From positions 122,609-186,608 of the forward strand of contig PABA01000232.1 in the NCBI GenBank assembly GCA_002699025.1: a stretch of 64,000 bases of DNA. The letters are read 5' to 3'. This DNA comes from Sandaracinus sp. Lineage in GTDB: Bacteria; Myxococcota_A; Polyangia; Polyangiales; Houyiibacteriaceae. This document shows positions 1 through 64,000 of this stretch, piece by piece. Positions within the stretch are counted from its first letter, which is position 1, and each line of letters starts with the position of its first letter. The translations under genes and the position numbers were made by a program. Below the pieces are notes generated by a model, which saw nothing but the letters and a program-made list of their open reading frames with translations, made no database searches and had not been told where the DNA came from.

Positions 1-860
1 CCGCACATCGCCGCCGTGCAGTCCGCGTCGCAGCTCGCGCTCTCGCCGCCGTCGTCGCAATCCTCGCCGGCCGTCGCGTTCGTCACGCCGTCTCCGCACA
101 TCGCCGCCGTACAGTCCGCGTCGCAGCTCGCGCTCTCGCCGCCGTCGTCGCAGGTCTCCCCCGCCGTAGCGTTCGCCACGCCGTCGCCGCACATCACGGC
201 CGTGCAGTCCGCGTCGCACGTCGCGCTCTCCCCGCCGTCGTCGCAATCCTCGCCGGCCTCGACCACGCCGTTGCCGCACTGCAGCGGATCGCTTGCGATC
301 ACCCGGATCACCGATCCGTTCGGACACCCCGAGGCGACGACGTTGCGGATGGTGAACGTCGAGATGGGCGCGCCGGCGCCCGCGGCCGTCGCCGTGTAGG
401 TCCCGCGTGCGTCGTCGGCGCCCTCGGGGCTGAGCTGGTTCGCCACGATGGCGAAGTCGATCCCACCGGCTGGCGTCGAGTTGTCGAGCTCGCCCGGCAC
501 CAAGGTGTAGGGCGCGCCGTTCGCGTCGAGCTCGATGGCCTCGTCGTTGCCCCCGACCTCGGAGGCCGCGGTGATGGCCACCTCGACGCGCTGCACCGGG
601 GTCGAGAAGGTGAAGGTGATCTCCTCCCCCTCGGAGGGCGCGCAGTCGGAGTTGGCGATCCAGTAGCCGTTGATGCCGCCGTAGCTCAGGCGGGTCTCCT
701 GGGCGTTCGTCGGGCTGCTCAGGCCGACCACCATGTCCGGGAAGGTCTGCTCCGTCCCGGTCGTGGTGATCTCGTAGGACTGGGCCGCAGCTCCCGCCGA
801 CACGGACCACACGCAGAGGGCAGCTACCGCCGCCAGGCGAATCGACTCGAGCTCACGCAC
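1..860 (-). CDS. Exported protein with Myxococcus Cys-rich repeats (C-terminus beyond window)
   Basis: The GTG start at 860 is preceded by GGAGAGGTGG about 5 nt upstream. The N-terminus has a hydrophobic stretch ending in SAGAAAQS, a likely Sec signal peptide cleaved near residue 26. Residues about 30-185 form a beta-rich domain of unknown function. From about residue 195 the protein enters tandem units of the form [19 protein letters not shown] (first 19 residues), followed by xMCGDGVxNA, which matches the known Myxococcus Cys-rich (DUF4215-type) repeat. In the DNA these units are near-identical 93-bp copies. The reading frame is still open at position 1, so more repeats probably follow. It is likely a secreted or surface protein stabilised by disulfides; the ligand cannot be told. 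Confidence 0.8.
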
Positions 861-1056
861 GCTGCCACCTCTCCGGGAGGACGGGTCGATGAAGCAGGGG
901 GGCTCCCGGCCACGGGTCGCGACGCCTCCATCCGCCCAAGACGGATGTTTGTACCACACACGGGTCCAGCAGAGGTGGGCGAGCGGGCGCCCCGGCCCGA
1001 GCGCCCGCATGAGCGCGACCCCGGCGGGCGACCGCGCCAGGAGCGCGTACACACTC

Positions 1057-4000
1057 CTAGCGCGCCGGGCGCTGCCGCGTCTCGAACCACGGCCGGTACT
1101 CGGCCATGCGCCGCCGATGGGCCGAGGAGGCGTGCCGCCGGCAGGTCGAGTGCTCGTCCGAGCCCTCCGGCGCGGCCCAGCGGATCTCCACGCAGTCGTT
1201 CGGGTTGTAGGCCATCTCCATGGCCTCGCGCCGATCGACCACGTCCTTCAGCGTGAGCTCCCACTCGGACCCGTCGCTCCGCGCGTAGGTGAAGGCCCGC
1301 GCGGCCAGCTCCCGGTCGAGCAGCGCCCGCAGCTCCGCCACGGCCTCGCCCACGCCCGCCTCGTCCAGCCCGAAGCGCTCCGGGTTCCGCTCGACCTTGT
1401 CCGGGAAGCCGATGACGGCGTCGATGCTGATGAGCAGCCGGAGATCCCGGCTCGGCGTCGAGAAGTCCTCCCAGGGCCCCTCGGTCTGGAAGATGGCCGC
1501 CCCCTCGGGCATCTCGATGGGCCGAAAGCCCCGGCTCGCCATGAACTCCTCGCCGTTGCTCACGCTCACCACGCGCCGCGTCACGCTCTCCTCGAGCGCG
1601 TCCACGAGCGCCACCTGCGTCGAGCGCGGGTCGAGCGGGCGCGGGTTGATGAGCCCCTCCACGCGGTCGTAGAAGTCGTCGAGCGAGCCGCGGTACTGCA
1701 TGTCGCTGAAGGGCACGTGCTCGTCGCTCCGCCGCAGCTCCTCGTTCGTCAGCACGGCGATCGACTGCTCGCCGCGGTCGTAGACGACCGGCCGCCAGGC
1801 CTTGAAGCCGGCGCCGGCGTCGTCCGTGTCCGGCGTGAAGAGGAACGACCCCCGCCAGAAGCGCCGCCGCCCCACGGTTCCGTCCGGCTGGGCGTCGGCG
1901 CCGACGAGCACGCCGTAGCCGTCGAGGGTCTGCGGGAGCCAGGCGGCGACGACCAGGATGTGCCCGTAGGGATCCGCGAAGACCGTGCCCGGCCGCAGCG
2001 CCTCGCGCGTCAGGGGCACCGGGTACACGTCGGTCATGTCGTCGCCGGGCAGCGTGCGGTTGGACGACGAGTGCACGTTCCGCTTGAGCGTGCGGATCAG
2101 ATCCTCGAAGGCCGCGACGTCGTCGCTCGCCGTCACGGGCATCAGGTTCGTGTTCGGCGTGTCCCCGCATTGCGGCGGACGCCCGGCCCGGCCGCGGCGG
2201 CACTGGCGCCAGGCCATGGGCAGGCGGAGCTTCCAGGCGAAGTAGGCGCGCAGGAAGTAGGGCAGGTCGGCGCAGTCCGGCTCGAGGTCGAGGCGCCCGT
2301 CCTCCTCGAGCATGCGGTGGTCGTGGAGGATGTTCCGCGCCGGATCGCGCAGGAGCTCCTGGAGGTTCGACCAGGTCACCTCCTCGTCCGTCGGCTCGCG
2401 GAAGAGCTGCTCGACGAAGGTCGCGAAGAGGTTCTCGGTGTCCTCCTCCCAGCGCCAGCTCGGCACCCAGGCCGGCGTCTCGGCGCGCCGCGGCTCGTGC
2501 TCCGGGGCGTAGCGCACGACGGTGAAGCGCTCGCAGGCGACGCGCCGGCTTCCGTCGCCGAGGACGGCGGTCCAGCGCCCGGCGCGCGGCTCGGGCACCT
2601 CGGCCCACCAGCCCCAGGGCGGGCCGCCGGTCTCGTGGACGGCGGCCTCCACGCGCTCGCCGCGCGGGTCGAAGAGCGCCAGCTCGACGGGCCCCGGGTC
2701 GTCGCTCGCCGTGACGATGACGCGGAGGGGCTGGCCCGGGAAGGGGCGGTAGGGGCTCCGGAAGACGGCGCGGTCGAGGGCGTCGTCGCAGGGTGCGTCG
2801 TCGGCCGGCTTCGTGACGGGCGCGACGGGCCGCAGGGAGGCGGCGCCGCGGAGCTCGGGGCCCGGCGTGCCGCCGAGGACGACGACCTGGGTGACCCGGG
2901 CGAGGAAGTCGTCGCGGCTGCTCCCCTCGCCGAGCGAGAGGTCGGAGACGGCGACCCGGTCGACGCGGCGGATGGTCTCGAGGGGCTCGCCCTCGTCTCC
3001 CTCGGCGTCGCAGGGCTCCACGTACTCGCTGAACGAGTGGATCGCGTAGGGGCGCCCGCCGGCGTCCCGGCCGAGATAGAGCATGATGTGCCCGGGGAAG
3101 TGCAACAGCACGACGCCCTTCTTCAGGGCCGTGTCGATGAGGAGCTGCTTCTCGGCCGAGGGGATCGCCTCGACGTCGATGGCGAAGGTCCCGGCCTGGG
3201 CCTGGCGCGCGCTGTGGCGCGGGAGCTCGAGGCCGAAGGTGGCGAAGACGTCGAGGAGGAAGCGCGAGCAGTCGCGGCCGCCCTCGTGGCCGCCCCAGCC
3301 GTAGGGGGTGTCGAGGAGCGCGAAGGCCTCCTCGAGGACGGCGCGGCGGGTGAGCGGGCGCTGCGTGGGCACGAGCTCCGCGTCCGTCGTGGCCGGGACC
3401 AGGCCGCCCTCGGTCGCGAGGAGCGCGTCGCCCTCCCCTTCCGGGGCCGGCGCGACCAGGGCGCCCGCCGGCAGGGTCACGCGCGCCTCGCCGGCGCGGA
3501 AGGTGGCCTCGGCGGCGGTCCGGAGCCGTGGGGCGATCAGGACGGCGTCGCGCGAGGCGGCCGGGACGGCGGGCGAGAGCGGGGCGTCGGGCGCGAGCCA
3601 GCCGAGGGCGTAGCGGCTCCGCGCGAGGATCATCCCCCCGGGCCACTCGCCGAGGAGCTCGATCGGCTCCTGCGCGCGGATCGTGCTGCAGCCGTTCCGG
3701 TCGAAGGCCAGGTCGCGCGAGGGGGTGTAGAAGGGCGCGGCGCGCGGCGCGCAGCGGAGCGGGATCGGCGCGAGGGCGACGTGGAGGCGCGGCGCGGGCG
3801 CGAAGCCGGCCGGGACCTCGAAGGCGCTCAGGTCCTCGACGGGCTCGCCCTCGGCGTCGACGTAGGCCTCGCTCTCGAAGCGCTCGCGGAGGTAGGCGAG
3901 CCGCTCTTCGAGCTGCTCACGGAGCTTCTCGGCGCTCAGGGGCTGGTGGAGGGCCGGCTGGCGCGCCGGGTCCTCGCCGGCGAGGTGCGCGGCGTTCTGC

Positions 4001-4269
4001 GCGGCGACCTCGGCGGGCGTGAGCAGCTCGGCGTCGAGGTCGAGGCCTTCCTCCTCGGCGCGCTCGAGCCAGTGGGCGAGCGTGCGGTGGGCGGGCGTGA
4101 CGTGCGGGAGCGGGTCGGGGGCCGGCGCCTGGGCCGGGCAGGAGGCGGGCCGATCGGCGGCGGCCTCGCTGGCGGGCGCGCTGCTCCCGCGCACGGAGGA
4201 GGCCGGCGTCTCGCTGCTCGCGCCGCAGGCGAGCGCCAGGGCGAGCGGGATCGGGAGCAGAAGGCGCAT
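1057..4269 (-). CDS. Large lipoprotein with NlpC/P60 peptidase domain and a second papain-like domain
   Basis: This is a 1070-residue protein. It starts with ATG at 4269, giving a short signal ending LALALAC, so Cys15 is the probable lipidation site; the open frame upstream lacks a signal. Residues about 160-300 look like bacterial SH3-type modules. Residues about 310-400 match NlpC/P60 peptidases: TPYGWGG, then DCSR with nucleophile Cys334, and [11 protein letters not shown] with the catalytic His near 394. This family cleaves peptidoglycan stem peptides in the periplasm. Residues about 610-800 contain another Cys/His pair in similar context ([10 protein letters not shown], Cys666; [10 protein letters not shown], His near 769), suggesting a second, divergent papain-like domain. 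The gene faces away from the Cys-rich protein and is divergent from the hydrolase at 4417. Confidence 0.85.
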
Positions 4270-4416
4270 CGGGTCCACGTTAGTCCTTCGACCCGATCCG
4301 GGCATGTTCCCCGCGGGCCTCGCCCGGGAGAAACCGCACGCAGGAGCGCGATGCTTCCCGGGCGCCGCCCGCGTCCGCGCTGGCGAAGCGACCCGCCGCC
4401 GCGGCATCCTCGTGGG

Positions 4417-5364
4417 GTGCCCTCGCTCCACGGCCACTACTGGACCTTCCGCCCCTTCCTCGCCGCCACCCTCGCGCCCGCGCCGCCGCCCCCCTCGCGG
4501 CACTGGCGGACCTACCTGGACGATCCGGTGGCAGGGCGCGTCCGGCTCACGGGCCGGCTCCAGGAGGCGCCGGGGGCCGACGCGCTGCTGGTGGTCGTGC
4601 ACGGGCTCGGGGGGAGCCACGGGAGCACCTACGCCCTCGACGCGGCCCGCGCCGCCGCCCGCGCCGGGCTGAGCTGCCTGCGCCTCAACCTCCGGGGCGC
4701 CGACCGCAAGGGCGTCGACTTCTACCACGCGGGGCTCACGGCCGACCTGCGCGCCGTGCTGGCCGACCGGGATGTGCGCGCCTACGAGCGGGTCCACCTG
4801 CTCGGCTACTCGCTCGGGGGGCACCTGGTGCTCCGCTACGCCGCCGAGGGCGTCGACCCGCGGGTCGCGAGCGTGGCGACGGTCTGCGCGCCGGTCGACC
4901 TCGAGGCGGGCGCGCGGGAGATCGACCAGCCGAAGGGCGCGGTCTACCGGCGCCACGTGCTGCGGGGGCTGAAGGAGATCTACGGGCAGGTCGCCCGGCG
5001 CCGGCCGGTGGCGGCGCCGCTCGAGGAGGTGCGCGCCATCGACACGATCCGCGACTGGGACGATCGGGTCGTCGCGCCGCGCTTCGGCTTCGCGGACGCG
5101 GAGGACTACTGGGCGAAGACGAGCGTCGGGCCGCGGCTGGACGCGGTGGAGGTGCCGGCGCTGGTGGTGACGGCGGAGCAGGATCCGATGGTCTTCGCGC
5201 ACACGGTGCGGCCCCACCTCGAGGGGCGCGCGAACCTGCGGCAGGTCTTCCTCGAGCGGGGCGGCCACGTGGGCTTCCCGCCGGGCGTCGACCTGGGGCT
5301 CGGGCTCGCGCATCGCGGCGGGCTCGAGGACCAGGTGCTGGCGTGGCTCCGGGCGCCGGGCTGA
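4417..5364 (+). CDS. Alpha/beta hydrolase, YheT-like
   Basis: The 315-residue protein starts at GTG 4417, the first start that keeps the family N-terminus (HGHYWT near residue 5). It has the oxyanion-side HGLGG motif, the nucleophile elbow GYSLGGH, an acidic residue in EQDP and the catalytic histidine in GGHVGF. This set is typical of the YheT/UPF0017 group of serine hydrolases, which act on ester substrates in the cytoplasm; the natural substrate is unknown. No strong ribosome site is visible. It stands alone on the plus strand, divergent from the NlpC/P60 lipoprotein and convergent with the beta-barrel gene at 5474. Confidence 0.85.
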   Translation: MPSLHGHYWTFRPFLAATLAPAPPPPSRHWRTYLDDPVAGRVRLTGRLQEAPGADALLVVVHGLGGSHGSTYALDAARAAARAGLSCLRLNLRGADRKGVDFYHAGLTADLRAVLADRDVRAYERVHLLGYSLGGHLVLRYAAEGVDPRVASVATVCAPVDLEAGAREIDQPKGAVYRRHVLRGLKEIYGQVARRRPVAAPLEEVRAIDTIRDWDDRVVAPRFGFADAEDYWAKTSVGPRLDAVEVPALVVTAEQDPMVFAHTVRPHLEGRANLRQVFLERGGHVGFPPGVDLGLGLAHRGGLEDQVLAWLRAPG

Positions 5365-5473
5365 GCGGGGCGGAGGCGGCGGTGTCGGCGCGCCGACCGC
5401 GTGCCGCTCGTGGTTGCCCCGGCCCCGCCTCGGCCTCCGGGCACGAACAGGGGCAGGGGCAGGGGTCTTCTGC

Positions 5474-7099
5474 TCAGTAGCGGTAAGCCAGCTCCAGCGA
5501 GTAGCCGAAGTACTGGTCGAGGGCCCCGCCGGCGATGAAGGGGTCGCCCGGCTCCGGGTTCATCGAGAAGAAGTAGCGGCGCATGTTCCAGCCGAGGCGC
5601 ACCTCGAAGCCCGCGTCGAAGGACCAGCCGAGGAGCAGCTCGGTCTCGACGCCGCCGGCGTTGGAGCGCGGGAACCAGATCTCCTCCTCCACGCCGCCGA
5701 GGTCGAGCAGGATCAGGTACGCGGCGCGACCGATCACCCGCAGCCCCGCGATGGGCGCGAGGCGGGCCTCGAGCTGCATCTTCACGAAGCGGTAGGTGAC
5801 GCCGGGCACCTGCGGGATGTTCAGCCGCCCGGGCTGCGACGGGCCGGCCGCCTCGATGACGAAGTTGTGCAGGCCGTAGCCGAGGCCGAAGGAGAACTCC
5901 TGCCGGCCGTAGGGCACGCGACCGCGCATGCCCACGTACCAGGCGCGCGACGAGGTGGGGAAGGTCTCGCCGTCGGCGCGCGTCGAGTCGATGCCGAAGG
6001 CCCGCTCGTAGCGGAAGTCGAAGCCCACGTGCGCGAGGAACATGTCGCTGAAATGGGCCACCGGGTACCAGCGCCCGCGGAAGAGGAGCGCCGGTCCGAG
6101 GTCGAGCGTGTACTCCCGGAGGAGGCCGTAGAGGTCGTCGTTGTAGCGGAGCTTCCGGCTGAAGAGGTGGAGGCCCACGGAGATGTCGAGGGCGTTGTAG
6201 GCCTGCTCGCCGGCGTCGTCGGCCACGCCCTCCGCGATGGGCCCGGTGGGCCGCTCGGGCTCCGGCTCGGGCTCGGGCTCGGGCCGGGACTCCTCGGGTG
6301 GGGGCGCGCTCGTCTGGCCGACGGCCCGCTCGACGGCGCTCGTGCCGCGCCGGGCCGAGGCCACGAGGCGCCCCAAGCTCGAGCCGCGGAAGGTGAAGCT
6401 GTCGACGACCCGGCCGTCCGCGCCGTTTCGCACCTCGACCTCGCTCGTCCAGCGGCGCCCGGCGCGATCGTTCCGGCCGACCACGTAGGCGGCGACCTCC
6501 ATCTCGCGGGCGGCCGTCACCAGCCCCTCGGGGGTCTCGATGTCGACGCCGAGCGCGTCGCCCGCCGCGGCGAGGTCGTCGCGGGGCACCAGATCGAGGT
6601 CCGTGCGCGCCAGCGCCCGCACGATCTGGTTGCGCACGCGGGCACCCCCGGGACCTTCGAAGTCACCCACCACGACGCGCCGCCGGGGTCCGGGCGGGGC
6701 CGCCGGCTCGGCCCGTTGCAGGATGGCGTCGATGCGGCGGGCGAGCTGCGCGCCGAGGCCGCCGAGGCCGCGAGCCCGGGCCGCCGTCGTATCGATCTCC
6801 GTGCCGGCGGCGTCCGAGACGCGCACGCGGGCGCGCCAGGCGCCGCCGCGACGCCGGATGATCGCCTCGACGACGAGGTCCGCGCCGGCGCTCTGGGCGA
6901 TCTCCTCGGGGGAGTCGCCCTCGGCGTCGGCGCTGACGATCTGGTGACCGGCGCGGTCGAGGCGCTGGGCGACGGAACGCGCGACGCGGGTGCTCCGCTG
7001 GCCGGAGAAGGAGAGCGCGACGCCCTGGGCCTGGGCCTCGGCGGCGACGCCGAGGGAGCCGAGCACGAGCAGCGAGGCGAAGAGGCTGTTCAGGCGCAT
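5474..7099 (-). CDS. Exported outer-membrane protein with C-terminal beta-barrel
   Basis: This 541-residue protein begins with a Sec signal ending AEAQAQG. Residues about 25-230 contain alpha/beta segments resembling periplasmic TolB-N-like folds (repeated AGADLVVEAII / VVVGDFEGPGG patterns). A Pro-Glu linker of PEPEPEPEPE type lies near residue 265. From about residue 285 to the end there are alternating amphipathic strands rich in Tyr and Arg, and the chain ends in LELAYRY. A terminal aromatic of this kind is the usual sorting signal for outer-membrane barrels. The start codon overlaps the stop of the upstream lipoprotein gene by one base (TGATG), so the two are translationally coupled and probably act together in the envelope. 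The family is not recognised. Confidence 0.75.
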   Translation of the reverse strand: MRLNSLFASLLVLGSLGVAAEAQAQGVALSFSGQRSTRVARSVAQRLDRAGHQIVSADAEGDSPEEIAQSAGADLVVEAIIRRRGGAWRARVRVSDAAGTEIDTTAARARGLGGLGAQLARRIDAILQRAEPAAPPGPRRRVVVGDFEGPGGARVRNQIVRALARTDLDLVPRDDLAAAGDALGVDIETPEGLVTAAREMEVAAYVVGRNDRAGRRWTSEVEVRNGADGRVVDSFTFRGSSLGRLVASARRGTSAVERAVGQTSAPPPEESRPEPEPEPEPERPTGPIAEGVADDAGEQAYNALDISVGLHLFSRKLRYNDDLYGLLREYTLDLGPALLFRGRWYPVAHFSDMFLAHVGFDFRYERAFGIDSTRADGETFPTSSRAWYVGMRGRVPYGRQEFSFGLGYGLHNFVIEAAGPSQPGRLNIPQVPGVTYRFVKMQLEARLAPIAGLRVIGRAAYLILLDLGGVEEEIWFPRSNAGGVETELLLGWSFDAGFEVRLGWNMRRYFFSMNPEPGDPFIAGGALDQYFGYSLELAYRY

Positions 7100-7920
7100 C
7101 AGGGACGCTCGCAGATGCAGTAGTCGGCCATGTTGCCGCGGTCCTCGCACCCGAAGGGCTCCGCCTCGTTGAACGCGCACTCGCCCGGGACGTCCGCGTA
7201 GGAGGCCGTGCAGACGAGGCCGGCGGCGCCGCAGACGTCGGCGCAGGTGGAGTCGGGCCCGTCGTCGAAGATCCCCTCGCAGGAGTCGGCGGAGCTCTGG
7301 CAGAGGCGCCAGTTGGGCGCGTCGTCGATGGGCGAGCAGTCGACGGGCTCGGGGCCCGCGTCCTCCATCGGCGTCCCGGCGTCCTCTTCGGGGCCCGCGT
7401 CTTCGCCCGGTCCCGCGTCGTCGCCCATGGGGACGCCGCCGTCGTGGCCCTCGAGGTTGACCTGGATCCAGCGCTGGACGCAGGCGATCTCGTTGCCGTT
7501 CAGGCGCGAGAGGAAGGGCATCTGGTCGCCGCAGCCGGGCGGGATGGCCCCCGGCCCGCGGATCTTGTCGAGCAGGAAGCTGTTGAGCACGTCGTCCGGG
7601 TCGACGCGGACGCGCCCGTCGCACTGGGTCGCATCGACGTTCATGAGCTCGGCGAAGACGTCCGGCGCGTCGACGAGGTTCAGCTCCGCGGCCGGCTCGT
7701 CGCCGGCGTGGCAGCTGTCGGTCCCGCAGCGCATCTCGAAGATCTCGCGCTCGACGTCGATGTCGCCGACGCACTCCGGGAGAGGGGTGCTCGGGAAACG
7801 ATCGGCGTCTTGGAGGTCGCCGGGGCAGCCCCCGAGGGCGACGAGCGACGCGGAGAGGAGCGCCAGCGCGAGCGCGCGCCGGGGCCAGGGCGGCCGGGGG
7901 GCCGGGGTCGAGTCAACCAT
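7099..7920 (-). CDS. Lipoprotein with cytochrome-c-like CX4CH motif
   Basis: The protein has 273 residues and a signal peptide ending LVALGGC, a lipobox. After the lipidated Cys the sequence reads PECVGDIDV...RCGTDSCHAGDEP. The C-x4-C-H arrangement is a variant haem c-attachment motif seen in many myxobacterial lipoproteins of the planctomycete-cytochrome type. The later segment MPFLSRLNGNEIACVQRWIQ (residues about 140-160) resembles the region holding the second axial Met and the closing helix of those proteins. An Asp/Gly/Pro-rich linker (DAGPGEDAGPEEDAG) follows, then a small Cys-rich domain with eight or more cysteines. It is coupled by a TGATG overlap to the beta-barrel gene. Haem binding is inferred, not shown. 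Confidence 0.7.
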   Translation of the reverse strand: MVDSTPAPRPPWPRRALALALLSASLVALGGCPGDLQDADRFPSTPLPECVGDIDVEREIFEMRCGTDSCHAGDEPAAELNLVDAPDVFAELMNVDATQCDGRVRVDPDDVLNSFLLDKIRGPGAIPPGCGDQMPFLSRLNGNEIACVQRWIQVNLEGHDGGVPMGDDAGPGEDAGPEEDAGTPMEDAGPEPVDCSPIDDAPNWRLCQSSADSCEGIFDDGPDSTCADVCGAAGLVCTASYADVPGECAFNEAEPFGCEDRGNMADYCICERP

Positions 7921-8339
7921 CCGCGGCGAGGATACCAGGGCGCGGGCGGAACGGGGCGGTGGGCGACGGGGCGGTCGGTAGGGCATGGGAAGGGGGCGGA
8001 CGGCGCGCGGGCTGGAGGCCCGGGGCGGGGTCGGGGGCGAGGAGCAGCCCGACGGGGCGAACGAAGTGAGTCGCGTTCGATTCGTGCTCGGCGAAGGGCT
8101 CGTCGAATCTCCGGGGTACTTCAAGGGTCGTGCCAGAGAGCGAGGGGGCTCCGGGTCCGGGTTTTCCCGGGCCCCGTCCGCCCGGCCGGCGGGCGCGCGG
8201 GGGACGGGGGACCTCGGCGTAGCCCTGGGGGATTCACGCTCCGCGCCGGATAGGACCGCCGAGCGGCCGGAAGAGGCTCAAACGCGTCGCCGCCAGGCCC
8301 GACCGCGCCGCCGGGGGAAGGACGCGGAGCGGCGGGCGC
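7921..8339. other. Intergenic region with a GC-rich hairpin
   Basis: No gene is supported here. A hairpin with 9-bp arms (8153-8161 and 8166-8174, one G-T pair) and a TTTT loop lies about 165 bp beyond the stop of the minus-strand YfiM-like gene. It could end the channel-hydrolase-YfiM transcript, but no T-tract follows. The remainder should hold the promoter of the lipoprotein starting at 7920; no clear -35/-10 is visible. Confidence 0.35.
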
Positions 8340-8726
8340 CTACCAGCTCCCCACGAGCGGCGGCTCGCCCCTTGCCGCGCGGACGACGATCCCGAGCAGC
8401 CAGCCGAAGAGCAGGCCCGAGGCCACACCGACGGCGTCCCAGAAGAGATCGCGCCCCGATGGGTCGCCGTCCTCCCGGAGCGCGTCGACGAGCTCCTTGC
8501 CGAGCCCGGCCCCGGCGCCGATCGCCGCGGCCACCCCGAAGCGGAGCGGCTCCCGCTCGTCGACGAGGGCCACGACCCCGTAGGCGCCGAGCGTGATCGC
8601 GGCGCTCAGGCTCAGGTGCAGCGCCTTGTCGCGCCCCCACCACGGGTCGTCGGCCCGGGCCGCGCCCGGCGCCAGGAGCGACGCGGAGAGCAGCAGCGCC
8701 AGGCCCAGCGCGACGCCCCGCCTCAC
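8340..8726 (-). CDS. Small exported membrane protein, YfiM/DUF2279-like
   Basis: The 128-residue protein has a signal peptide (cleavage after PGAARA), then WWGRDKALHLSLSAAITLGAY, a segment with the DKxLHL pattern of YfiM/DUF2279 proteins. Next come GAGLGKELVDAL and DLFWDAVGVASGLLFGWLLGI, giving two or three membrane-inserted helices. In the family these are small envelope proteins without a firmly known function. It starts 7 nt after the stop of the alpha/beta hydrolase gene and is therefore in the same operon. Confidence 0.7.
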   Translation of the reverse strand: MRRGVALGLALLLSASLLAPGAARADDPWWGRDKALHLSLSAAITLGAYGVVALVDEREPLRFGVAAAIGAGAGLGKELVDALREDGDPSGRDLFWDAVGVASGLLFGWLLGIVVRAARGEPPLVGSW

Positions 8727-8733
8727 GACGGCC

Positions 8734-9882
8734 TCACGACGCCCCGCCTCGAGGGGGCGCCCCGGCCTCGTCGAGGAAGGCCACGACCCGGGGAAAGACC
8801 TCCTCCCGCGCCGTCTGCCCCACGGCCAGGTCGCCGTGCCCGTAGTCGCCGGAGGCGCCCTGCGCCTTGCCGATCACCTCGAAGCGCTTCGGCGTGTCCT
8901 GCTCGGCGCCCCAGACCTCGAAGCCGGCCTCGACCGCCTCGGGCGGGGCGATGCGATCGGCCGCCCCGGCGAGGAAGAGCGCCGGCACCTCGACCTCGGC
9001 GAGCCGGTCGATCACGCGCTCGCCGCCCGCGCGCACCTCGCCGTGGACGAGCTGCTCCGCGAGGTCCGCGTTGAGGCTGGCGGGGACGTCCTCGATGACG
9101 TTGACCAGCGCCGCCGGCGCGTGCCCGGGCGCGAGGTGCTCGTGGTTGTAGACGAGCGCGTGCCAGGGCGTGCGCAGCCAGTCGGCGGCGAAGGCGTAGC
9201 TCCGGGCCGCGAGCCGCAGCGGGAAGGTCGGCACGAGCCAGCGCGGGAGGCGGGCGAGGAAGCGGAGGCCCGGGAGCGGCGAGAGCACCCGCGCCGGCGA
9301 GCCGATGATCACGGCGCGGCGGAGCCGACCCTGGTCGAGGGCGGCGCTCCCGAGGGCGGCGTAGAGGAGCATGCCGCCCATGGAGAAGCCGACGTAGTCG
9401 AGGCGGCCGGCGCCCGTGCGCTCGAGGACGGCGGCGATGGCCTCGGGGACGTCGTGGCGGGCCATGGCGTCGAAGCGGACGCGCACCTTGCGCCGCTCGC
9501 GGCGGGGCAGGCCGCTCCGGAGGGTGAGCAGCCAGACGTCGCGGCCGCGCTCACCGAGCATGCGGGCGAGGCTGACCTGCGGGTGCGCGTCGAGGTTGCG
9601 GTGGTTCGCGGCGACGCCGTGCACGAGGAGCACCGGCGGCCGGGTGACGTCGACGCGCTCGGGGGAGAGCAAGCGGCGGAGGACGAAGCGGCCGCCGTCG
9701 CCGGCCTCGAGGGGGAGCACCTCGTGGTAGCGCATGGGGACGGCGAGGCGGCGCACCCAGAAGACGAGGTGCAGCCACCAGGCGACGAGGAGGGCGAGGA
9801 CACCGAGGCCCAACCAGAGCCAGAGGGTCCACTCGCCGGTCGCCGCGTCCACCCCTTCGATGTGGCAAGGCCGAGCGGGCAT
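8734..9882 (-). CDS. Membrane-anchored alpha/beta hydrolase
   Basis: This is a 382-residue protein. Residues about 18-45 form one hydrophobic helix (LWLGLGVLALLVAWWLHLVF), so the enzyme is tethered to the inner membrane. The catalytic fold follows: HGVAANHRN (oxyanion loop), GFSMGGM (nucleophile Ser), and GDYGHGDLAVG near the C-terminus with the likely catalytic His; an Asp lies in LAGAADRIAPP. The overall pattern resembles PhaC-like or lipase-type hydrolases, but the synthase-specific Cys nucleophile is replaced by Ser, so an esterase or lipase role is more likely than polymer synthesis. It is followed after 7 nt by the YfiM-like gene. Confidence 0.8.
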   Translation of the reverse strand: MPARPCHIEGVDAATGEWTLWLWLGLGVLALLVAWWLHLVFWVRRLAVPMRYHEVLPLEAGDGGRFVLRRLLSPERVDVTRPPVLLVHGVAANHRNLDAHPQVSLARMLGERGRDVWLLTLRSGLPRRERRKVRVRFDAMARHDVPEAIAAVLERTGAGRLDYVGFSMGGMLLYAALGSAALDQGRLRRAVIIGSPARVLSPLPGLRFLARLPRWLVPTFPLRLAARSYAFAADWLRTPWHALVYNHEHLAPGHAPAALVNVIEDVPASLNADLAEQLVHGEVRAGGERVIDRLAEVEVPALFLAGAADRIAPPEAVEAGFEVWGAEQDTPKRFEVIGKAQGASGDYGHGDLAVGQTAREEVFPRVVAFLDEAGAPPRGGAS

Positions 9883-10125
9883 GGCAAGGCGCCCGGGGGA
9901 CGAGACGCGCCCCTCGGCCTCCTGGCGGCGCCCGCGGATCCACCTCTCTTCGCGCCCTCGGAGCGTCGCGCGGGGCGACCGCGGCGTCGGCCACGGGGCG
10001 TCGAGAGCGCTCGAAGCCCCCGTGCTCCTCCGCCTCCTGCCGGCGGCGCGGGCCCCGGGGAGGGCCTGCCGCGCCCACGTCGGCGGAGCGCGCGAGGCAT
10101 GGAGCGGGCCTGCCGCGCCCTCGCC

Positions 10126-11229
10126 CTACTCCGCGTCCGCGTCGGCGCTGGCGGCGTCGCCCTCGCCGAGCCGCGCCTGGATGTGCTCGAGCCGGTCCAT
10201 CATCCGCTCCTCGAGCTCCAGGATGGCGCCGCTCGTGTCGTTCTCCTTCACCAGCAGCGACGTGAGCGTCGCGGTGAAGATGCCGACGACCACCATGCCC
10301 GCGACGATCAGCCCCACGGTCAGCAGGCGCCCGGTCATGGTCTCCGGGTTGTGGATGTCGCCGAAGCCGCCGGTGACGACGGTGGTGAAGGACCACCAGA
10401 GGCTCTGCCCGAGGCTCTCGACGCCCTCGTGATCGGGGCGCCCCTCGGCCCACCAGATGCCGACGCCGCCGACGACGAGCACGACGACGAGGATGCGCAT
10501 GGAGCGGCGCATCATGCGCACGTCGAAGGTCGCGGCGAGCTTGTCCATGCCGCGCCAGAAGAAGAGGACGATGCGTAGGAGGCGCGCGAGCCGCGCGAGC
10601 CGGATGAGCCGCGCGAGCCGCGCGAGGCGGCCGAGCCGGAGCGCCTGCGCGCTCGGGAGCGGGATCGAGGTGACGAAGTCGACCCAGTAGCGGCGCCAGA
10701 ACCAGCGCTTGGACTCGGCGTGGCGGAGGCGCCAGAAGAAGTCGGCGAGGAAGATGCAGCAGGCGCCGACGTCGACCCACTCCATGACGAACACCGTGCG
10801 CGGCGGGAGCGCGACCAGCTCGATGGTGAGCAGGAGCGCGATCACGACGACGATGAGCGTCATGATGAAGGTGTCGAGGACGAGGAGGCGGCGGCGCGTG
10901 CCGAGGCGCTCCGTGAGGCGGTCGGCGAGGAGGCGCTCCTGGCGGGCGTCCTCGACGCGGCGGGTCTTCTCGACGAGCTCGTCGTGCTCGGCCGTGAGAT
11001 CGACGACGCGCGCCCGGAGCGCCTCGAAGCCGCCGAGATCCCCCTCCTCGAGCCGCGCCTCCGCGTCGGCCCGGTAGCCCTCGAGGCGCTCGATCAGCGC
11101 GCGCCGCTCGTCGCCGAGGCGCGTGAGGATGCGGTCGTGCCGCTCGACGGGCAGGTCCGTGAGCCGGCGCCGCAGCACGGCGGCGCGCGCGGCCTCGTAG
11201 CGGCTCTTCAGCTCGTCCCCGCTCCCCAT
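10126..11229 (-). CDS. Voltage-sensor-type ion channel with unusual selectivity filter
   Basis: The 367-residue protein has an N-terminal charged coiled-coil region (residues 1-110), then transmembrane segments S1-S4, a pore helix, the filter and S6, and a short cytoplasmic C-terminus. The S4 segment (about residues 195-220) has an Arg at every third position through RLGRLARLARLIRLARLARLL, about eight in a row, which is an extended voltage sensor. The pore reads SFTTVVTGGFGD (near residue 285). This aligns with the potassium filter TVGYGD/TVGFGD, except that the second filter position is Gly instead of Val or Ile. Potassium selectivity is likely by family but not certain. The gene probably begins the minus-strand unit continuing to the hydrolase, although 243 bp separate them. 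Confidence 0.85.
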   Translation of the reverse strand: MGSGDELKSRYEAARAAVLRRRLTDLPVERHDRILTRLGDERRALIERLEGYRADAEARLEEGDLGGFEALRARVVDLTAEHDELVEKTRRVEDARQERLLADRLTERLGTRRRLLVLDTFIMTLIVVVIALLLTIELVALPPRTVFVMEWVDVGACCIFLADFFWRLRHAESKRWFWRRYWVDFVTSIPLPSAQALRLGRLARLARLIRLARLARLLRIVLFFWRGMDKLAATFDVRMMRRSMRILVVVLVVGGVGIWWAEGRPDHEGVESLGQSLWWSFTTVVTGGFGDIHNPETMTGRLLTVGLIVAGMVVVGIFTATLTSLLVKENDTSGAILELEERMMDRLEHIQARLGEGDAASADADAE

Positions 11230-11380
11230 CGGCTCCCGCGAGCCTACGCCGGGGCGGGGCGTCTTCTCCAGCCCCGAAGCGCGCGAGGGCGCGGGCGGAG
11301 CGTCGGGCGCCGGCGCGAGGGTGGCTGAACGCCGCCCGCACCCGAGCTCGATTCTCCCTCGGCCGGCGTCACTCGGGGCC

Positions 11381-11506
11381 GGCGTGATGGAGGCCAGCGT
11401 GCTCGCGGTCGGCGTGATGGTGGCCAGCGTGCTCGCGGTCGGCGTGGTGGAGGCCAGCGTGCTCGAGGTCGGCGTGATGGAGGTCGAGGCAAGCGTGCTC
11501 GAGGTC
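11381..11506. repeat. 30-bp tandem repeat, about four copies
   Basis: Units begin GGCGTGATGGAGGCCAGCGT and continue GCTCGCGGTC; copies start at 11381, 11411, 11441 and 11471, the last with a 6-bp insertion. The repeat fills much of the 340-bp gap between the sigma54-type regulator and the channel gene. The copies differ at a few positions and have no unique spacers. Confidence 0.85.
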
Positions 11507-11569
11507 GGCGTGCCCGAAGCCCGTCACTCCGGAGCGGCGCCACCGCGGGCCGGCGTCACCGCAGTCCCG

Positions 11570-13078
11570 TCACTCCAGGCCGTAGCGCTTGAGGCGATCG
11601 GCGAGGGTCGTCCGGCTGATGTCGAGCTCGCGGGCGAGCTGGGTGCGGTTTCCGCCCGTGCGCTCCAGGCCCCGCTCGATGATGGCGCGCTCGAGGCTCT
11701 CCACGGCCTCGGCGAGCGTCGCCTCGCCCCGGGCCGCCGCGAGGGCCGCCGAGTTGCCGGCGAGGGAGGCGTAGCCGCCGGCCTCGCGGATGGCGGCGCC
11801 GAGGTGCTCGGGGCCGACCTCGGGCGCGTCGCCGGCCGTGAGCTGCCAGCGCATGACCTCGGCGCGGAGCTCGCGGACGTTCCCGGGCCAGCGGTAGCGC
11901 TCGAGGCACTCCCAGGCGGCGTCGGAGACGCGGGGCGGGCCGCCTTCGCGCTCGGCGAGGAAGTGCTCGACGAGGAGGCGCACGTCGCCGACGCGATCGC
12001 GGAGCGGCGGGAGCTCCACGGGGAGCACGTGGAGCCGGTAGTAGAGGTCCTGGCGGAAGCGGCCGTCGCGGACGGCGGCCGTGAGGTCCTTGTGGGTCGC
12101 GGCGACGACGCGCACGTCGGCGCGGCGGGGGCTCGTGGCGCCGACCGGGAGGTAGGAGCCGTCCTGGAGCACGCGCAGGAGCTTCACCTGGAGGGCGGGG
12201 GACATGTCGCCGACCTCGTCGAGGAAGAGCGTGCCCCCGTCGGCCGCGCCGAAGAGCCCCTCGCTGCGCTGGACGGCGCCGCTGAAGGCGCCGCGCACAT
12301 GACCGAAGAGGGTGGACTCGAGCAGCTCGTCGGTCATGGCCGCGCAGTTCTGGGCGACGAAGGGGGCCTCGCTGCGGCGGCCGTGCTCGTGGAGGGCGCG
12401 GGCGACGAGCTCCTTGCCCGTGCCGCTCTCGCCGAGGACCAGGGCCGTGGCGTCGCTCTCGGCGAGGCGCGGGAGGAGCTCGAAGACGGCCTCCATCTGC
12501 GGGGAGCGCCCGACCATGCCCCAGAGGCCCGGCGCGTCGCCGCGGCGGGCGCGGCGGTCGGCCTCGTGGGCGGCGATCTCGGCGGCGGCGGCGCGGAGGA
12601 GGGCGCGCACGGGGCGGCGCATGCGGGCGTCGACGATGGGGAGGCGGCGGACGGCGTCGGTGGCCTCCGCGGGCTCGACGGGGGGACCGAGGTCGCAGAG
12701 GGCGCGGGCCAGCTCGGGGCGCGCCGGGGTCTCCGGACCTTCGCCGAAGCCAGAGGCGACGACGCGCCCGAGGACGCGGCCGTCCGAGCCGTGGACGGGC
12801 TCGGCGAGGGCGCCGAGGCCGAGGTGGCAACGGAGCGGGTCGCCCGCCCCGGCCGCGCGGCGGTAGAAGGCGTCGCAGCGGGCGAAGCCTTCGCGCGTGA
12901 AGAGGGCGGTGCGGCAGACCGGGCTGGCCGCGCGGAGGACGCCGCCGCGCTGGTGGGCGAGGGGCCCCTCGGCGCCGGTGAGCACGAGCGAGGCGCCCCA
13001 GGCCTCCTCGAGGATGGCCCGCGCCACACGCACCCCGCGCAGGGCCTCCCATCGCTCGAGGATCGCCGCGTCGGTCAT
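11570..13078 (-). CDS. Sigma54-dependent transcriptional regulator with PocR sensory domain
   Basis: This 502-residue protein has three parts. Residues about 5-140 match the PocR sensory domain: CRTALF, then ARCDAFYRRAA, then LRCHLGLGALAEPV, with Cys residues spaced as in PocR and a closing glycine-rich strand. The AAA+ domain (about 165-400) has Walker A GESGTGKE, a sigma54 loop written GAFSGA instead of GAFTGA, Walker B TLFLDEVGDM and the WPGNVREL segment. The C-terminus is a Fis-type helix-turn-helix (GGNRTQLARELDISRTTL). It should activate sigma54 promoters in response to a small ligand, classically a diol or similar compound in PocR relatives. No target gene is evident next door; the upstream gene on the same strand encodes an RCC1 lipoprotein. 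Confidence 0.9.
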   Translation of the reverse strand: MTDAAILERWEALRGVRVARAILEEAWGASLVLTGAEGPLAHQRGGVLRAASPVCRTALFTREGFARCDAFYRRAAGAGDPLRCHLGLGALAEPVHGSDGRVLGRVVASGFGEGPETPARPELARALCDLGPPVEPAEATDAVRRLPIVDARMRRPVRALLRAAAAEIAAHEADRRARRGDAPGLWGMVGRSPQMEAVFELLPRLAESDATALVLGESGTGKELVARALHEHGRRSEAPFVAQNCAAMTDELLESTLFGHVRGAFSGAVQRSEGLFGAADGGTLFLDEVGDMSPALQVKLLRVLQDGSYLPVGATSPRRADVRVVAATHKDLTAAVRDGRFRQDLYYRLHVLPVELPPLRDRVGDVRLLVEHFLAEREGGPPRVSDAAWECLERYRWPGNVRELRAEVMRWQLTAGDAPEVGPEHLGAAIREAGGYASLAGNSAALAAARGEATLAEAVESLERAIIERGLERTGGNRTQLARELDISRTTLADRLKRYGLE

Positions 13079-13101
13079 GGCGGGGGGGAGCATAGCGCGC
13101 C

Positions 13102-13137
13102 GCACGCCGCAGGCGTGCCCGCACGCCGCAGGCGTGC
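13102..13137. repeat. Tandem 19-bp repeat of a perfect hairpin
   Basis: The sequence GCACGCCGCAGGCGTGC occurs at 13102-13118 and 13121-13137. Each copy is a 7-bp inverted repeat with a 3-nt loop. It lies about 25 bp upstream of the PocR regulator start, where it could be a paired operator or an RNA hairpin. Confidence 0.7.
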
Positions 13138-13310
13138 CCCGTGCCCTTGCCCGTGCCCCTGCCCGTGCCCGAGGGAGAAGGCGGAGGAGACGAGAGCGAA
13201 CGCGAGCCCAAGCCACAGCCACAGCCCAAGCCACAGCCACAGCCCGAGCCCAGCTACAGCGCGAGCCACAGCTACAGCGCGAGCCACAGCCGCAGCCACT
13301 GCCGAGCCCC
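13138..13310. repeat. Low-complexity 6-bp-based repeats
   Basis: The stretch is built from GTGCCC/CTGCCC units (13140-13170) and then from CCACAG, GCCCAAG and GCCACAG units (13201-13310). No gene is supported. It occupies the upstream side of the PocR regulator. Confidence 0.75.
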
Positions 13311-13370
13311 TCCCACGGCAAGCTCCCCCCGCTACCCACGGCTCACCCCGCGACACCCCTCCCAGAACGC

Positions 13371-13406
13371 GGCGAGGCCGCGGTGGGTTCCCACCGCGGC
13401 CTCGCC
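13371..13406 (-). terminator. Perfect 17-bp hairpin after the RCC1 lipoprotein gene
   Basis: Arms 13371-13387 and 13390-13406 are exact reverse complements with a 2-nt centre. The hairpin begins 21 bp after the RCC1 gene stop. No T-run follows, so it may be a Rho-assisted or unconventional terminator. Confidence 0.65.
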
Positions 13407-13427
13407 GACGTCACGCTCGTGGCGGCC

Positions 13428-14810
13428 TCACTCGAGGCCGGCGACCTCGAGCGGGGTCGCGCTCGGGAGCCGGTCCTCGCGACCGAGCTGCCGGCGACCG
13501 TTCCAGCCCCAGCACCACACGCTGCCGTCGTCGAGGAGCGCGCAGGTCGTCTGGAAGCCGGCGGCCACGGCGACGGCCGTGCCCTCGAGGTCGACCTCGG
13601 TCGGCGAGAGCAGACAGTCCACGGTCGTCGTCGCCGTCGTGCAGGTCGAGTGACCCTCGATCGATCCGTCGCCGATCTGGCCCTCCTCGTTGGAGCCCCA
13701 GCAGAAGACGGAGCCGCCCGAGATGGCGCAGCTGTGCTCGTGGCCCACGGCGATCTGCGTGACGTCGCTCAGGCCGGGCACGGCCTGGGGCGTGTCGTTG
13801 CCCGTGTCCGTGTTGCCGAGGCCGAGCTGGCCCGCGAAGTTCGCGCCCCAGCAGACCACCGTGCCGTCGGTCTGCAGCGCGCAGACGTGCTCGGAGCCGA
13901 GGTCCATCTGCTCGATGGTGCTCGCGTCGATCTCGGCCTCGACCGGCGTCCGGGAGCAGTCGTAGGTGGTCGCGCTGTCGTCCGTGCACTCGTCCGGCTG
14001 GTCCTCGCCGTTGCCGAGCTGGCCGGCGCGGTCCGAGCCCCAGCAGGAGATGGCGCTCGCCGTGCGGGCGCAGGCGAACTGGCCGCCGCTGGCGACGTCG
14101 ACCTCGAGCGCGTCCGCGATCTCCACGTTCACCGGCAGGACGCTCTCCTCGACCTCCGAGTCGTCGCCGAGCTGGCCGCTCGTGTTGTCGCCGCTGCAGC
14201 GGACGGCGCCGCTCATGACGGTGCCGCAGGTGTTGATGCTGCCCGTGTCGAGCAAGGTCGGGTTGCTCCAGCCCATGACCTCCTCCGGGAGGAAGCGGCG
14301 CACGCGCTGATCGGAGCCGAGCGGGGGCACGTCCGAGAGACCCCAGCAGAACACGCCCTCCGCGGAGAGCGCGCAGTTGGAGGGGCCGCCGTTCGCGGTG
14401 ATCGTCGTGGCCTCGAGGCCGACGACGGAGACCGGCTCGGCGGAGCAGTCGACGACCTCGACGCCGCCGTCGGAGCAGTCGCCGTGGCGCATGCGATCGT
14501 CGCCGAGCTGGCCGAAGACGTTGCCGCCCCAGCAGAGGACCTCGCCGTTCTCGCGGCGCCCGCAGACGTGGTCGAAGCCCACGACGAGCTCCTCGATGGC
14601 GCACCCTTCGGTGCAACCCATCGGGCCGGCGTCCGTGCCGGCGTCCTCCTCGACGGGGCCGGAGTCGACGCCGCCGCCGGCGTCCTCTTCCACCATGGCG
14701 TCGGGCGTGCCCGCGTCCTCGTCGGGGGCGTCGTCGTCCCCACAGGCGCCCAGCACGAGGGCACAAGCCAAGAGGGACCGCAAGGTCCACGCGTTCCGGT
14801 CGATCGTCAT
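13428..14810 (-). CDS. RCC1-repeat lipoprotein
   Basis: The 460-residue protein starts at ATG 14810 behind GGAGGAGAG. The signal ends ALVLGAC followed by GDDDAPDEDAG, a lipobox with an acidic linker typical of this organism's lipoproteins. From residue about 75 there are repeated units of the form CALxxDGxVxCWGxNxxGQLG, roughly six or seven, which is the RCC1/regulator-of-chromosome-condensation propeller repeat. Bacterial members form beta-propellers at the cell surface or periplasm, and their partners are mostly unknown. The repeats carry extra Cys pairs, suggesting disulfides. The gene is monocistronic: a hairpin terminator follows it. Confidence 0.88.
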   Translation of the reverse strand: MTIDRNAWTLRSLLACALVLGACGDDDAPDEDAGTPDAMVEEDAGGGVDSGPVEEDAGTDAGPMGCTEGCAIEELVVGFDHVCGRRENGEVLCWGGNVFGQLGDDRMRHGDCSDGGVEVVDCSAEPVSVVGLEATTITANGGPSNCALSAEGVFCWGLSDVPPLGSDQRVRRFLPEEVMGWSNPTLLDTGSINTCGTVMSGAVRCSGDNTSGQLGDDSEVEESVLPVNVEIADALEVDVASGGQFACARTASAISCWGSDRAGQLGNGEDQPDECTDDSATTYDCSRTPVEAEIDASTIEQMDLGSEHVCALQTDGTVVCWGANFAGQLGLGNTDTGNDTPQAVPGLSDVTQIAVGHEHSCAISGGSVFCWGSNEEGQIGDGSIEGHSTCTTATTTVDCLLSPTEVDLEGTAVAVAAGFQTTCALLDDGSVWCWGWNGRRQLGREDRLPSATPLEVAGLE

Positions 14811-15068
14811 CTGCTCTCTCCTCCGTAAGCCAAGGCGTGGGAGTACCCCCCCGCAGAGCCGGCCGTCAAACCGTGGCCCTGACCCAGCCCCGGGGGCGGC
14901 GCAAACGAAAAGGTGTGGAAACGACTGCTCCGCGGGCGAGTCGCGCGGCGCGCCGCGCGGCGCGCCGCTCGACGCGAACCCGGCTCACGGAGAGAGCTCG
15001 GGACCCCCGCTGCCGGAGGCCGGGGCCGGGCCCCGCTGGCGAACGGATCCGCGCGAGGGGGGGCGTCG

Positions 15069-17099
15069 TCAGAGCGCGACGCGCACGCGGGTCAGCTCGC
15101 CCTCGCGGATCGTGACCCGATGACGCCGCTCGGGGCGCCCGGGGGCCCGCAGCACGAGCACGTGACGCCCGGCGGGGAGGCGCACGTTCGTCAGCGGCGT
15201 CGTCCCGAGGAGCCGGCCGCCGAGGTAGACCCGGCTCCAGGGCTGGGTGGCGATGGCGAGGCTCCCGCGGCCGCGCGGTCGCCGCATGGCCGAGCCGGTG
15301 GCCGGCGCCTCCTCGAGGACGACCGAGAGCGTGGAGGTCGCCCCGGCGCGCGCCTCGATCGTCTGCCGATGCTCCACGTGCCCCTCGAGCGCGAGCACGA
15401 CCTCGTGCTCCCCTGGGGCGACCTCGAAGGCGAGCGGCGTGCGCCCGGCCCGCTCCTCGCCGACGCGCACCTCGGCGCCGGCGGGCTGGCTCACGATGCG
15501 GAGCTCCGCCCGCTCGGCCGCCGCCTCGAGGACCACCTCCCGCTCCTCGCCCCCGGCGAGCTCGATCCCGCTCTCCTGGACGATCTCGTCTCCGCGGCGC
15601 ACGGCGAGCCGATGCGCCCCCGCCTCGACCCGGAGGCGGAGCGGCGCTGGCCCGCGCGGCTCGCCGTCGAGGCTCACGTCGAGCCCGGACGGGACGGTCC
15701 GCACGCGCAGCCAGGCCTGCGGGGGCGCGCTCGGCGTCACCGTCGCCGGAGGCGGCGTCGGTCCGGGAGGCGCGAGGGGAGGCGGAGCCGGCGCGCTCGG
15801 CCAGAGCAGCCAGGCGCCGAGCCCCCCGGCGGCGAGGAGCGCGAGCACGACCAGAGCCGCCCAGCGACGGCGCGGCGCGGGGCGCACGGAGGGGAGGCGC
15901 TCCGTCGGGTGCGAGGGGCGCCGCGGCTCCGCCGAGCTCGCCGGCCCGGGGAGATCCGCCGCGCCGAGCGGGACCGGGTCGAGATCCGTCGAGCCGCCGT
16001 GCTCGCCCAGGGGAGCGAAGCCCGAGGCCAGGTCGAAGGCGTCCTCGGGCACGGCCGGAGTGGGGAGCTCCACCGTGCCCGGCGGCGGGAGCGCGGTCGT
16101 CAGCGGGACCGTACCGGCGGCGCGCGGCGCGCGGCGGTCCTCGGCCACGACGTCCGGGAAGAGGGCGCTGACGTAGCGCCCGAGCTCCACCTGGTCGGAG
16201 GGCTCGGAGCGGCGCAGGAACTTCTCGAGGTCGGCGCGGAGCGCGAGGGCGTCCGGGTAGCGCCGCTCCCGGCGGGCCGCGAGGCAGCGCTCGACGACCC
16301 CCCGGAGGCCGCGCGGGAGCTGCTTCAGGCGCTCCGGCCGGGGGATGCGCCCGGAGGCGGCGGCGATCTTCGCCTCGCGCGGATCGTCGTGGGGGAAGAG
16401 CGTGTCCCCGGTGAGCGCCTCGAAGAGGAGGATGCCCACGTTGAAGAGGTCCGAGCGCCGGTCGAGGGGCTCGCCGCGCGACTGCTCGGGGGAGAGGTAG
16501 GCGTACTTGCCGCGCACCTTCCCGACGCGCGTCACCTCCCGCTTGCTCGTGCGCTGGAGCTTGGCGACGCCGAAGTCCACGACCTTCACCGCGCCGTCGA
16601 AGGAGACGAGCACGTTGGAGGGGGTGACGTCGCGGTGCACCAGGCCCAGCGGGCGACCCTGCCCGTCCGTCATCCCGTGGGCGTGGGCGAGCCCCTCGCA
16701 GACGAAGGAGAGGATCTTGGCCGCGTGGTGGGCCGGGAGGGCGCCGACGGCGGAGCGGCCGCGGAGGTGGGCCCGGGCCGTCTCGCGGGCGCGCTGGATG
16801 AGGGCGCGGAGGTCGACGCCCCGGACGAGCTCCATGACGAGGTAGGGCGTGCCGGCCTCCTCGCCGAAGTCGTAGACGTGCACGACGTTCGGGTGGCTGA
16901 GGCGCGCGGCGATGCGGGCCTCCTCCCGGAACATGGCCGTGAACTCCGGGTCCTCGGCGAGGTGCGGGAGGATGCGCTTCACCACGAGGTCGCGCCGGAA
17001 GCCCTCCGGGCCCTCCTTCCGAGCGAGGAAGATCTCCGCCATGCCGCCCTTCGCGAGGCGGCGCTGGAGGAGATAGGGGCCGAGGGGGATGCCTCCCAC
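15069..17099 (-). CDS. Transmembrane Ser/Thr protein kinase with three PEGA domains (copy 1)
   Basis: The 676-residue protein is placed from GTG 17099 because the kinase fold (GPYLLQRRLAKGGMAEIFLA) begins only a few residues later; an in-frame GTG at 17168 would add 23 residues without domain content. Key kinase motifs are VVKR (ATP-anchoring Lys), HRDVTPSN (catalytic loop), DFGVAK and SPEQSRGE. After an Ala/Pro-rich linker there is one transmembrane helix (WAALVVLALLAAGGLGAWLL, about residue 415). Three periplasmic PEGA domains follow, the last reading QPWSRVYLGGRLLGTTPL. The kinase is cytoplasmic and the PEGA part external. It is divergent from the FG-GAP lipoprotein and TPR-like genes, and its arrangement is mirrored by the kinase at 23875. 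Confidence 0.9.
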   Translation of the reverse strand: MGGIPLGPYLLQRRLAKGGMAEIFLARKEGPEGFRRDLVVKRILPHLAEDPEFTAMFREEARIAARLSHPNVVHVYDFGEEAGTPYLVMELVRGVDLRALIQRARETARAHLRGRSAVGALPAHHAAKILSFVCEGLAHAHGMTDGQGRPLGLVHRDVTPSNVLVSFDGAVKVVDFGVAKLQRTSKREVTRVGKVRGKYAYLSPEQSRGEPLDRRSDLFNVGILLFEALTGDTLFPHDDPREAKIAAASGRIPRPERLKQLPRGLRGVVERCLAARRERRYPDALALRADLEKFLRRSEPSDQVELGRYVSALFPDVVAEDRRAPRAAGTVPLTTALPPPGTVELPTPAVPEDAFDLASGFAPLGEHGGSTDLDPVPLGAADLPGPASSAEPRRPSHPTERLPSVRPAPRRRWAALVVLALLAAGGLGAWLLWPSAPAPPPLAPPGPTPPPATVTPSAPPQAWLRVRTVPSGLDVSLDGEPRGPAPLRLRVEAGAHRLAVRRGDEIVQESGIELAGGEEREVVLEAAAERAELRIVSQPAGAEVRVGEERAGRTPLAFEVAPGEHEVVLALEGHVEHRQTIEARAGATSTLSVVLEEAPATGSAMRRPRGRGSLAIATQPWSRVYLGGRLLGTTPLTNVRLPAGRHVLVLRAPGRPERRHRVTIREGELTRVRVAL

Positions 17100-17212
17100 G
17101 CCGAGGAGGGTAGTACACGGGCGGCGGGGCGAGGCGCGTCCTGGCTCGCGGCGTGTGGAGGAGCGCACGCGGGCCTTTCCGGGCGCGGCCGTGGGGTGGC
17201 AAGGTGCGCCGG

Positions 17213-18550
17213 ATGGCGGCGGTGCCGACGCGGAACGGAGAGGCGGGGGCGGTCCTGCGCGCCGCGCTCATGGACGGGCGGCTCCGGAGCGCCGTGCTCC
17301 CGGCCGCGGCGCTCCCGGCTGCGCTGCTCCCGGCGACGGTGCTCCTGAGCGCCTTGCTCCTGGGCTGCGGGGACGAGCGGGGCCTGCAGGTCCGCCTCGA
17401 CGTCCCGGAGGGGGCCGCGCCGGCGCAGGTCTGCCTGACCGCCCACGGGGCCGGGGAGCTCGTCTTCGCCCGGAGCTGGCCGGCCGACGAGGCGCGCGGC
17501 GGCACGCTGACCTTCGTCGCCGGGGACCGGGTCGACCGGCGGTTGCGCCTGAGCGCGCGGCTCCGGCGCGGCGGGCGCCGGGTCGCGGACGCGACGGCGG
17601 AGGAGAGCTTCGCGCCGGCCGCCGAGCGCGTCGTGGACCTCGAGCTCGCCCGCTGCCACCCGCGGAGCGCCCCACCGCCGGAGATCGTCGTGGGCGCCGT
17701 GAGCGGCGCCGAGCGGCTCGCGGCCGGCGATCTGGACGGGGACGGCGTGGACGAGGTCGTCGCGAGCGGCCCGGACGGGGCGACCGTGCTCGGCGGCGAG
17801 GTGCTCTCGAGCGAGCCGCTCCGCGTGAGCGGCCTGGCGGACCTCGACGGGGACTGCCTCCCCGAGGTCTTCGGGGTGAGCGCGAGCGGCGTCGTCGCCC
17901 TCCCGACGGGGACGCTCTCGGCGCGCGGGGAGCACGTGGTCGTGGGGGACGCCGGGCAGGGGCTCGGCGTCGGCGCGGGCGACGCGGACGGGCTCCGCTG
18001 GGGGCTGGTCGACGGCGTGATGCGCGGGCTCACGGGCTCGCCCGTGCGCGGGCTCGCGATCGGCGACCTGAACGGCGACGGCGTGGACGACCTGCTGGCG
18101 GTGGGCGAGGCGGGGGTGTCCGCCTTCTTCGGAGGCCCCGCGGGCCCGACGGCGGCCGTGGGGACCGCGCCGACGGCGTGGACCGGCCAGAGCGTGGCGC
18201 TCGGCGACTTCGACGACGACGGCGCGCTGGACGCGGCCGTGGGCGGGGACGGGCTCGTGCGCGTGGGGCGCAACCGCGGCGACGGGCTGCTCGAGGGGCG
18301 GCCGACGCTGGACGCACCAGGCGTGCGCGCGCTCCGGGCCATCGACGCGGACGGCGACTGCGCCGACGACCTGGTCGTGCTCGGCGAGGGCGAGGCCACG
18401 CTCTGGCTCGGGGCGGAGGACGCCGCGCTCCGCGAGGGCGGCGCGCTGCCGGGCGTGCTCGACGCGGTGGCCGCGGATCTGGACGGCGACGGGAGCCGGG
18501 AGCTGGTGCTGCTCGGCGCGGACGGAGAGGTGCGGACGTGGGTGCCCTGA
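17213..18550 (+). CDS. FG-GAP/VCBS-repeat lipoprotein
   Basis: This 445-residue protein starts at ATG 17213; a second in-frame ATG at 17270 would give a more usual signal length. The hydrophobic region is built of near-repeats (LPAAALPAALLPATVLLS) and ends ALLLGCGDE, a lipobox. Residues about 160-440 carry repeated DLDGDGVDE / DLNGDGVDD / DFDDDGALD calcium-binding loops of FG-GAP/VCBS beta-propellers. Such proteins sit in the outer membrane or periplasm and bind proteins or sugars. The next gene starts inside its last codons (13-bp overlap), so the two are coupled. Confidence 0.85.
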   Translation: MAAVPTRNGEAGAVLRAALMDGRLRSAVLPAAALPAALLPATVLLSALLLGCGDERGLQVRLDVPEGAAPAQVCLTAHGAGELVFARSWPADEARGGTLTFVAGDRVDRRLRLSARLRRGGRRVADATAEESFAPAAERVVDLELARCHPRSAPPPEIVVGAVSGAERLAAGDLDGDGVDEVVASGPDGATVLGGEVLSSEPLRVSGLADLDGDCLPEVFGVSASGVVALPTGTLSARGEHVVVGDAGQGLGVGAGDADGLRWGLVDGVMRGLTGSPVRGLAIGDLNGDGVDDLLAVGEAGVSAFFGGPAGPTAAVGTAPTAWTGQSVALGDFDDDGALDAAVGGDGLVRVGRNRGDGLLEGRPTLDAPGVRALRAIDADGDCADDLVVLGEGEATLWLGAEDAALREGGALPGVLDAVAADLDGDGSRELVLLGADGEVRTWVP

Positions 18551-19545
18551 TCCCGCGCGGCGGCCCGGCGGGCGCGGTGGCCCTCCTCCCATCGCTCCTG
18601 GCCGTGCTCCTCGCGCTGCCCGCGCCGGCTCGCGCGCAGACGCCCACGGGGGAGCGCGGACCGGCGGCCCAGAGCGAGCCGGCCCAGAGCGAGCCCACCG
18701 AGAACGAGGCCGAGGGCGGGAGCGACGCCACGCCGGCCGGCCCCGAGGCGCCGACCCCGCCACCGGGGAGCGCCGCCGCCGTCGCCGCCGAGCACCTCGC
18801 AGACGGGCGCCGGCTCTACCGCGAGCTCGACTTCCCGGGCTGCGTCGACGCCATGCAGCGCGCCCTGGCCGTGCCCGGCGTTGGCCCGGCGCAGCGCCTC
18901 GAAGCCTACGAGTACCTCGGCGCGGCGAACGTCGTCCTCGACCGGGAGGCCGAAGCGGAGGCCGCCTTCCTCGCCATGTTCGAGCTCGACCCCTACCACC
19001 GGGTGCGCGAGCCGAGCGGCTCGCCGAAGATCGAGCGCTTCGTGGAGGCGCTGCGCGCGCGGACCGTGGCCGACGCGGCCCTCGACGGGGAGCTCCGGCT
19101 CGAGGCGACGCTCCCCCGGGCGGCGCGGATGGACCGGCCGATCCCCGTGCGCGTCGACGTGGAGGGCGGCGAGGTCGCGAGCGTGCGCGTGCACCTGCGC
19201 GGCGACGAGGAGACCGAGTGGCGGAGCGTCGCCCTCCCCGGCGGGCCGCGCCGCTTCGAGGGGGAGCTGCCGGGGTTGGACACGACCGGGCGCCTCGAGG
19301 TCTACGCGCAGGCCCGGGACGCGGCGCGGCGGGTGGTGGCGCGGGCGGGGGAGCCGCTGGTGCCGCTGGTCGTCGAGATCCGCGAGCGGGTGGAGGACCC
19401 GACGCCGCTGCGGCGCAAGTGGTGGCTCTGGACGGCTGTGGGCGTGGTGGCGGCGGGCGTCGCCCTGGGCGTCGGCGTCGCGGTGGCGGGCCGGGAGACG
19501 GCGCCCGCGGGGACGCTCCAGCCGGGCCGCGTCGAGCTCCCCTGA
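18538..19545 (+). CDS. Exported TPR-like protein with C-terminal membrane anchor (copy 1)
   Basis: The 335-residue protein starts at GTG 18538, overlapping the FG-GAP gene by 13 bp. It has a signal peptide (cleavage after ARAQT), a Pro/Glu/Thr-rich spacer, and a helical TPR-like region (residues about 80-165, AAEHLADGRRLYRELDFPGC). A beta-sandwich-like region follows (about 180-290). One transmembrane helix (WLWTAVGVVAAGVALGVGVAVAG) precedes the short tail APAGTLQPGRVELP. The protein at 25892 has the same order of parts and a matching tail (APDGTLGNVSLR), and both genes diverge from a PEGA-domain kinase. They are probably partners of those kinases. The exact function is unknown. Confidence 0.75.
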   Translation: MGALIPRGGPAGAVALLPSLLAVLLALPAPARAQTPTGERGPAAQSEPAQSEPTENEAEGGSDATPAGPEAPTPPPGSAAAVAAEHLADGRRLYRELDFPGCVDAMQRALAVPGVGPAQRLEAYEYLGAANVVLDREAEAEAAFLAMFELDPYHRVREPSGSPKIERFVEALRARTVADAALDGELRLEATLPRAARMDRPIPVRVDVEGGEVASVRVHLRGDEETEWRSVALPGGPRRFEGELPGLDTTGRLEVYAQARDAARRVVARAGEPLVPLVVEIRERVEDPTPLRRKWWLWTAVGVVAAGVALGVGVAVAGRETAPAGTLQPGRVELP

Positions 19546-19657
19546 GCGCGCGGAGGCGCGCGCGGCGCCTCCCACGCGAAGCGCCGACGCCGGTTGGAAG
19601 GTGGGCCGGCAGGGCCCCGACCGAGGCGAACGGAGCGCTCGAGCGGATCTCTTCTGC

Positions 19658-19700
19658 GGGCCGTGCTTCGTCGCGAGGCGCGCCAGCTCGTTCCGGCTCG
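19658..19700 (-). pseudogene. Vestigial duplicate of the FHA regulator's helix-turn-helix tail
   Basis: These 43 bp match 19777-19818, the last codons of the FHA regulator, at roughly nine bases in ten. On the minus strand they read ASRNELARLATKHGP, against LDRNYLARLAKKHGLR in the intact gene. The rest of the copy is not recognisable, so this looks like the decayed end of a tandemly duplicated regulator or a short segmental duplication. The surrounding 19546-19768 gap has no other gene. Confidence 0.55.
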
Positions 19701-19768
19701 CGGCGAGCGGAGGCACTCGGGCGGAGGCGCTCGGGTGGAGCCCCTCCGCTCGATTTCCCCGCCGCTCG

Positions 19769-20974
19769 CTACCGGAGGCCGTGCTTCTTCGCGAGGCGCG
19801 CCAGGTAGTTCCGGTCGAGGCCCGCCTCGGCCGCCGCCCGGCTCACGTTCCCGTCGTGGCGCTGGAGGAGCGCCGCCACGTAGCGCCGCTCGAAGGCGTC
19901 GACGAGCTTCTCCTTCGCCTCCTTGAAGGGCAGCCCGGCGACGTCGGCCATCGGCGGCGGCGGCTGCGAGGGGCGCGCCGGGGCCGCCGTCACGAGCAGC
20001 TGCTCCACGAGCCGCGCCAGCTCCCGCACGTTGCCCTCGAAGCGATGCGCCCCGAGCGGCGCGAGCTCCTCCGCCGAGAGCGTCATCCCCGGGTGCCCGA
20101 GGCGCGCGGCCAGCTCCCCGACGAGCAGCGGCACGTCCTCCCGGTGTTCGCGCAGCGGCGGCAGCACCACACGCAGCGCCGCCAGGTGGAAGTAGAGGTC
20201 GCGCCGGAGCGCCCCCTCCTCCACGCGCCGCCGCAGATCCACCCGGCTCAGGCCGATGGGCCGCACGTCCAGCGAACCGCGCTCCCGCGCGTCGAGGCTG
20301 GCCACGAGATGCGCCGCCTGGGGCCCGCTCAGCCGCTCGAGCCGGTCGAGCACCAGCGTGCCGCCCTCCGCCGCCGCCGCCGCGCTCGTCACGTCGCCCC
20401 CCACGGCGAGGTCCAGCACCACCAGCGGTCCGCCCTTCCGCGCCGAGGCCGCGTGCAGCGCCTGCGCCGCCGCGCTCTTCCCCGTCCCGGCCTCGCCCTC
20501 GATCAGCAGGGGCGCGTCGCTCGCGGCCGCCCGCTGCAGGAGCCCGAAGACCCGCCGCATGGCCGCGCTCGAGCCGACGAGCGGCCCGAAGCGATCGAGC
20601 TCCGGCGGCGCCTCCGGCGCGGGCAGGTCCGCGGGCACCAGCTCGATGCGCGTCCGCCCGACGCGGATCTCCGCCGCCGGGTGCAGCACGACGCTCTCGA
20701 CCCGCGAGTCGCCGACGTAGGTGCCGTTCGTCGAGCCGAGGTCGCGCACGCGCACGCCGTCGCTCAGGAGCCCGAGCTCCACGTGGAAGCGCGAGACCGC
20801 CCCGTCGTCGACGACGAGGTCCGCGTCCGGGTGGCTCCCGATGACCATCGTCCCGTCCTCGAGCACGGCCTCGGCGCCCTTCGACGCGCCGGAGACCACC
20901 CGCACGAGGAGCCGGCGAAGGACCACCTCGCCTCCGGCGTTCGTCGTCAAGACGCCCGTGCGCGCCGGCTTCAT
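19769..20974 (-). CDS. FHA-domain AAA+ regulator lacking the sigma54-contact loop
   Basis: The 401-residue protein has an FHA domain (residues about 20-105: IGSHPDADLVVDDGAVSRFH, then RDLGSTNGTYV), which in the family binds phosphothreonine. The AAA+ part (about 125-320) has Walker A GEAGTGKS and the GNVREL segment. However, the region where GAFTGA should lie is missing (ALHAASARKGGPLVVLDLAV, then GGDVTSAAAAAEGG). The Walker B motif reads LVLDRLERL, with Arg where the catalytic Glu is expected. The C-terminus is a Fis-like helix-turn-helix (HDGNVSRAAAEAGLDRNYLA). It probably binds DNA and phosphoproteins but is unlikely to remodel sigma54 polymerase. Its start overlaps the stop of the glycosidase-like gene (ATGA). 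Confidence 0.85.
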   Translation of the reverse strand: MKPARTGVLTTNAGGEVVLRRLLVRVVSGASKGAEAVLEDGTMVIGSHPDADLVVDDGAVSRFHVELGLLSDGVRVRDLGSTNGTYVGDSRVESVVLHPAAEIRVGRTRIELVPADLPAPEAPPELDRFGPLVGSSAAMRRVFGLLQRAAASDAPLLIEGEAGTGKSAAAQALHAASARKGGPLVVLDLAVGGDVTSAAAAAEGGTLVLDRLERLSGPQAAHLVASLDARERGSLDVRPIGLSRVDLRRRVEEGALRRDLYFHLAALRVVLPPLREHREDVPLLVGELAARLGHPGMTLSAEELAPLGAHRFEGNVRELARLVEQLLVTAAPARPSQPPPPMADVAGLPFKEAKEKLVDAFERRYVAALLQRHDGNVSRAAAEAGLDRNYLARLAKKHGLR

Positions 20975-22233
20975 CGGCGCCTCCACGGACGCGCGAGCGC
21001 ACCGAGGAGGAGGACCGCGAGCGCGCCGCGCCCACCTGCCCCGCCGGCGCCGCCTGCCGCGCAGCCCGAGCCGACGCCACTGCCGCCCGGACCGACGCCC
21101 GCGTCCGCCTCGGGCGCCCCGGCGTCCATCGCCTCCGGCCAGGGGCCGACCTCGAGCACCCGCGGCGGCGGCTCGCAGCGCTGCTCGCCTTCGCCCGGCG
21201 CGAGGAAGAGGCTGCACCACACGTCCTCGCTCGGCACGCCCACGCAGACCTTGCAGCCCGTCCGATAGCCCGGGTGCGACGCCCGTACGACGTACTCGCG
21301 AACGGGCACGGTGAACTCCCAGTACGCCTGGTCCGTGAGCGTGCCGCCCATGGTCACGACCCGCCCGTCGAGCGCCTCGAGCTGGAGCTCCGCGCCGACC
21401 AGCCGCCCGTCCTCGTCGCCCTCGACGCCGACGATGCCGCGGAGGCGGGTGGTCTGCCCGCTCGCCCGATCGACCACCCCGACGAAGGCCGCGCTCGGCC
21501 GGGCCGCGCCATCGCTCGAAGCCGACGCCACCGCCCCGCCCGCCCAGAGCAGGCTGGTCGCGCCCTCCCCCGTCCGCACGGCGTCGCGCGCGCCCGCGTC
21601 CCGGAGGAGCGCCCCGAGCTCGGCATCGGTCACGCCCGGGCTCGCCGGCCGATCGCCCTCGGCGACCACCGCCACGAGGATCCGCCCGGACTCGTCGAGC
21701 CCGACGCCGGTCCGCGAGGTGCGCTCGCAGCCCCGCCCGACGCAAGCGTCCACGGGCGCGCCGGCCCGCAGCACCTCCACGCCGCTCACGACGTTCTCCA
21801 TCCAGGCCTCCGCCGGCACGACCTGCCGCGGCGGCACGTAGACGCCCACGCCCCGCGCGTCGAAGGCGAGCACGGCCAGCCCGCCGTCGTCCTCCGTCTG
21901 GGCCCAGGCCTCGCCGGCCCCCACCGTGAGCCCCTCCGGCTGGTAGCTCGGGAAGCGGAAGTCGCCGCCCTGCACGGCCACGACCGCGCCGGGCACGGCG
22001 GCCGCCCAGGACTCGACGGAGCGCGCGCTCTCGCTCGGCCGGCTCACGCGCAGGCCGAGATCCCCCGCGCCGAGATCGGCCCGCACGCGCCACCAGCGTC
22101 GCTCGCTCGCCTCGCAGCGCTCCACGGTCACGCCCGTGGCGGGCGCCTCGACCTCCGCACACTGGGCGCGAGCGGCGAGCGGGGAGAGGGCGGCGAGGAG
22201 GAGAGCGCAAACGGCGACGCGCACGGAAGCCAT
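20971..22233 (-). CDS. Exported phosphodiester glycosidase-like protein with MYXO-CTERM-like tail
   Basis: This 420-residue protein has a signal peptide ending PLAARAQ. Residues about 45-260 show the NAGPA/phosphodiester glycosidase pattern: AVQGGDF, then GVGLDESGRILVAVVAEG, ELGALLRDAGARDAV and GEGATSLLWAGG. This family removes covering sugars from sugar-phosphate diesters or trims cell-envelope glycans. A beta-rich domain with clustered Cys follows (about 290-370). The end, GSGCAAGGAGGAGG then a hydrophobic stretch and RPWRRR, fits a MYXO-CTERM-type sorting signal: Cys near a Gly-rich helix with an Arg tail. The gene is coupled to the FHA regulator by an ATGA overlap, an unusual pairing of a surface protein with a regulator. 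Confidence 0.75.
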   Translation of the reverse strand: MASVRVAVCALLLAALSPLAARAQCAEVEAPATGVTVERCEASERRWWRVRADLGAGDLGLRVSRPSESARSVESWAAAVPGAVVAVQGGDFRFPSYQPEGLTVGAGEAWAQTEDDGGLAVLAFDARGVGVYVPPRQVVPAEAWMENVVSGVEVLRAGAPVDACVGRGCERTSRTGVGLDESGRILVAVVAEGDRPASPGVTDAELGALLRDAGARDAVRTGEGATSLLWAGGAVASASSDGAARPSAAFVGVVDRASGQTTRLRGIVGVEGDEDGRLVGAELQLEALDGRVVTMGGTLTDQAYWEFTVPVREYVVRASHPGYRTGCKVCVGVPSEDVWCSLFLAPGEGEQRCEPPPRVLEVGPWPEAMDAGAPEADAGVGPGGSGVGSGCAAGGAGGAGGRGALAVLLLGALARPWRRR

Positions 22234-22316
22234 GGTATCAGCCCGCCGCCCCGCCGGAGGCGCGAAGGCGCCGGCCGTGACCTGCCCTCCCCGATCCCGA
22301 GTCGAGCGCACGCCCC

Positions 22317-23006
22317 TCACTCCCCGAGGATCACCTGCATGGCCCGCGGGTCGCGGAGGTTCTCCACCACGTGCGGCGCCCCCGCCTCGCGGAGCACGTC
22401 GGCCCCATGACCGCCCGTCGCCACCGCCACGCAGGTCGCCCCGATGGCCGCCGCCGCGCTCACGTCCCGCGGCGTGTCGCCGATGACCACGACCCGGCAG
22501 GCCTCGAGGGGCTGCCCCAGCGCCGCGGCGCCGCGCTCGGCCCCGTGCCGGATCAGCTCGCCCCGATCCTCCGCGTCGTCCCCGAAGCCTCCGAAGGCGA
22601 AGCGCGTGTCCAGCCCCGCCCGCGAGAGCTTCAGGAAGGCGCCCTTCTCGACGTTCCCGGTGCCGAGCCCGAGGGCCAGGTGGGCGCCCGCGACGGCGAG
22701 CGCCTCGACCACCTCGAGGACGCCGGGGAGCACCTCGTAGCCCTCCGAGCGCGGCAGCTCCTCGGCGAGGTGGCCGAGGTAGACCGCGATGATCCGCTCG
22801 AAGAGCGCCTCCTCGAAGGGCCGCCCGATGGCCCGGAGCCCCTCGCGGAGGATGAGCCGGTCGGTCATGCCGCCGAGCTCGATCCGATCGAGGGCCGTCG
22901 CGTCCCCCGTCACCTCGCCGAAGGCCTGGGCCATGGCGCGCCGACCGGCGCCGCCCGTGTTCACGAGCGTTCCGTCGACATCGAAGAGGAGCACGCTGGG
23001 CTGCAT
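22317..23006 (-). CDS. HAD-family phosphatase, phosphoglycolate phosphatase-like
   Basis: The 229-residue protein carries DVDGTLVNT (motif I, nucleophile Asp), LGTGN (motif II region), a conserved Lys-containing stretch and VVIGDTPRDV (motif IV). An alpha-helical cap sits between motifs I and II. This is the usual Gph/PGMB-type layout for cytoplasmic hydrolysis of small phosphate esters; the substrate cannot be assigned. It starts at ATG 23006 and stands about 80 bp upstream of the glycosidase-like gene on the same strand. Confidence 0.85.
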   Translation of the reverse strand: MQPSVLLFDVDGTLVNTGGAGRRAMAQAFGEVTGDATALDRIELGGMTDRLILREGLRAIGRPFEEALFERIIAVYLGHLAEELPRSEGYEVLPGVLEVVEALAVAGAHLALGLGTGNVEKGAFLKLSRAGLDTRFAFGGFGDDAEDRGELIRHGAERGAAALGQPLEACRVVVIGDTPRDVSAAAAIGATCVAVATGGHGADVLREAGAPHVVENLRDPRAMQVILGE

Positions 23007-23115
23007 CGGCGCACACTAAAGCGCATCTCTCCGCGAGCGCCAGGCGCGCGCTCTGGTGCCCTCCATCGCGCCCCGCGTGTTTGCCGCCGCCGCCCCGCGG
23101 GGATAGGACGGGGGG

Positions 23116-23829
23116 GTGCCGGCCCTCGACGCCGAGCTGCTGACCAGCCTGCCGGTCTGGTTCGTGGCCACCCTCCTCTCGCTGACCCTCCACGAGGCCG
23201 GCCACGCGCTCCTGGGCCGCTGGGGCGGAGACGACACGGCGAGTGAACAGGTCACGCTCGACCCGACGCCCCACGTGCGGCGCGAGCCCGTCGGCATGAT
23301 CCTCGTGCCGATCCTCAGCTTCCTCTTCAACGGGGGGAGCTGGATGATCGGCTGGGCCTCGGCGCCCTACGACCCGCTCTGGGCCGAGCGGCATCCGAAG
23401 AAGGCGGCGCTCATGGCCGCGGCCGGGCCCCTCTCGAACTTCCTGCTCGCCGCCCTCGCCGCCGGCGCCATCCACCTCGGGCTCGCCTCCTTCGGCTGGC
23501 AGCAGCCGCTCCGGGGCGTGGACCTCGCGAGCGTCGTCGTCGGTCCCGAGGGCACGCCGACCGTCTTCACGACCTTCTTCAGCGTGCTCTTCTCCGTGAA
23601 CGTGCTCCTCGGCTTCTTCAACCTCCTGCCGATGGCGCCGCTCGACGGGCACGCGGTCGTGCCCCTCTTCCTGAGCGAGAAGCTCACGCACAAGTGGCAC
23701 GCGCTCTTCGAGGACCGGGGCGCCGCGATGGTCGGCCTCATCCTGGCGTGGGTCATCTTCGGCCGCCTCGCCTGGCCGATCTTCCGCATCGCCCTGAACG
23801 TCCTCTACCCCGGCTCGAGCTACGGCTGA
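23116..23829 (+). CDS. Membrane zinc metalloprotease, M50 (site-2 protease-like)
   Basis: The 237-residue protein starts at GTG 23116. It has HEAGH in the first membrane segment (Zn-binding His pair plus catalytic Glu) and NLLPMAPLDGH in a later segment, which supplies the third ligand Asp. Four to five hydrophobic helices can be seen, and there is no PDZ domain. M50 proteases of this short type cut substrates within the membrane and often release anti-sigma or signalling proteins. It is convergent with the second PEGA kinase gene, with a 45-bp gap. Any substrate among neighbours is guesswork. Confidence 0.85.
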   Translation: MPALDAELLTSLPVWFVATLLSLTLHEAGHALLGRWGGDDTASEQVTLDPTPHVRREPVGMILVPILSFLFNGGSWMIGWASAPYDPLWAERHPKKAALMAAAGPLSNFLLAALAAGAIHLGLASFGWQQPLRGVDLASVVVGPEGTPTVFTTFFSVLFSVNVLLGFFNLLPMAPLDGHAVVPLFLSEKLTHKWHALFEDRGAAMVGLILAWVIFGRLAWPIFRIALNVLYPGSSYG

Positions 23830-23874
23830 GCTCATGGCGGAGCTGGAGCGTTCCTCCGGCGGAGCCGCGCCCGC

Positions 23875-25773
23875 CTACCGGATGTCCGAGAGGTCGTAGA
23901 AGACCCGCGTGTCCTCGCCGGTCATCACGCTCACGCTGCGGGCGTGCTCGTTGCCGTCCCGGTCGACGATCCGGAGCCGCACGTTGCCCGCGGGCACCTC
24001 GGCCCGGCCGATCGGCGTCGTGCCGAGCAGGCGCGAGCCGACGTAGACCTTCGACCAGGGCCGCGTGTTGATCGACACCGAGCCCGGCGCCGACGGCGCC
24101 TCCTCCATCGCGGGCGCCTCGCGCATGCGCGGCGCCGCGCTCGCCCGCCGGATGGGCCGGAGGCGCCCCTCGATCTCCGCGCGCTCGTCCGCCTCGACCC
24201 GGACCGTGCCGGCCCAGCTCCGGTACCCGTCGCGCTCCATCACCACCGCGTACTCGCCGACCTCCACGTCGCCGAGGGCCGTCGGCGTGGTGCCGGGCAC
24301 GCGGCGCTCCCCGAGCTGCACGGTCGCGCCGCTCGGCTCGCTCCGGAAGAGCACCGAGCCCCGCGCCGCGGGCGCCTCCTCCATCGTCGGCTCGGGCGCG
24401 ACCGGCTCGGCCGGCGTGGGGGCCTCCGCCTGCATCGCCGAGCCCTGGATCGCCGCGGCCTGCATCGCCGAAGCCGGCGCGGGCTCCACGGGCGTGGGCG
24501 TCGTCGCCGCCACCTCCGCCGCCTGGGCCGGCCCCTCGCCACCGAGCAGCGCCCAGGCCACGCCGAAGCCGACCGCCAGGAGCAGCAGGATCCCGCCCAC
24601 GATCCACAGGGCGCGCCGCGCCGGCAGGTCCTCCTCCGGCTCGGCGAGGTCCACCTCGATGGGCGCGCCGGGCCCCACGGGCGCCCCGAGGGCGACGCCG
24701 GCCGGCGGCGAGAGCGACTCCTCCGCCACCGGCGGCGGCGCGATCGGCTCCTTCTGCTCGACGATCTGGAAGCTCTCGCCGAAGGGCGTCGAGTCGACCA
24801 TCGGCCCCTGCTGGAGATCCTCGCCGAAGAGGTCGTGCAGGTACGCCTCGATGCGCGTCTGCGGGACGACCTCCTGCTCGATCGCCAGCCAGCGCTCGAG
24901 CTCCACCTGCATCTGCCCGGCGTCGGCGAAGCGATCGTCCGGCTTCTTCGCCAGCGCCCGCTGCACCAGCCGATCGAGGGCCTCGGGGATCTCCGGCCGA
25001 TGCTTTCGCACCGAGGGCACGGGCTCCTCGAGCACCGCCCGCATGGTCTCGTACTGGGTCTTGCGGTGGTAGAGCGGCCGCCCCGTCAGCGCCTCGAAGA
25101 GGCAGACGCCGAGGGCGAAGATGTCGCCACGCCCGTCGAGGGGCTCGCCCAGGCACTGCTCCGGCGACATGTAGGCGAACTTGCCCTTCACCTGCCCGTC
25201 CTGCGTCTTCGTGTGCTGGATCGACGCCTTGGCGATGCCGAAGTCGAGGAGCTTCACCGTGCCCTCGTAGCTCACCATGATGTTCTGCGGGCTCACGTCC
25301 CGGTGGACGATGCCGAGCGGCTGGCCGTCGTCGCCGCGCAGGTGGTGGGCGTAGTGCAGCGCCTCGGCGATGCGCGCGATGACCTTCACGGCGATGGGCG
25401 CGGGGATGCCGTCGTGGTCGCGGGCCTTGCGGATGAGCTTCCCGAGGGCGACGCCGTCGATCCACTCCATCGCGATGAAGTAGCTGCCCGCCTCCTCGCC
25501 GAACTCGTAGAGGTGGACGATGTTCGGGTGGTGGAGGCGCATGGCCAGCCGCGCCTCGTCGAAGAACATCGTGACGAAGGTCTCGTCATCGGCGACGTGC
25601 TGGAGCACCCGCTTGATGACCACGTGCCGGGCCCCCGCGCCCTGGACGGCCGAGGTCTCGCGGGCGAGGTAGATCTCCGCCATCCCCCCGACGGCCAATC
25701 GCCCGAGGAGCTCGTAGCGGCCGAACTGACAGATGGCGGGGAGCGACCGGACCATGGAGCGGTCGGCGGACAT
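23875..25773 (-). CDS. Transmembrane Ser/Thr protein kinase with two PEGA domains (copy 2)
   Basis: The 632-residue protein starts at ATG 25773. The kinase domain (residues about 15-290) has RLAVGGMAEIYLAR, VVIKR, HRDVSPQN, DFGIAK and SPEQCLGEP. A variable linker leads to a single transmembrane helix (ALWIVGGILLLLAVGFGVAW, about residue 390). An Ala/Pro/Glu-rich spacer with repeated SAMQA units follows, then two PEGA domains, the last reading RPWSKVYVGSRLLGTTPI. That last domain is nearly identical in pattern to the final PEGA of the kinase at 15069. The gene diverges from the TPR-like gene at 25892 across 118 bp, so both promoters share that region. Confidence 0.92.
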   Translation of the reverse strand: MSADRSMVRSLPAICQFGRYELLGRLAVGGMAEIYLARETSAVQGAGARHVVIKRVLQHVADDETFVTMFFDEARLAMRLHHPNIVHLYEFGEEAGSYFIAMEWIDGVALGKLIRKARDHDGIPAPIAVKVIARIAEALHYAHHLRGDDGQPLGIVHRDVSPQNIMVSYEGTVKLLDFGIAKASIQHTKTQDGQVKGKFAYMSPEQCLGEPLDGRGDIFALGVCLFEALTGRPLYHRKTQYETMRAVLEEPVPSVRKHRPEIPEALDRLVQRALAKKPDDRFADAGQMQVELERWLAIEQEVVPQTRIEAYLHDLFGEDLQQGPMVDSTPFGESFQIVEQKEPIAPPPVAEESLSPPAGVALGAPVGPGAPIEVDLAEPEEDLPARRALWIVGGILLLLAVGFGVAWALLGGEGPAQAAEVAATTPTPVEPAPASAMQAAAIQGSAMQAEAPTPAEPVAPEPTMEEAPAARGSVLFRSEPSGATVQLGERRVPGTTPTALGDVEVGEYAVVMERDGYRSWAGTVRVEADERAEIEGRLRPIRRASAAPRMREAPAMEEAPSAPGSVSINTRPWSKVYVGSRLLGTTPIGRAEVPAGNVRLRIVDRDGNEHARSVSVMTGEDTRVFYDLSDIR

Positions 25774-25891
25774 GGGGGCGCAATATAGCGGGTTCCGCGG
25801 CAAACGCCGGCCGGCGTTGGCCGGACGCGGTGACGAAGCGGTGACGGCGCGGCCGGTGGCTCGGGACCGGCGAGTCGGCTAACGTCGCGCC

Positions 25892-26764
25892 GTGACGCGC
25901 CTCTCCGCCCTCCTGGTCCTCACGCTCGCGCTCCTCTCGGCGGCCGCCCCGGCCCACGCGCAGCCCTCGCCCTCCGTGGCCCTGGCGGAGATCCGCGAGA
26001 TGATCCTCTACGCCCGCTACGACGAGGCGATCGCCGCGGCCCAGTCGTTCCTCGAGCGCGAGGGCCTGGCCGCGCGGGACCGGAACATCGGCCTCGAGGT
26101 GCTCGCGACGGCGCACCTCGCGAACCGCGACCAGGAGAACGCCGACCGCGTGCTCGGCGAGCTCTACCGCCGCGACCCGGGGCACCGCCTGACCGACGGC
26201 GACGCGAGCCCCTTCGTGCAGGCCGCCTTCCAGCGGGCGCGGGAGCGGCTGCCCGAGACCATCGCCGTGACCCTCGCGCACACGCCTCCGTCCATCGAGG
26301 GGCGCGAGTCGCCGCTGATCGAGGTGGGCGTGAGCGAGGGCGTGGAGGCCGTGCAGGAGGTCCGCCTCGCCTACCGGACCAACGACTCGCCGCGCTTCGC
26401 CCGGCTGGTCATGAACCTCGACGAGGACGGCGTCGCCCGGGGGCGCGTGCCGTTGGTGGGCGCGCCGAACGCCGCGCAGACCGTGCAGTACTTCATCCTC
26501 GCGCTGGCGCCGTCCGGGACGCCGCTCGCGCAGGTGGGCGACGAGGCCGAGCCCCTCGAGCTGACCATCCCCCCCGCCGTGCAGGACGACGTGCGCGCCA
26601 TCGCCGTGCCCGAGGAAGAGGACGACGAGGTCGACGAGGGCGGCAGCCTCTGGTGGGTGGGCCTCTTGGTGGGCATCGTCGCCATCGGCGCCGGCGTCGG
26701 CGTCGGCCTGGCGCTCCGCGAGGACGCCCCGGACGGCACGCTCGGCAACGTCAGCCTGCGCTGA
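25892..26764 (+). CDS. Exported TPR-like protein with C-terminal membrane anchor (copy 2)
   Basis: This 290-residue protein starts at GTG 25892 and has a signal peptide ending AAPAHAQP. Residues about 30-115 are helical and TPR-like (REMILYARYDEAIAAAQSFL). Residues about 125-235 look like a beta-sandwich. An acidic stretch (EEEDDEVDEGG) precedes one transmembrane helix (WWVGLLVGIVAIGAGVGVGLAL) and the tail APDGTLGNVSLR. Its layout matches the protein at 18538, and both lie beside PEGA kinases. It may relay or shape the kinase's periplasmic input; no enzymatic motif is present. Confidence 0.78.
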   Translation: MTRLSALLVLTLALLSAAAPAHAQPSPSVALAEIREMILYARYDEAIAAAQSFLEREGLAARDRNIGLEVLATAHLANRDQENADRVLGELYRRDPGHRLTDGDASPFVQAAFQRARERLPETIAVTLAHTPPSIEGRESPLIEVGVSEGVEAVQEVRLAYRTNDSPRFARLVMNLDEDGVARGRVPLVGAPNAAQTVQYFILALAPSGTPLAQVGDEAEPLELTIPPAVQDDVRAIAVPEEEDDEVDEGGSLWWVGLLVGIVAIGAGVGVGLALREDAPDGTLGNVSLR

Positions 26765-26815
26765 TCGGCCGGCCCCCGGCTAGGCGCGCGCGGATGACGG
26801 ACACGCCGGCCCCGC

Positions 26816-28207
26816 TCACCCCTTCAGCGCCGCGAGCAGCTCGCGCCCCGTCTTCGTGATGTCGCCCGCCCCGAGCGTCACCACCACGTCCCCCGGCTCG
26901 AGCCGCGCGCGCATCGCCTCCACCAGGTCCGTCCGCTTCGCCACGTGGGTCACGTCCCGGTGCCCATGCGTCCGGATCGCCTGCACCAGGTTCTCCGTCT
27001 CGGCCCCCGCGATCGGCTTCTCCCCGGCGGCGTACACGTCGGTCACGAAGAGCACGTCGGCCCGGTTGAAGGCCCGCACGAGCTCGTCGAAGAGGTGGTG
27101 CGTCCGCGAGTAGCGATGCGGCTGGAACGCCACCACCAGCCGCCGCTCGTAGGCCCGCTGCGCCGCCTCCAGCGTCACCGCGATCTCCGCCGGGTGGTGC
27201 CCGTAGTCGTCCACCACCACCACGGGCTCGCCCGCGCCCTCGAGCGCATGCTCGCCGACGATGGTGAAGCGCCGCTGCACGCCCCCGAAGCTCGCCAGGC
27301 TCTCGGCGACCTTCTCCATCGGCACCTGCAGCTCGTCGGCGATGGCCACCGTGCAGAGCGCGTTCAACACGTTGTGGATGCCCGGCATGGACACCGTGAA
27401 GTCCCCGAGCGACTCGCCGCGCCGCACCACCTCGAAGCGCACGCTCAGCCCCTCCATGCGCAGGTTCCGCGCCCGGTAGTCGGCCTGCGCCGCGAGCCCG
27501 TAGGTCGCGATGCGCTTGTCGAGGCGCGGCAAGATGTCCTGCACGTTCGGGTGGTCGAGGCAGGCGACCACGAGCCCGTAGAAGGGCACGCGGTTGGCGA
27601 AGGCCACGAAGGCCGCCTTCACGCCCTCGAGCGTGCCGTAGTGATCGAGGTGCTCGGGATCGATGTTGGTGATCGAGGCGATGGCCGGCGTGAGGTGCAG
27701 GAAGGAGCCATCGGACTCGTCCGCCTCGGCCACCAGGAGGTCGCCCGCGCCCCGCGCCGCGCCCGAGCCGAGCGCGTTCAGCTTGCCGCCGATGACGACC
27801 GTCGGGTCCAGCCCCGCGTCGCGCAGCACCGTGGCAACGAGCGAGGTGGTCGTCGTCTTCCCGTGGGAGCCGGCGATGGCGATGCCGTCCTTGAGGCGCA
27901 TCAGCTCGCCGAGCATCTCGGCCCGCGGGATGACCGGGATGCCGTGGGCGCGCGCCTCGACGAGCTCCGGGTTCTCGCGCGGCACGGCCGACGAGAAGAC
28001 CACCACGTCGGCCCCCGCCACGTGCGCGGCGGCGTGCCCCTGGTGGATGGTCGCGCCCTTGTCGACGAGCCGCTTCGTGTACTCGTTCTCGCGGAGGTCC
28101 GAGCCGGTCACGGTGAACCCGTGGTCGACGAGCACCTCGGCGATGCCGCTCATGCCCACGCCGCCGATGCCGACGAAGTGGATGGACTTGATGCGTCCCC
28201 GGAACAT
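26816..28207 (-). CDS. murC: UDP-N-acetylmuramate--L-alanine ligase
   Basis: The 463-residue protein adds L-Ala to UDP-MurNAc using ATP, the first amino-acid step of cytoplasmic peptidoglycan precursor synthesis. It begins with the nucleotide-binding [12 protein letters not shown]. It then shows the Mur ligase P-loop [18 protein letters not shown], the [10 protein letters not shown] motif and the C-terminal DDYGHHP and FQPHRYSRT motifs that set MurC apart from MurD-F. The length is normal. It follows ftsQ after 51 bp and is the last dcw gene in this direction. In most bacteria murC precedes ftsQ, so the order here is unusual. Confidence 0.97.
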
Positions 28208-28258
28208 GCGCCCGGCTTTACCACGCGGGGCGTCTCCGGTCGCGCGCCGGCCGGTGGA

Positions 28259-29302
28259 TCAGCCCGCGTCCTCGGTCGCCGCCGCCGGCTCCTCGGGCTC
28301 TGGGGGCGTCGGATCGGGCTCCTCGCGGAGGCGGACCACCACCCGATCCGGGCGCCGCACGTTGTCGAGGACGACGTACTCGGGGCGGCTCTCGGTCTCG
28401 TCGAGGCGCTCGAGCACGCGGCGGAGCTTGCGGAGCTTGGGCAGCCAGGGGCCGCGCCCGAGCCGCACCTCCATGCCGTCGTCGCCGACGTAGAGCGTGA
28501 CCTCGTCGGTGGGCTGCACGTGCATCTCCCCGATCGGCTCGCGCCGCCAGAGCCCCGCGGCGCGGTAGTCGTGCATGAGCGCGACGACCTCGAGGAGCAG
28601 CGAGGTGCGGTAGGCGCGATCGCCCACGAAGCGCTGGCGCGAGACCCCGCTGACCAGGGGCACGTCCACCGGATCGCCGAGCTCGACCTTCTTGAAGACC
28701 GTGCCGTCCCGGCCGATGAGGTAGAGCTCGTCGCCGAGCGCGATCACCGCCACGGCCTCGTGCTCGCGGACCTCGATGGCGAAGGTGCCGGGGAGGCGGC
28801 GCTCGACCTCCGCCTCGGCGATCCAGGGGTGCCGCACGAGCCGCGCCCGCACGTCCTCCGGGCCGAGCTCGAAGACGTTCATCCCCGGGGCGAGCCCGGC
28901 GGCCTCGCGCACCGCGTCCTCCTCGAGGCGCTCCTGCCCGGCGATGGTGATCGTCTCGATGGCGAAGGCGGGGGAGGTGCGCACGTAGTCGCGCGTGAGG
29001 CGCCCGACGGCGACGGCGCCCGCCAGGGCCGCGAGCACCACGGCCGTCTTGGCGAGCGCGACGAGCGGCCCGCGCACCCGCGCCCAGAGCGCGCCCAGCC
29101 CCGGGCCCGCCTCGTCGTCGGAGGGCGGCGGCACGGACGCGAGCGGGGTCGTCGCGACGGCCATGGCCTCGGCGTCGTCGCGCGCCTTCGTGCGGGGCGC
29201 GGCGCCGGGCAGGCGCCGGTTCCGCGGCGGCGGCGCCTCGGACGGTTCCTCGTTCGCGCGGGCGGGGGAGGAGGAGCGGGGTCGGCGCGTCGTGCGGGGC
29301 AT
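28259..29302 (-). CDS. ftsQ: Cell division protein FtsQ (POTRA domain)
   Basis: This 347-residue protein has a basic, Pro-rich cytoplasmic N-terminus of about 75 residues. One membrane helix follows (ALAKTAVVLAALAGAVAVGRL). The POTRA domain (FAIETITIAGQERLEEDAVREAAGL) and the beta-rich FtsQ C-terminal domain (HPWIAEAEVERRLPGTFAIEV; VPLVSG) come next. FtsQ bridges early and late divisome proteins. No good ribosome site precedes ATG 29302; an in-frame Met about 46 residues in remains possible. A strong terminator separates it from the upstream lipoprotein gene, so ftsQ-murC should have its own promoter within about 55 bp upstream. ftsA and ftsZ do not follow. Confidence 0.92.
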   Translation of the reverse strand: MPRTTRRPRSSSPARANEEPSEAPPPRNRRLPGAAPRTKARDDAEAMAVATTPLASVPPPSDDEAGPGLGALWARVRGPLVALAKTAVVLAALAGAVAVGRLTRDYVRTSPAFAIETITIAGQERLEEDAVREAAGLAPGMNVFELGPEDVRARLVRHPWIAEAEVERRLPGTFAIEVREHEAVAVIALGDELYLIGRDGTVFKKVELGDPVDVPLVSGVSRQRFVGDRAYRTSLLLEVVALMHDYRAAGLWRREPIGEMHVQPTDEVTLYVGDDGMEVRLGRGPWLPKLRKLRRVLERLDETESRPEYVVLDNVRRPDRVVVRLREEPDPTPPEPEEPAAATEDAG

Positions 29303-29358
29303 CGGAGGGAGCGGGGCGAGCCCGCCTCTCCGTTGTCGCGGAGCGCCCCCCTGGGGTC

Positions 29359-29409
29359 AAAAAAGCGAGCGGCCCGGGGCCGATCCTCCGATCGGGCCCC
29401 GGGCCGCTC
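29359..29409 (-). terminator. Rho-independent terminator after the Stig1-like lipoprotein gene
   Basis: A long GC-rich stem (arms 29367-29385 and 29390-29409, one bulged base, centre TCCT) is followed on the minus strand by a run of six T (29364-29359). It ends the upstream transcript 48 bp after its stop codon and isolates ftsQ-murC. Confidence 0.88.
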
Positions 29410-29457
29410 ATGCGTCCGCGCGCGCGGTCGGACCGCGCGCCGGCTCCGTCGCGCCGC

Positions 29458-30843
29458 TCAGGGGAAGCCGAAGCCCGCGCAGGTCCCGCGCCGACAGAAC
29501 TCCCGCGGCTCGCAGGCCATGCCGCAGCCGCCGCAGTGGTTGGCGTCCGTGTTGGTGTTCACGCACTCGCCATCGCAGAGCGTCGTGCCGCGCCCGCACT
29601 CGCAGGTGCCCATGTCGCACGTGCCGGTGAAGCCGCAGCTGACGCCGCAGGCACCGCAGTTGTTGATGTCCGTGTCCGTGTCGACGCAGAGGAAGCCGCA
29701 GCGCGTCTCCCCCGCCGGGCACTCGGCCTGACAGAAGCCGGCGCTGCAGACCTCGCCGCGGTCGCAGGCGTTGCCGCAGCGGCCGCAGTTGGCGGCGTCC
29801 GTCGCCGTGTCCGTGCAGACGCCGTCGCAGCTCACGGTCCCCTCCGGGCAGCCGCACTCGCCGGCGGCGCAGACCTCGCCGCGCGCGCAGACGTTCCCGC
29901 AGGCGCCGCAGTTGCCGGCGTCCGTCGCCGCGTCGACGCAGGCGCCGCCGCAGGCCGTCAGGTCGCCACAGTCCGCGATGCAGCTCCCGCCCGAGCAGAC
30001 CTCGTCGCGGGCGCAGACCGTGCCGCAGGCCCCGCAGTGGAAGGGATCGCTCTCCGTGTCGGTGCAGCGCCCATCGCAGAGGCTCTCCTCGCCCGGACAG
30101 GTGCAGACGCTCTCGACGCAGTCCTGCCCGCGCGGGCAGACGTTGCCGCAGGCCCCGCAGTGGAAGGCGTCGCGCGTCGTGTCGACGCAGGCGCCGTCGC
30201 ACTCCGTCTCGCCGGCCGCGCAGCCCTCCTGGCACATGCCCATCGTGCAGAGCTCCCCGTCGCCGCAGGCCTCCCCACACGCGCCGCAGTTCGCCGGGTC
30301 CGTGCCGAGGTCGACGCAGGCGCCGTCGCACTCGGTCGTGCCTCGCGGGCAGACGCAGGCGCCGCCGCTGCACTCGAAGCCCATCTCGCAGGCCTCCCCG
30401 CACGCGCCGCAGTTCGCCGGATCCGTGTCCGTGTCGACGCAGGCCGCGTCGCAATCGGTGAGCCCCTCGCCGCACTCGGCCACGCAGGCCCCGCTCGAGC
30501 AGACCTCCTCGGCGCCGCAGGCCTCGCCGCAGTCGCCGCAGTTCGCGGGGTCGGAGAGGCGGCGCACGCAGACGCCGTCGCAGACGATCTCGTCGGCCTC
30601 GCAGGCCGGGGTCATCATGCCTCCGTCGGCGTCGCCCCCGCCGTCGAGGGCCTCGCCGGCGTCCTCGCCGCCGCCGCCGTCCTCGCCGCCGCCGCCCGCG
30701 TCCTCCGCGGTGGTGGCGTCCACCCCGCCGGCGTCCTCGGCCCCGGGGCCGTCGTCGTCCCCGCAAGCCAGCGCCAGCACCAGACCGGCGCCGAGCAGCA
30801 CGCGCCCGAGCGCGCCCCATCGATTGGAACCTTCCCACATCAT
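29458..30843 (-). CDS. Cys-rich Stig1-like repeat lipoprotein
   Basis: The start is ATG 30843, 5 nt after GGGAGG, in preference to longer upstream frames. The 461-residue protein has a signal ending VLALACGDDDG, an acidic Gly/Asp linker (residues about 30-75), and then nine tandem units of about 42 residues. Each follows CDGxCVDxxxDPxNCGACGxxCxxGExCxxGxC, which matches stigma-specific Stig1-type repeats common in myxobacterial surface proteins. Each unit has about eight Cys, so many disulfides are likely. The role is unknown; adhesion or matrix binding is plausible. The gene sits in the block that interrupts the dcw genes. Confidence 0.88.
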   Translation of the reverse strand: MMWEGSNRWGALGRVLLGAGLVLALACGDDDGPGAEDAGGVDATTAEDAGGGGEDGGGGEDAGEALDGGGDADGGMMTPACEADEIVCDGVCVRRLSDPANCGDCGEACGAEEVCSSGACVAECGEGLTDCDAACVDTDTDPANCGACGEACEMGFECSGGACVCPRGTTECDGACVDLGTDPANCGACGEACGDGELCTMGMCQEGCAAGETECDGACVDTTRDAFHCGACGNVCPRGQDCVESVCTCPGEESLCDGRCTDTESDPFHCGACGTVCARDEVCSGGSCIADCGDLTACGGACVDAATDAGNCGACGNVCARGEVCAAGECGCPEGTVSCDGVCTDTATDAANCGRCGNACDRGEVCSAGFCQAECPAGETRCGFLCVDTDTDINNCGACGVSCGFTGTCDMGTCECGRGTTLCDGECVNTNTDANHCGGCGMACEPREFCRRGTCAGFGFP

Positions 30844-30848
30844 CCAAG

Positions 30849-30854
30849 CCTCCC
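30849..30854 (-). promoter_or_regulatory. Ribosome binding site of the Stig1-like lipoprotein gene
   Basis: GGGAGG on the minus strand, 5 nt before ATG 30843, fixes the start of the lipoprotein gene. Confidence 0.8.
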
Positions 30855-31072
30855 TTCGCCCGAGGCGAAGCATCCGTGCCTGGATCGTTACACCCAAACG
30901 CCCCGCTACCCCAAGAGGGCCCGGGGACGGGGAGCTTCCCTCACCCGCACGCGCCCTCCTCCCGAGGGACGGCTCTCGCGCGCCGGGCCTCGAGGGCGTC
31001 GAGGGAGAGAGACCGAACCTCGTCGGCGGGCTCCCCGTCCTCCGCGAAGCGCTCTCCGCGGGAGGACGACGC

Positions 31073-31615
31073 TCACTCCCCTTCGAACTCCTTCTCGTGG
31101 AGCCAGGCCGCGTGCTTCGGCGCGCGCTTCGTCTTCGACCACTCCTCGAGCATCGCCCACTTCACCTCGTCGAGGCGCTTCAGCTTCGCCTCCTCCTCCG
31201 GATCCGGGCAGGCCAGCTCGATGCGGTGCCCGTTCGGGTCGAAGAAGTAGATCGAGTGGAAGAGCGAGTGGTCGGTCACGCCGAGGACCTCGACGCCCTT
31301 CGCCTCGAGGTGCTCCCGGAAGGCGAGCAGCGTCGCCCGGTCCTTCACCTTGAAGGCGATGTGCTGGACCCACTCGGGCGTGTTCGGGTCCTTGCCCATC
31401 TCGGGCTTCGTCGGCAGCTCGAAGAAGGCCAGGACGTTCCCCATGCCGGCGTCGAGGAAGACGTGCATGTAGGGGTCGGGCTCCTTCGTCGAGGGCACCT
31501 GGTCCTCGGCGATGGCCAGCACGAAGTCCATCTTCAGGTGCTCCACGTACCACTCGACGGTCTCCTTGGCGTCCTTGCAGCGGTAGGCGACGTGGTGGAT
31601 GCGATCGATCTTCAT
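31073..31615 (-). CDS. VOC-family (glyoxalase/dioxygenase-like) metalloprotein
   Basis: This 180-residue cytoplasmic protein shows two beta-alpha-beta-beta-beta modules. Candidate metal ligands are in IHHVAYRC (His), WVQHIAFKVKD (His) and HRIELACPDP (Glu), the classic His/His/Glu pattern of vicinal oxygen chelate enzymes. The segment SIYFFDPNGHRIEL is typical of glyoxalase and extradiol dioxygenase relatives. A charged C-terminal extension of about 35 residues (EEEAKLKRLDEVKW) is added. The substrate is unknown. It diverges from the small lipoprotein gene at 31758. Confidence 0.85.
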   Translation of the reverse strand: MKIDRIHHVAYRCKDAKETVEWYVEHLKMDFVLAIAEDQVPSTKEPDPYMHVFLDAGMGNVLAFFELPTKPEMGKDPNTPEWVQHIAFKVKDRATLLAFREHLEAKGVEVLGVTDHSLFHSIYFFDPNGHRIELACPDPEEEAKLKRLDEVKWAMLEEWSKTKRAPKHAAWLHEKEFEGE

Positions 31616-31757
31616 GGCGCTCTCCTGCGCGCCGGGCGGGCACGCCGCTCCAGTCTCCGGCGCCGCCCGCGTCGCTCCTAGGAGGATCGCCACACCGCAT
31701 CGGCCGCGCCGAGCCGGCGCCGGGAATGGCGCGGGACGCTCAGCCGTAGGACCGCCC

Positions 31758-32492
31758 GTGCTCCGCGCCTTCGCCGCTCTCGCCTTCGCCCTCGCCTTCG
31801 GCTGCATCGAGCCGGCCGAGACCCCGCCCGCCGAGCACACGCTCTTCTCCGACGCCCGCGCCCGGGTCCGGCTCCGCACCGGCGCCGCGAGCGGCTTCCC
31901 CGACCCGGCCGGGCCCTGGTTCATCGAGGTGGAGCGCGCCGACGAGCGCGAGCGGGTCCTCTCGGGGCAGGCCCAGGTCCAGGGCCTCGCGGCGCGGGCG
32001 CGGGCGACCCGGCTGCCATCGGGCGACCTCGCCGTGGCTGTCTTCGACGATCTCTGCGCCGTCTCCGCGGGCCGCGCGATCTGCGCCGACACGCGCCGAC
32101 GCCGCGCCCCCCGGGCCCTGCGCGAGGCGCTGAGCTGGCGCGCCGAGGACCCGTTGGCCTCTCCACGCGAGCGCATCCACGCCGCCCTCGCTCTCGAGGC
32201 CCACGACCGCGCCGCCGCCCTCACCGCGCTCGAGCGCATCGCCGAAGAGCCGCTCCACGGCGATCCGGTGCTCCCCCCGATGGTCCGCGCGCGCATCGCG
32301 TGGCTCCGCGACGACACGGCCGAGCTGCGCGCGCTCCAGAAGGAGCTCCCCGACGCCCGGAACGCCGTCGTGATCGGCCTCGCCCGCGTCTGCATGTTGC
32401 GCGAGGCCGTCCGCGCCGAGCTCCCGAACCGCCCGGACTCGGTCGTGCGGGCCGCCGAGGACGCCCTCGAGCGCTGCCCGCCCCGGCGCTGA
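31758..32492 (+). CDS. Small lipoprotein of unknown function
   Basis: The 244-residue protein starts at GTG 31758, which gives a compact signal AFAALAFALAFGC and Cys18 lipidation. Longer frames to 31599 place the lipobox too deep. Residues about 40-120 are beta-rich (VRLRTGAASGFPDPAGPWFIEVE). Residues about 130-240 are helical with TPR-like spacing (RIHAALALEAHDRAAALTALERI). I do not recognise a family. It is the only plus-strand gene inside the block interrupting the dcw cluster. Confidence 0.65.
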   Translation: MLRAFAALAFALAFGCIEPAETPPAEHTLFSDARARVRLRTGAASGFPDPAGPWFIEVERADERERVLSGQAQVQGLAARARATRLPSGDLAVAVFDDLCAVSAGRAICADTRRRRAPRALREALSWRAEDPLASPRERIHAALALEAHDRAAALTALERIAEEPLHGDPVLPPMVRARIAWLRDDTAELRALQKELPDARNAVVIGLARVCMLREAVRAELPNRPDSVVRAAEDALERCPPRR

Positions 32493-32614
32493 GCCCGCCG
32501 TCGGCGCTCGGTCGCCGGCCGGGCCTCGGGCACCCGGCGCGCTCACCTCGACCGTCCGAACACGCCGCTCGCGCGCTCTTCTCTCTCTCTCTCGGCGGAA
32601 GCCGCCCGCTCGGC

Positions 32615-33766
32615 TCAGCGCCGACAGCCGATCCGCTCGGTGGCCACGACCACGTCGTCGTAGAGCACCTCCTGCACGTCCTCGACCTCGAGGCCCCGCT
32701 CGCGCATCCGCTCCCGGCGCCGCGCCGAGGAGTCGCGCTCGAAGTAGGCGTCCAGGATCACGGCCTTGAAGCCGACCTCGTCGCTCGTGCGGAAGTCGAA
32801 GCCTTCGAAGGGCACGGGCTCGGTGCAGGCGGAGAACTCGCAGCCCCCCGGGTGGAAACGGTCGCGGAGCCAGGTGCCCTCCGGATGCCCCGGGCGGAAG
32901 TCGCCGACGAGCGCATCATCGACCCAGAAGCGGAGCCAACCGTCGCTCGCGCCGACACTGTTCGCGCCGGCGGCCATCTCCACGCAGACCCACTCGTCGC
33001 GCGGGAAAGGCTCCTGCGGGGGCCGGAAGACGTTCCCGTAGTGGTACGTCGTGCCCTGGTCGCCTTCGCAGCCCGGCGTGGCGCTGCCGTCGTTGCATCG
33101 CCCCGAGCGCATCTGGTGCCAGTAGGCGTAGAAGTTCAGCTCGTTGCGGTCGTTGGCGTCGAGGTCGAACCAGAACCCTTCGTCCCCGGCCGGGACCGTG
33201 TTGGCGAGGCCGCTCCGCTCCCAGTCCGCGTTGCCGGCGGCGACGCGCACCCAGTGGTGCGGGTTCGGCGCGACGCGCGGGAAGCGAGCGTGGAAGCGCC
33301 AGTGGATCGTCTCGACGCGCTCGAAGCCGACGCGCGCGGCCGCCGAGATGTACATGTCCTCTTCGAGGTCCGCGCGACTGACCCGTGCCCGGAGGTAGCC
33401 GCTCCCCGCATGCGCCTCGGCGCCATCGCCGAGGAGCGTCAGGTAGCGTGTGTCGGCCGAAGGCGCGTCCCAGCGGCCCCAACCCGCCTCGAAGTCGTCG
33501 TGGAAGAGCACCGCCGGATCGTCACCGATGCCCTCGTCGCCGGGGTAGCGCTCGGCGAGGGTCCCGCCCGCCGAGCCGGCGTCGTCGCCGCCGGGCGCCG
33601 CGTCCCCCGCAGGGGCGGCGTCGGTGGAGGAGGCGTCGGTGGCAGCGGCCGCGTCCACGTCTCCGCCCTCCCCCGCGTCGGCTCCCGGCGCCCCGTCGTC
33701 GTCGCCGCACGCCAGGAGCCCCAGCCCCGCGAGGATGCCGATGAACGCCGCTCGTCTCCAAGCCAT
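32615..33766 (-). CDS. Lipoprotein with polysaccharide-lyase/lectin-like jelly-roll domain
   Basis: This 383-residue protein has a signal ending LAGLGLLACGDDDG and an Ala/Asp/Gly linker to residue about 75. The rest reads as a concanavalin/lyase-type jelly roll: LFHDDFEAGWGRWDAP, then IHWRFHARFPRVAPNPHHW, GFWFDLDANDRNELNFYAYWHQM and EWVCVEMAAGANSV. These strands resemble polysaccharide lyase or laminarinase-like folds that bind long sugars. No clear catalytic set can be named, so binding is as likely as cleavage. It belongs to the block between murG and ftsQ. Confidence 0.7.
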   Translation of the reverse strand: MAWRRAAFIGILAGLGLLACGDDDGAPGADAGEGGDVDAAAATDASSTDAAPAGDAAPGGDDAGSAGGTLAERYPGDEGIGDDPAVLFHDDFEAGWGRWDAPSADTRYLTLLGDGAEAHAGSGYLRARVSRADLEEDMYISAAARVGFERVETIHWRFHARFPRVAPNPHHWVRVAAGNADWERSGLANTVPAGDEGFWFDLDANDRNELNFYAYWHQMRSGRCNDGSATPGCEGDQGTTYHYGNVFRPPQEPFPRDEWVCVEMAAGANSVGASDGWLRFWVDDALVGDFRPGHPEGTWLRDRFHPGGCEFSACTEPVPFEGFDFRTSDEVGFKAVILDAYFERDSSARRRERMRERGLEVEDVQEVLYDDVVVATERIGCRR

Positions 33767-33963
33767 TGCCCAGAGGTAGCATCGCGGGGCCCGCCCCCCT
33801 GTCCGGCCAGGCCCCGCAGCGGGCCCGCGGTGGGCGCGCGCGTTCCGTCGGCACCGAGCGGCGGCGCCGCCGGGGAGACACGGGGGAGGGAGCGGCGGCC
33901 ACCGCGGGGGAGGCACCGGGCGAGCGCCTCCCGCCACGACGGCGAGCGCCCTCGGGGCCTTCG

Positions 33964-35040
33964 TCAGTCCGGGAGGTAGAGCCCGGCGGGCGTCGCGTTC
34001 ATCCCGCACCGCTCCGTCGTGCAGATCTCCATCGGCACGATGTCTTCCGGGGCGGTCCCGGGGAGCGCGGACGTCCAGACCAGGTTCAGGTAGTAGCGGG
34101 TGTGGGGCGCCAGCGCGCAGCGCCTGGGATCGTCCGCGTGGTCCGGCCCGCCGTATTCGAAGCTCTGGGTGAAACCGAGCTCCTCTCGCCAGACGCAGCC
34201 CGGGCCCATCTCCGCCTCGATGAGCTCGGCGTTGTAGTCCCCCGGACAGCGGGAGATCGACCAGAGCTTGAAGCCGCTGTTCGCCCCGGCGAACTGCGGC
34301 ACCTCCTGGGTCATGCGCCCCCGGTGGTCCGCCGGGATGTTCCCGCTGTCGAACTCCATCGCGATGAACTGCCGCCCTTCGTTGCCGAAGACGGTCAGGT
34401 TCCGCGTGTTCCCGGATCCCGGCCAGGGCCGCGGCCAGACCTGGTCGAAGAAGCGGCAATCGGCGGTGGCGACGAGGCCCGTGCGCGGAGGGTTGGCCCA
34501 GACGCAGGAGTTCGGCCCGGTGGTCTTGCGGACCCAATCGGAGAGCGCGCCCTGGCCGAGGAGCGCCCGCTCTTCGCAGGGGACGATGGTCGGTCCGACC
34601 ACGCGCACGGTGCGCTCCACCTGCTCGGACACCGCCGAATCGCTCGAGCACACCAGCTGCACCGTGTAGACGGTGTCGCCGGCGAGGCTCGCGGTGTCCA
34701 TGAGCGTCACCGAGCCCGAGCCCGCCCGCTCCCCGGGCCAACCGGGGAGCGTGCCGGAGGCCGTGCAGGCGCTCGCGCCGGCCGCAGACCACGTGATCTC
34801 GATCGCGTCCCCGGGCGCGATCGAGATCGCTCCCTCGCTCCCGTTGACGGTCAAGGACGGCCGCGGAAGGACGGCGGCGTCCCGCTCCTCGCCCGCGTCC
34901 CGCTCCTCGCCCGCGTCCCGTGCCTCGCCGCCATCGGCCGCGCCCCCGTCGAAGGAAGCGTCGTCGTCCGCCGAGCAGGCCGCCGAGCAGGCCGCCGCGA
35001 GCGAAACCACGAGAAGGAACATCCACGATGGCCGGGTCAT
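33964..35040 (-). CDS. Lipoprotein of unknown function with Ig-like domain
   Basis: The 358-residue protein starts at ATG 35040, giving a signal LVVSLAAAC with further SAAC residues; longer frames lack sense. A tandem AGEERDAGEERDA linker (residues about 40-55), encoded by 18-bp repeats, leads to an Ig-like or bacterial cell-surface beta domain (LTVNGSEGAISIAPGDAIEI). A C-terminal Cys-containing domain (about 150-358) carries FFDQVWPRPWPGSGN and TTERCGMNATPAG. No catalytic motif is recognised. It lies 123 bp downstream of murG on the same strand and could still be transcribed with it. Confidence 0.7.
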   Translation of the reverse strand: MTRPSWMFLLVVSLAAACSAACSADDDASFDGGAADGGEARDAGEERDAGEERDAAVLPRPSLTVNGSEGAISIAPGDAIEITWSAAGASACTASGTLPGWPGERAGSGSVTLMDTASLAGDTVYTVQLVCSSDSAVSEQVERTVRVVGPTIVPCEERALLGQGALSDWVRKTTGPNSCVWANPPRTGLVATADCRFFDQVWPRPWPGSGNTRNLTVFGNEGRQFIAMEFDSGNIPADHRGRMTQEVPQFAGANSGFKLWSISRCPGDYNAELIEAEMGPGCVWREELGFTQSFEYGGPDHADDPRRCALAPHTRYYLNLVWTSALPGTAPEDIVPMEICTTERCGMNATPAGLYLPD

Positions 35041-35163
35041 CCGCCCGATCCTACCGCCCATCGGCGGCTCGGCAGACCCGGCAGCGCGAAGGCACTGTCC
35101 GAACGCCCGCCCACGGAACGTCGTCACGCGCCGGGAGCGGACGCCCCCGTCGCAGCGAAGTCG

Positions 35164-36459
35164 CTAGCTCCACGCGAAGGCGGCGCCGTCGAAGACCAGC
35201 GGCCGCGGCGATGGGCGCGCGCTCTCGGCCCGTAGCCGCGGCGCGTAGAAGACCTCGCCGCGGAGCGCCCGCCGCTTCGTGCCCTCGTCGCCCCCGGAGG
35301 AGCTCTCGGGCGCGTCGCCCCCCGCCGGCGCCGGCGGCCGCACGGAGCGCCCGCGCCAGCCGAGCCACTGGCAGAGGTCGTCGACGATGCTCGCCGCGGC
35401 GTCCGGCCGCCCCCGCCGGCGCGCCGCCTCGCCCATGGCGCGCCGCTTCGCCGGATCGTCGAGGAGCGCCCCGAGCTCGCGCACGAGCCAGGCCGCGTCG
35501 AGCTTCTCCTGCCGGATCATCTTCGCCGCGCCCGCCCGCTCGAGGGCCGCCGCGTTCTTCGCCTGGTGGTCGTCCGCCGCGTAGGGGTAGGGCACGAGGA
35601 TCGCCGGCCGCCCGATGGCCTGGAGCTCCGCCAGCGTCGTCGCGCCCGCCCGCGCGATCACCACCGCCGCCGCCGCGTAGGCCTTGGCCATGTCGTCGAT
35701 GAAGGAGACCACCTCGGCCTCCACGCCGAGCTCCGCGTAGCGCGCCGCCACCGCGTCCCGCATCGCCGCGCCGGTCTGGTGCACGACCTTCAGGCCCTTC
35801 GCCCCGAGCCCGAGCTCGCCGAGCGCCGCCGGCACGATCTCGTTCAGCGCCTTCGCCCCCTGCGAGCCGCCCATCACCAGGATGGTCCGCGCCCGCGCCT
35901 CGAAGCCCTCCGGGTCCGCCGACGCGCGCTTCGCCGCCTCCGCGAACTCGCGCCGCACCGGATTGCCGACCACCCGCGCCTTCTCACCGAAGCGCCCGGC
36001 CGTCTCCTCGAAGGAGAGGTAGGCGCGCCCGACGAGCGGCGCGAGCATGCGGTTGGTCAGCCCGAGGTGCGCGTTCTGCTCGAGGATCGCCGTCGGCACG
36101 CCCATGGCCGCCGCCGCCGCGAGGATCGGCCCGGAGGCGTAGCCCCCGACGCCGAGGCAGAGCTCCGCGTCGTGCTGCCGGACGATGGACGCCGCCCTCG
36201 CCATCGCCCCCGGCAGCCGACCGACGCTCTTGAGCAGCTCGCCCGGCGAGCGCCCCTTCAGCGGCGTGACCTCGAGCAGCTCGAGCTTCTCGCCCCGCTC
36301 GGGCATCACCCGCGCCTCGATGCCGCGCTCCGTGCCGACCCAGAGCAGGTCGACGTCGAAACGCCGCCGCAGCTCCTCGACCACCGCGATGCCGGGGAAG
36401 AGGTGCCCGCCCGTGCCCCCGCCCGCGACGATCACCCGCCGCTTCTCGCCCGTCTTCAT
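35164..36459 (-). CDS. murG: UDP-N-acetylglucosamine--lipid I GlcNAc transferase
   Basis: MurG converts lipid I to lipid II at the inner face of the membrane. The 431-residue protein has GGGTGGHLFPG (N-terminal G-loop), VGTERGIE, GVGGYASGP, EQNAHLG, MGGSQGA and the C-terminal RAGATTLAELQAIGRPAILVP (first 20 residues shown), which binds UDP-GlcNAc. After the fold ends near residue 365 there is a charged, Pro/Ser-rich extension of about 60 residues not usual for the family. Its start overlaps the ftsW stop by 4 nt (ATGA). It is the last gene of the main dcw operon. Confidence 0.97.
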   Translation of the reverse strand: MKTGEKRRVIVAGGGTGGHLFPGIAVVEELRRRFDVDLLWVGTERGIEARVMPERGEKLELLEVTPLKGRSPGELLKSVGRLPGAMARAASIVRQHDAELCLGVGGYASGPILAAAAAMGVPTAILEQNAHLGLTNRMLAPLVGRAYLSFEETAGRFGEKARVVGNPVRREFAEAAKRASADPEGFEARARTILVMGGSQGAKALNEIVPAALGELGLGAKGLKVVHQTGAAMRDAVAARYAELGVEAEVVSFIDDMAKAYAAAAVVIARAGATTLAELQAIGRPAILVPYPYAADDHQAKNAAALERAGAAKMIRQEKLDAAWLVRELGALLDDPAKRRAMGEAARRRGRPDAAASIVDDLCQWLGWRGRSVRPPAPAGGDAPESSSGGDEGTKRRALRGEVFYAPRLRAESARPSPRPLVFDGAAFAWS

Positions 36460-37772
36460 GCCGTCCCTCCCTGGGCCGCCACGGCCCCTCCGGCGGCTTC
36501 GCCCGGCCGCCGGCCGTTCCGGCGGCGACGCTTCTTCTTCGCGCCCGCGTCGCCCCGGCTGGTCTTCGTCTTCTTCGTGCTCTCGGCGGGCCCCGCCTCG
36601 GGCTCGCCGACCTCCTCGACGTCGCGCTCCCGGCTGACGTTGAGGAGGATTCCCACGGCCGCGCAGTTCACGAGGAGCGAGCTGCCGCCGTAGCTGATGA
36701 AGGGCAGCACGAGGCCCTTCGTGGGGAGCATCCCCATCGCCACGGCGAGGTTCGTGAAGGCCTGGAGGCCGATGAACATCGTGATGCCGATGGCGAGGTA
36801 GGTGCCGTAGTCGTCCGCCGCCCGCGCGGCGATGCGGAGGCCGCGCCAGACGACCAGCGCGAAGGCCACCAGCAAGAGGCTCACGCCCACGAAGCCGAGC
36901 TCCTCGCCGATGATCGCGCTGATGAAGTCCGTGTGCGCCTCCGGCAGGTAGAAGAGCTTCTGCCGGCTGTCGCCGATGCCCACGCCGGTCGGGCCGCCCG
37001 CGCCAAAGCTCATGAGCGACTCGGCGATCTGGTAGCCGATGCCGTAGCGGTGCTCGAAGGGCGCGAGGAAGGCCTGGATGCGCCGCATGCGGTAGTCGCT
37101 GGTCGCGATGAGCAGGTAGGCGACGGGGGCCGCGAGGAGCACGGCGCCGAGCAGGTAGCCGAGGCGCGCGCCGGCCGTGAAGAGGAGCACGAAGGTGAGC
37201 AGGCCGATCATCACGGCGCTGCCGAAGTCCGGCTGCTTCAGGCAGAGCAGCATGAGGAAGCCGGCGACGAGCGCGTGCGGGAGGAAGCCGATCTGGAAGC
37301 TCCGCATGCGCCCGGCCTTCTTCGAGAGCGAGTAGGCGAGCCAGAGGATCAGCGCGAGCTTCGCGGCCTCGGCGGGCTGGATGTTCACCGGGCCGACGGC
37401 GATCCAGCGCTGGGCGCCGCCGGCGCTGCGACCGAAGCCGAGCACGACGGCGAAGAGGAGCAGCATCGCGACGCCGAGCACCGGGTAGGTGAGCGCGCGG
37501 TAGCGGTGGTAGTCGAAGCGCGCGACGCCGAGCATCACGCCCAGGCCCACGAAGGCGAAGAGGCCCTGGCGGACGAGGAAGTGGAAGGGGTCGTCGTAGC
37601 GCTGCGAGGCGAAGACCGCGCTCGCGCTGAAGACCATGACCACGCCGAAGGCGACCAGCGCCACGACCACGGCCGTGAGCACCGGGTCCGCCGGGCCGAT
37701 CACCTTCGGGACGGCGAGGCGCGCCTTCGCGGCGGCCACGCGCTCGCCCATGCGTTCGCGGAGCGCGCCCAT
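36456..37772 (-). CDS. ftsW: SEDS glycosyltransferase FtsW
   Basis: The 438-residue polytopic protein polymerises septal glycan together with FtsI. About ten membrane helices are visible. Signature segments are VFSASAVFA in helix 1, AQRWIAVGPVNIQPAEAAKL, KQPDFGSA, the large loop with FGAGGPTGVGIGDSRQK, LPEAHTDFISAIIGEELG and LPFISYGGSSL. A basic C-terminal tail (KKKRRRRNGRR) points into the cytoplasm. The start ATG 37772 shares one base with the murD stop, and murG overlaps its end. Confidence 0.97.
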   Translation of the reverse strand: MGALRERMGERVAAAKARLAVPKVIGPADPVLTAVVVALVAFGVVMVFSASAVFASQRYDDPFHFLVRQGLFAFVGLGVMLGVARFDYHRYRALTYPVLGVAMLLLFAVVLGFGRSAGGAQRWIAVGPVNIQPAEAAKLALILWLAYSLSKKAGRMRSFQIGFLPHALVAGFLMLLCLKQPDFGSAVMIGLLTFVLLFTAGARLGYLLGAVLLAAPVAYLLIATSDYRMRRIQAFLAPFEHRYGIGYQIAESLMSFGAGGPTGVGIGDSRQKLFYLPEAHTDFISAIIGEELGFVGVSLLLVAFALVVWRGLRIAARAADDYGTYLAIGITMFIGLQAFTNLAVAMGMLPTKGLVLPFISYGGSSLLVNCAAVGILLNVSRERDVEEVGEPEAGPAESTKKTKTSRGDAGAKKKRRRRNGRRPGEAAGGAVAAQGGTA

Positions 37773-39175
37773 CAGCCGGCCTCCTTCAGCGCGTTCACCG
37801 CAGCCTGGAAGACGTCCCCCCGCTCCGCGTAGGAGCGGAACATGTCGAAGCTCGAGCAGGCGGGGGCGAGGACGACGGCGTCGCCCGGCTCGGCGAGCTC
37901 GGCGGCCTTCGCGACGGCCTCCTCCATCGTGCCCACGCGCACGATCGGGCAGACCCCTTCGAGCGCGCCTTCGAGCGCCCCCTCGATGCGCTCGGCCGCC
38001 TCGCCGAGGGTCACGGCGGCCCGGCCCACGGCGCGGAGCGGCGCCTCGAGGGGCGCGTAGCTCCCACCCTTGTCCTTGCCGCCGGCGATCCACACGACCT
38101 TGCCGGCGTCGTGCGCGAAGCCCTCGAGGCCCGCGACGGCGGCGCCCACGTTGGTCGCCTTCGAGTCGTCGAAGAAGCGCACCCCGCCGCGCTCGCGCAC
38201 GAGCTCCATGCGGTGCGGGAGCCCGCGGAAGGCGGCCAGCCCGGCGCGGATGGTCTCGGGCCTCATGCCCGCGAGGCGACCGGCGAGCATGGCGGCCTGG
38301 GCGTTCGCGAGGTTGTGGCCGCCGCGGAGGTGGATCTCGTCGAGGCCGATGGCGAGGCCCGAGACCCGGTCGTTCAGGCGCGGCGTGCGGGCCGTGTAGT
38401 AGCTCCCGGCCGCGTCGACGAGCTCCTTCGAGAAGCCCACCTCGCCCGTGTCGCCGCCGAAGCGGTGGAGCGTCGCCGCGCCGGCCTGGGCCAGGCCCTC
38501 GCAGAGCGCGTCCCCGGCGGGCACGACGGCGTGATCCTCGCGGCGCTGCCCGCGGAAGAGGTTCCCCTTGGCGGCCGCGTAGGCGGCGAAGGAGTCGTAG
38601 CGGTCGAGGTGATCCTCGGTGACGTTGAGCAGCACGGCCACGTGCGCCCGGAAGCGGTCCACGCGCTCGAGCTGGAAGGAGCTCACCTCGACGATGACCA
38701 GGCCGCCCGCCTCGGCCGCCGGCGTGCCGACCACGTCGACGAGCGGCGTGCCCAGGTTGCCGCCGACGAAGCTCGGCCGCGGGTCGTGCTCGGCCATGGC
38801 GCCGAGCAGGCTCGTCACCGTGCTCTTGCCGTTCGTGCCCGTGATGGCGACGAGGGTCGCGCCCGGATCCACGAAGCCGCTCGCGAGCTCGACCTCGGAG
38901 GCGATGGGCACGCCGGCCCCCTCGGCCGCCTCGAGGGCCGGGAGCGGCGGCACGCCGGGGGAGACGACGACGCGGTCGACGCCCGTGAAGAGCGCCTCGT
39001 CGTGGTGCCCGAGCTCGAGCTCGGCGCCGGCGTCGACGAGCGCCTCGAGCCCCTCGAGCTCCTCGCGCGCGTCGTTCAGCACGACCTTCGCGCCGCGGTC
39101 GAGCAGCAGGCGCGCGGCCGCCCGACCGCTCTGGCCGAGCCCGACGACGAGGATGCGCTGGTCCTTCACGTCCAC
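37772..39175 (-). CDS. murD: UDP-N-acetylmuramoylalanine--D-glutamate ligase
   Basis: MurD adds D-Glu to UDP-MurNAc-L-Ala. The 467-residue protein has GLGQSGRAAARLL (nucleotide-binding N-domain), the Mur P-loop GTNGKST, NVTEDHLDRYDSF, DSKATNVGA and GGKDKGGSY. The length and motif spacing are normal. It starts at GTG 39175, 4 nt after the mraY stop, the only junction in the main operon without overlap. Confidence 0.97.
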   Translation of the reverse strand: MDVKDQRILVVGLGQSGRAAARLLLDRGAKVVLNDAREELEGLEALVDAGAELELGHHDEALFTGVDRVVVSPGVPPLPALEAAEGAGVPIASEVELASGFVDPGATLVAITGTNGKSTVTSLLGAMAEHDPRPSFVGGNLGTPLVDVVGTPAAEAGGLVIVEVSSFQLERVDRFRAHVAVLLNVTEDHLDRYDSFAAYAAAKGNLFRGQRREDHAVVPAGDALCEGLAQAGAATLHRFGGDTGEVGFSKELVDAAGSYYTARTPRLNDRVSGLAIGLDEIHLRGGHNLANAQAAMLAGRLAGMRPETIRAGLAAFRGLPHRMELVRERGGVRFFDDSKATNVGAAVAGLEGFAHDAGKVVWIAGGKDKGGSYAPLEAPLRAVGRAAVTLGEAAERIEGALEGALEGVCPIVRVGTMEEAVAKAAELAEPGDAVVLAPACSSFDMFRSYAERGDVFQAAVNALKEAG

Positions 39176-39179
39176 GTCA

Positions 39180-40310
39180 TCACCTCAGCTTCAACGTGGC
39201 CAGGCTCGCGATGGCGAACATGATGGAGACGATCCAGAAGCGGACGATCACCTTCGGCTCCGGCCACCCCTTCTTCTCGAAGTGGTGGTGGATCGGGGCC
39301 ATGAGGAAGACGCGCTTCCCGGTGAGCTTGAAGGAGCCCACCTGCACGATGACGCTCACGGCCTCGGCGACGAAGATGCCGCCGAGGAGCAGGCTGAGCA
39401 GCTCGTTCTTCGTGACCACGGCGAGCGCGCCGAGGCCGCCGCCGAGGGCGAGCGAGCCCACGTCGCCCATGAAGACCTGCGCCGGGTAGGTGTTGAACCA
39501 GAGGAAGCCGAAGCCGACGCCGATGACGCTGGCGCAGAAGACGGCGAGCTCGGAAGCGCTCTCGAGGTGGGGGATGAAGAGGTACTCGGCGACCGGCTGC
39601 TCGAAGAGCACGGCGCCGCCGAGGTAGGCGAGGATCGCGTAGGTCCCGGCGTTGATCATGACCGGGCCGATGGCGAGGCCGTCGAGGCCGTCCGTGAGGT
39701 TCACGGCGTTCGAGGTGCCGACGATGACGAAGCTCGCGAAGACGACGTAGAGCCAGGCCGGCATGGTCAGCGCCTCCGGGTCGTCCGTCAGGAACTTCAC
39801 GAAGGGCAGCGAGACGCGCGTGCGGATCTCCATCCAGTCCGGGGGCAAGCCCGCGTCGCCGTAGAAGAGCCAGCCGCAGACGGCCGCGCTCACGCTGAAC
39901 TGGATGAGCAGCTTGTAGCGACCGGCGAGGCCGCCCGTGTCCTTCTTGCGGACCTTGGCCGCGTCGTCGATGTAGCCGACCACGCCGAAGCAGGCGGTGA
40001 TGGCCGTGACGACCCAGACCATGGCGTTCTTCGGGTCGGCCCAGAGCACGGTGCTGAGCACGACCGCGAGGAGCATCAGGGCCCCGCCCATGGTGGGCGT
40101 GCCGGCCTTGCTGAAGTGCGACTCCGGGCCCTCCGTGCGGACGACCTGGCCGATCTGCTTCGACTGGAGCCGCCGGATGAACCAGGGGTAGAGCCCGAAG
40201 CTCAGCAGCATCGCCGTCATGGTCGCGGCGAGGACGCGGAAGGGGACGTAGCGGAGGACGTTGAGGACGCCGAAGTCCTCCGCCAGCGGGTAGAGGAGGT
40301 AGTAGATCAC
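39180..40310 (-). CDS. mraY: Phospho-N-acetylmuramoyl-pentapeptide transferase
   Basis: MraY makes lipid I in the inner membrane by moving phospho-MurNAc-pentapeptide to undecaprenyl phosphate. The 376-residue protein has about ten helices. The motifs are TPTMGG, GYIDDAAKVRKKD with the Mg-binding Asp pair, NAVNLTDGLDGLAIGP, GDVGSLALGG and the cytoplasmic PIHHHFEKKG. It starts at GTG 40310, overlapping the murF stop by 4 nt. Confidence 0.97.
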   Translation of the reverse strand: MIYYLLYPLAEDFGVLNVLRYVPFRVLAATMTAMLLSFGLYPWFIRRLQSKQIGQVVRTEGPESHFSKAGTPTMGGALMLLAVVLSTVLWADPKNAMVWVVTAITACFGVVGYIDDAAKVRKKDTGGLAGRYKLLIQFSVSAAVCGWLFYGDAGLPPDWMEIRTRVSLPFVKFLTDDPEALTMPAWLYVVFASFVIVGTSNAVNLTDGLDGLAIGPVMINAGTYAILAYLGGAVLFEQPVAEYLFIPHLESASELAVFCASVIGVGFGFLWFNTYPAQVFMGDVGSLALGGGLGALAVVTKNELLSLLLGGIFVAEAVSVIVQVGSFKLTGKRVFLMAPIHHHFEKKGWPEPKVIVRFWIVSIMFAIASLATLKLR

Positions 40311-41665
40311 GCCGCCGCCTCCTCACGCGCGACGAGCGCCTCCACCACGCGCTCGAGGGCCATGGAGCGCGAGCCCTTCACGAGCACGACGTCGCCGGCC
40401 GCGAGCGGGCCGATCGCGGCGAGGAGCGCGTCGAGCTCGAGGTCCTCCAGCGCGTCGCCGACCGCCGCCATCTCCGGCCCGACGAAGAAGGCGCGGGCCG
40501 CGCGCGCGTCGGCCTCCGCGCGCACCTCGCGGTGCTTCGCCTCGCTCAGCGCGCCGAGCTCCTTCATGTCGCCGAGCACGGCGAGCAGGCGCCCGCCGCG
40601 CGCCTCGGCCACGCGCGCCGCCGTGCGGAGCGCCAAGAGCACCGAGGAGGGGTTCGCGTTGTAGCTGTCGTCGAGGACGAGGGCCTCGCCGGCCGGGCGG
40701 GGCGTCATGCGGCCGGCCACCGGCGCCAGCTCGCCCATGCCCCGGCAGAAGGCCTCGAGATCCACGCCGAGGGCCTGGGCGACGGCCAGCGCGCCGGCCC
40801 CGTTCAGCGCCGCCGCCTCGCCGACCAGCTGGAGCGATGCCTCGAGCTCGCGCTCGCCGAGCCGGTAGCGCGCCACCGTGCGCGGGCCGTCCATGCGCCA
40901 GCCGAGCACGCGCACGTCCGCGTCCTCGGCGAAGCCGTAGCGGCGGACGCCCTCGCAGCGGCGCAGGCGCTCGTCGTCGCCGTTGACGATCCCGACGCCG
41001 CCCTCGATCCGCGCGCGGAGCAGGTCGGTCTTCTCGACGAAGACGTCCTCGACCGTGCCGATGCCCTGCGTGTGGGCCGCGGCGACGAGCGTGACGACCG
41101 CGATCTCCGGCGCGATCATCGCGCCGAGCGTGGCGATCTCGCCGGGCTCGCTGGTGCCCGCCTCGATGACGGCGACCTCGTGCGCGTCGCCGAGCGTGAG
41201 CAGCGTCATCGGCACGCCGACCCGGTTGTTCAGGTTGCCCTCCGTCGCGAGAGCCGAGACGCCGGCGCCGCTCAGGCCCGCCGCCGCGAGCTCCTTGGTG
41301 GAGGTCTTCCCCGCCGAGCCGGTGATGGCGACGACGCGGCCGGCGAAGCGCTCCCGCCAGGCATGCCCGAGCGCGCCGAGGGCGACGAGCGTGTCCTCCA
41401 CCTCGACCCGCGCGAGCCCCTCGGGGCACGCGGCGCCCTTCTCCACGAGGGCCGCGCCGCCCGCCTCGGCCACCTGCGGCAGGAAGCGGTGCGCGTCGTG
41501 GGTCTCGCCGCGGAGCGCGACGAAGAGCGTCTCGGCCGCGGCGCGCCGCGAGTCCGTGATCACGCCCGCCACCTCCCGGTCCGCGCCGACGAGCGCGCCG
41601 CCCGTGAGCTCGGCGACCTCGGCGAGGCGGAAGCGGGCTGCGTTGTCCGGGATGCGGGTGGCCAT
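40307..41665 (-). CDS. murF: UDP-MurNAc-tripeptide--D-Ala-D-Ala ligase
   Basis: MurF adds D-Ala-D-Ala to complete the pentapeptide. The 452-residue protein has DSRRAAAETLFVALRGE (uridine-binding N-domain), P-loop ITGSAGKTSTKE, EGNLNNRVGVPMTLL, and DDSYNANPSS, a MurF-specific segment. It ends in the glutamate ligase C-domain with LGDMKELG and VKGSRSM. It starts at ATG 41665, sharing one base with the murE stop. The family is clear and the length usual. Confidence 0.97.
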   Translation of the reverse strand: MATRIPDNAARFRLAEVAELTGGALVGADREVAGVITDSRRAAAETLFVALRGETHDAHRFLPQVAEAGGAALVEKGAACPEGLARVEVEDTLVALGALGHAWRERFAGRVVAITGSAGKTSTKELAAAGLSGAGVSALATEGNLNNRVGVPMTLLTLGDAHEVAVIEAGTSEPGEIATLGAMIAPEIAVVTLVAAAHTQGIGTVEDVFVEKTDLLRARIEGGVGIVNGDDERLRRCEGVRRYGFAEDADVRVLGWRMDGPRTVARYRLGERELEASLQLVGEAAALNGAGALAVAQALGVDLEAFCRGMGELAPVAGRMTPRPAGEALVLDDSYNANPSSVLLALRTAARVAEARGGRLLAVLGDMKELGALSEAKHREVRAEADARAARAFFVGPEMAAVGDALEDLELDALLAAIGPLAAGDVVLVKGSRSMALERVVEALVAREEAAA

Positions 41666-43179
41666 CAGGCGCCCTCCCCGTCCGTGAGCGCGGCGATGGC
41701 CGCGGCCGCCTCGACCCGGTCGTCGAAGGGGTGCTTCGTCGTGCCGAGGATCTGGTAGTCCTCGTGGCCCTTGCCCGCGATGAGCACGGTGTCGCCGGCC
41801 TCGGCCGCCGCGAGCGCTTGCCGGATCGCCGCGCGCCGGTCGACCTCGACCACGTAGCCGCGCGCGCCACCGAGCGCCTCGCGCCGGGGCTGCCCGCTCG
41901 CCTCGACGCCCGGGAGGATCGCCTCGACGATGGCCGCCGGATCCTCCGTGCGCGGGTTGTCGCTCGTGACGACGACCCAGTCGGCCCGCTCGCCGGCCGC
42001 GCGCCCCATCTTCGGGCGCTTCGCCGCGTCCCGGTCGCCGCCGCAGCCGAAGAGCGCGATCAGCCGGCCAGTCGTCAGCGGGCGGAGCGCGTCGAGGGCG
42101 CGGGCGAGGGCGTCCGGCGTGTGCGCGTAGTCGACGAGCACGCTGACGCCGCGCGGATCGGCGACCCGCTCGAGCCGGCCGGGCGCGCCCGTGGCCGCGC
42201 CGAGGGCCGCGGCGATCTCCGCGAGCTCCGTCTCGTGCCCGGGCCGCTGCTGGAGCGCGAGGAGGACGCCGAGGGCGACGAGCAGGTTCTCGAGGTTGTG
42301 CGCGCCGACGAGCCGGCTCCGCAGCGTGAGCGCGCCCCGCGGCGTCGCCACCTCCGCCTCGATGCCCGCCGCGTCGAAGCGCACGGCGCTCGCGCGCACG
42401 TCGGCGGCCTCGCCCCGGCCCACGCGGAGCACACGCCGCCCCGCCGCCTCGGCGCGATCGGCGAGCGCGGCCCCGAAGGCGTCGTCCACGTGGAAGACGC
42501 AGGCGGCCGGCGCGTGCGCGAGGAAGAGGCGCGCCTTCGCCTCCCCGTAGGCCTCCATCGTGCCGTGGTAGTCGAGGTGGTCCTGGCTGAGGTTGGTGAA
42601 GGCGGCGACCTCGAAGCGCACGCCGCCGACGCGCTCCTGGTCGAGGCCGTGGCTCGAGACCTCCATCACCAGGTGCGTCGCGCCCGCGTCGACCGCGCAC
42701 GCCGCGAAGCGCGCGAGATCATCCGCCTCCGGCGTGGTGAAGCTCGCCGGCGAGCTCGCCTTCCCGGCCCGCGCCGCGACCGTGCCGAGGAGCGCCGAGG
42801 AGGCGCCCAGCGTGCGCAGCGCCTCGTCGATCAGGTAGGTCGTCGTGGTCTTGCCGTTGGTGCCGGTCACGCCGACCACGGCGAGCTCCTCCGTCGGGTC
42901 GCCGTGCAGCGCATGCGCCGCCGGCCCGAGCGTGGCGCGCGCGCTCTCGACCACCCACTGGGGCGCGTCGAGCTCGAGGCGCCGCTCCGTCAGCACGGCC
43001 GCCGCGCCCTTCTCGAGGGCCTGGGGCGCGAAGCGCGCGCCGTCGACGGTCGCGCCGGGCACGGCCGCGAAGAGGTCGCCCGGCTGAACCACCCGCGAGT
43101 CGCGCCGCGCGTCCTTCACCTCGACGTCACCGCCGTGGAGCGCTCCGCCGAAGCGCCGCTGGAGCTCGACGAGCCTCAT
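41665..43179 (-). CDS. murE: UDP-MurNAc-dipeptide--meso-diaminopimelate ligase
   Basis: MurE adds the third stem residue. The 504-residue protein has DSRVVQPGDLFAAVPG, P-loop GVTGTNGKTTTT, the TTPEADDLARF and EVSSHGLDQERV motifs, NLSQDHLDYHG, and VDYAHTPDAL. It carries the substrate motif DNPR (SDNPRTEDP), the known mark of enzymes that select meso-diaminopimelate rather than lysine. This agrees with a Gram-negative-type wall. The start overlaps the ftsI stop by 4 nt. Confidence 0.97.
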   Translation of the reverse strand: MRLVELQRRFGGALHGGDVEVKDARRDSRVVQPGDLFAAVPGATVDGARFAPQALEKGAAAVLTERRLELDAPQWVVESARATLGPAAHALHGDPTEELAVVGVTGTNGKTTTTYLIDEALRTLGASSALLGTVAARAGKASSPASFTTPEADDLARFAACAVDAGATHLVMEVSSHGLDQERVGGVRFEVAAFTNLSQDHLDYHGTMEAYGEAKARLFLAHAPAACVFHVDDAFGAALADRAEAAGRRVLRVGRGEAADVRASAVRFDAAGIEAEVATPRGALTLRSRLVGAHNLENLLVALGVLLALQQRPGHETELAEIAAALGAATGAPGRLERVADPRGVSVLVDYAHTPDALARALDALRPLTTGRLIALFGCGGDRDAAKRPKMGRAAGERADWVVVTSDNPRTEDPAAIVEAILPGVEASGQPRREALGGARGYVVEVDRRAAIRQALAAAEAGDTVLIAGKGHEDYQILGTTKHPFDDRVEAAAAIAALTDGEGA

Positions 43180-45281
43180 GGCGTCGCCCCCTCCGCCGTG
43201 CTCTCCGTCGCGGCGAGCGCCAGCGCGTCCTCGGGCTCCCGCCCCACGGCCGCGTAGGCCGGCTGGAGGATGACGCGCACCCGCTCCCCGCGCGGGATCG
43301 GCTGACCCGCCGCCGGGAGCTGGCTCCGCACCACGCCGTGGCCCTCGAGCGTCGCCCGGAGGCCCGCCTCGTTCAGCGCCACCACCGCGCGCCGCGCCGT
43401 CATCCCCTCGAGGTCCGGCACGGCGACCTCGCCCGGCATGATCGCCCGGGTCACGGCCGGCGTCGGCGGCGCCTCCTCGGTGTCGCCGCGCTCCCGCGCG
43501 ATGCGCCGCGCCATGCGCCGGCGCCGCCGCTGGGTCCGCGCGTGGTCGGCCAGCGCCTCGCCCCCGGTCGACGCGGGCACGCCGAGGTGCCGCAGCGCCT
43601 GCTCGCCCACGCGCCGGAAGACCGGCCCGGCCACCACGCCGCCGTAGTGCGCGATGACCGGCTCGTCGACGACCACGCTGATCACGAGCCGCGGATCCTC
43701 GGCCGGCACGAAGCCGACGAAGCTCGCGAGCCAGCGATCCTCCGCGTAGCCGCCCGAGACGTAGTCGGCCTTCTGCGCCGTGCCCGTCTTGCCGGCGACG
43801 AGGTAGCCGTCGATGGCCGCCTCCTCCGCCGTGCCGCCCGGGCCCGTCACCGCCGTGAGCATGTCGCCCACGAGCCGCGCCACCCGCTCGGGCACGACCC
43901 GCCGCCGCACCTCCGGGTGCGTCTCCTGGACCACCGCCCCGTTCGCGTCGCGCACCTGCCCGATGAGCCGCGGCCGCACCAGCCGCCCGCCGTTGGCGAT
44001 GGCGCTCATGGCCGTGGCGAGCTGCACCGAGGTGCTGCTCATGCCCTGGCCGAAGCTGATGGTCGCCGCGTCCATCTCGTACCAGCGGCGGAAGTGGCGG
44101 AGGATGCCGCCGGCCTCGCCGGGCAGCTCGAGCCCCGTCTCCTCGCCGAAGCCGAAGCGGCGGAAGGCCCGGTAGAGCCCGCGGCGGCCGAGCGTGCCGC
44201 CGATCTTCGCCGTGCCGATGTTCGACGAGTAGGCGAGGATCTGCGCCGGCGTGAGCTCCTCGTGCGGCGTCGTGTCGTGGATGACGTACTCGTCGACCTG
44301 CATCGCGCCGTCCTCGCAGTCGATGAGCTGCTCGGGGCCGATGGTCCCGCGCGCGAGGGCGGCGGCGACGGTGAAGGGCTTCACGGTCGAGCCGGGCTCG
44401 AAGCGGTCGGTGACGGCGCGGTTGCGGCGGTGCGAGGCCGGCGAGTCGCCCGGGTCGTTCGGGTCGAAGGTCGGGTAGTTCGCGAGCGCGAGGATCTCGC
44501 CGCTCTCCGGGTCCATGACGACCACGCTCCCGGCCTTCGCCTCGAAGGTCTGGACGGCGAGGGCGAGCTCGCGCTCGGCGATGCGCTGGATGGTCCGGTC
44601 GAGCGTGAGCGTGACGTCGTCGCCCTGGGCCGCCCGGTCGTCGAGGAGCTGCTCGCTGAAGACGACGCGCCCGCGCCGGTCGCGGATGGCCGGCACCACG
44701 CGCCGGTCGCCGCGGAGCCGCTCCTCGAGGCTGAGCTCGAGGCCCTCGATGCCGACGCCGTCGATGTTCGCGAAGCCGAGCACGTGGGAGGCGAGCTGGC
44801 GGTTCGGGTAGAAGCGGCGCGCCTCCCGCTCGAGGCGCACGCCCGGGAGGTCCAGGTCCCGCACGCGGGCGGCGAGCTGCGGCGTGATGCGCCGCTTGAT
44901 CCAGACGAAGTAGCGGTCCGAGTGGAGGCGCCGCGCGATGCGCTCCCGATCGACGCCGAGCAGGCGGCTCAGTCGGCCGGCGATCACGTCCGGGTCGCCG
45001 CCGTTCTCGCGGAGCGCCCGTGGGTTCGCCCAGACGCTGTCCACGTCGACGGAGACGGCGAGCTCGGCGCCGTGCCGGTCGTAGATGGTGCCCCGCTTCG
45101 GCGCGAGGCGGATGCGCCGGAGGTACTGCTCCTCGGCCATCTCGCGGAGCGCCGGCGCCCGGTCGACCTGGAGCTCCCAGGCCCGGTGCATGACGGCGAC
45201 GGCGAAGGCCATCAGGAGCGTGCCGAGGAGCGCGATGCGCACCTTCGCCCAGCGGCGGCTCTTCGGGGGCAGGTTCTTCAC
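43176..45281 (-). CDS. ftsI: Septal peptidoglycan transpeptidase FtsI (PBP3) with PASTA domain
   Basis: The 701-residue protein crosslinks septal glycan and partners FtsW. One N-terminal membrane helix is followed by the pedestal domain (RGTIYDRHGAELAVSVD). The transpeptidase domain carries active-site Ser in GSTVK (about residue 305), SSN in AYSSNIG and AGKTGTAQ. Residues about 625-685 form one PASTA domain (VPDLEGMTARRAVVALNEAG), which E. coli FtsI lacks but many SpoVD/PBP2x-type proteins have. It starts at GTG 45281, overlapping ftsL by 4 nt. Confidence 0.96.
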   Translation of the reverse strand: MKNLPPKSRRWAKVRIALLGTLLMAFAVAVMHRAWELQVDRAPALREMAEEQYLRRIRLAPKRGTIYDRHGAELAVSVDVDSVWANPRALRENGGDPDVIAGRLSRLLGVDRERIARRLHSDRYFVWIKRRITPQLAARVRDLDLPGVRLEREARRFYPNRQLASHVLGFANIDGVGIEGLELSLEERLRGDRRVVPAIRDRRGRVVFSEQLLDDRAAQGDDVTLTLDRTIQRIAERELALAVQTFEAKAGSVVVMDPESGEILALANYPTFDPNDPGDSPASHRRNRAVTDRFEPGSTVKPFTVAAALARGTIGPEQLIDCEDGAMQVDEYVIHDTTPHEELTPAQILAYSSNIGTAKIGGTLGRRGLYRAFRRFGFGEETGLELPGEAGGILRHFRRWYEMDAATISFGQGMSSTSVQLATAMSAIANGGRLVRPRLIGQVRDANGAVVQETHPEVRRRVVPERVARLVGDMLTAVTGPGGTAEEAAIDGYLVAGKTGTAQKADYVSGGYAEDRWLASFVGFVPAEDPRLVISVVVDEPVIAHYGGVVAGPVFRRVGEQALRHLGVPASTGGEALADHARTQRRRRRMARRIARERGDTEEAPPTPAVTRAIMPGEVAVPDLEGMTARRAVVALNEAGLRATLEGHGVVRSQLPAAGQPIPRGERVRVILQPAYAAVGREPEDALALAATESTAEGATP

Positions 45282-45832
45282 CGCACCCTCCCCGCGCGGG
45301 CCCGGCTGCGGCGCTGCGGCACGATCGGCACGATGCGCTCGGGCTCGGGCACGTCCATCTCGAGCTCCCCGCGGGCCACGGTCTCGACGCGCGGCGCCTG
45401 ACGGAGCGTCGCGGCCTCGATGGCGAGCAGGCGCTTCTGCTCGATGAGGCGCCGCTGCTCGCGTCGCGCCGCGCCCACCTCGTAGCCGAGGCGCACGGTC
45501 TCGAAGCGCATGGCGAGGTGCACGACGAAGGCCGCCGCCGTCGCGAGGACGGCCGCGATCCAGAGCATCATGAAGCGCGCGGCGAGCCCCGAGCGGGGCG
45601 CGCGCCGCGGCGAGCGCGACGCCGCGGGCTCGAGCGGCTTCTTCGTGGCGCCCTTCTTGACGGCGCCCTTCTTCGCGGCGCCCTTCTTCGCGGCGCCCTT
45701 CTTCGCGGCAGCCTTCTTCGCAGCCGTGTTCGCGACGGAGCCCTTCGCGCTCCCCTTCGGCTTCGGCGGGAGGATCGTCTTCTTCGGCGCGGGCGCGTCG
45801 GGCGCGGCCTCGATGCGGCGGTTCTTCCTCAT
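45278..45832 (-). CDS. ftsL: Divisome protein FtsL with histone-H1-like basic tail
   Basis: The 184-residue protein lies exactly where ftsL belongs, between rsmH and ftsI, with 4-nt overlaps on both sides. It has one membrane helix (MLWIAAVLATAAAFVVHLAM, about residues 89-108), followed by a short leucine-rich coiled coil (ARREQRRLIEQKRLLAIEAA), the normal FtsL layout. The unusual part is the cytoplasmic N-terminus: residues 37-65 are five-residue repeats of the type AAKKG (KKGAAKKGAAKKGAVKKGAT), as in histone H1 tails and bacterial H1-like DNA-binding proteins. This region is encoded by 15-bp DNA repeats (about 45638-45720). Confidence 0.88.
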   Translation of the reverse strand: MRKNRRIEAAPDAPAPKKTILPPKPKGSAKGSVANTAAKKAAAKKGAAKKGAAKKGAVKKGATKKPLEPAASRSPRRAPRSGLAARFMMLWIAAVLATAAAFVVHLAMRFETVRLGYEVGAARREQRRLIEQKRLLAIEAATLRQAPRVETVARGELEMDVPEPERIVPIVPQRRSRARAGRVR

Positions 45833-46764
45833 CGCCACCGCTCCTCGCGCCGCTTCTCCTCCGCCTCGCGCGCCGCCACCTCGGCCCGCGCCACCCGCCA
45901 GGCCGCGCGCAGCTTCGCCGGCCGCGCCCGCGGGTTCGCCGCGAGCTCCTCGTCGCTCGCCGTGATCGGCTTCTTCGTCTGCGGCTTCCAGCGCCGGTCG
46001 CCCTTGAAGGCGCGCTTCACCTTCCGGTCCTCGAGCGAGTGGAAGCTGATGACCGCCGCCACGCCGCCGTCCTCGACCACGTCCGGGAGCTGCGCCAGGA
46101 GCGCGCCGAGCTGATCGAGCTCCTCGTTCACGGCGATGCGGAGCGCCTGGAAGGTGCGCGTGGCCGTGTCGATCTTCCCGCGCCGCTTCATCACGCGATG
46201 CACCGCGCGCCGCAGGTCGTCCGTCGTCTCGAGCTCGCCGGCCGCCTCGGCCTCTTTGATCGCGCGCGCGATCGGGCGCGAGCGGCGCTCCTCGCCGAGC
46301 GCGTAGATCAGGTCCGCGAGCTCCGTCGAATCGAGCCGCGCGATGAGCTCCTTGGCCGTCTCGCCGCTCGTCGGATCCATCCGCATGTCGAGCGGCCCGC
46401 TCTCGCGGAAGGAGAAGCCGCGCGCCGGGTCGTCGAGCTGGGGCGAGCTCACGCCGACGTCCGCCACGACTCCGTCCACCCGCGCGAGGCCCACGTCCGC
46501 GAGGGCCGCCGCGAGCCGACCGAAGGGCGACTTCACGAGCGTCACCCGCTCGCCGAAGCGCGCCAGCCGCTCGCCGGCCGCCGCGAGGGCCGCCGGGTCC
46601 CGATCCAGGCCCACCAGGCGCCCGTCCGGCGCGCTTCGCTCGAGGATCGCCTCGGCGTGGCCGCCGCCGCCGAGGGTCGCGTCCACGTAGACGCCCCCGG
46701 CCCGCGGCGCGAGCGCGTCCACGGTCTCCTCGAGCAGCACGCTGACGTGGTGGAAGCCCGTCAC
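45829..46764 (-). CDS. rsmH: 16S rRNA (cytosine(1402)-N(4))-methyltransferase
   Basis: RsmH (MraW) methylates C1402 of 16S rRNA using S-adenosylmethionine. The 311-residue protein starts with HHVSVLLEETVDAL, has the SAM-binding DATLGGGGHAEAIL and GLDRDPAAL, then DGVVADVGVSSPQLDDPARG (first 20 residues of the family signature) and FHSLEDRKVKRAF near the end. It begins at GTG 46764, overlapping the mraZ stop by 4 nt. Its place as second gene is standard for the cluster. Confidence 0.97.
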   Translation of the reverse strand: MTGFHHVSVLLEETVDALAPRAGGVYVDATLGGGGHAEAILERSAPDGRLVGLDRDPAALAAAGERLARFGERVTLVKSPFGRLAAALADVGLARVDGVVADVGVSSPQLDDPARGFSFRESGPLDMRMDPTSGETAKELIARLDSTELADLIYALGEERRSRPIARAIKEAEAAGELETTDDLRRAVHRVMKRRGKIDTATRTFQALRIAVNEELDQLGALLAQLPDVVEDGGVAAVISFHSLEDRKVKRAFKGDRRWKPQTKKPITASDEELAANPRARPAKLRAAWRVARAEVAAREAEEKRREERWR

Positions 46765-47213
46765 AGCCCGAGCTCCGCCAGCCGCGCGGCCATCTGCTGC
46801 CGCTTCTCCGCGTCGTCGAGCACCGACTCGCGCATCGCGTCGAAGCGCGCCGTCGCCCAGAGCTCGATGTGCTTGCCCATGCCGGCCCAGGTGGCCTCGC
46901 GCTCCAGCTCGGCATGCTTGCGCAGCGTCGCCGGGATGAGCACGCGGCCCATCTTGTCGAGCTCGCACTCGACCGCGCCGGAGACGTAGATGCGGCGGAG
47001 CATGGCCACGCTCGGATCGAACTGGGGCAGGGCCGAGAGCCGTTCCTCGAAGGCCAGCCACTCGCTCATCGAGTAGGCGACCAGGCAGGGCTCGAGGCCG
47101 CTCGTGATCACGAGCCGGCTCTCGCCGGCCGCCGAGAGCACCTCGCGGAAGCGCGCCGGAAGCGACGTGCGCCCCTTCTTGTCGATCGCGTGCTCGTAGC
47201 GGCCCCGGAACAC
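46761..47213 (-). CDS. mraZ: Transcriptional regulator MraZ
   Basis: The 150-residue protein has two AbrB-like halves: FRGRYEHAIDKKGRTSLPAR and VECELDKMGRVLIPATLR, each with the conserved DxxGR core. MraZ binds direct repeats upstream of its own gene and regulates the dcw operon. It starts at GTG 47213, with AGGTGA about 10 nt upstream. Two sets of 10-bp-spaced GTG-type boxes lie in its leader and promoter (47253-47269 and 47285-47310), which fits autoregulation. Confidence 0.96.
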   Translation of the reverse strand: MFRGRYEHAIDKKGRTSLPARFREVLSAAGESRLVITSGLEPCLVAYSMSEWLAFEERLSALPQFDPSVAMLRRIYVSGAVECELDKMGRVLIPATLRKHAELEREATWAGMGKHIELWATARFDAMRESVLDDAEKRQQMAARLAELGL

Positions 47214-47252
47214 CGTTCATTCACCTGCGCCGGTGGCAGTGGCGGCGTGCAT

Positions 47253-47269
47253 CCCCACCGCACCCCACC
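47253..47269 (-). promoter_or_regulatory. Second pair of MraZ-type GGTGGGG boxes
   Basis: Two copies of GGTGGGG (minus strand, at 47263-47269 and 47253-47259) are spaced exactly 10 bp apart in the mraZ leader. The spacing and GTGGG core fit MraZ sites described in other bacteria. Confidence 0.5.
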
Positions 47270-47284
47270 GGCGCGCGCGAGAAT

Positions 47285-47310
47285 GACACTTTTTGCCACT
47301 TCTTACCACC
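47285..47310 (-). promoter_or_regulatory. MraZ operator: three 10-bp-phased GTG boxes with A-rich spacers
   Basis: On the minus strand GTGGT, GTGGC and GTGTC follow each other every 10 bp, separated by A-rich spacers (AAGAA, AAAAA). This agrees with the AAGTG[G/T]-type direct repeats reported for MraZ. The boxes start a few bases after the predicted transcription start, where binding would block initiation or escape. Confidence 0.65.
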
Positions 47311-47318
47311 ACCTGCCG

Positions 47319-47347
47319 AAGCTACGGGGCGCTTTTGCCCCCGTCAA
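47319..47347 (-). promoter_or_regulatory. Probable promoter of the mraZ (dcw) operon
   Basis: On the minus strand TTGACG (47347-47342) is separated by exactly 17 bp from TAGCTT (47324-47319). Transcription would start near 47312, about 100 nt before the mraZ start, just ahead of the MraZ boxes. The region is distinctly less GC-rich than its surroundings. Confidence 0.65.
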
Positions 47348-47481
47348 CTTTCTCACCAGGCCTCAACGCATCGAAATCACATGGTTTTCCCGGCTCGCCG
47401 GGCGCGGGTGGCAAGCGGTCCCATGCGCGGGATCGAACCTGACACGCTACTTCGCCATAGATGGCGTACATATCGTATCAG

Positions 47482-47501
47482 AGTAGACGAATTGGTCTAC
47501 T
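47482..47501. promoter_or_regulatory. Operator-like inverted repeat AGTAGAC-N6-GTCTACT
   Basis: Perfect 7-bp arms flank a GAATTG centre in the AT-richer part of the 486-bp gap between mraZ and the gene at 47700. It is a candidate dimeric regulator site. Nothing else in 47350-47690 is recognisable as a gene. Confidence 0.45.
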
Positions 47502-47699
47502 TCACGACGTAAAGGGCGCCTCGTTGGTCCAGTGGAACGGCGCTGGGGCCGAGGCGGCTTCCGAGGCGCGACTCGACGAGCCAAGGGCTCGGAATCGATG
47601 GCCTTTCCGAGGATCCAGGCTCGCCTCCCACCGCCCTGGGCGCCAGTTTTCGGCATGCGGCTTTTCGGCGTGCCCTCCGGCGCCGCGCTATAAGGAGGC

Positions 47700-48149
47700 G
47701 TGGCCGGCCCCGCCGACGAAGCGCCCGATCCCGCCCCGGACGGCGACCCCGACACGCCGACCCCGGCCCCGAGCCGTCTGACCGGCACCGAGGGCGCGAC
47801 GCCGCCGGACGAGGAGCTCGACGAGGCGCTCGAGGCGGCCTGGGCCCGGGCGGAGGCGGAGTGGGACGACGACGACGCCCACCGGAAGTTCATCGCCCTC
47901 TGCGCGAGCTTCGGGCGCCTCGACGCCGCCGGCGGCCGCTACCGGGCCGTCCGCGAGAGCGACCCGGAGCGCGCCGAGGTCGCCAAGAAGCAGATCGACC
48001 GGATCGTCGCGCACGCCATGGCCACGCTGCAGGTCACCCGCACCGAGCCGAGTGAGCGCCCCCGCCGGAGCCTGCTCTTCGCCGCGCTCGTCCTGATGAT
48101 CGGCCTGCTCTCCATCGCGCTCTGGGTCTGGCTCGACGCCCAGCGCTGA
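47700..48149 (+). CDS. Small tail-anchored membrane protein of unknown function
   Basis: The 149-residue frame from GTG 47700 begins with a Pro/Asp/Thr-rich disordered stretch. A helical region follows (residues about 42-110, with EAAWARAEAEWDDDDAHRKF) that looks TPR-like, then one C-terminal helix (LLFAALVLMIGLLSIALWVWL). AAGGAGG ends only 1 nt before the GTG, which is closer than usual, so the true start is uncertain. I do not recognise the family. The MglA-type GTPase gene follows 105 bp later on the same strand. Confidence 0.6.
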   Translation: MAGPADEAPDPAPDGDPDTPTPAPSRLTGTEGATPPDEELDEALEAAWARAEAEWDDDDAHRKFIALCASFGRLDAAGGRYRAVRESDPERAEVAKKQIDRIVAHAMATLQVTRTEPSERPRRSLLFAALVLMIGLLSIALWVWLDAQR

Positions 48150-48254
48150 GCGGACCCCGCGCTCCCCCGAGCGCCCCCGAGGAGGGCCCGCGGCGCCCCT
48201 CCCCCATCTGCGCTCGACGGCGAGGTCGCCCCCTACGTATGATGGGCGCCGCCG

Positions 48255-48926
48255 ATGCAGATCGATTTCCAGGCCCGCGAGCTCACCGTGAAGCTCGTCT
48301 ATTACGGGCCCGCGCTCAGCGGCAAGACGACCAACCTGCAGGCGATTCACAAGCTCGTGACGCCGGACACGGCCGGTCGCCTGATGACGCTCGAGACGCG
48401 GGACGACCGGACGCTCTTCTTCGATCTGCTCCCACTGACCTTCTCGAGCGGCAGCGGCATCCAGGTCCGCTTCAAGCTCTTCACGGTGCCGGGGCAGGTC
48501 ATCCACAACGCGACCCGTCGCCTCGTGCTCCAGGGCGCGGACGGAACGGCGTTCATCGCCGACTCGCAGGTGGCCGAGACGCGCGCGAACCAGCAGGCCT
48601 TCCTCAACATGCAGGAGAACCTGCGCGAGAACGGCCTCGACCCGACCTCCCACCCGCTCGTCATCCAGTTCAACAAGCGCGACCTCCCGGGCATCCGCAC
48701 AGACGAGGAGATCGACCGGCTCGCGGAGCGCGGCAGCGAGCCCGTCTTCAAGGCCGTCGCCATCCGCGGCGTCGGCGTGATCGAGACCTTCCTCGGCCTG
48801 ACCGACCTGACCTGGCGGGCCCTCGAGGAGAAGCACTCGCTCCACGAGAAGTTCGGCCTCGACCCGGACGAATTCCTGCGCGACGTCCGCGTGCGCCTCG
48901 GCATCGAAGGGAGGGCGGCGGAGTGA
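48255..48926 (+). CDS. MglA-family Ras-like GTPase
   Basis: This 223-residue cytoplasmic GTPase has P-loop GPALSGKTT, the MglA-type FFDLLPL segment, switch motif TVPGQVIHNATRR and specificity motif NKRDLP. In MglA proteins the conserved PGQ replaces the DxxG of Ras. The family controls cell polarity in Myxococcus (motility reversals), but many paralogues have other roles. The stop overlaps the start of the histidine kinase gene by 4 nt (GTGA), which suggests that the two work together. No MglB (roadblock) partner is adjacent. Confidence 0.88.
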   Translation: MQIDFQARELTVKLVYYGPALSGKTTNLQAIHKLVTPDTAGRLMTLETRDDRTLFFDLLPLTFSSGSGIQVRFKLFTVPGQVIHNATRRLVLQGADGTAFIADSQVAETRANQQAFLNMQENLRENGLDPTSHPLVIQFNKRDLPGIRTDEEIDRLAERGSEPVFKAVAIRGVGVIETFLGLTDLTWRALEEKHSLHEKFGLDPDEFLRDVRVRLGIEGRAAE

Positions 48927-50329
48927 ACGAGTCCCGCCCGGCGCCCGCGCCCGCCCTCGACATCGCCCTCGGCGACATCACCCGCCTCGACGAGGTCGTG
49001 GATCGCGAGGCGCTCCGCGACGTCTGCCGCTCCTTCTTCGAGCTCTTCGGGCTCTCCGCGCGCGTCTTCTCCTCGGAGGGCACGCTCCTCGCCGACGCGC
49101 ACGAGGAGCCGGCCATCCACGCCTACCTGCGCACGCTCCCGCGCGGCCGGCAGCTCCTCGACCAGAGCGTCGACGCCGTCGTGCGCGCGCACCCGGAGAA
49201 GCGGACGCAGCTCAGCGAGCTCACGGGCGCGGTCTACGACGTCGTGCCCCTCGTCTACCAGGGGCGCCGCGTCGGGCGCTTCGTGCTCGGCCCCTACCTG
49301 CCCGCCGAGCTCAAGGAGGTGCCGCGCGCGCTGCTCAAGTCGGACCCGGGCATCGACAAGGAGAAGGTGCGCACGGCGCTCGCCTCGATGCCGCGCGTGC
49401 GCGAGGCGACGGCGGAGAAGATCGTCGCGCACATGAACGGGATCATCGACCTGCTCCTCTTCTCGAGCCACCGCGCGCACCTGACGAGCGAGATGCACGT
49501 GGCGAGCGTGCGCGAGAGCTACCGGGAGCTCGCCGAGAAGACGGCGAAGCTGCAGGCGGCCTACGAGCGGCTGAAGGAGCTCGACCGGCTGAAGTCGAAC
49601 TTTCTCGCGACCGTGAGCCACGAGCTGCGCACGCCGCTCACCAGCATCATCGGCTACTCGGAGATGCTCGAGAGCGGCATCGCCGGGGACCTCGGCGCGG
49701 AGCAGAAGGAATTCGTCGAGACCATCCACGCGAAGGGCGACCAGCTGCTCGCGCTGATCACCAGCCTGCTCGATCTCTCGAAGCTCGAGCAGGGCGCGAT
49801 GAAGGTCGAGGCGGAGCCGGTGGAGCCGCGCGCGATCGTCGAGGACATCGCGAAGACCTTCACGCCGGCGGCGCACAAGAAGGGCATCGAGGTCGTGGTG
49901 GAGGTCGAGGAGGGGCTGCCGCGCGTGATGGGCGATCCGATCCGCATCAAGCAGGTCCTCTCGAACCTCGCGGAGAACGCGGTGAAGTTCACGCCCCAGG
50001 GCGGGACGGTGCGCTTCGGGGCGAAGGCCGCGGAGCTCGACGACGGAGCGAGCGGGCTCGGGGCCGTCCTGATGGCCGCGCCGCGCCGGGCGATCGCGTT
50101 CACCGTGCGGGACTCGGGCATCGGCATGCCCCGCGAGGAGCTGCCGCGGATCTTCGACGCCTTCTACCAGGTCGACGGGAGCTCCACGCGCGAGCACGGC
50201 GGGACCGGGCTCGGGCTCTCGATCGTGAAGCGCCTCGTGGACGCGCACGAGGGATCGATCGAGGTCGAGAGCTTCGTCGGCGAAGGGACGCGCTTCGTCG
50301 TGACCCTGCCCTCCGTCGAAGGCGAGTGA
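48923..50329 (+). CDS. Cytoplasmic sensor histidine kinase with PocR-like N-terminal domain
   Basis: The 468-residue protein starts at GTG 48923. Residues about 20-175 resemble a PocR-type sensory domain without the Cys set (LRDVCRSFFELFGLSARVF; GAVYDVVPLVYQGRRVGRFV). A coiled coil (about 195-225) leads to the HisKA domain, with the phospho-accepting His in SHELRTPLTSI (near 232). The ATPase domain has NLAENAVKFTP (N box), DSGIGM (G1) and GTGLGLS (G2). No membrane helix is present, so it should sense an internal signal. No response regulator is adjacent. It is translationally coupled to the MglA-type GTPase. Confidence 0.88.
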   Translation: MNESRPAPAPALDIALGDITRLDEVVDREALRDVCRSFFELFGLSARVFSSEGTLLADAHEEPAIHAYLRTLPRGRQLLDQSVDAVVRAHPEKRTQLSELTGAVYDVVPLVYQGRRVGRFVLGPYLPAELKEVPRALLKSDPGIDKEKVRTALASMPRVREATAEKIVAHMNGIIDLLLFSSHRAHLTSEMHVASVRESYRELAEKTAKLQAAYERLKELDRLKSNFLATVSHELRTPLTSIIGYSEMLESGIAGDLGAEQKEFVETIHAKGDQLLALITSLLDLSKLEQGAMKVEAEPVEPRAIVEDIAKTFTPAAHKKGIEVVVEVEEGLPRVMGDPIRIKQVLSNLAENAVKFTPQGGTVRFGAKAAELDDGASGLGAVLMAAPRRAIAFTVRDSGIGMPREELPRIFDAFYQVDGSSTREHGGTGLGLSIVKRLVDAHEGSIEVESFVGEGTRFVVTLPSVEGE

Positions 50330-50351
50330 GCGCGCCCGCCGGGGATTCGGG

Positions 50352-51287
50352 ATGGGCGAGTTCGAACGCATCGCGCGGCTGCGGCGGGCCTTCGCCGCGG
50401 AGGCGCCCGACGTGGCGCTCGGGATCGGCGACGACGCGGCCGTGCTGCGCGCGGGCGCGGACGTGGTGCTCAGCGTGGACGTGGTCGTGGAGGGCACGCA
50501 CTTCCGGCGGCGCTTCGCGGACGAGGCGACCCTCGCGCGGCGGGCGGCGATGGCGGCGCTGAGCGACCTGGCGGCGATGGGCGCGGAGGCGACGGCGCTG
50601 CTCTGCGCGTGGGTGCTGCCGGCGGAGCTCGAGGAGGCGGCCTTCGATGGGCTGGTCGCCGGGACGGCGGCGGCGGCGCGGGAGGTGGGCGCCGTGGTGG
50701 TCGGCGGGAACCTCGCGCGCGGGCCGGGGATCGCGCTGACGACGACGGCGGTCGGGCGAGCGGAGCGGGTGATCCGGCGCGACGGCGCGCGGCCCGGGGA
50801 CGGGCTCTTCGTGACCGGGGAGCCGGGGGCGGCGGCGCTCGGGCTCGCGGCGCTCCTCGCCGGGCGGGAGGACGAGGCACTCCTCGCCCCCTTCGTGGAG
50901 GCCTGGCGGCGGCCGCGGGCGCACCTCGCGGAGGGCCGCGCGCTCGCGCGGGAAGCGAACGCCTGCATCGATCTCTCGGACGGGCTCCTGCCGGACCTCG
51001 GGCACGTCTGCGCGGCGTCGGGGGTGGGCGCCCTGATCGAGCCGGACGCCCTCCCCTGCCCGGCCGGCTTCGGCGCGGCGGCGGCGGCCCTCGGCGAGGA
51101 GCCCGAGCGGCTCCAGCTCGTCGGCGGCGAGGTCTACGGGCTGCTCTTCACGGCGCCGGAAGGCGCCAAGCTGCCGGCCGGGGCGACGCGCATCGGGACC
51201 ATCGAGGCGACGCCGGGGATTCGCCTCTGCCGGGGCGACGCGGTCGAGCCGGCGCCGGAGGCGGGCTTCGATCACTTCGGCGGGTGA
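50352..51287 (+). CDS. thiL: Thiamine-monophosphate kinase-like protein
   Basis: ThiL phosphorylates thiamine phosphate to thiamine diphosphate using ATP. The 311-residue protein matches the family through its length, GIGDDAAVL, the SVDVVVEGTHF substrate motif, ALSDLAAMGA, the GGNLARG loop and DLSDGLLPDL. The last motif, usually GGEDYELLF, reads GGEVYGLLF here, so the Asp and the second Glu are changed. That could alter metal or substrate binding. It follows the histidine kinase by 22 bp. Confidence 0.85.
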   Translation: MGEFERIARLRRAFAAEAPDVALGIGDDAAVLRAGADVVLSVDVVVEGTHFRRRFADEATLARRAAMAALSDLAAMGAEATALLCAWVLPAELEEAAFDGLVAGTAAAAREVGAVVVGGNLARGPGIALTTTAVGRAERVIRRDGARPGDGLFVTGEPGAAALGLAALLAGREDEALLAPFVEAWRRPRAHLAEGRALAREANACIDLSDGLLPDLGHVCAASGVGALIEPDALPCPAGFGAAAAALGEEPERLQLVGGEVYGLLFTAPEGAKLPAGATRIGTIEATPGIRLCRGDAVEPAPEAGFDHFGG

Positions 51288-51295
51288 GCGGCCCG

Positions 51296-51452
51296 CCGTG
51301 GCGCAGCCGCCTCGACCGCAGTCGCCCTGGCCGCAGCCGTCTCGACCACAGCCGGCTCGACCGCAGTCGCCCTGGCCGCAGCCGCTCCGACCGCAGCCGC
51401 TCCGACCACAGCCGCCCCAACCGCAGTCGCCTCGACCGCAGTCGCCTTGACC
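51296..51452. repeat. 15-bp tandem repeat, about ten copies
   Basis: Units of the kind CTCGACCGCAGTCGC / CCTGGCCGCAGCCGT follow without spacers from about 51296 to 51452, occupying most of the gap between thiL and mrfA. The copies differ slightly, so this is an imperfect minisatellite. No start codon or ribosome site suggests that it is translated. Confidence 0.9.
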
Positions 51453-51483
51453 AGAAAACCTGCTCGCGCGTACAGTCCTGCAC

Positions 51484-53946
51484 ATGAGCGCAGGTGGGTC
51501 GACAGGCGGTTCGCGTCGTGGGCCGCGGGGCGCCTTCGGGGGTGCGCGGCGCAAGCCCTGGGCCAGCGGCGCGCGCGGGCTCCAGGGCGTGCTCGCCGAG
51601 TGGGAGCGGAGCGGGGTCTTCCGGAACGTCGCGCTCGATCACACGGCGCCGCCCCGGCCGGCGAAGACGGCGCCGATCCCCGAGGCGCTCCCCGAAGGCG
51701 TGCGGCAGGCGCTCACCGCGAAGGGCGTCGAGGAGCTCTACGCGCACCAGGCCCGGGCCCTCGAGCTCGGGCGCGCCGGGCGCTCCTTCGTGGTCGCGAC
51801 TCCGACCGCGTCGGGGAAGTCGCTCTGCTACAACCTCCCGATCCTCGAGACGCTCGCCGCCGAGCCGGACGCGCGGGCGCTCTACCTCTTCCCGACGAAG
51901 GCGCTGGCGCGCGACCAGGAGGAGGCGCTGAAGGCGCTCCTCCGCGAGGCCGGCCTGCCGCATGGGGCGATCACCTTCGACGGGGACACACCCGGGGACG
52001 CGCGGCGCGTGGCGAAGGAGCGGAGCGGCGTGCTCCTCTCGAACCCGGACATGCTCCACGCGGGGATCCTCCCGCACCACACGGGCTGGGCGCGCTTCTT
52101 CGCGAACCTCCGCTACGTGGTGCTCGACGAGCTCCACACCTACCGGGGCGTCTTCGGCTCCCACCTGGCGAACGTCGTCCGGCGGCTGAAGCGCATCGCC
52201 GCCTTCCACGGCGCCTCGCCGACCTTCGTCGGTGCCTCGGCGACCATCGGCAACCCGGGTGAGCACGCCGAGCGCATCCTCGGCGAGCCGGTGGAGGTGC
52301 TCGCGGAGAGCGGCGCGCCGACCGGGCCGCGGCGGGTGCTCGTCTACAACCCGCCGGTGGTGAACGAGGACCTCGGCATCCGCGCGAGCTACCTGAAGAC
52401 GGCCGTGCGGCTGACGGCGGACCTGGTGAAGGCGGGCGTGCCGACGCTGGTCTTCGGGCAGAGCCGCAACGGCGTGGAGGTGATGCTGAAGTACCTCCGC
52501 GACCGGCTGCGCGGCGAGCCCGGGCTCGGCGACGAGGCCATCCACGCCTACCGCGGCGGCTACCTGCCCAAGCAGCGGCGCGCGATCGAGGCGAGCCTGC
52601 GGAGCGGCGACATCCGCTGCGTGGTGGCGACGAACGCGCTCGAGCTCGGCATCGACATCGGCAGCCTCGACGCCGTGGTCTGCGCCGGCTACCCGGGGAC
52701 GCTCGCCGGGACCTGGCAGCGCTTCGGGCGGGCCGGCCGGCGCGAGAGCCCCTCGCTCGGCGTGCTCGTGACGTCGAGCGCGCCGCTGGATCAGTACGTC
52801 GCGCGGGAGCCCGGGCGGCTGGTGGACGCGCCCGTCGAGGAGGCGCGCATCGATCCGGACAACGTCGAGATCCTGGTGCAGCACCTGAAGTGCGCGGCCT
52901 TCGAGCTGCCCTTCGAGGAGGGCGACCGCTTCGGCGACCTGCCGGTGGAGTCGCTCGAGGAGGCGCTCGGCTTCCTCACGCACCACGGCGTCGTGCACCC
53001 GACGGCGGGGGCCGATGGGCGGCAGGTCTGGCACTGGGCGACGGACGCCTACCCGGCCAACGGCGTGTCGCTGAGGAGCGTCGGCTGGGACAACTTCGTG
53101 ATCATCGACCTCGACACGGACCAGACGATCGCCGAGATGGACTGGCGCAGCACGCACACGATGCTGCACGAGCAGGCCATCTATCAGCACGCGGCCGAGC
53201 AGTACCAGGTGGAGCGCCTCGACTACGAGAACCACAAGGCCTACGTGCGGCGCGTGAAGCCCGACTACTACACGACGGCCATGACCCATACGAAGGTCAC
53301 GGTGCTCGAGGAGGATCAGGGCGCCGTGCTGCCGCTGCAGAAGCCGCTGGCGGTGGGGCTCGGCGAGGTGACGGTCGTCTCGAAAGTCGTGGGCTACAAG
53401 AAGATCAAGTTCCACACGCACGAGAACGTCGGCTACGGGGACGTGCACCTGCCGGAGATGCAGATGCACACGACGGCCTTCTGGCTGACCTTCCCGGAGG
53501 CGCTGATCCAGAGCTTCGCGCTGCGCGAGGGGGTGCAGCGGGCGGCGGTCGTGGACGCGCTCCGCGGGCTGCTCGACGCGATGCACGTCTTGGCGGCGAT
53601 GGGGCTGATGGTGGACCCGCGGGACCTCGGGAAGACGCTCGAGGACCAGCAGGATCCGGCGGCCGGGCGCGGGCCCGGGGCGGAGGCCGCGCGGGGTTTC
53701 GACGCGACGCTCTTCCTCTACGACCGGGTGCCCGGGGGGATCGGGCTTGCGCCGCGGATCTTCGACGAGCGGGAGGCGCTCTTGCGGCGGACGCGGGCGT
53801 CGATCCAGGGGTGCGATTGCGGGAGCGGCTGCCCGGCCTGCATCGGGCCGGACGTGGGCGTGGACATGGAGGGGATGCGCTCGGTGCCGCGGAAGGCGCT
53901 GGTGCTGCGGCTCCTCGACGCGGTGGGGCTGCCGCAGGTGCACTGA
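51484..53946 (+). CDS. mrfA: DEAD/DEAH-box repair helicase, MrfA (YprA/Hrq1) family
   Basis: This 820-residue protein has a Gly/Arg-rich N-terminus and the helicase motifs ATPTASGKS (I), LDELHTYRG (II), GASATIGN (III), FGQSRNGVE (IV) and RFGRAGRRE (VI). The family-specific C-terminal DUF1998-type region ends with four Cys, CDCGSGCPACIG, that bind a metal. In Bacillus, MrfA (YprA) unwinds DNA and acts with the exonuclease MrfB in removal of mitomycin C lesions apart from UvrABC. The exonuclease is encoded just downstream here, which supports the assignment. Confidence 0.92.
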   Translation: MSAGGSTGGSRRGPRGAFGGARRKPWASGARGLQGVLAEWERSGVFRNVALDHTAPPRPAKTAPIPEALPEGVRQALTAKGVEELYAHQARALELGRAGRSFVVATPTASGKSLCYNLPILETLAAEPDARALYLFPTKALARDQEEALKALLREAGLPHGAITFDGDTPGDARRVAKERSGVLLSNPDMLHAGILPHHTGWARFFANLRYVVLDELHTYRGVFGSHLANVVRRLKRIAAFHGASPTFVGASATIGNPGEHAERILGEPVEVLAESGAPTGPRRVLVYNPPVVNEDLGIRASYLKTAVRLTADLVKAGVPTLVFGQSRNGVEVMLKYLRDRLRGEPGLGDEAIHAYRGGYLPKQRRAIEASLRSGDIRCVVATNALELGIDIGSLDAVVCAGYPGTLAGTWQRFGRAGRRESPSLGVLVTSSAPLDQYVAREPGRLVDAPVEEARIDPDNVEILVQHLKCAAFELPFEEGDRFGDLPVESLEEALGFLTHHGVVHPTAGADGRQVWHWATDAYPANGVSLRSVGWDNFVIIDLDTDQTIAEMDWRSTHTMLHEQAIYQHAAEQYQVERLDYENHKAYVRRVKPDYYTTAMTHTKVTVLEEDQGAVLPLQKPLAVGLGEVTVVSKVVGYKKIKFHTHENVGYGDVHLPEMQMHTTAFWLTFPEALIQSFALREGVQRAAVVDALRGLLDAMHVLAAMGLMVDPRDLGKTLEDQQDPAAGRGPGAEAARGFDATLFLYDRVPGGIGLAPRIFDEREALLRRTRASIQGCDCGSGCPACIGPDVGVDMEGMRSVPRKALVLRLLDAVGLPQVH

Positions 53947-54064
53947 TGGGCGAGGCGTCGCATCGGCTCCCCCTCGGCGGGGCTGCCTCCCGGAGGACGC
54001 GCGCGCCGGGCTTCCGGGCGCCCGCGCAGGGGGTCGCCGAAGCCGTGGCGTCCGGAGGAGGCAC

Positions 54065-55696
54065 GTGAAGCTCGGGCGCAAGCTGGCTCGGCTCGGCTCC
54101 GCGGGCCCCGGGTCGCGGGCGCCGAGCGCCGCGCAGCCGGCCGAGCCCGAGGCGTGCCTGCGTGACGACGACGCCTCGAGCGCCGGCGCCCCGGGCGGTG
54201 ATGCACGCGGCGGCGACGTGCTCGGCGACGGCATGCTCGGCGGAGACGTGCTCGGCGGCCGTGCACCCCGCCCCGGCGGCCACTCATCCGGCGGAGATGT
54301 ACCCGGCGGCCACTCATCCGGCGGAGATGTACCCGGAGGCGACGTCCCCGAAGGAGCTCCGCGCGGCTGCCATGACGGCGGGGCCGGCGCACCGAGCGGG
54401 GCGCCCGGGATCGACCCGGCGCGGCGCGCGCGGATCCGGCGCCTCCAGCGGAGCCTCGACGCCCTCGTCTCGAAGGGGCGGAGCGAGATGCGGGCGCGGC
54501 CGAGCGGTCCTGCCGACGCCGGCGACGCGCTCGCGGCGGCGCTGAGGAGCAGCGCGCCCACCCCTCGCATCCCGCCGAGCGGCCGCTCGCTCCCAGGTGC
54601 CCGGGTGTCGACGCCCTACGGGCCCGTGCATCAGGTGGAGCACTGGCTCGAGCCCCACCACGCGCATGGCGTGGTGCCCGTGACCTCCGCGCTGGAGGCG
54701 GAGAGCCCGCTCGTCGCCTCGCTCGCCCTCGACCCGGCCTTCCGGGAGATCGACCTCTCGCGCGCGCTCTTCATCGACACGGAGACGACGGGCCTGAGCA
54801 CCGCCGCCGGCACGCTCGCCTTCCTCGTCGGCGTCGCCTTCTTCGAAGACGAGTCGCTCTGCGTGCAGCAGTACCTCTTGACCGAGCTCGGCCGCGAGGC
54901 GCCGATGCTCCAGCTCCTCGCCGAGCGCATCCGCGCCGCGAGCTGCGTCGTCAGCTACAACGGCAAGAGCTTCGACTGGCCGCTCTTGCGCGCGCGCTAC
55001 GTGATGAACCGGGTGGCCGCGCCGCCGCTCCCGCCGCACCTCGACCTGCTCCACTGCGCGCGCCGCGTGTTCAAGAAGCGCCTCGACTCGGTGCGCCTCG
55101 TCGACATGGAGCGCGAGCTCCTCGGCTTCGTGCGCGAGCACGACGTGAGCGGCGCGGAGATCCCGGGCATCTACCTGCACTTCGTGCGGAGCGGCGATCC
55201 GGGTCGGCTCGACGGCGTGGTCGAGCACAACGGGCACGACCTGATCGCCCTGGCGGCGATCCTCGGGGAGCTCGCGAAGCGCTTCCGCGACGTGCGCCGG
55301 GAAGACGACCCGCTCGACCACCTCGGCTACGCGAAGGTCGCCGAGCGGGCCGGAGACGCGGAGCGGGCGGCGCGCTTCGCCTCGGCGGCGGCCGCGGGCG
55401 GGGGCGACGAGGAGTGCACGCTCGAGGCGCTGCTGCTCGCGGCGCGGGTGGCGCGACGCTCCAAGGACGTGGAGGCCGAAGAGCGGGCTCTCCTCACGGC
55501 GCTCGGGACGCGGGCCGCGCCGCGCGTGCACCTCGAGCTCGCGAAGCTCTACGAGCACCGGCGGAAGGACCCGGTGCGCGCCCTGAGCCACGCGATGACC
55601 ACCTGCCCCGCCGAGGCCCTCGAGGAGCGCGAGCGCAGGCTGAAGCGCCTGGCGGGCCGCCTCGCGCGCCACAACGTCCGCAAGCGCCCCCGCTAG
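54065..55696 (+). CDS. mrfB: DEDD exonuclease with TPR region, MrfB (YprB) family
   Basis: The start is GTG 54065, 6 nt after GGAGG (54054-54058). The 543-residue protein has a long low-complexity N-terminus (residues about 15-115, Gly/Asp/Ser-rich with repeated GGHSSGGDVP units). The RNase H-like exonuclease follows (about 235-410) with FIDTETTGLS (DTE), SYNGKSFDWPLL (Asp), LDLLHCARR and EHNGHDLIAL (His-x3-Asp), a DEDDh set. The end is helical with TPR-like repeats. This order is that of Bacillus MrfB, except for the extended N-terminus. It lies 118 bp downstream of mrfA. Confidence 0.88.
   Translation: MKLGRKLARLGSAGPGSRAPSAAQPAEPEACLRDDDASSAGAPGGDARGGDVLGDGMLGGDVLGGRAPRPGGHSSGGDVPGGHSSGGDVPGGDVPEGAPRGCHDGGAGAPSGAPGIDPARRARIRRLQRSLDALVSKGRSEMRARPSGPADAGDALAAALRSSAPTPRIPPSGRSLPGARVSTPYGPVHQVEHWLEPHHAHGVVPVTSALEAESPLVASLALDPAFREIDLSRALFIDTETTGLSTAAGTLAFLVGVAFFEDESLCVQQYLLTELGREAPMLQLLAERIRAASCVVSYNGKSFDWPLLRARYVMNRVAAPPLPPHLDLLHCARRVFKKRLDSVRLVDMERELLGFVREHDVSGAEIPGIYLHFVRSGDPGRLDGVVEHNGHDLIALAAILGELAKRFRDVRREDDPLDHLGYAKVAERAGDAERAARFASAAAAGGGDEECTLEALLLAARVARRSKDVEAEERALLTALGTRAAPRVHLELAKLYEHRRKDPVRALSHAMTTCPAEALEERERRLKRLAGRLARHNVRKRPR
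54272..54331 (+). repeat. Two perfect 30-bp repeats inside mrfB
   Basis: The unit begins CCCGGCGGCCACTCATCCGG and occurs at 54272-54301 and 54302-54331 without mismatch. It encodes GGHSSGGDVP twice, and related degenerate units lie just upstream. The length is a multiple of three, so copy changes keep the frame. Confidence 0.85.
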
Positions 55697-55779
55697 CGTC
55701 CACCCTTCATCCCCTTCCGGTCCCCGAAGACCCCCGCGCGGAGCGAGACAAACGCGAGGACGAGGTGGTAGGCAGAGCC

Positions 55780-56829
55780 ATGGACGGGGGCCTTCTCATC
55801 GGCATGGTGGTCGCCTCGGGCGTCGGCGCGCTGGTCGCCTGGAAGGCCGGGGGCGAGGCAGAGCGCGGCGGGAAAGCGCGGCGCGCCGAGGCGCCGCAGG
55901 ACGTGGAGACCCGCGGCCGCTCCAGCGCGCCCCGCCGCCCCCGACGCGCCGCCCCGGAGGAGGACGAGACCGCCTTCGCCGAGCGGCTCCGGCAGCGCGT
56001 CGCCCGGCTCGGCGCCGGCCGCGAAGAGGACGTCGTGGACGGTCGCTGGAGCGTCGAGCTCTCGCCCCATCGGGTCACGGTGCGCGGCCTCTTCGAGCTC
56101 GGCGTGGGGCCGGTCTTCGAGCTCCGGCCCATGCGCGCGTTCCCGCTCTTCCAGGGGCGGGACGTGCCCGTCGGCGATCCGCGCTTCGACGCCGCCTTCC
56201 ACCTCCGCACCCGGAACGAGGACTGGCTGCGCCGGCTCCTCACGCCGAAGCGGAGAGCCGCGATCCTCCTGCTCGAGGAGGACGTCTCGATCGCAGGGGA
56301 CGGCGCCTTCGTGCACGTGACCCTGGAGGCGCCCATGGGCGCGCCCGACGACGACCTCGGGCCCGAGCTCCGCCGCGAGCGCGCGCTCGAGCTGGCGCGC
56401 GGGCTGGCCTCGAGCGACGCGCAGAGCGCGCAGCGCCTCTGTGAGCGCGCGGGGGCCCGCTGGGAGTCGAGCCGGGGCACGCACTGGGCGGCGCGCACGC
56501 CGGCGCGGGCGCTCTTCGACGCGGGCGGCGGTCGCGTCGAGACGCGCTGGCTCTCGAGCGAGCCGGCGCCGCGGTTCGTCCTGACCTCGCCGGACGATCT
56601 GGCCCTCCTGCGCGCCCGCGTGCGCACGGGGACGCGCGAACGGATCCCCCCGATCCTCTCGCCCCACGCCACGCTGCTGAACGCCACGCCGCCTGGGCTG
56701 CTGGTGCTGAACGGCGAGGAGGTGCGGCTGACCCTCGACGCCGAGCCCTCTCCCCCGGAGCTCGCGGCGGCCGCGCGGCTCGTCGCCACGCTCAGCTCGC
56801 CCCGGGTCCACGGCGGCGCGTTCCGCTGA
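55780..56829 (+). CDS. Single-pass membrane protein of unknown function
   Basis: The 349-residue protein starts at ATG 55780. The first 20 residues are hydrophobic (LLIGMVVASGVGALVAW), then there is an Arg/Pro-rich spacer to residue about 70. The rest (about 75-345) is mixed alpha/beta with a repeated pattern around WSVELSPHRVTVRGLFELGV and VHVTLEAPMG; no known catalytic or binding motif stands out. It lies 83 bp after mrfB on the same strand, but a link with repair is not evident. It converges with dusB. Confidence 0.65.
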   Translation: MDGGLLIGMVVASGVGALVAWKAGGEAERGGKARRAEAPQDVETRGRSSAPRRPRRAAPEEDETAFAERLRQRVARLGAGREEDVVDGRWSVELSPHRVTVRGLFELGVGPVFELRPMRAFPLFQGRDVPVGDPRFDAAFHLRTRNEDWLRRLLTPKRRAAILLLEEDVSIAGDGAFVHVTLEAPMGAPDDDLGPELRRERALELARGLASSDAQSAQRLCERAGARWESSRGTHWAARTPARALFDAGGGRVETRWLSSEPAPRFVLTSPDDLALLRARVRTGTRERIPPILSPHATLLNATPPGLLVLNGEEVRLTLDAEPSPPELAAAARLVATLSSPRVHGGAFR

Positions 56830-56876
56830 GGCCAGCCCCACGGGTGAGCGGCACGCGGCGTCGAGCCCCTGGCCGC

Positions 56877-58061
56877 TCAGCCGCCCGAGTGCATGTCGGC
56901 TGCCGCGGCGACCGGCGGCGTCGCGTTCGTGAGCCGGTCCTCGAGGAAGCCCTGCGGGAGCGAGACCTTCTGCGTGCCCGCCGTCTTCCCGCGGGCGACG
57001 CGCATGGCGGTCGGCGGGAAGGGCTCGTTCGGGTCGTGGTCCCGGTAGCCCGCCTCGAGCTCCGCGAGCGTGCGCACGCGCATCAGCCGCTGGCGCATCT
57101 TCGCGCTGCCGCGGAAGCCCTTCGTGTACCAGGTGCTGAAGCGGCGGAAGGCGCGCATGGCGTGCTCCTCGCCCATCCAGGCGCTGAGCCGGCGCGCGTG
57201 CTCGAGGGCGATCTCCGCGACCTCGCCGAAGCGCGGCGGGTCCTGGGGCTCCCGCCCCTCGAAGACGTCGGCGAGGTCGCGGAAGAGCCAGGGGCGTCCG
57301 AGGCAGCCGCGGCCGACGACCACGCCATCGCAGCCCGTCTGGCGCATCATGCGGAGCGCGTCCCAGGCCTCCCAGATGTCGCCGTTCCCGAGCACCGGGA
57401 TGGTCTTCACGATCGACTTGAGGTGCGCGATGGCCTCCCAGCGCGCCTCGCCGTCGTAGAGCTGGGCCGCCGTCCGCGCGTGGAGGGCCACCGCCGCGCA
57501 GCCCTCGTCCTCACCGATGCGCCCCGCGTCCTCGTAGGTGAGGAGCGAGTCGTCGATCCCCATGCGGAACTTGATCGTGACCGGCACGTCCTCGGCGTTC
57601 GTCACGGCCGCGCGCACGATGTCCCGGAGCAGGAGCGGCCGCGCGGGGATGGCCGAGCCGCCCCCCTTCGAGGTCACCTTCCGCACCGGGCAGCCGAAGT
57701 TCATGTCGATGTGGTCGACGTGCCCCTCGCCCACGAGCCGCTTCACGGCCTCGCCCACGTAGTGCGGATCCACGCCGTAGAGCTGGAGGCTCCGCGGCGA
57801 CTCCTCGGGGCCGAAGTCCGCGAGCTTGAGGGTCTTGGCGCGGCCCTCGACGAGTGGGCGCGCCGTGATCATCTCGCTCACGTAGAGCCCGGCGCCCTGC
57901 TCGCGGCAGATGCTGCGGAAGGGCCAGTTGGTCACGCCGGCCATGGGCGCGAGCACGACCGGCGGCCAGACCTCGAGCGGCCCGATGGAGACCGGCTCGA
58001 GCTCGCCCGGCTCCGCCACCGGGACGTCCCGGTTCATCTCGCCCTTGTAGATCGCCTGCAC
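56877..58061 (-). CDS. dusB: tRNA-dihydrouridine synthase
   Basis: The 394-residue flavoenzyme reduces uridines in tRNA. It begins with LAPMAGVTNWPFR (FMN-binding loop) and SEMITARP. MNFGCPVRKV contains the catalytic Cys region, followed by VTIKFRMG, VALHARTAAQLYDGEA and VLGNGDIWEAWDAL, then GVVVGRGCLGRPWLF. The start is GTG 58061 because GGAGG lies 8 nt upstream, against a weak context at ATG 58037. The C-terminal segment is slightly long and ends in AAAADMHSGG. The DusB type is favoured by motif set and length. Confidence 0.92.
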   Translation of the reverse strand: MQAIYKGEMNRDVPVAEPGELEPVSIGPLEVWPPVVLAPMAGVTNWPFRSICREQGAGLYVSEMITARPLVEGRAKTLKLADFGPEESPRSLQLYGVDPHYVGEAVKRLVGEGHVDHIDMNFGCPVRKVTSKGGGSAIPARPLLLRDIVRAAVTNAEDVPVTIKFRMGIDDSLLTYEDAGRIGEDEGCAAVALHARTAAQLYDGEARWEAIAHLKSIVKTIPVLGNGDIWEAWDALRMMRQTGCDGVVVGRGCLGRPWLFRDLADVFEGREPQDPPRFGEVAEIALEHARRLSAWMGEEHAMRAFRRFSTWYTKGFRGSAKMRQRLMRVRTLAELEAGYRDHDPNEPFPPTAMRVARGKTAGTQKVSLPQGFLEDRLTNATPPVAAAADMHSGG

Positions 58062-58069
58062 GTCGTCGT

Positions 58070-58074
58070 CCTCC
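58070..58074 (-). promoter_or_regulatory. Ribosome binding site of dusB
   Basis: GGAGG on the minus strand, 8 nt before GTG 58061, favours that start over the ATG eight codons later. Confidence 0.7.
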
Positions 58075-58207
58075 GCGCGCCGCGGGTCGAACGATGTAGC
58101 GCGCGCCGCGCCCCGCCGCCACGGGAGGCGCTCCCTTCGCGGGGCCGGACCTCGGTCGGCCGCCCCGCCTTCCCTCCTCCAGAGCGAGCCCATGGCTGCC
58201 TCGGCCC

Positions 58208-58300
58208 CGACGAAGGGAGGCCCGCGAAGGCAGGCCCGCGAAGGCAGGCCCGCGAAGGCAGGCCCGCGAAGGCAGGCCCGCGAAGGCAGGCCCGCGGCGG
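58208..58300. repeat. 15-bp tandem repeat, about five to six copies
   Basis: The unit CGCGAAGGCAGGCCC starts at 58223, 58238, 58253, 58268 and 58283, with partial copies at both ends. It is nearly perfect, which suggests a recent or active minisatellite. It lies between dusB and the small gene at 58306. Confidence 0.92.
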
Positions 58301-58305
58301 CCTCC

Positions 58306-58653
58306 TCAGGCGGCGAAGCGGACGTGGGCGCGGAGGGCGTTGGCGGCGCGACAGAGGGCGCGGTCGCGGAGCGCGGGGGGCTGGCCGAGGACGAAGGCGT
58401 CGACGCGGGCGAGGAGCGGCGCGGCGTCGGCGGGGGCGAGGCGGCCCCGCTCGACGTCGTCGAGGGTCTCGAGGAGGCGTCGGCAGAGGCCGTTGGCGAC
58501 GAGGCGCCGGGCGTCGGGCAGGACCTGCGCCCGACGGTGCGGGTGGAGCCGGCGGCGACGCGCGGGGGGCGGCACGGTCGGGCGCTCGGAGGAGCGCGGG
58601 CAGGTGGGGCGCGGGGAGGAGAGACGGGTCGCGAGGGTCGGGCTTTCGTTCAT
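58306..58653 (-). CDS. Small Arg-rich protein of unknown function (uncertain)
   Basis: The 115-residue frame starts at ATG 58653. The first 50 residues are basic and Pro-rich. The second half looks helical (RRLVANGLCRRLLETLDDVE; LLARVDAFVLGQPPALRDRA) and acidic enough to fold. No family is recognised and the ribosome site is weak, so this may be a chance frame. It diverges from the thermonuclease gene and ends next to a minisatellite. Confidence 0.4.
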   Translation of the reverse strand: MNESPTLATRLSSPRPTCPRSSERPTVPPPARRRRLHPHRRAQVLPDARRLVANGLCRRLLETLDDVERGRLAPADAAPLLARVDAFVLGQPPALRDRALCRAANALRAHVRFAA

Positions 58654-58825
58654 GGCGGTCGGGCTCCGAGGCTCCGGGAGAGACGGCGCTTCATCGGCGA
58701 CCGCCCCGCGCGGTTGCGCGGCCTCCTGGAACCGGACGCTCGAAGCCGGGCGCTCGAAGCCGGGCGCTCGGAACCTCGGAGCCGGGCACCTGGAACCGGC
58801 CGCCCGCCGGGGGCACCCTCCCCTC

Positions 58826-59431
58826 GTGCGCCCTCGGCTGCTGCTCGCCTTCCCCCTCACCCTCTTCGCCGCCTGCACGGACGCCGGCGCGCCCGAGCCC
58901 ACCCGTGGCACATCGGAACCGGCTCCCGCGGCGTCGGCGGTCGAGCCCCCAGCCCCGCCGTCCTCGGCGCCCTCGCCAACGCCGAGGCTCCCGGCGGGCA
59001 TCGACGCCGAGGTGCTCCGGGTCACGGACGGGGACACCATCCGCGTCCGCCTCCGCCCGGCCGACGCGCGCGCGCTCGGGACCGAGGACGGCCGGGTCGA
59101 GCGCGTCCGCTACATCGGCATGAACACGCCCGAGACGCGGCACTCGCCGCGGGGCCCGGAGCCCTTCGGCGAGGCCGCGACGGAAGCGAACCGGCGCCTC
59201 GTCAAGGACCAGACGGTCCGGCTCGTGCCGGGGGTCGACGAGCGCGACCGCTACGGCCGCCTCCTCGCCGACGTCTACCTCCCGGACGGCACCTTCGTGA
59301 ACGCCAAGCTGGTCGAGGACGGCTTCGCGCGCGTCATGACCGTCCCGCCGAACGTGCGCCACGCCGACCGGCTCCGCGCCCTCGAGCGCGAGGCCCGCGA
59401 GGCCGGCCGCGGGCTCTGGGGAGCGCGCTGA
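58826..59431 (+). CDS. Thermonuclease-type lipoprotein (SNase family)
   Basis: The 201-residue protein starts at GTG 58826. The signal ends LTLFAAC, so it is lipidated, and a Pro/Ala/Ser linker runs to residue about 60. The SNase domain follows with DGDTIRVR (metal ligand Asp), VRYIGMNTPETRH (catalytic Arg and Glu), RDRYGRLLADVY (second catalytic Arg) and the C-terminal GLWG. All key residues of staphylococcal nuclease have counterparts. It should cut DNA or RNA outside the inner membrane, for nutrient or extracellular DNA use. Confidence 0.9.
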   Translation: MRPRLLLAFPLTLFAACTDAGAPEPTRGTSEPAPAASAVEPPAPPSSAPSPTPRLPAGIDAEVLRVTDGDTIRVRLRPADARALGTEDGRVERVRYIGMNTPETRHSPRGPEPFGEAATEANRRLVKDQTVRLVPGVDERDRYGRLLADVYLPDGTFVNAKLVEDGFARVMTVPPNVRHADRLRALEREAREAGRGLWGAR

Positions 59432-59651
59432 CGCCGCCGCGCCCTGCAGCCCGCACCATCGGCGCCGCCGCCGCCATCGCCGAGCCCGCAGCGCGCCATC
59501 GGCGCCGCCACCGCCATCGCGATCGCCGCGCCCGCCTCCGACGCGAGCCCGGCGCCCGGAACGGGCCGCGCTCCCGCGTCCGCCGCGGAGCCGAACCACG
59601 GGTGCGCCGCGCGATCGGGGGCGTACGGACGGCCGATGGGCGCCGCGCCGC

Positions 59652-62228
<2,577 letters not shown>

Positions 62229-62572
62229 GCGCGTCCTCCAAGGTGGGCCCGGTCGGCGAGAGGGACGCCGCCGTCGACCCACCGCATCGGGACTACCGGG
62301 ACGGGCCCGCGCCCACCAAGTTTTCGGCGCCAGCGGCAGGCTTCGGGGCGCTCCGGCGGAGCTGCGCGCAGCGGTCGCGCGTCGCCCCGGGAGCGCGCGC
62401 CGGCGGCCGGAACGCGCGTCGAGCCCGAAAATCCCGAGGCGCCGATGAATGCGAAGCGGGGCCGCGGCGTCGCATCGGGCCACGTGGTGGCGGCGGCGCG
62501 CGGGTGCACGGCCCGGGTCCCATCTGATACGGTGCCCCCCGCCTGTCGGACGTGTGGACGGGGAAGGTGGAG
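62229..62572. other. Divergent promoter region, nothing else seen
   Basis: This 344-bp gap separates the Clp ATPase (leftward) from the small exported protein (rightward). The only visible signal is the ribosome site AAGGTGGAG just before 62573. I see no gene, repeat or clear -35/-10 pair. Confidence 0.5.
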
Positions 62573-63118
62573 ATGAAGAGAGCTCGCAAGGTGGGAATCG
62601 TCGTGGCGGCCGCGCTCGCGCTGGTGGCCGGAGTCGTGATCGTGGAGGGCGCGCCAGCGGAGGCGCAGCGGATCCGCGCGCGGGTCTTCCTCACGCAGGC
62701 CCGCATCCCGCGGACCCTCACGGAGCGGGGCCTCATCCGCTTCGCCCGGTCCCACAACGCGCGGCGCCTCCGCGAGACCACGAGCCAGCCGATCCCCGAG
62801 CGGGAGTGGCGCGCGAACATGGTCACGAGCTTCAACCGCCCGCCCGGTGACCTCGAGTTCCAGGTGCTCTTCTATCACCTCGAAGGCGGCCGGAACGCGC
62901 GCTTCATCAGCCCGCCGCTCAGCACCTTCGTCAACAACCGCGACGAGAAGACCTTCGTGCAGCGGCTGCGCCTCGATCGGGAGCAGTTCGAGCCGAACGA
63001 GCGCTACGAGCTCCGGGTCGTCGTGCGACGCCAGGAGGTCGGCCGCACGCGCTTCGACCTGATCGGCGAAGAGGTGCGCCGCTCGGGCGAGGTCAGCTTC
63101 GGCTCGGACGAGACCTGA
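62573..63118 (+). CDS. Exported protein of unknown function
   Basis: The 181-residue protein starts at ATG 62573 with AAGGTGGAG directly upstream. A signal peptide (cleavage after AEAQR) precedes a mostly beta pattern: IRARVFLTQARIPRTL, LEFQVLFYHLEGG, TFVQRLRLDREQFEPNERYEL and VVVRRQEVGRTRFDL. The alternating strands suggest an immunoglobulin- or lipocalin-like fold in the periplasm. No catalytic motif is found. It is followed after 39 bp by holA, perhaps as a shared transcript. Confidence 0.7.
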   Translation: MKRARKVGIVVAAALALVAGVVIVEGAPAEAQRIRARVFLTQARIPRTLTERGLIRFARSHNARRLRETTSQPIPEREWRANMVTSFNRPPGDLEFQVLFYHLEGGRNARFISPPLSTFVNNRDEKTFVQRLRLDREQFEPNERYELRVVVRRQEVGRTRFDLIGEEVRRSGEVSFGSDET

Positions 63119-63157
63119 GCAAGCGAGACCTGAGCGAGCGAGAGCGGAGAACGGATC

Positions 63158-64000
63158 ATGGCGGACGTGAAGGTCGCCATCGAGGAAGGCCGGTCGGGCA
63201 AGCCCCGCCCGGCCTACCTCTTGGTGGGGTCGGAGACGCTGCTCGTGGAGCGCGCGATCACGGCCCTGCGCCGCGCGACCGTCGGCCCGGGCGGGGTGCC
63301 CGGCTTCAACGAGGATCTCTTCCACGGCGGGAGCGGCCTCGAGGGCTCGACCGTGGTCGCCGCGGCGACGACGCTGCCGATGATGGCCGACACGCGCTTC
63401 GTGCTCCTGCGCCGCGTGGACCAGGTGCGGGCGGCGGGGCAGGCGGAGCTCGCGGCCTACCTGGCCAAGCCGAGCCCCTCGACCTGCCTGGTGATGACGG
63501 CGGAGAAGATCGCCGGGAACACCAAGCTCGGCCGAGCCGCCAAGAAGCACGGCGTCCGCTTCGACGCCAAGCCGCTCAAGGGCGGAGCGCTCCGCGGGTT
63601 CATCGTCGACGAGGCCAAGGGCCGGGGCCACCCGCTGGCGCAGGAGGCGGCGCAGGCGCTCCTGGACGCGCTGGGAGACGACCTCGCGGCCATCGACGAC
63701 GCCCTGGAGCGGCTCTCGCTCTACGTGGGCGCCGGCCAGCGCATCGACCTCGAGGCCGTGGAGGCCTGCGTCACGCGGGTGCGCGTCGACTCGATCTGGG
63801 CGCTGGTCGACGCCGTGAGCCTCCGGGACGCGCGCAAGGCGAGCGCCGCGGCGAGCTCGCTGCTCGCCGATCGGCAGGCGCCGCTGCGCATCCTGGCGAT
63901 GGTGGCGCGCCAGCTCCGCATGGTCGCGCGCATGCGCGAGGCCCTCGCCTCGGGCGCGCGCGGCGAGGCCGCCGCCCGGCAGGCCGGGGCGCCCCCCTTC
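63158..64000 (+). CDS. holA: DNA polymerase III subunit delta (C-terminus beyond window)
   Basis: The frame starts at ATG 63158 and is open to the end of the window (281 codons of a usual 330-350). The N-terminus has PAYLLVGSETLLVERAI, the HolA clamp-loader start. Next come STVVAAATTLPMMADTRFVLLRR, a family-typical helix-strand, TCLVMTAEKIAGNTKLGR, and the helical region GDDLAAIDDALERLSLYVG. A later domain carries SIWALVDAVSLRDARKA and ILAMVARQLRM. Delta opens the sliding clamp as part of the clamp loader. It is cut off at the right edge. Confidence 0.92.
   Translation, partial: MADVKVAIEEGRSGKPRPAYLLVGSETLLVERAITALRRATVGPGGVPGFNEDLFHGGSGLEGSTVVAAATTLPMMADTRFVLLRRVDQVRAAGQAELAAYLAKPSPSTCLVMTAEKIAGNTKLGRAAKKHGVRFDAKPLKGGALRGFIVDEAKGRGHPLAQEAAQALLDALGDDLAAIDDALERLSLYVGAGQRIDLEAVEACVTRVRVDSIWALVDAVSLRDARKASAAASSLLADRQAPLRILAMVARQLRMVARMREALASGARGEAAARQAGAPPF

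Follow-up and report, generated by a model that had tools for sequence, protein, structure and literature searches.

Kinases of the PASTA (PknB) type combine a kinase domain, one transmembrane (TM) helix and repeated extracytoplasmic sensor domains, and are encoded near cell-wall genes, and GarA and OdhI are FHA-domain proteins. What activates bacterial Ser/Thr kinases (STPKs) is an acknowledged open question (PMC6069109). In the GlnH–GlnX–PknG system, the Ser/Thr kinase is proposed to be under the control of a periplasmic binding lipoprotein together with a membrane protein, and the TPR domain of PknG couples detection to the phosphorylation of GarA/OdhI (PMC6069109, PMC8546545). Enhancer-binding proteins with an FHA domain have been studied in Myxococcus xanthus (Jelsbak 2005, cited in PMC4320627).

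The window analyzed here is the whole stretch of 64,000 nucleotides, and comes from a genome of 9.24 Mb in 238 contigs; in the genome collection, the best named relatives come from myxobacterial assemblies, of which several are labelled Sandaracinaceae or Polyangiaceae. It encodes two kinases with PEGA domains, KA and KB, each close to an exported protein, TA and TB, respectively, composed of TPR-type helices, an Ig-like domain and a C-terminal TM helix (hereafter TPR-TM). These four genes, located by a preceding sequence-only reading, are all confirmed, the two kinases through Pfam matches to both kinase and PEGA domains, and are listed below with the genes that accompany them.

15069..17168, minus strand: KA, Ser/Thr kinase with one TM helix and three PEGA domains (Pfam Pkinase 1.6e-32; PEGA 2.1e-33, three stretches); annotated start uncertain, relatives pointing further in.
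17213..18550, plus strand: FG-GAP lipoprotein gene, conserved neighbor of TA (Pfam FG-GAP_3 8.4e-20; lipobox LLGC; 13 bp overlap with TA; start uncertain).
18538..19545, plus strand: TA, exported TPR/Ig-like/C-terminal TM protein, tail GTLQPGRVELP (homology to the TB family; elements ordered as in TB).
19769..20986, minus strand: sigma-54 activator with an FHA domain, suggested as the output of module A (Pfam FHA 6.1e-15, Sigma54_activat 2.1e-18).
20971..22320, minus strand: phosphodiester glycosidase gene, syntenic and overlapping the FHA activator gene (Pfam NAGPA 6.7e-14; adjoins the FHA activator in L078, L079 and L099).
23875..25803, minus strand: KB, Ser/Thr kinase with one TM helix and two PEGA domains (Pfam Pkinase 1e-37; PEGA 4.9e-18, two stretches).
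25892..26764, plus strand: TB, exported TPR/Ig-like/C-terminal TM protein, tail GTLGNVSLR (AlphaFold2 pLDDT 87.4; TPR and Ig/FnIII fold matches).
26714..26761, plus strand: C-terminal tail of TB, residues 275–290, predicted to be disordered (pLDDT about 47–65).

The block formed by an activator, an RCC1 gene, KA, TA, the FG-GAP gene, the FHA activator, the glycosidase, a HAD gene, an M50 peptidase, KB and TB is largely kept in two sister-genus genomes. The gene for the RCC1-repeat protein (window positions 13428–14810) adjoins KA, and is also beside KA in L079. Gene calls at the genome loci derive from a simple codon-composition caller that was checked on the 64,000-nt window alone, and their start sites are uncertain. 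KA and KB each hold kinase and PEGA domains in one chain (Pfam matches above cut-off), and the HRD and DFG catalytic motifs are intact in the KA sequence; the Pfam search returned no TPR match and no PASTA domain in either protein, PEGA being the only domain found beside the kinase domain.

In the AlphaFold2 model of TB, a signal peptide is followed by five helices of TPR type, a beta sandwich of Ig-like form and a linker, then by a membrane helix (residues 254–274) and a disordered tail; the low-confidence model of TA, built with no alignment, repeats this succession of elements. Residues from about 23 to 119 of TB match TPR folds with Z scores of 10–11, middling values for helical repeats, with only marginal Pfam TPR matches, and residues 124–229 match the C-terminal domain of PPAD (Z 12.2, 2.8 Å over 102 residues) and also FnIII domains; Foldseek alone gave no match to a model as a whole, Pfam gave no family for TA or TB, and NCBIfam no convincing match for TB relatives. 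In single-sequence BLASTP the alignment of TA with TB is confined to the membrane helix and tail, and profile comparison extends it over 257 columns (99.9%, E 1.9e-34), so that by profile TA and TB are distant homologs along their whole length. The common architecture claimed by the sequence-only reading, a PEGA kinase with an exported TPR-like membrane partner, is thus upheld. The matching GTL tail that it reported is likewise conserved: 27 of 28 TB-type proteins carry G[TS]L close to the C-terminus (the remaining one has PSL), as do 8 of 9 TA-type proteins and 15 of 21 wider relatives, and the conserved tail position is occupied by T or S in every one of the 28 TB-type proteins. Nevertheless, conservation is equal in TB-type members linked to phosphoglucomutase (n = 9) or linked to neither gene, and the tail, being present with or without a nearby kinase, is a feature of the family and no marker of kinase pairing. 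The charges flanking the membrane helix weakly favor a cytoplasmic location of the tail; the NCBIfam matches of the 28 TB-type members include no C-terminal sorting-signal model, and the tails carry no basic cluster.

Sampling of genomes within the order gave 28 TB-type genes, of which 16 stand head-to-head with a PEGA kinase gene, 1 is co-directional with it, 9 directly follow a phosphoglucomutase gene (L082, L083, L084, L086, L089, L091, L094, L105 and L108; 15–91 bp downstream, same strand) and 2 show neither arrangement; the kinase directly adjoining a TB-type gene belongs to the KB clade in 17/28. A different STPK also lies about 3 kb upstream in five of the nine phosphoglucomutase-linked loci. 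The KB-TB pairing is not obligate: in a kinase search over 96 genomes of the order, G041 has kept TB and yielded no KB-clade kinase, and in G085 TB and a KB-clade kinase are both present and unlinked. The conserved pairing partly supports the earlier proposal of an envelope-sensing unit, but the word "dedicated" was too strong for a family in which 9 of 28 genes follow phosphoglucomutase. No lipoprotein or FHA gene occurs in the same transcript as TB. As a separate observation, at window positions 26816–29302 and in L075, L076, L077 and L080 KB/TB adjoin murC, sometimes together with ftsQ, which hints at a link with the cell wall or division; murC linkage was not found at the TB loci of L078 and L079, nor outside the family in the loci read.

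An FG-GAP gene is a neighbor in 10 of 12 TA-type loci, mostly directly upstream and overlapping, a KA-type kinase is nearby in 6/12, and an FHA/sigma-54 activator is found within 5 kb in 6/12. The FG-GAP gene followed by a TA-like gene recurs in six loci outside the order, in other families, and its constancy as a neighbor across TA-type loci and beyond the order makes it a conserved part of the arrangement rather than the insertion it had been taken for. In the two sister-genus genomes, the FHA activator, FG-GAP, TA and KA genes all run in the same direction with small overlaps or gaps, forming in L078/L079 an overlapping operon in the order FHA activator, FG-GAP, TA, KA; outside the order, L288 has an overlapping run of FHA activator, TPR-TM protein and lipoprotein, with a kinase 2.4 kb away. 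The conservation of an FHA/sigma-54 activator adjoining TA suggests that it may be the output of module A. When the FG-GAP N-terminus was compared by profile against four other lipoproteins, no significant sign emerged of an N-terminal domain common to the lipoproteins of the modules (best E 0.014, 3% probability).

Many kinases of the source genome adjoin exported TPR-TM genes in the loci read around kinases, often together with a lipoprotein gene. In genome-wide profile searches, with the seed sequences left out of the counts to avoid circularity, 3 of 7 (p 0.0036) and 7 of 29 (p 0.0004) matches have a listed STPK no more than 2 kb away, compared with 4.9% expected, and lipoproteins make up 10/17 of the genes co-transcribed with TPR-TM genes versus 44/388 of the other genes at the same loci (p 7.5e-6), a background that differs from a random genome sample because the loci were chosen around kinases and homologs; the background counts of both tests come from one genome. 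These results should be weighed alongside the null given by a broad filter for a signal peptide plus a C-terminal TM helix, which revealed no enrichment near kinases (9/151 vs 10/203, p 0.81), caught many unrelated proteins, e.g., with arginine-rich ends, and was replaced by the profile-based searches. In the same genome, an overlapping operon (G000:C212:658-5097) encodes a PEGA kinase, a solute-binding lipoprotein (Peripla_BP_6), a small lipoprotein and a TPR-TM protein; the solute-binding lipoprotein is confined to this C212 module, and neither module A nor module B of the window has one. A relatives scan was seeded with a 12-sequence subset of the TB alignment, and many wider TPR-TM relatives have no nearby kinase and adjoin prmA-type or other genes. 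The earlier reading would have fallen if the TPR-like proteins were mostly apart from PEGA kinases in other genomes; judged by this, the wider TPR-TM superfamily does often stand apart from kinases, as shown by the 9 of 28 TB-type genes behind phosphoglucomutase and by many wider relatives. In L112, L113, L115, L117, L119, L120, L121, L126 and L132 a short gene follows the wider TPR-TM relative; in L132, the one case checked, it is prmA (ribosomal protein L11 methyltransferase), and similar starts suggest the same elsewhere. No paper describing the kinase/TPR-TM pairing was found among open-licence papers.

The occurrence of two pairs of common architecture inside 12 kb, with homologous TA and TB families, could be explained by a recent tandem duplication of one module at this place, as the term "duplicated module" had implied, but this is very improbable and already contradicted by the kinship of the kinases. 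KA and KB are 34% identical overall, with similarity peaking at the PEGA core motif, and their PEGA domains were described too generously as near-identical. Among the STPK matches to KB in the genome, 106 at E<=1e-30, KA ranks only about 26th, many paralogs thus being closer to KB than KA is, and orthologous pairs occur separately in other families. A tree of 99 kinase domains gives a KA clade (support 100) with 5/5 kinases beside TA-type genes and, elsewhere, a KB clade of 28 rows that takes in 17/17 of the kinases directly adjacent to a TB-type gene. Two kinases labelled TB in the tree are not KB-like, the one of L081 being a distant second kinase of its locus and the one of L084 a different kinase ~3 kb off at a phosphoglucomutase-linked locus. 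Within the KB clade, 11 of the 28 rows have no adjoining TB-type gene, and 9 of those 11 constitute one subclade with other neighbors; some KB-like kinases without TB (L221, L222, L225 and L226) adjoin genes that by eye resemble ExbB/ExbD-type motor proteins. KA and KB are therefore in separate deep clades, each retaining its own partner type, and KA-TA and KB-TB are separate ancient partnerships and not the product of recent duplication.

The main rival, unlikely in our judgment but with a real share of the probability, sees the TPR-TM proteins as general envelope scaffolds, serving, for instance, cell wall or lipoprotein traffic, which stand beside kinases by chance in some lineages, the kinase acting without them. 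Some TPR-TM genes have phosphoglucomutase, prmA-type or murC genes as neighbors and no kinase, which keeps this explanation alive, and the persistence of TB without KB in G041 and the same tail in all branches agree with it; the 16 genes head-to-head with a kinase, the clade-specific pairing in the kinase tree and the genome-wide enrichment of seed-free matches near STPKs speak against it. A partner that is substrate and not sensor, with the kinase phosphorylating the conserved T/S of a cytoplasmic tail and the pair acting on cell-wall growth, would fit the constancy of that residue and the position of KB/TB near murC and ftsQ in close relatives, but is improbable, since the residue is equally conserved in the nine phosphoglucomutase-linked proteins and the murC linkage is restricted as described above.

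With moderate confidence, KA/TA and KB/TB may instead be regarded as instances of a recurring myxobacterial envelope-sensing STPK module, a reading whose observed basis is gene content, domains, conserved linkage, separate ancient partnerships and genome-wide enrichment. Support for the pairing of a TM Ser/Thr kinase and an exported TPR-TM protein comes from the linkage in 17/28 TB-type and 6/12 TA-type loci and from the seed-free matches genome-wide. The pair is not the whole unit, a lipoprotein often being a co-transcribed third part and an FHA/sigma-54 activator being linked in module A. We infer a topology in which the kinase would cross the inner membrane with its PEGA domains in the periplasm, and the exported partner would expose TPR and Ig-like domains there, with one C-terminal helix in the inner membrane and a short cytoplasmic tail. 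The lipoprotein whose gene often accompanies that of the partner, the FG-GAP protein in module A and the solute-binding protein in the C212 module, would capture or report an outside condition, and the TPR protein would pass this signal, presumably by contact, to the kinase, which would then phosphorylate a cytoplasmic target. In module A, this target is probably the linked FHA/sigma-54 activator, whose binding of phosphothreonine would switch transcription. In myxobacteria, predatory-type soil bacteria, TM STPKs repeatedly encoded beside an undescribed exported TPR-TM protein, often with a lipoprotein, look like a reusable sensing kit. More tentatively, myxobacterial STPKs might commonly be three-part receptors of lipoprotein, exported TPR-TM adaptor and TM kinase, reused many times per genome with differing lipoproteins, some of them having an FHA/sigma-54 activator as a dedicated output; if true, they would parallel, on the STPK side, two-component systems that have auxiliary sensors. 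The source genome alone has over a hundred STPK matches, and if exported TPR-TM proteins and lipoproteins are kinase inputs, gene order could assign inputs, and sometimes outputs, kinase by kinase.

Compared with known systems, KA and KB resemble PASTA kinases in the kinase domain, the one TM helix and the repeated extracytoplasmic domains, and in the case of KB also in the cell-wall gene neighbors, but have PEGA rather than PASTA domains and an exported TPR partner in addition. Proteins sorted by MYXO-CTERM or PEP-CTERM signals are, like TA and TB, exported and provided with a C-terminal hydrophobic helix, whereas the tail here is of the G[TS]L type without an arginine-rich cluster and matched no sorting-signal model. 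The M. xanthus enhancer-binding proteins, as presented in the citing paper, share with the FHA activator of the window the combination of FHA domain and sigma-54 activator, and proteins built in this way are expected to recognize Ser/Thr phosphorylation; the activator gene of the window differs in being linked to a specific kinase, a TPR-TM protein and a lipoprotein. With the actinobacterial GlnH–GlnX–PknG–GarA/OdhI system there are in common a lipoprotein sensor, a relaying membrane protein, a Ser/Thr kinase, a TPR scaffold and an FHA-domain output. The best reading is that the myxobacterial module would work like that system and is not a member of it, since modules A and B have neither a TPR domain inside the kinase nor a solute-binding lipoprotein encoded with it; the myxobacterial kinase is itself membrane-spanning and carries PEGA domains, the TPR domain is carried by a second protein, which is exported, and the FHA domain of module A is part of a linked sigma-54 activator.

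Follow-up and report, generated by a model that had tools for sequence, protein, structure and literature searches.

Work on small GTPases seldom meets work on two-component kinases. In the bacterium described here and in many of its relatives, a Ras-like switch gene lying directly 5' of a sensor-kinase gene, without the usual partner gene nearby, points to an uncharacterised way of joining the two kinds of signalling. Among described systems, the conservons of Actinomycetota offer a known operon of this kind: these G protein systems comprise a kinase (CvnA), an MglB-like protein (CvnB), CvnC, and an MglA-type GTPase (CvnD), and in two accounts the presumed route of the signal leads from the kinase to the GTPase (PMC4316618; PMC13343842). 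That signal path is unsettled, hence the value of a simpler GTPase-kinase pair—a smaller conservon-like system with no MglB and one constant kinase partner makes a simpler case for distinguishing GTPase-to-kinase signalling from the reverse. Most MglA genes keep their partner close; 390 of 449 MglAs have an MglB gene a few genes away or closer, according to the accessible text of PMC4316618. The orphan GTPases SofG of M. xanthus and Bdellovibrio MglA carry Group 1 motifs with no coupled MglB, and the same text names no kinase partner for either (PMC4316618). On the kinase side, MecA of the dichloromethane mec cassette combines a PocR sensor, a signalling helix, and a kinase; the available portions of its literature assign it to a two-component system that regulates transcription and leave a GTPase unmentioned (PMC1592074; PMC9768040).

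Here we describe a locus that pairs an MglA-type GTPase with a PocR-type kinase in Sandaracinus sp. (GCA_002699025.1). The window, by which we mean the whole 64,000-nt stretch analysed, covers positions 122,609-186,608 of the forward strand of contig PABA01000232.1 (C5:122609-186608), and its relevant features are as follows.

48255-48926, + strand: MglA-type small GTPase, 223 aa (ATG at 48255, TGA at 48924-48926; identified by phmmer matches in the PDB)
48923-50329, + strand: histidine kinase, 468 aa (GTG start at 48923; Pfam PocR, HisKA, and HATPase_c)
48992-49465, + strand: PocR-type sensor domain of the kinase, residues 24-181 (Pfam)
49403-49672, + strand: continuous helix from sensor to H-box in the structural model, residues 161-250 (conserved LTSxMHxASVRESYREL)
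49592-50314, + strand: kinase core (HisKA and HATPase_c), residues 224-464 (Pfam and alignment with relatives)
50352-51287, + strand: thiL, thiamine-phosphate kinase (TIGR01379, 252.5 bits, cut-off 184.15)

The GTG start of the kinase overlaps the TGA of the GTPase by four bases, GTGA, exactly as the first-pass annotation had read it. The span that it gave to the pair, 48255-51287, does hold both genes; however, its end belongs to a third gene that it left unmentioned, thiL, which begins after a gap of 22 bases from the kinase stop. We treat thiL as a neighbour that is probably co-transcribed with the pair. Searches of Pfam and NCBIfam at 0.01 gave no match for the open reading frame upstream of the GTPase.

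A phmmer search of the PDB with the GTPase returned MglA of M. xanthus and T. thermophilus as its sole matches (four distinct sequences, E 3e-52 to 2e-49). As in the MglA-MglB systems of those two organisms, the protein has a GTPase fold, as judged by sequence, with an arginine finger and TVPGQ. Its P-loop reads GPALSGKT (the pattern GxxxxGK[T/S] occurs in 112/112 relatives), its arginine-finger motif is DDRTLFFD, with Arg beside the G2 threonine (pattern in 111/112), G3 is TVPGQ (111/112), and G4 is NKRD, which fits [NT]KxD (NK[RK]D in 111/112). These motifs—P-loop, Arg by the G2 threonine, TVPGQ, and [NT]KxD—are those of Group 1 of the MglA family, which the accessible text of PMC4316618 characterizes by Arg adjoining the G2 threonine and by TVPGQ; the conservon GTPase, in contrast, belongs to Group 2, with GTPGQ and no arginine finger.

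The kinase scores above the Pfam cut-offs for PocR (PF10114, 50.3 bits against 23.9), PF00512 (81.4 against 26.9), and PF02518 (106.5 against 26.4), bearing out the earlier description of an N-terminal PocR sensor. It is probably soluble, as no membrane segment could be seen by inspecting the sequence and the secondary structure of the model. The H, N, and G boxes of a class I kinase are present: His233, Glu234, Asn352, and the G-box residues are invariant in 77/77 aligned relatives. Thr237, which we take to be the HExxT residue of phosphatase-competent kinases, is kept in at least 90% of the same 77. The conservon kinase differs in that it carries transmembrane and HAMP regions and, at its C-terminus, an LPxR motif, as far as the available accounts describe it; that motif is absent from the last 25 residues of the kinase here and occurs in 6/110 relatives. 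MecA shares the order of sensor, helix, and kinase with our protein, but ours is paired with a GTPase.

The sensor itself is less constant. Three PocR cysteines that are common within the GTPase-kinase clade (Cys in 74, 74, and 89 of 112 relatives) correspond in the window to His66, Leu79, and Glu99. The sensor has degenerated in this lineage; elsewhere it is shorter or escapes recognition, and in some lineages it is no longer recognisable while GTPase, linker, and core persist, so that it is the variable part of the unit and not its constant part. The proposal that the pair relays an internal signal must be qualified to this extent. A PDB sequence search with the PocR domain gave two matches (E 0.46 and 0.7), neither credible, and fold searches with the kinase returned lists filled by kinase-core matches.

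Conservation of the pair was one point on which the first-pass annotation had made its proposed link depend, and the gene-neighbour survey found the adjacency to be deeply conserved. The kinase lies 3' of the GTPase in 80/80 named loci, and in a class sample of 192 genomes it follows the GTPase in 92 of 95 places; in two (L225 and L248) no kinase adjoins the GTPase, and one is cut off. Plesiocystis pacifica, Enhygromyxa salina, and Paraliomyxa miuraensis are among the cultured relatives with the pair. In 89 of 112 unique pairs the kinase start codon lies 4 bases before the GTPase end, a count from a script that favours that start where available. No natural fusion of the two proteins occurs among 142 pairs, repeats of the same genome included. 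A survey of titles and abstracts, with most subscription papers outside its scope, turned up no description of such a pair.

How might the two proteins work together? We give a probability of roughly 0.5 to a reading in which the GTPase adjusts the kinase, whose own target is a receiver. The two genes would then form a conserved GTPase-kinase signalling unit; the MglA-like protein, by its GTP or GDP state, would act on the kinase core and on the helix leading into it, and would thereby control how strongly the kinase adds phosphate to its partner or takes it off. The PocR-type domain would provide a second, lineage-specific input, and the receiver would, in this host, be encoded elsewhere in the genome. 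We infer physical contact between GTPase and kinase, at the core rather than the sensor, with the influence running from the former to the latter.

Functional linkage finds indirect support in co-variation, which we compared among GTPase, kinase core, sensor, and ThiL in 45 loci, with ThiL as a linked control. GTPase and core co-vary at 0.61 given ThiL, against 0.39 for GTPase and ThiL given the core and 0.30 for core and ThiL given the GTPase, although in 45 related loci such values can also arise, in the absence of contact, where both proteins change rate together. Across the same loci, co-variation with the core exceeds that with the sensor (0.68 vs 0.35). The share of mutual-information pairs above 4 sd stood at 0.00134 for GTPase and kinase, and the two ThiL controls gave 0.00064 and 0.00058; the top single scores were alike (6.2, 6.4, and 5.9 sd), and we therefore claim no contacts from them. 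A model with the GTPase docked on the sensor, which used an L095 chain read through stops, reached a pTM of 0.53 and had a disordered linker, and so lends no support to GTPase-sensor contact. This pTM counts against our preferred reading, as do the two loci with GTPase and no kinase, the lack of a receiver in the window, and that of a close relative of one linked receiver (L136) in the host genome.

The receivers bear on a serious, if tentative, rival: that the signal runs from kinase to GTPase, with the kinase setting the nucleotide state of the GTPase, directly or via a putative exchange or activating factor, so that the GTPase is the output in the response regulator's place. The presumed direction in the conservon speaks for this, and the conservon operon, as partly accessible accounts have it, likewise encodes a GTPase of the MglA family alongside a histidine kinase, with no receiver (PMC4316618; PMC13343842). 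The window has no PF00072 match within its 64 kb, and receiver matches occur in the flanks of only 6/80 named loci, two of them directly after the kinase. The host genome has 123 such matches; a single one, at C5:46139, shares the contig with the window. The first-pass annotation's remark that no receiver lies nearby is thus true of the window, but it does not extend to all relatives: a receiver gene lies directly 3' of the kinase in four related loci (L136, L137, L151, and L168), and the two nearest relatives (L068 and L069) have one 5' of the GTPase, at a distance of about 0.6 kb. Three of the four adjoining receivers are related (L136, L137, and L168, 59-84%); that of L151 is different, and receiver adjacency may therefore be recent. 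The search for a close copy of the L136 receiver in the host genome failed, the best match having 35% identity (E 6e-14). Also against the rival, the conservon's go-between, MglB, is not nearby, and the canonical HELRTP box is kept. We favour an output other than the GTPase because five related loci keep an intact-looking kinase with HELRTP and no adjoining GTPase, and because the four loci above have a receiver directly 3' of the kinase.

It is improbable that the GTPase instead serves the MglA polarity or motility pathway, where it would answer to an MglB encoded at a distance in the genome and the kinase would have an accessory role. The protein does resemble the MglA family, and the host genome has a canonical MglA, beside the best of its three Robl_LC7 matches; however, all three lie on other contigs, and a single-sequence search with the genome's MglB found none in 81 sources (80 named-locus flanks and the window), in keeping with the earlier claim of an MglA-type GTPase paired with a PocR-type kinase and without MglB nearby. 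In a tree of Myxococcota sequences plus one M. xanthus MglA, with Groups 2-5 left out, these GTPases form their own MglA subclade, apart from canonical MglA. Alpha-5 lysines present in 15, 14, and 12 of 15 canonical rows are mostly replaced in the clade, and lysines of that kind are reported, in the accessible text of PMC6785124, to meet the C-terminal helix of MglB. Further differences from the M. xanthus and T. thermophilus proteins are a C-terminal extension and the kinase as constant neighbour. No MglA seen in the 377 sampled genomes exceeds 84% identity to the M. xanthus protein.

That the genes are mere neighbours, co-transcribed but working apart, is very improbable: other genes persist too in parts of the clade, but the pair outlasts those tested in the flanks of the 80 named loci (thiL match in 52, upstream ORF in 22, mraZ in 20), its co-variation exceeds the ThiL control, and 57 of the 63 matches to sensor and linker that the class sample gave adjoin the GTPase.

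A sister subclade of the GTPase adjoins genes for methylmalonyl-CoA mutase and MeaB, so that this MglA subclade has two alternative conserved neighbourhoods, the kinase or the mutase with MeaB. MeaB is a GTPase chaperone of the B12-dependent mutase, and the PocR domain takes its name from a propanediol-responsive regulator. A doubtful history would have one subclade give up MglB and take the kinase core as client or regulator while its sister joined the mutase and MeaB; in the boldest form, the ancestor might have watched propionate or B12 metabolism, with the PocR-type kinase as the signalling branch of that check and the GTPase as its gate.

Natural loci without the GTPase, or with an added receiver, provide ready comparisons. 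In all five GTPase-less loci, the kinase is adjoined by an M50 protease gene, which elsewhere lies 5' of the GTPase.

The GTPase and kinase genes sit in a run of forward-strand genes at these window positions:

47700-48149, + strand: open reading frame of 149 aa with a hydrophobic C-terminal stretch, upstream of the GTPase gene
48255-48926, + strand: MglA-type GTPase, 223 aa
48923-50329, + strand: histidine kinase, 468 aa, with a GTG start overlapping the GTPase stop
50352-51287, + strand: thiL, directly after the kinase gene

The first-pass annotation had assigned 48255-51287 to a GTPase–kinase pair with overlapping stop and start codons; the pair is present and the overlap is borne out, but the end coordinate takes in a third gene, thiL. 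Against PDB sequences (E 0.001) the GTPase matches only MglA (four distinct sequences), while Pfam gives no match at 0.01 and NCBIfam only small_GTP, below its cut-off—the protein is therefore named from its MglA similarity and motifs. In the kinase, PocR, HisKA, and HATPase_c each score above the Pfam cut-off. Of the named-genome loci (the best 80 of 150 relatives), 52 have a thiL match in the flank, and 22 have one to the 149-aa frame, which itself has no family match in Pfam or NCBIfam. Divergent from the GTPase gene and upstream of it lies mraZ, and the divergent frames beside it we take to be rsmH, ftsL, and ftsI.

The adjacency is conserved across relatives. A close GTPase orthologue (E 1.2e-75 or better) occurs in 30 of the 33 genomes of the window's family, the other three holding weaker MglA matches only, and the kinase lies directly 3' in 30/30. 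A scan of named genomes gave 150 relatives, of which the best 80 were analysed: the kinase core follows on the same strand in 78, and because the other two contigs end within or just after a sensor match, we count the kinase as following in 80/80. These loci span Sandaracinaceae and Polyangiaceae bins; Plesiocystis, Enhygromyxa, and Paraliomyxa strains; Archangium and Myxococcaceae bins; and one bin titled Bdellovibrio. Within a class sample of 192 genomes, 94 hold a GTPase match (95 places, E 1e-55 or better). All 95 were checked, 80 via fetched DNA and 15 by eye from coordinates against kinase matches, and the kinase follows in 92—a count not to be added to that of the named loci, since the sets overlap in genomes. 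Two loci lack it, namely L225 and L248 (the latter being an additional GTPase copy in its genome); L274 breaks off where its contig ends.

Outside the class, the phylum sample gave 52 GTPase places, all of which were fetched; the kinase is present in 11. At 39 a sister-subclade GTPase is preceded on the same strand by methylmalonyl-CoA mutase and MeaB, with no kinase in the fetched stretch; two are cut off on the mutase/MeaB side. The mutase/MeaB-linked loci are:

L152-L154, L156, L157, L159, L160, L162-L167, L169-L177, L179-L181
L183-L186, L188-L190, L285, L287-L292

In a quick tree of 74 GTPase rows, including M. xanthus MglA and the own genome's canonical MglA (33 of 71 inner branches below 80), the kinase-linked and mutase-linked GTPases form one group apart from both canonical MglAs (SH-aLRT 100%). 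The mutase-linked rows group together (89), as do the kinase-linked rows with L199 (91), a locus that carried the label 'other' in the tree and proved afterwards to have the kinase. At L164, RibBA, MoxR-type AAA, and CoxE-type genes come after the GTPase. None of the papers listed in our literature search joins an MglA-type GTPase with methylmalonyl-CoA mutase; this pairing with a B12-dependent enzyme may merit separate study.

Co-variation was measured in 45 loci with consecutive GTPase, kinase, and ThiL genes; the window's own locus is left out, as its record stops within thiL. With ThiL accounted for, the distances of GTPase and kinase core show a partial r of 0.61 (0.51-0.74 in 60% subsamples), against 0.39 for GTPase-ThiL given the core and 0.30 for core-ThiL given the GTPase, the loci being non-independent points because they are related. 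Across 500 subsamples the GTPase-core value was higher than the first of these controls in 96% and higher than the second in 99%. The GTPase co-varies more with the core than with the sensor (0.68 vs 0.35), and mutual information agrees weakly with the distances. A shared pathway is well supported; contact between the two proteins, and the direction of control, we infer. In our preferred reading the GTPase would set the kinase (probability about 0.5); the reverse, with the kinase setting the GTPase, is a serious, though less probable, rival.

Sequence motifs suggest that both proteins are active. In the GTPases the P-loop pattern matches in 112 of 112, and the arginine-finger, TVPGQ, and NK[RK]D patterns in 111 each; an arginine finger with TVPGQ corresponds to Group 1 in the published MglA scheme (available text of PMC4316618). 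All 77 of the 77 aligned kinases share His233, Asn352, and the G-box residues; a plain text H-box pattern finds 102 of 110, some of the eight misses being contig-end cuts. The window kinase model (mean pLDDT 90.7, about 97 over most of the sensor; pTM 0.65) has a single helix at residues 161-250, which resembles the signalling helix reported to link PocR-type sensors to kinase domains (PMC1592074, in part). Linker and core are kept while the sensor varies: PocR cysteines occur at three positions in 74, 74, and 89 of 112, and all three have been lost in the window, as in its closest relatives (L068-L073, L078). Pfam PocR matches the window, L142, and L151, and gives no match in L125, L222, and L226, whose kinases have a shorter or diverged N-terminal part.

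The kinase-linked and mutase-linked GTPases share a C-terminal extension without counterpart in canonical MglA (His194 in 93/112, Lys or Arg199 in 105/112, Phe200 in 92/112). Because the alpha-5 lysines of canonical MglA (15, 14, and 12 of 15 rows), reported in M. xanthus to contact the C-terminal helix of MglB (PMC6785124, as excerpted), are mostly replaced, control of the window GTPase by MglB appears doubtful, and a polarity module in the MglA pathway seems unlikely. The known system working most alike is the conservon, whose phosphorylation target is also open (PMC13343842, as excerpted). The window pair falls outside it on MglB—the usual partner whose place, as first annotated, is taken by a histidine kinase—on LPxR, and on GTPase group. 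In the text available of PMC4316618, Group 1 neighbourhoods vary widely, 390/449 MglAs are coupled to MglB, and no Group 1 subclade is described there as having a constant kinase partner; we thus see the pair as distinct from the conservon and kin to a known kind. Set beside the co-variation, mere neighbours, co-transcribed and doing separate work, are the least probable arrangement.

For a kinase set by the GTPase, as we prefer, relatives point to a probable target. The earlier remark that no receiver lies nearby holds for the 64-kb window, but in four related loci a receiver gene lies directly 3' of the kinase on the same strand:

L136, 5583-5915: receiver after kinase
L137, 10125-10457: receiver after kinase
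L168, 3173-3508: receiver after kinase
L151, 5118-5450: receiver after kinase

These are perhaps cognate targets. In L136 and L137 the receiver gene separates the kinase from a ThiL-like frame (ThiL judged by eye); the L136, L137, and L168 receivers are related (59-84%), and that of L151 is unrelated to these. L068 and L069, the window's nearest relatives, have a receiver gene some 0.6 kb upstream of the GTPase, and Pfam identifies the L068 one as encoding a receiver-GGDEF protein; in L115 and L143 a receiver gene is farther off. Since receivers are linked in relatives and none is in the window, whose genome's best match to the L136 receiver is only 35% identical, the kinase probably acts on a receiver in some lineages, and the window kinase's putative one would be unlinked. 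Receivers occur in the flanks of 6/80 named loci (best 80 of 150), at 0.006 per kb vs 0.013 per kb genome-wide (Pfam), a rough comparison from different profiles; across 248 fetched loci, among which the same genome often recurs, receivers occur at eight different places.

A sensor-plus-linker query gave a single match each in 63/192 class genomes: 57 adjoin the GTPase (56 by coordinates, L215 on fetched DNA), L216 is at a contig edge, and five (L217-L221, 28-35% identity) are not beside it. All five keep HELRTP, and simple patterns find the N box in 4/5, G1 in 3/5, and G2 in 4/5. Most simply read, these loci would have lost the GTPase and retained the kinase. An M50 protease adjoins the kinase in all five; the order M50 protease, GTPase, kinase occurs in eight loci (L223, L224, L226, L229, L233, L236, L243, L244), and at L225 an M50-family protease adjoins the GTPase alone. 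In some families this protease may be an additional component.

Elsewhere in the window's genome, the MglA-like matches L005 (contig C233) and L006 (C200) are very divergent (31 and 27% identity); their open frames span 541 and 791 aa, and they may be GTPase domains of larger proteins. Between thiL and the helicase gene, 51302-51453 holds a GC-rich tandem array with a 15-base unit in a 45-base register. At 51484-55696 (+) follow a DEAD-box helicase with an MrfA zinc-binding domain and an RNase_H_2 exonuclease frame (Pfam), presumably MrfB; by sequence, the two resemble MrfAB repair genes.
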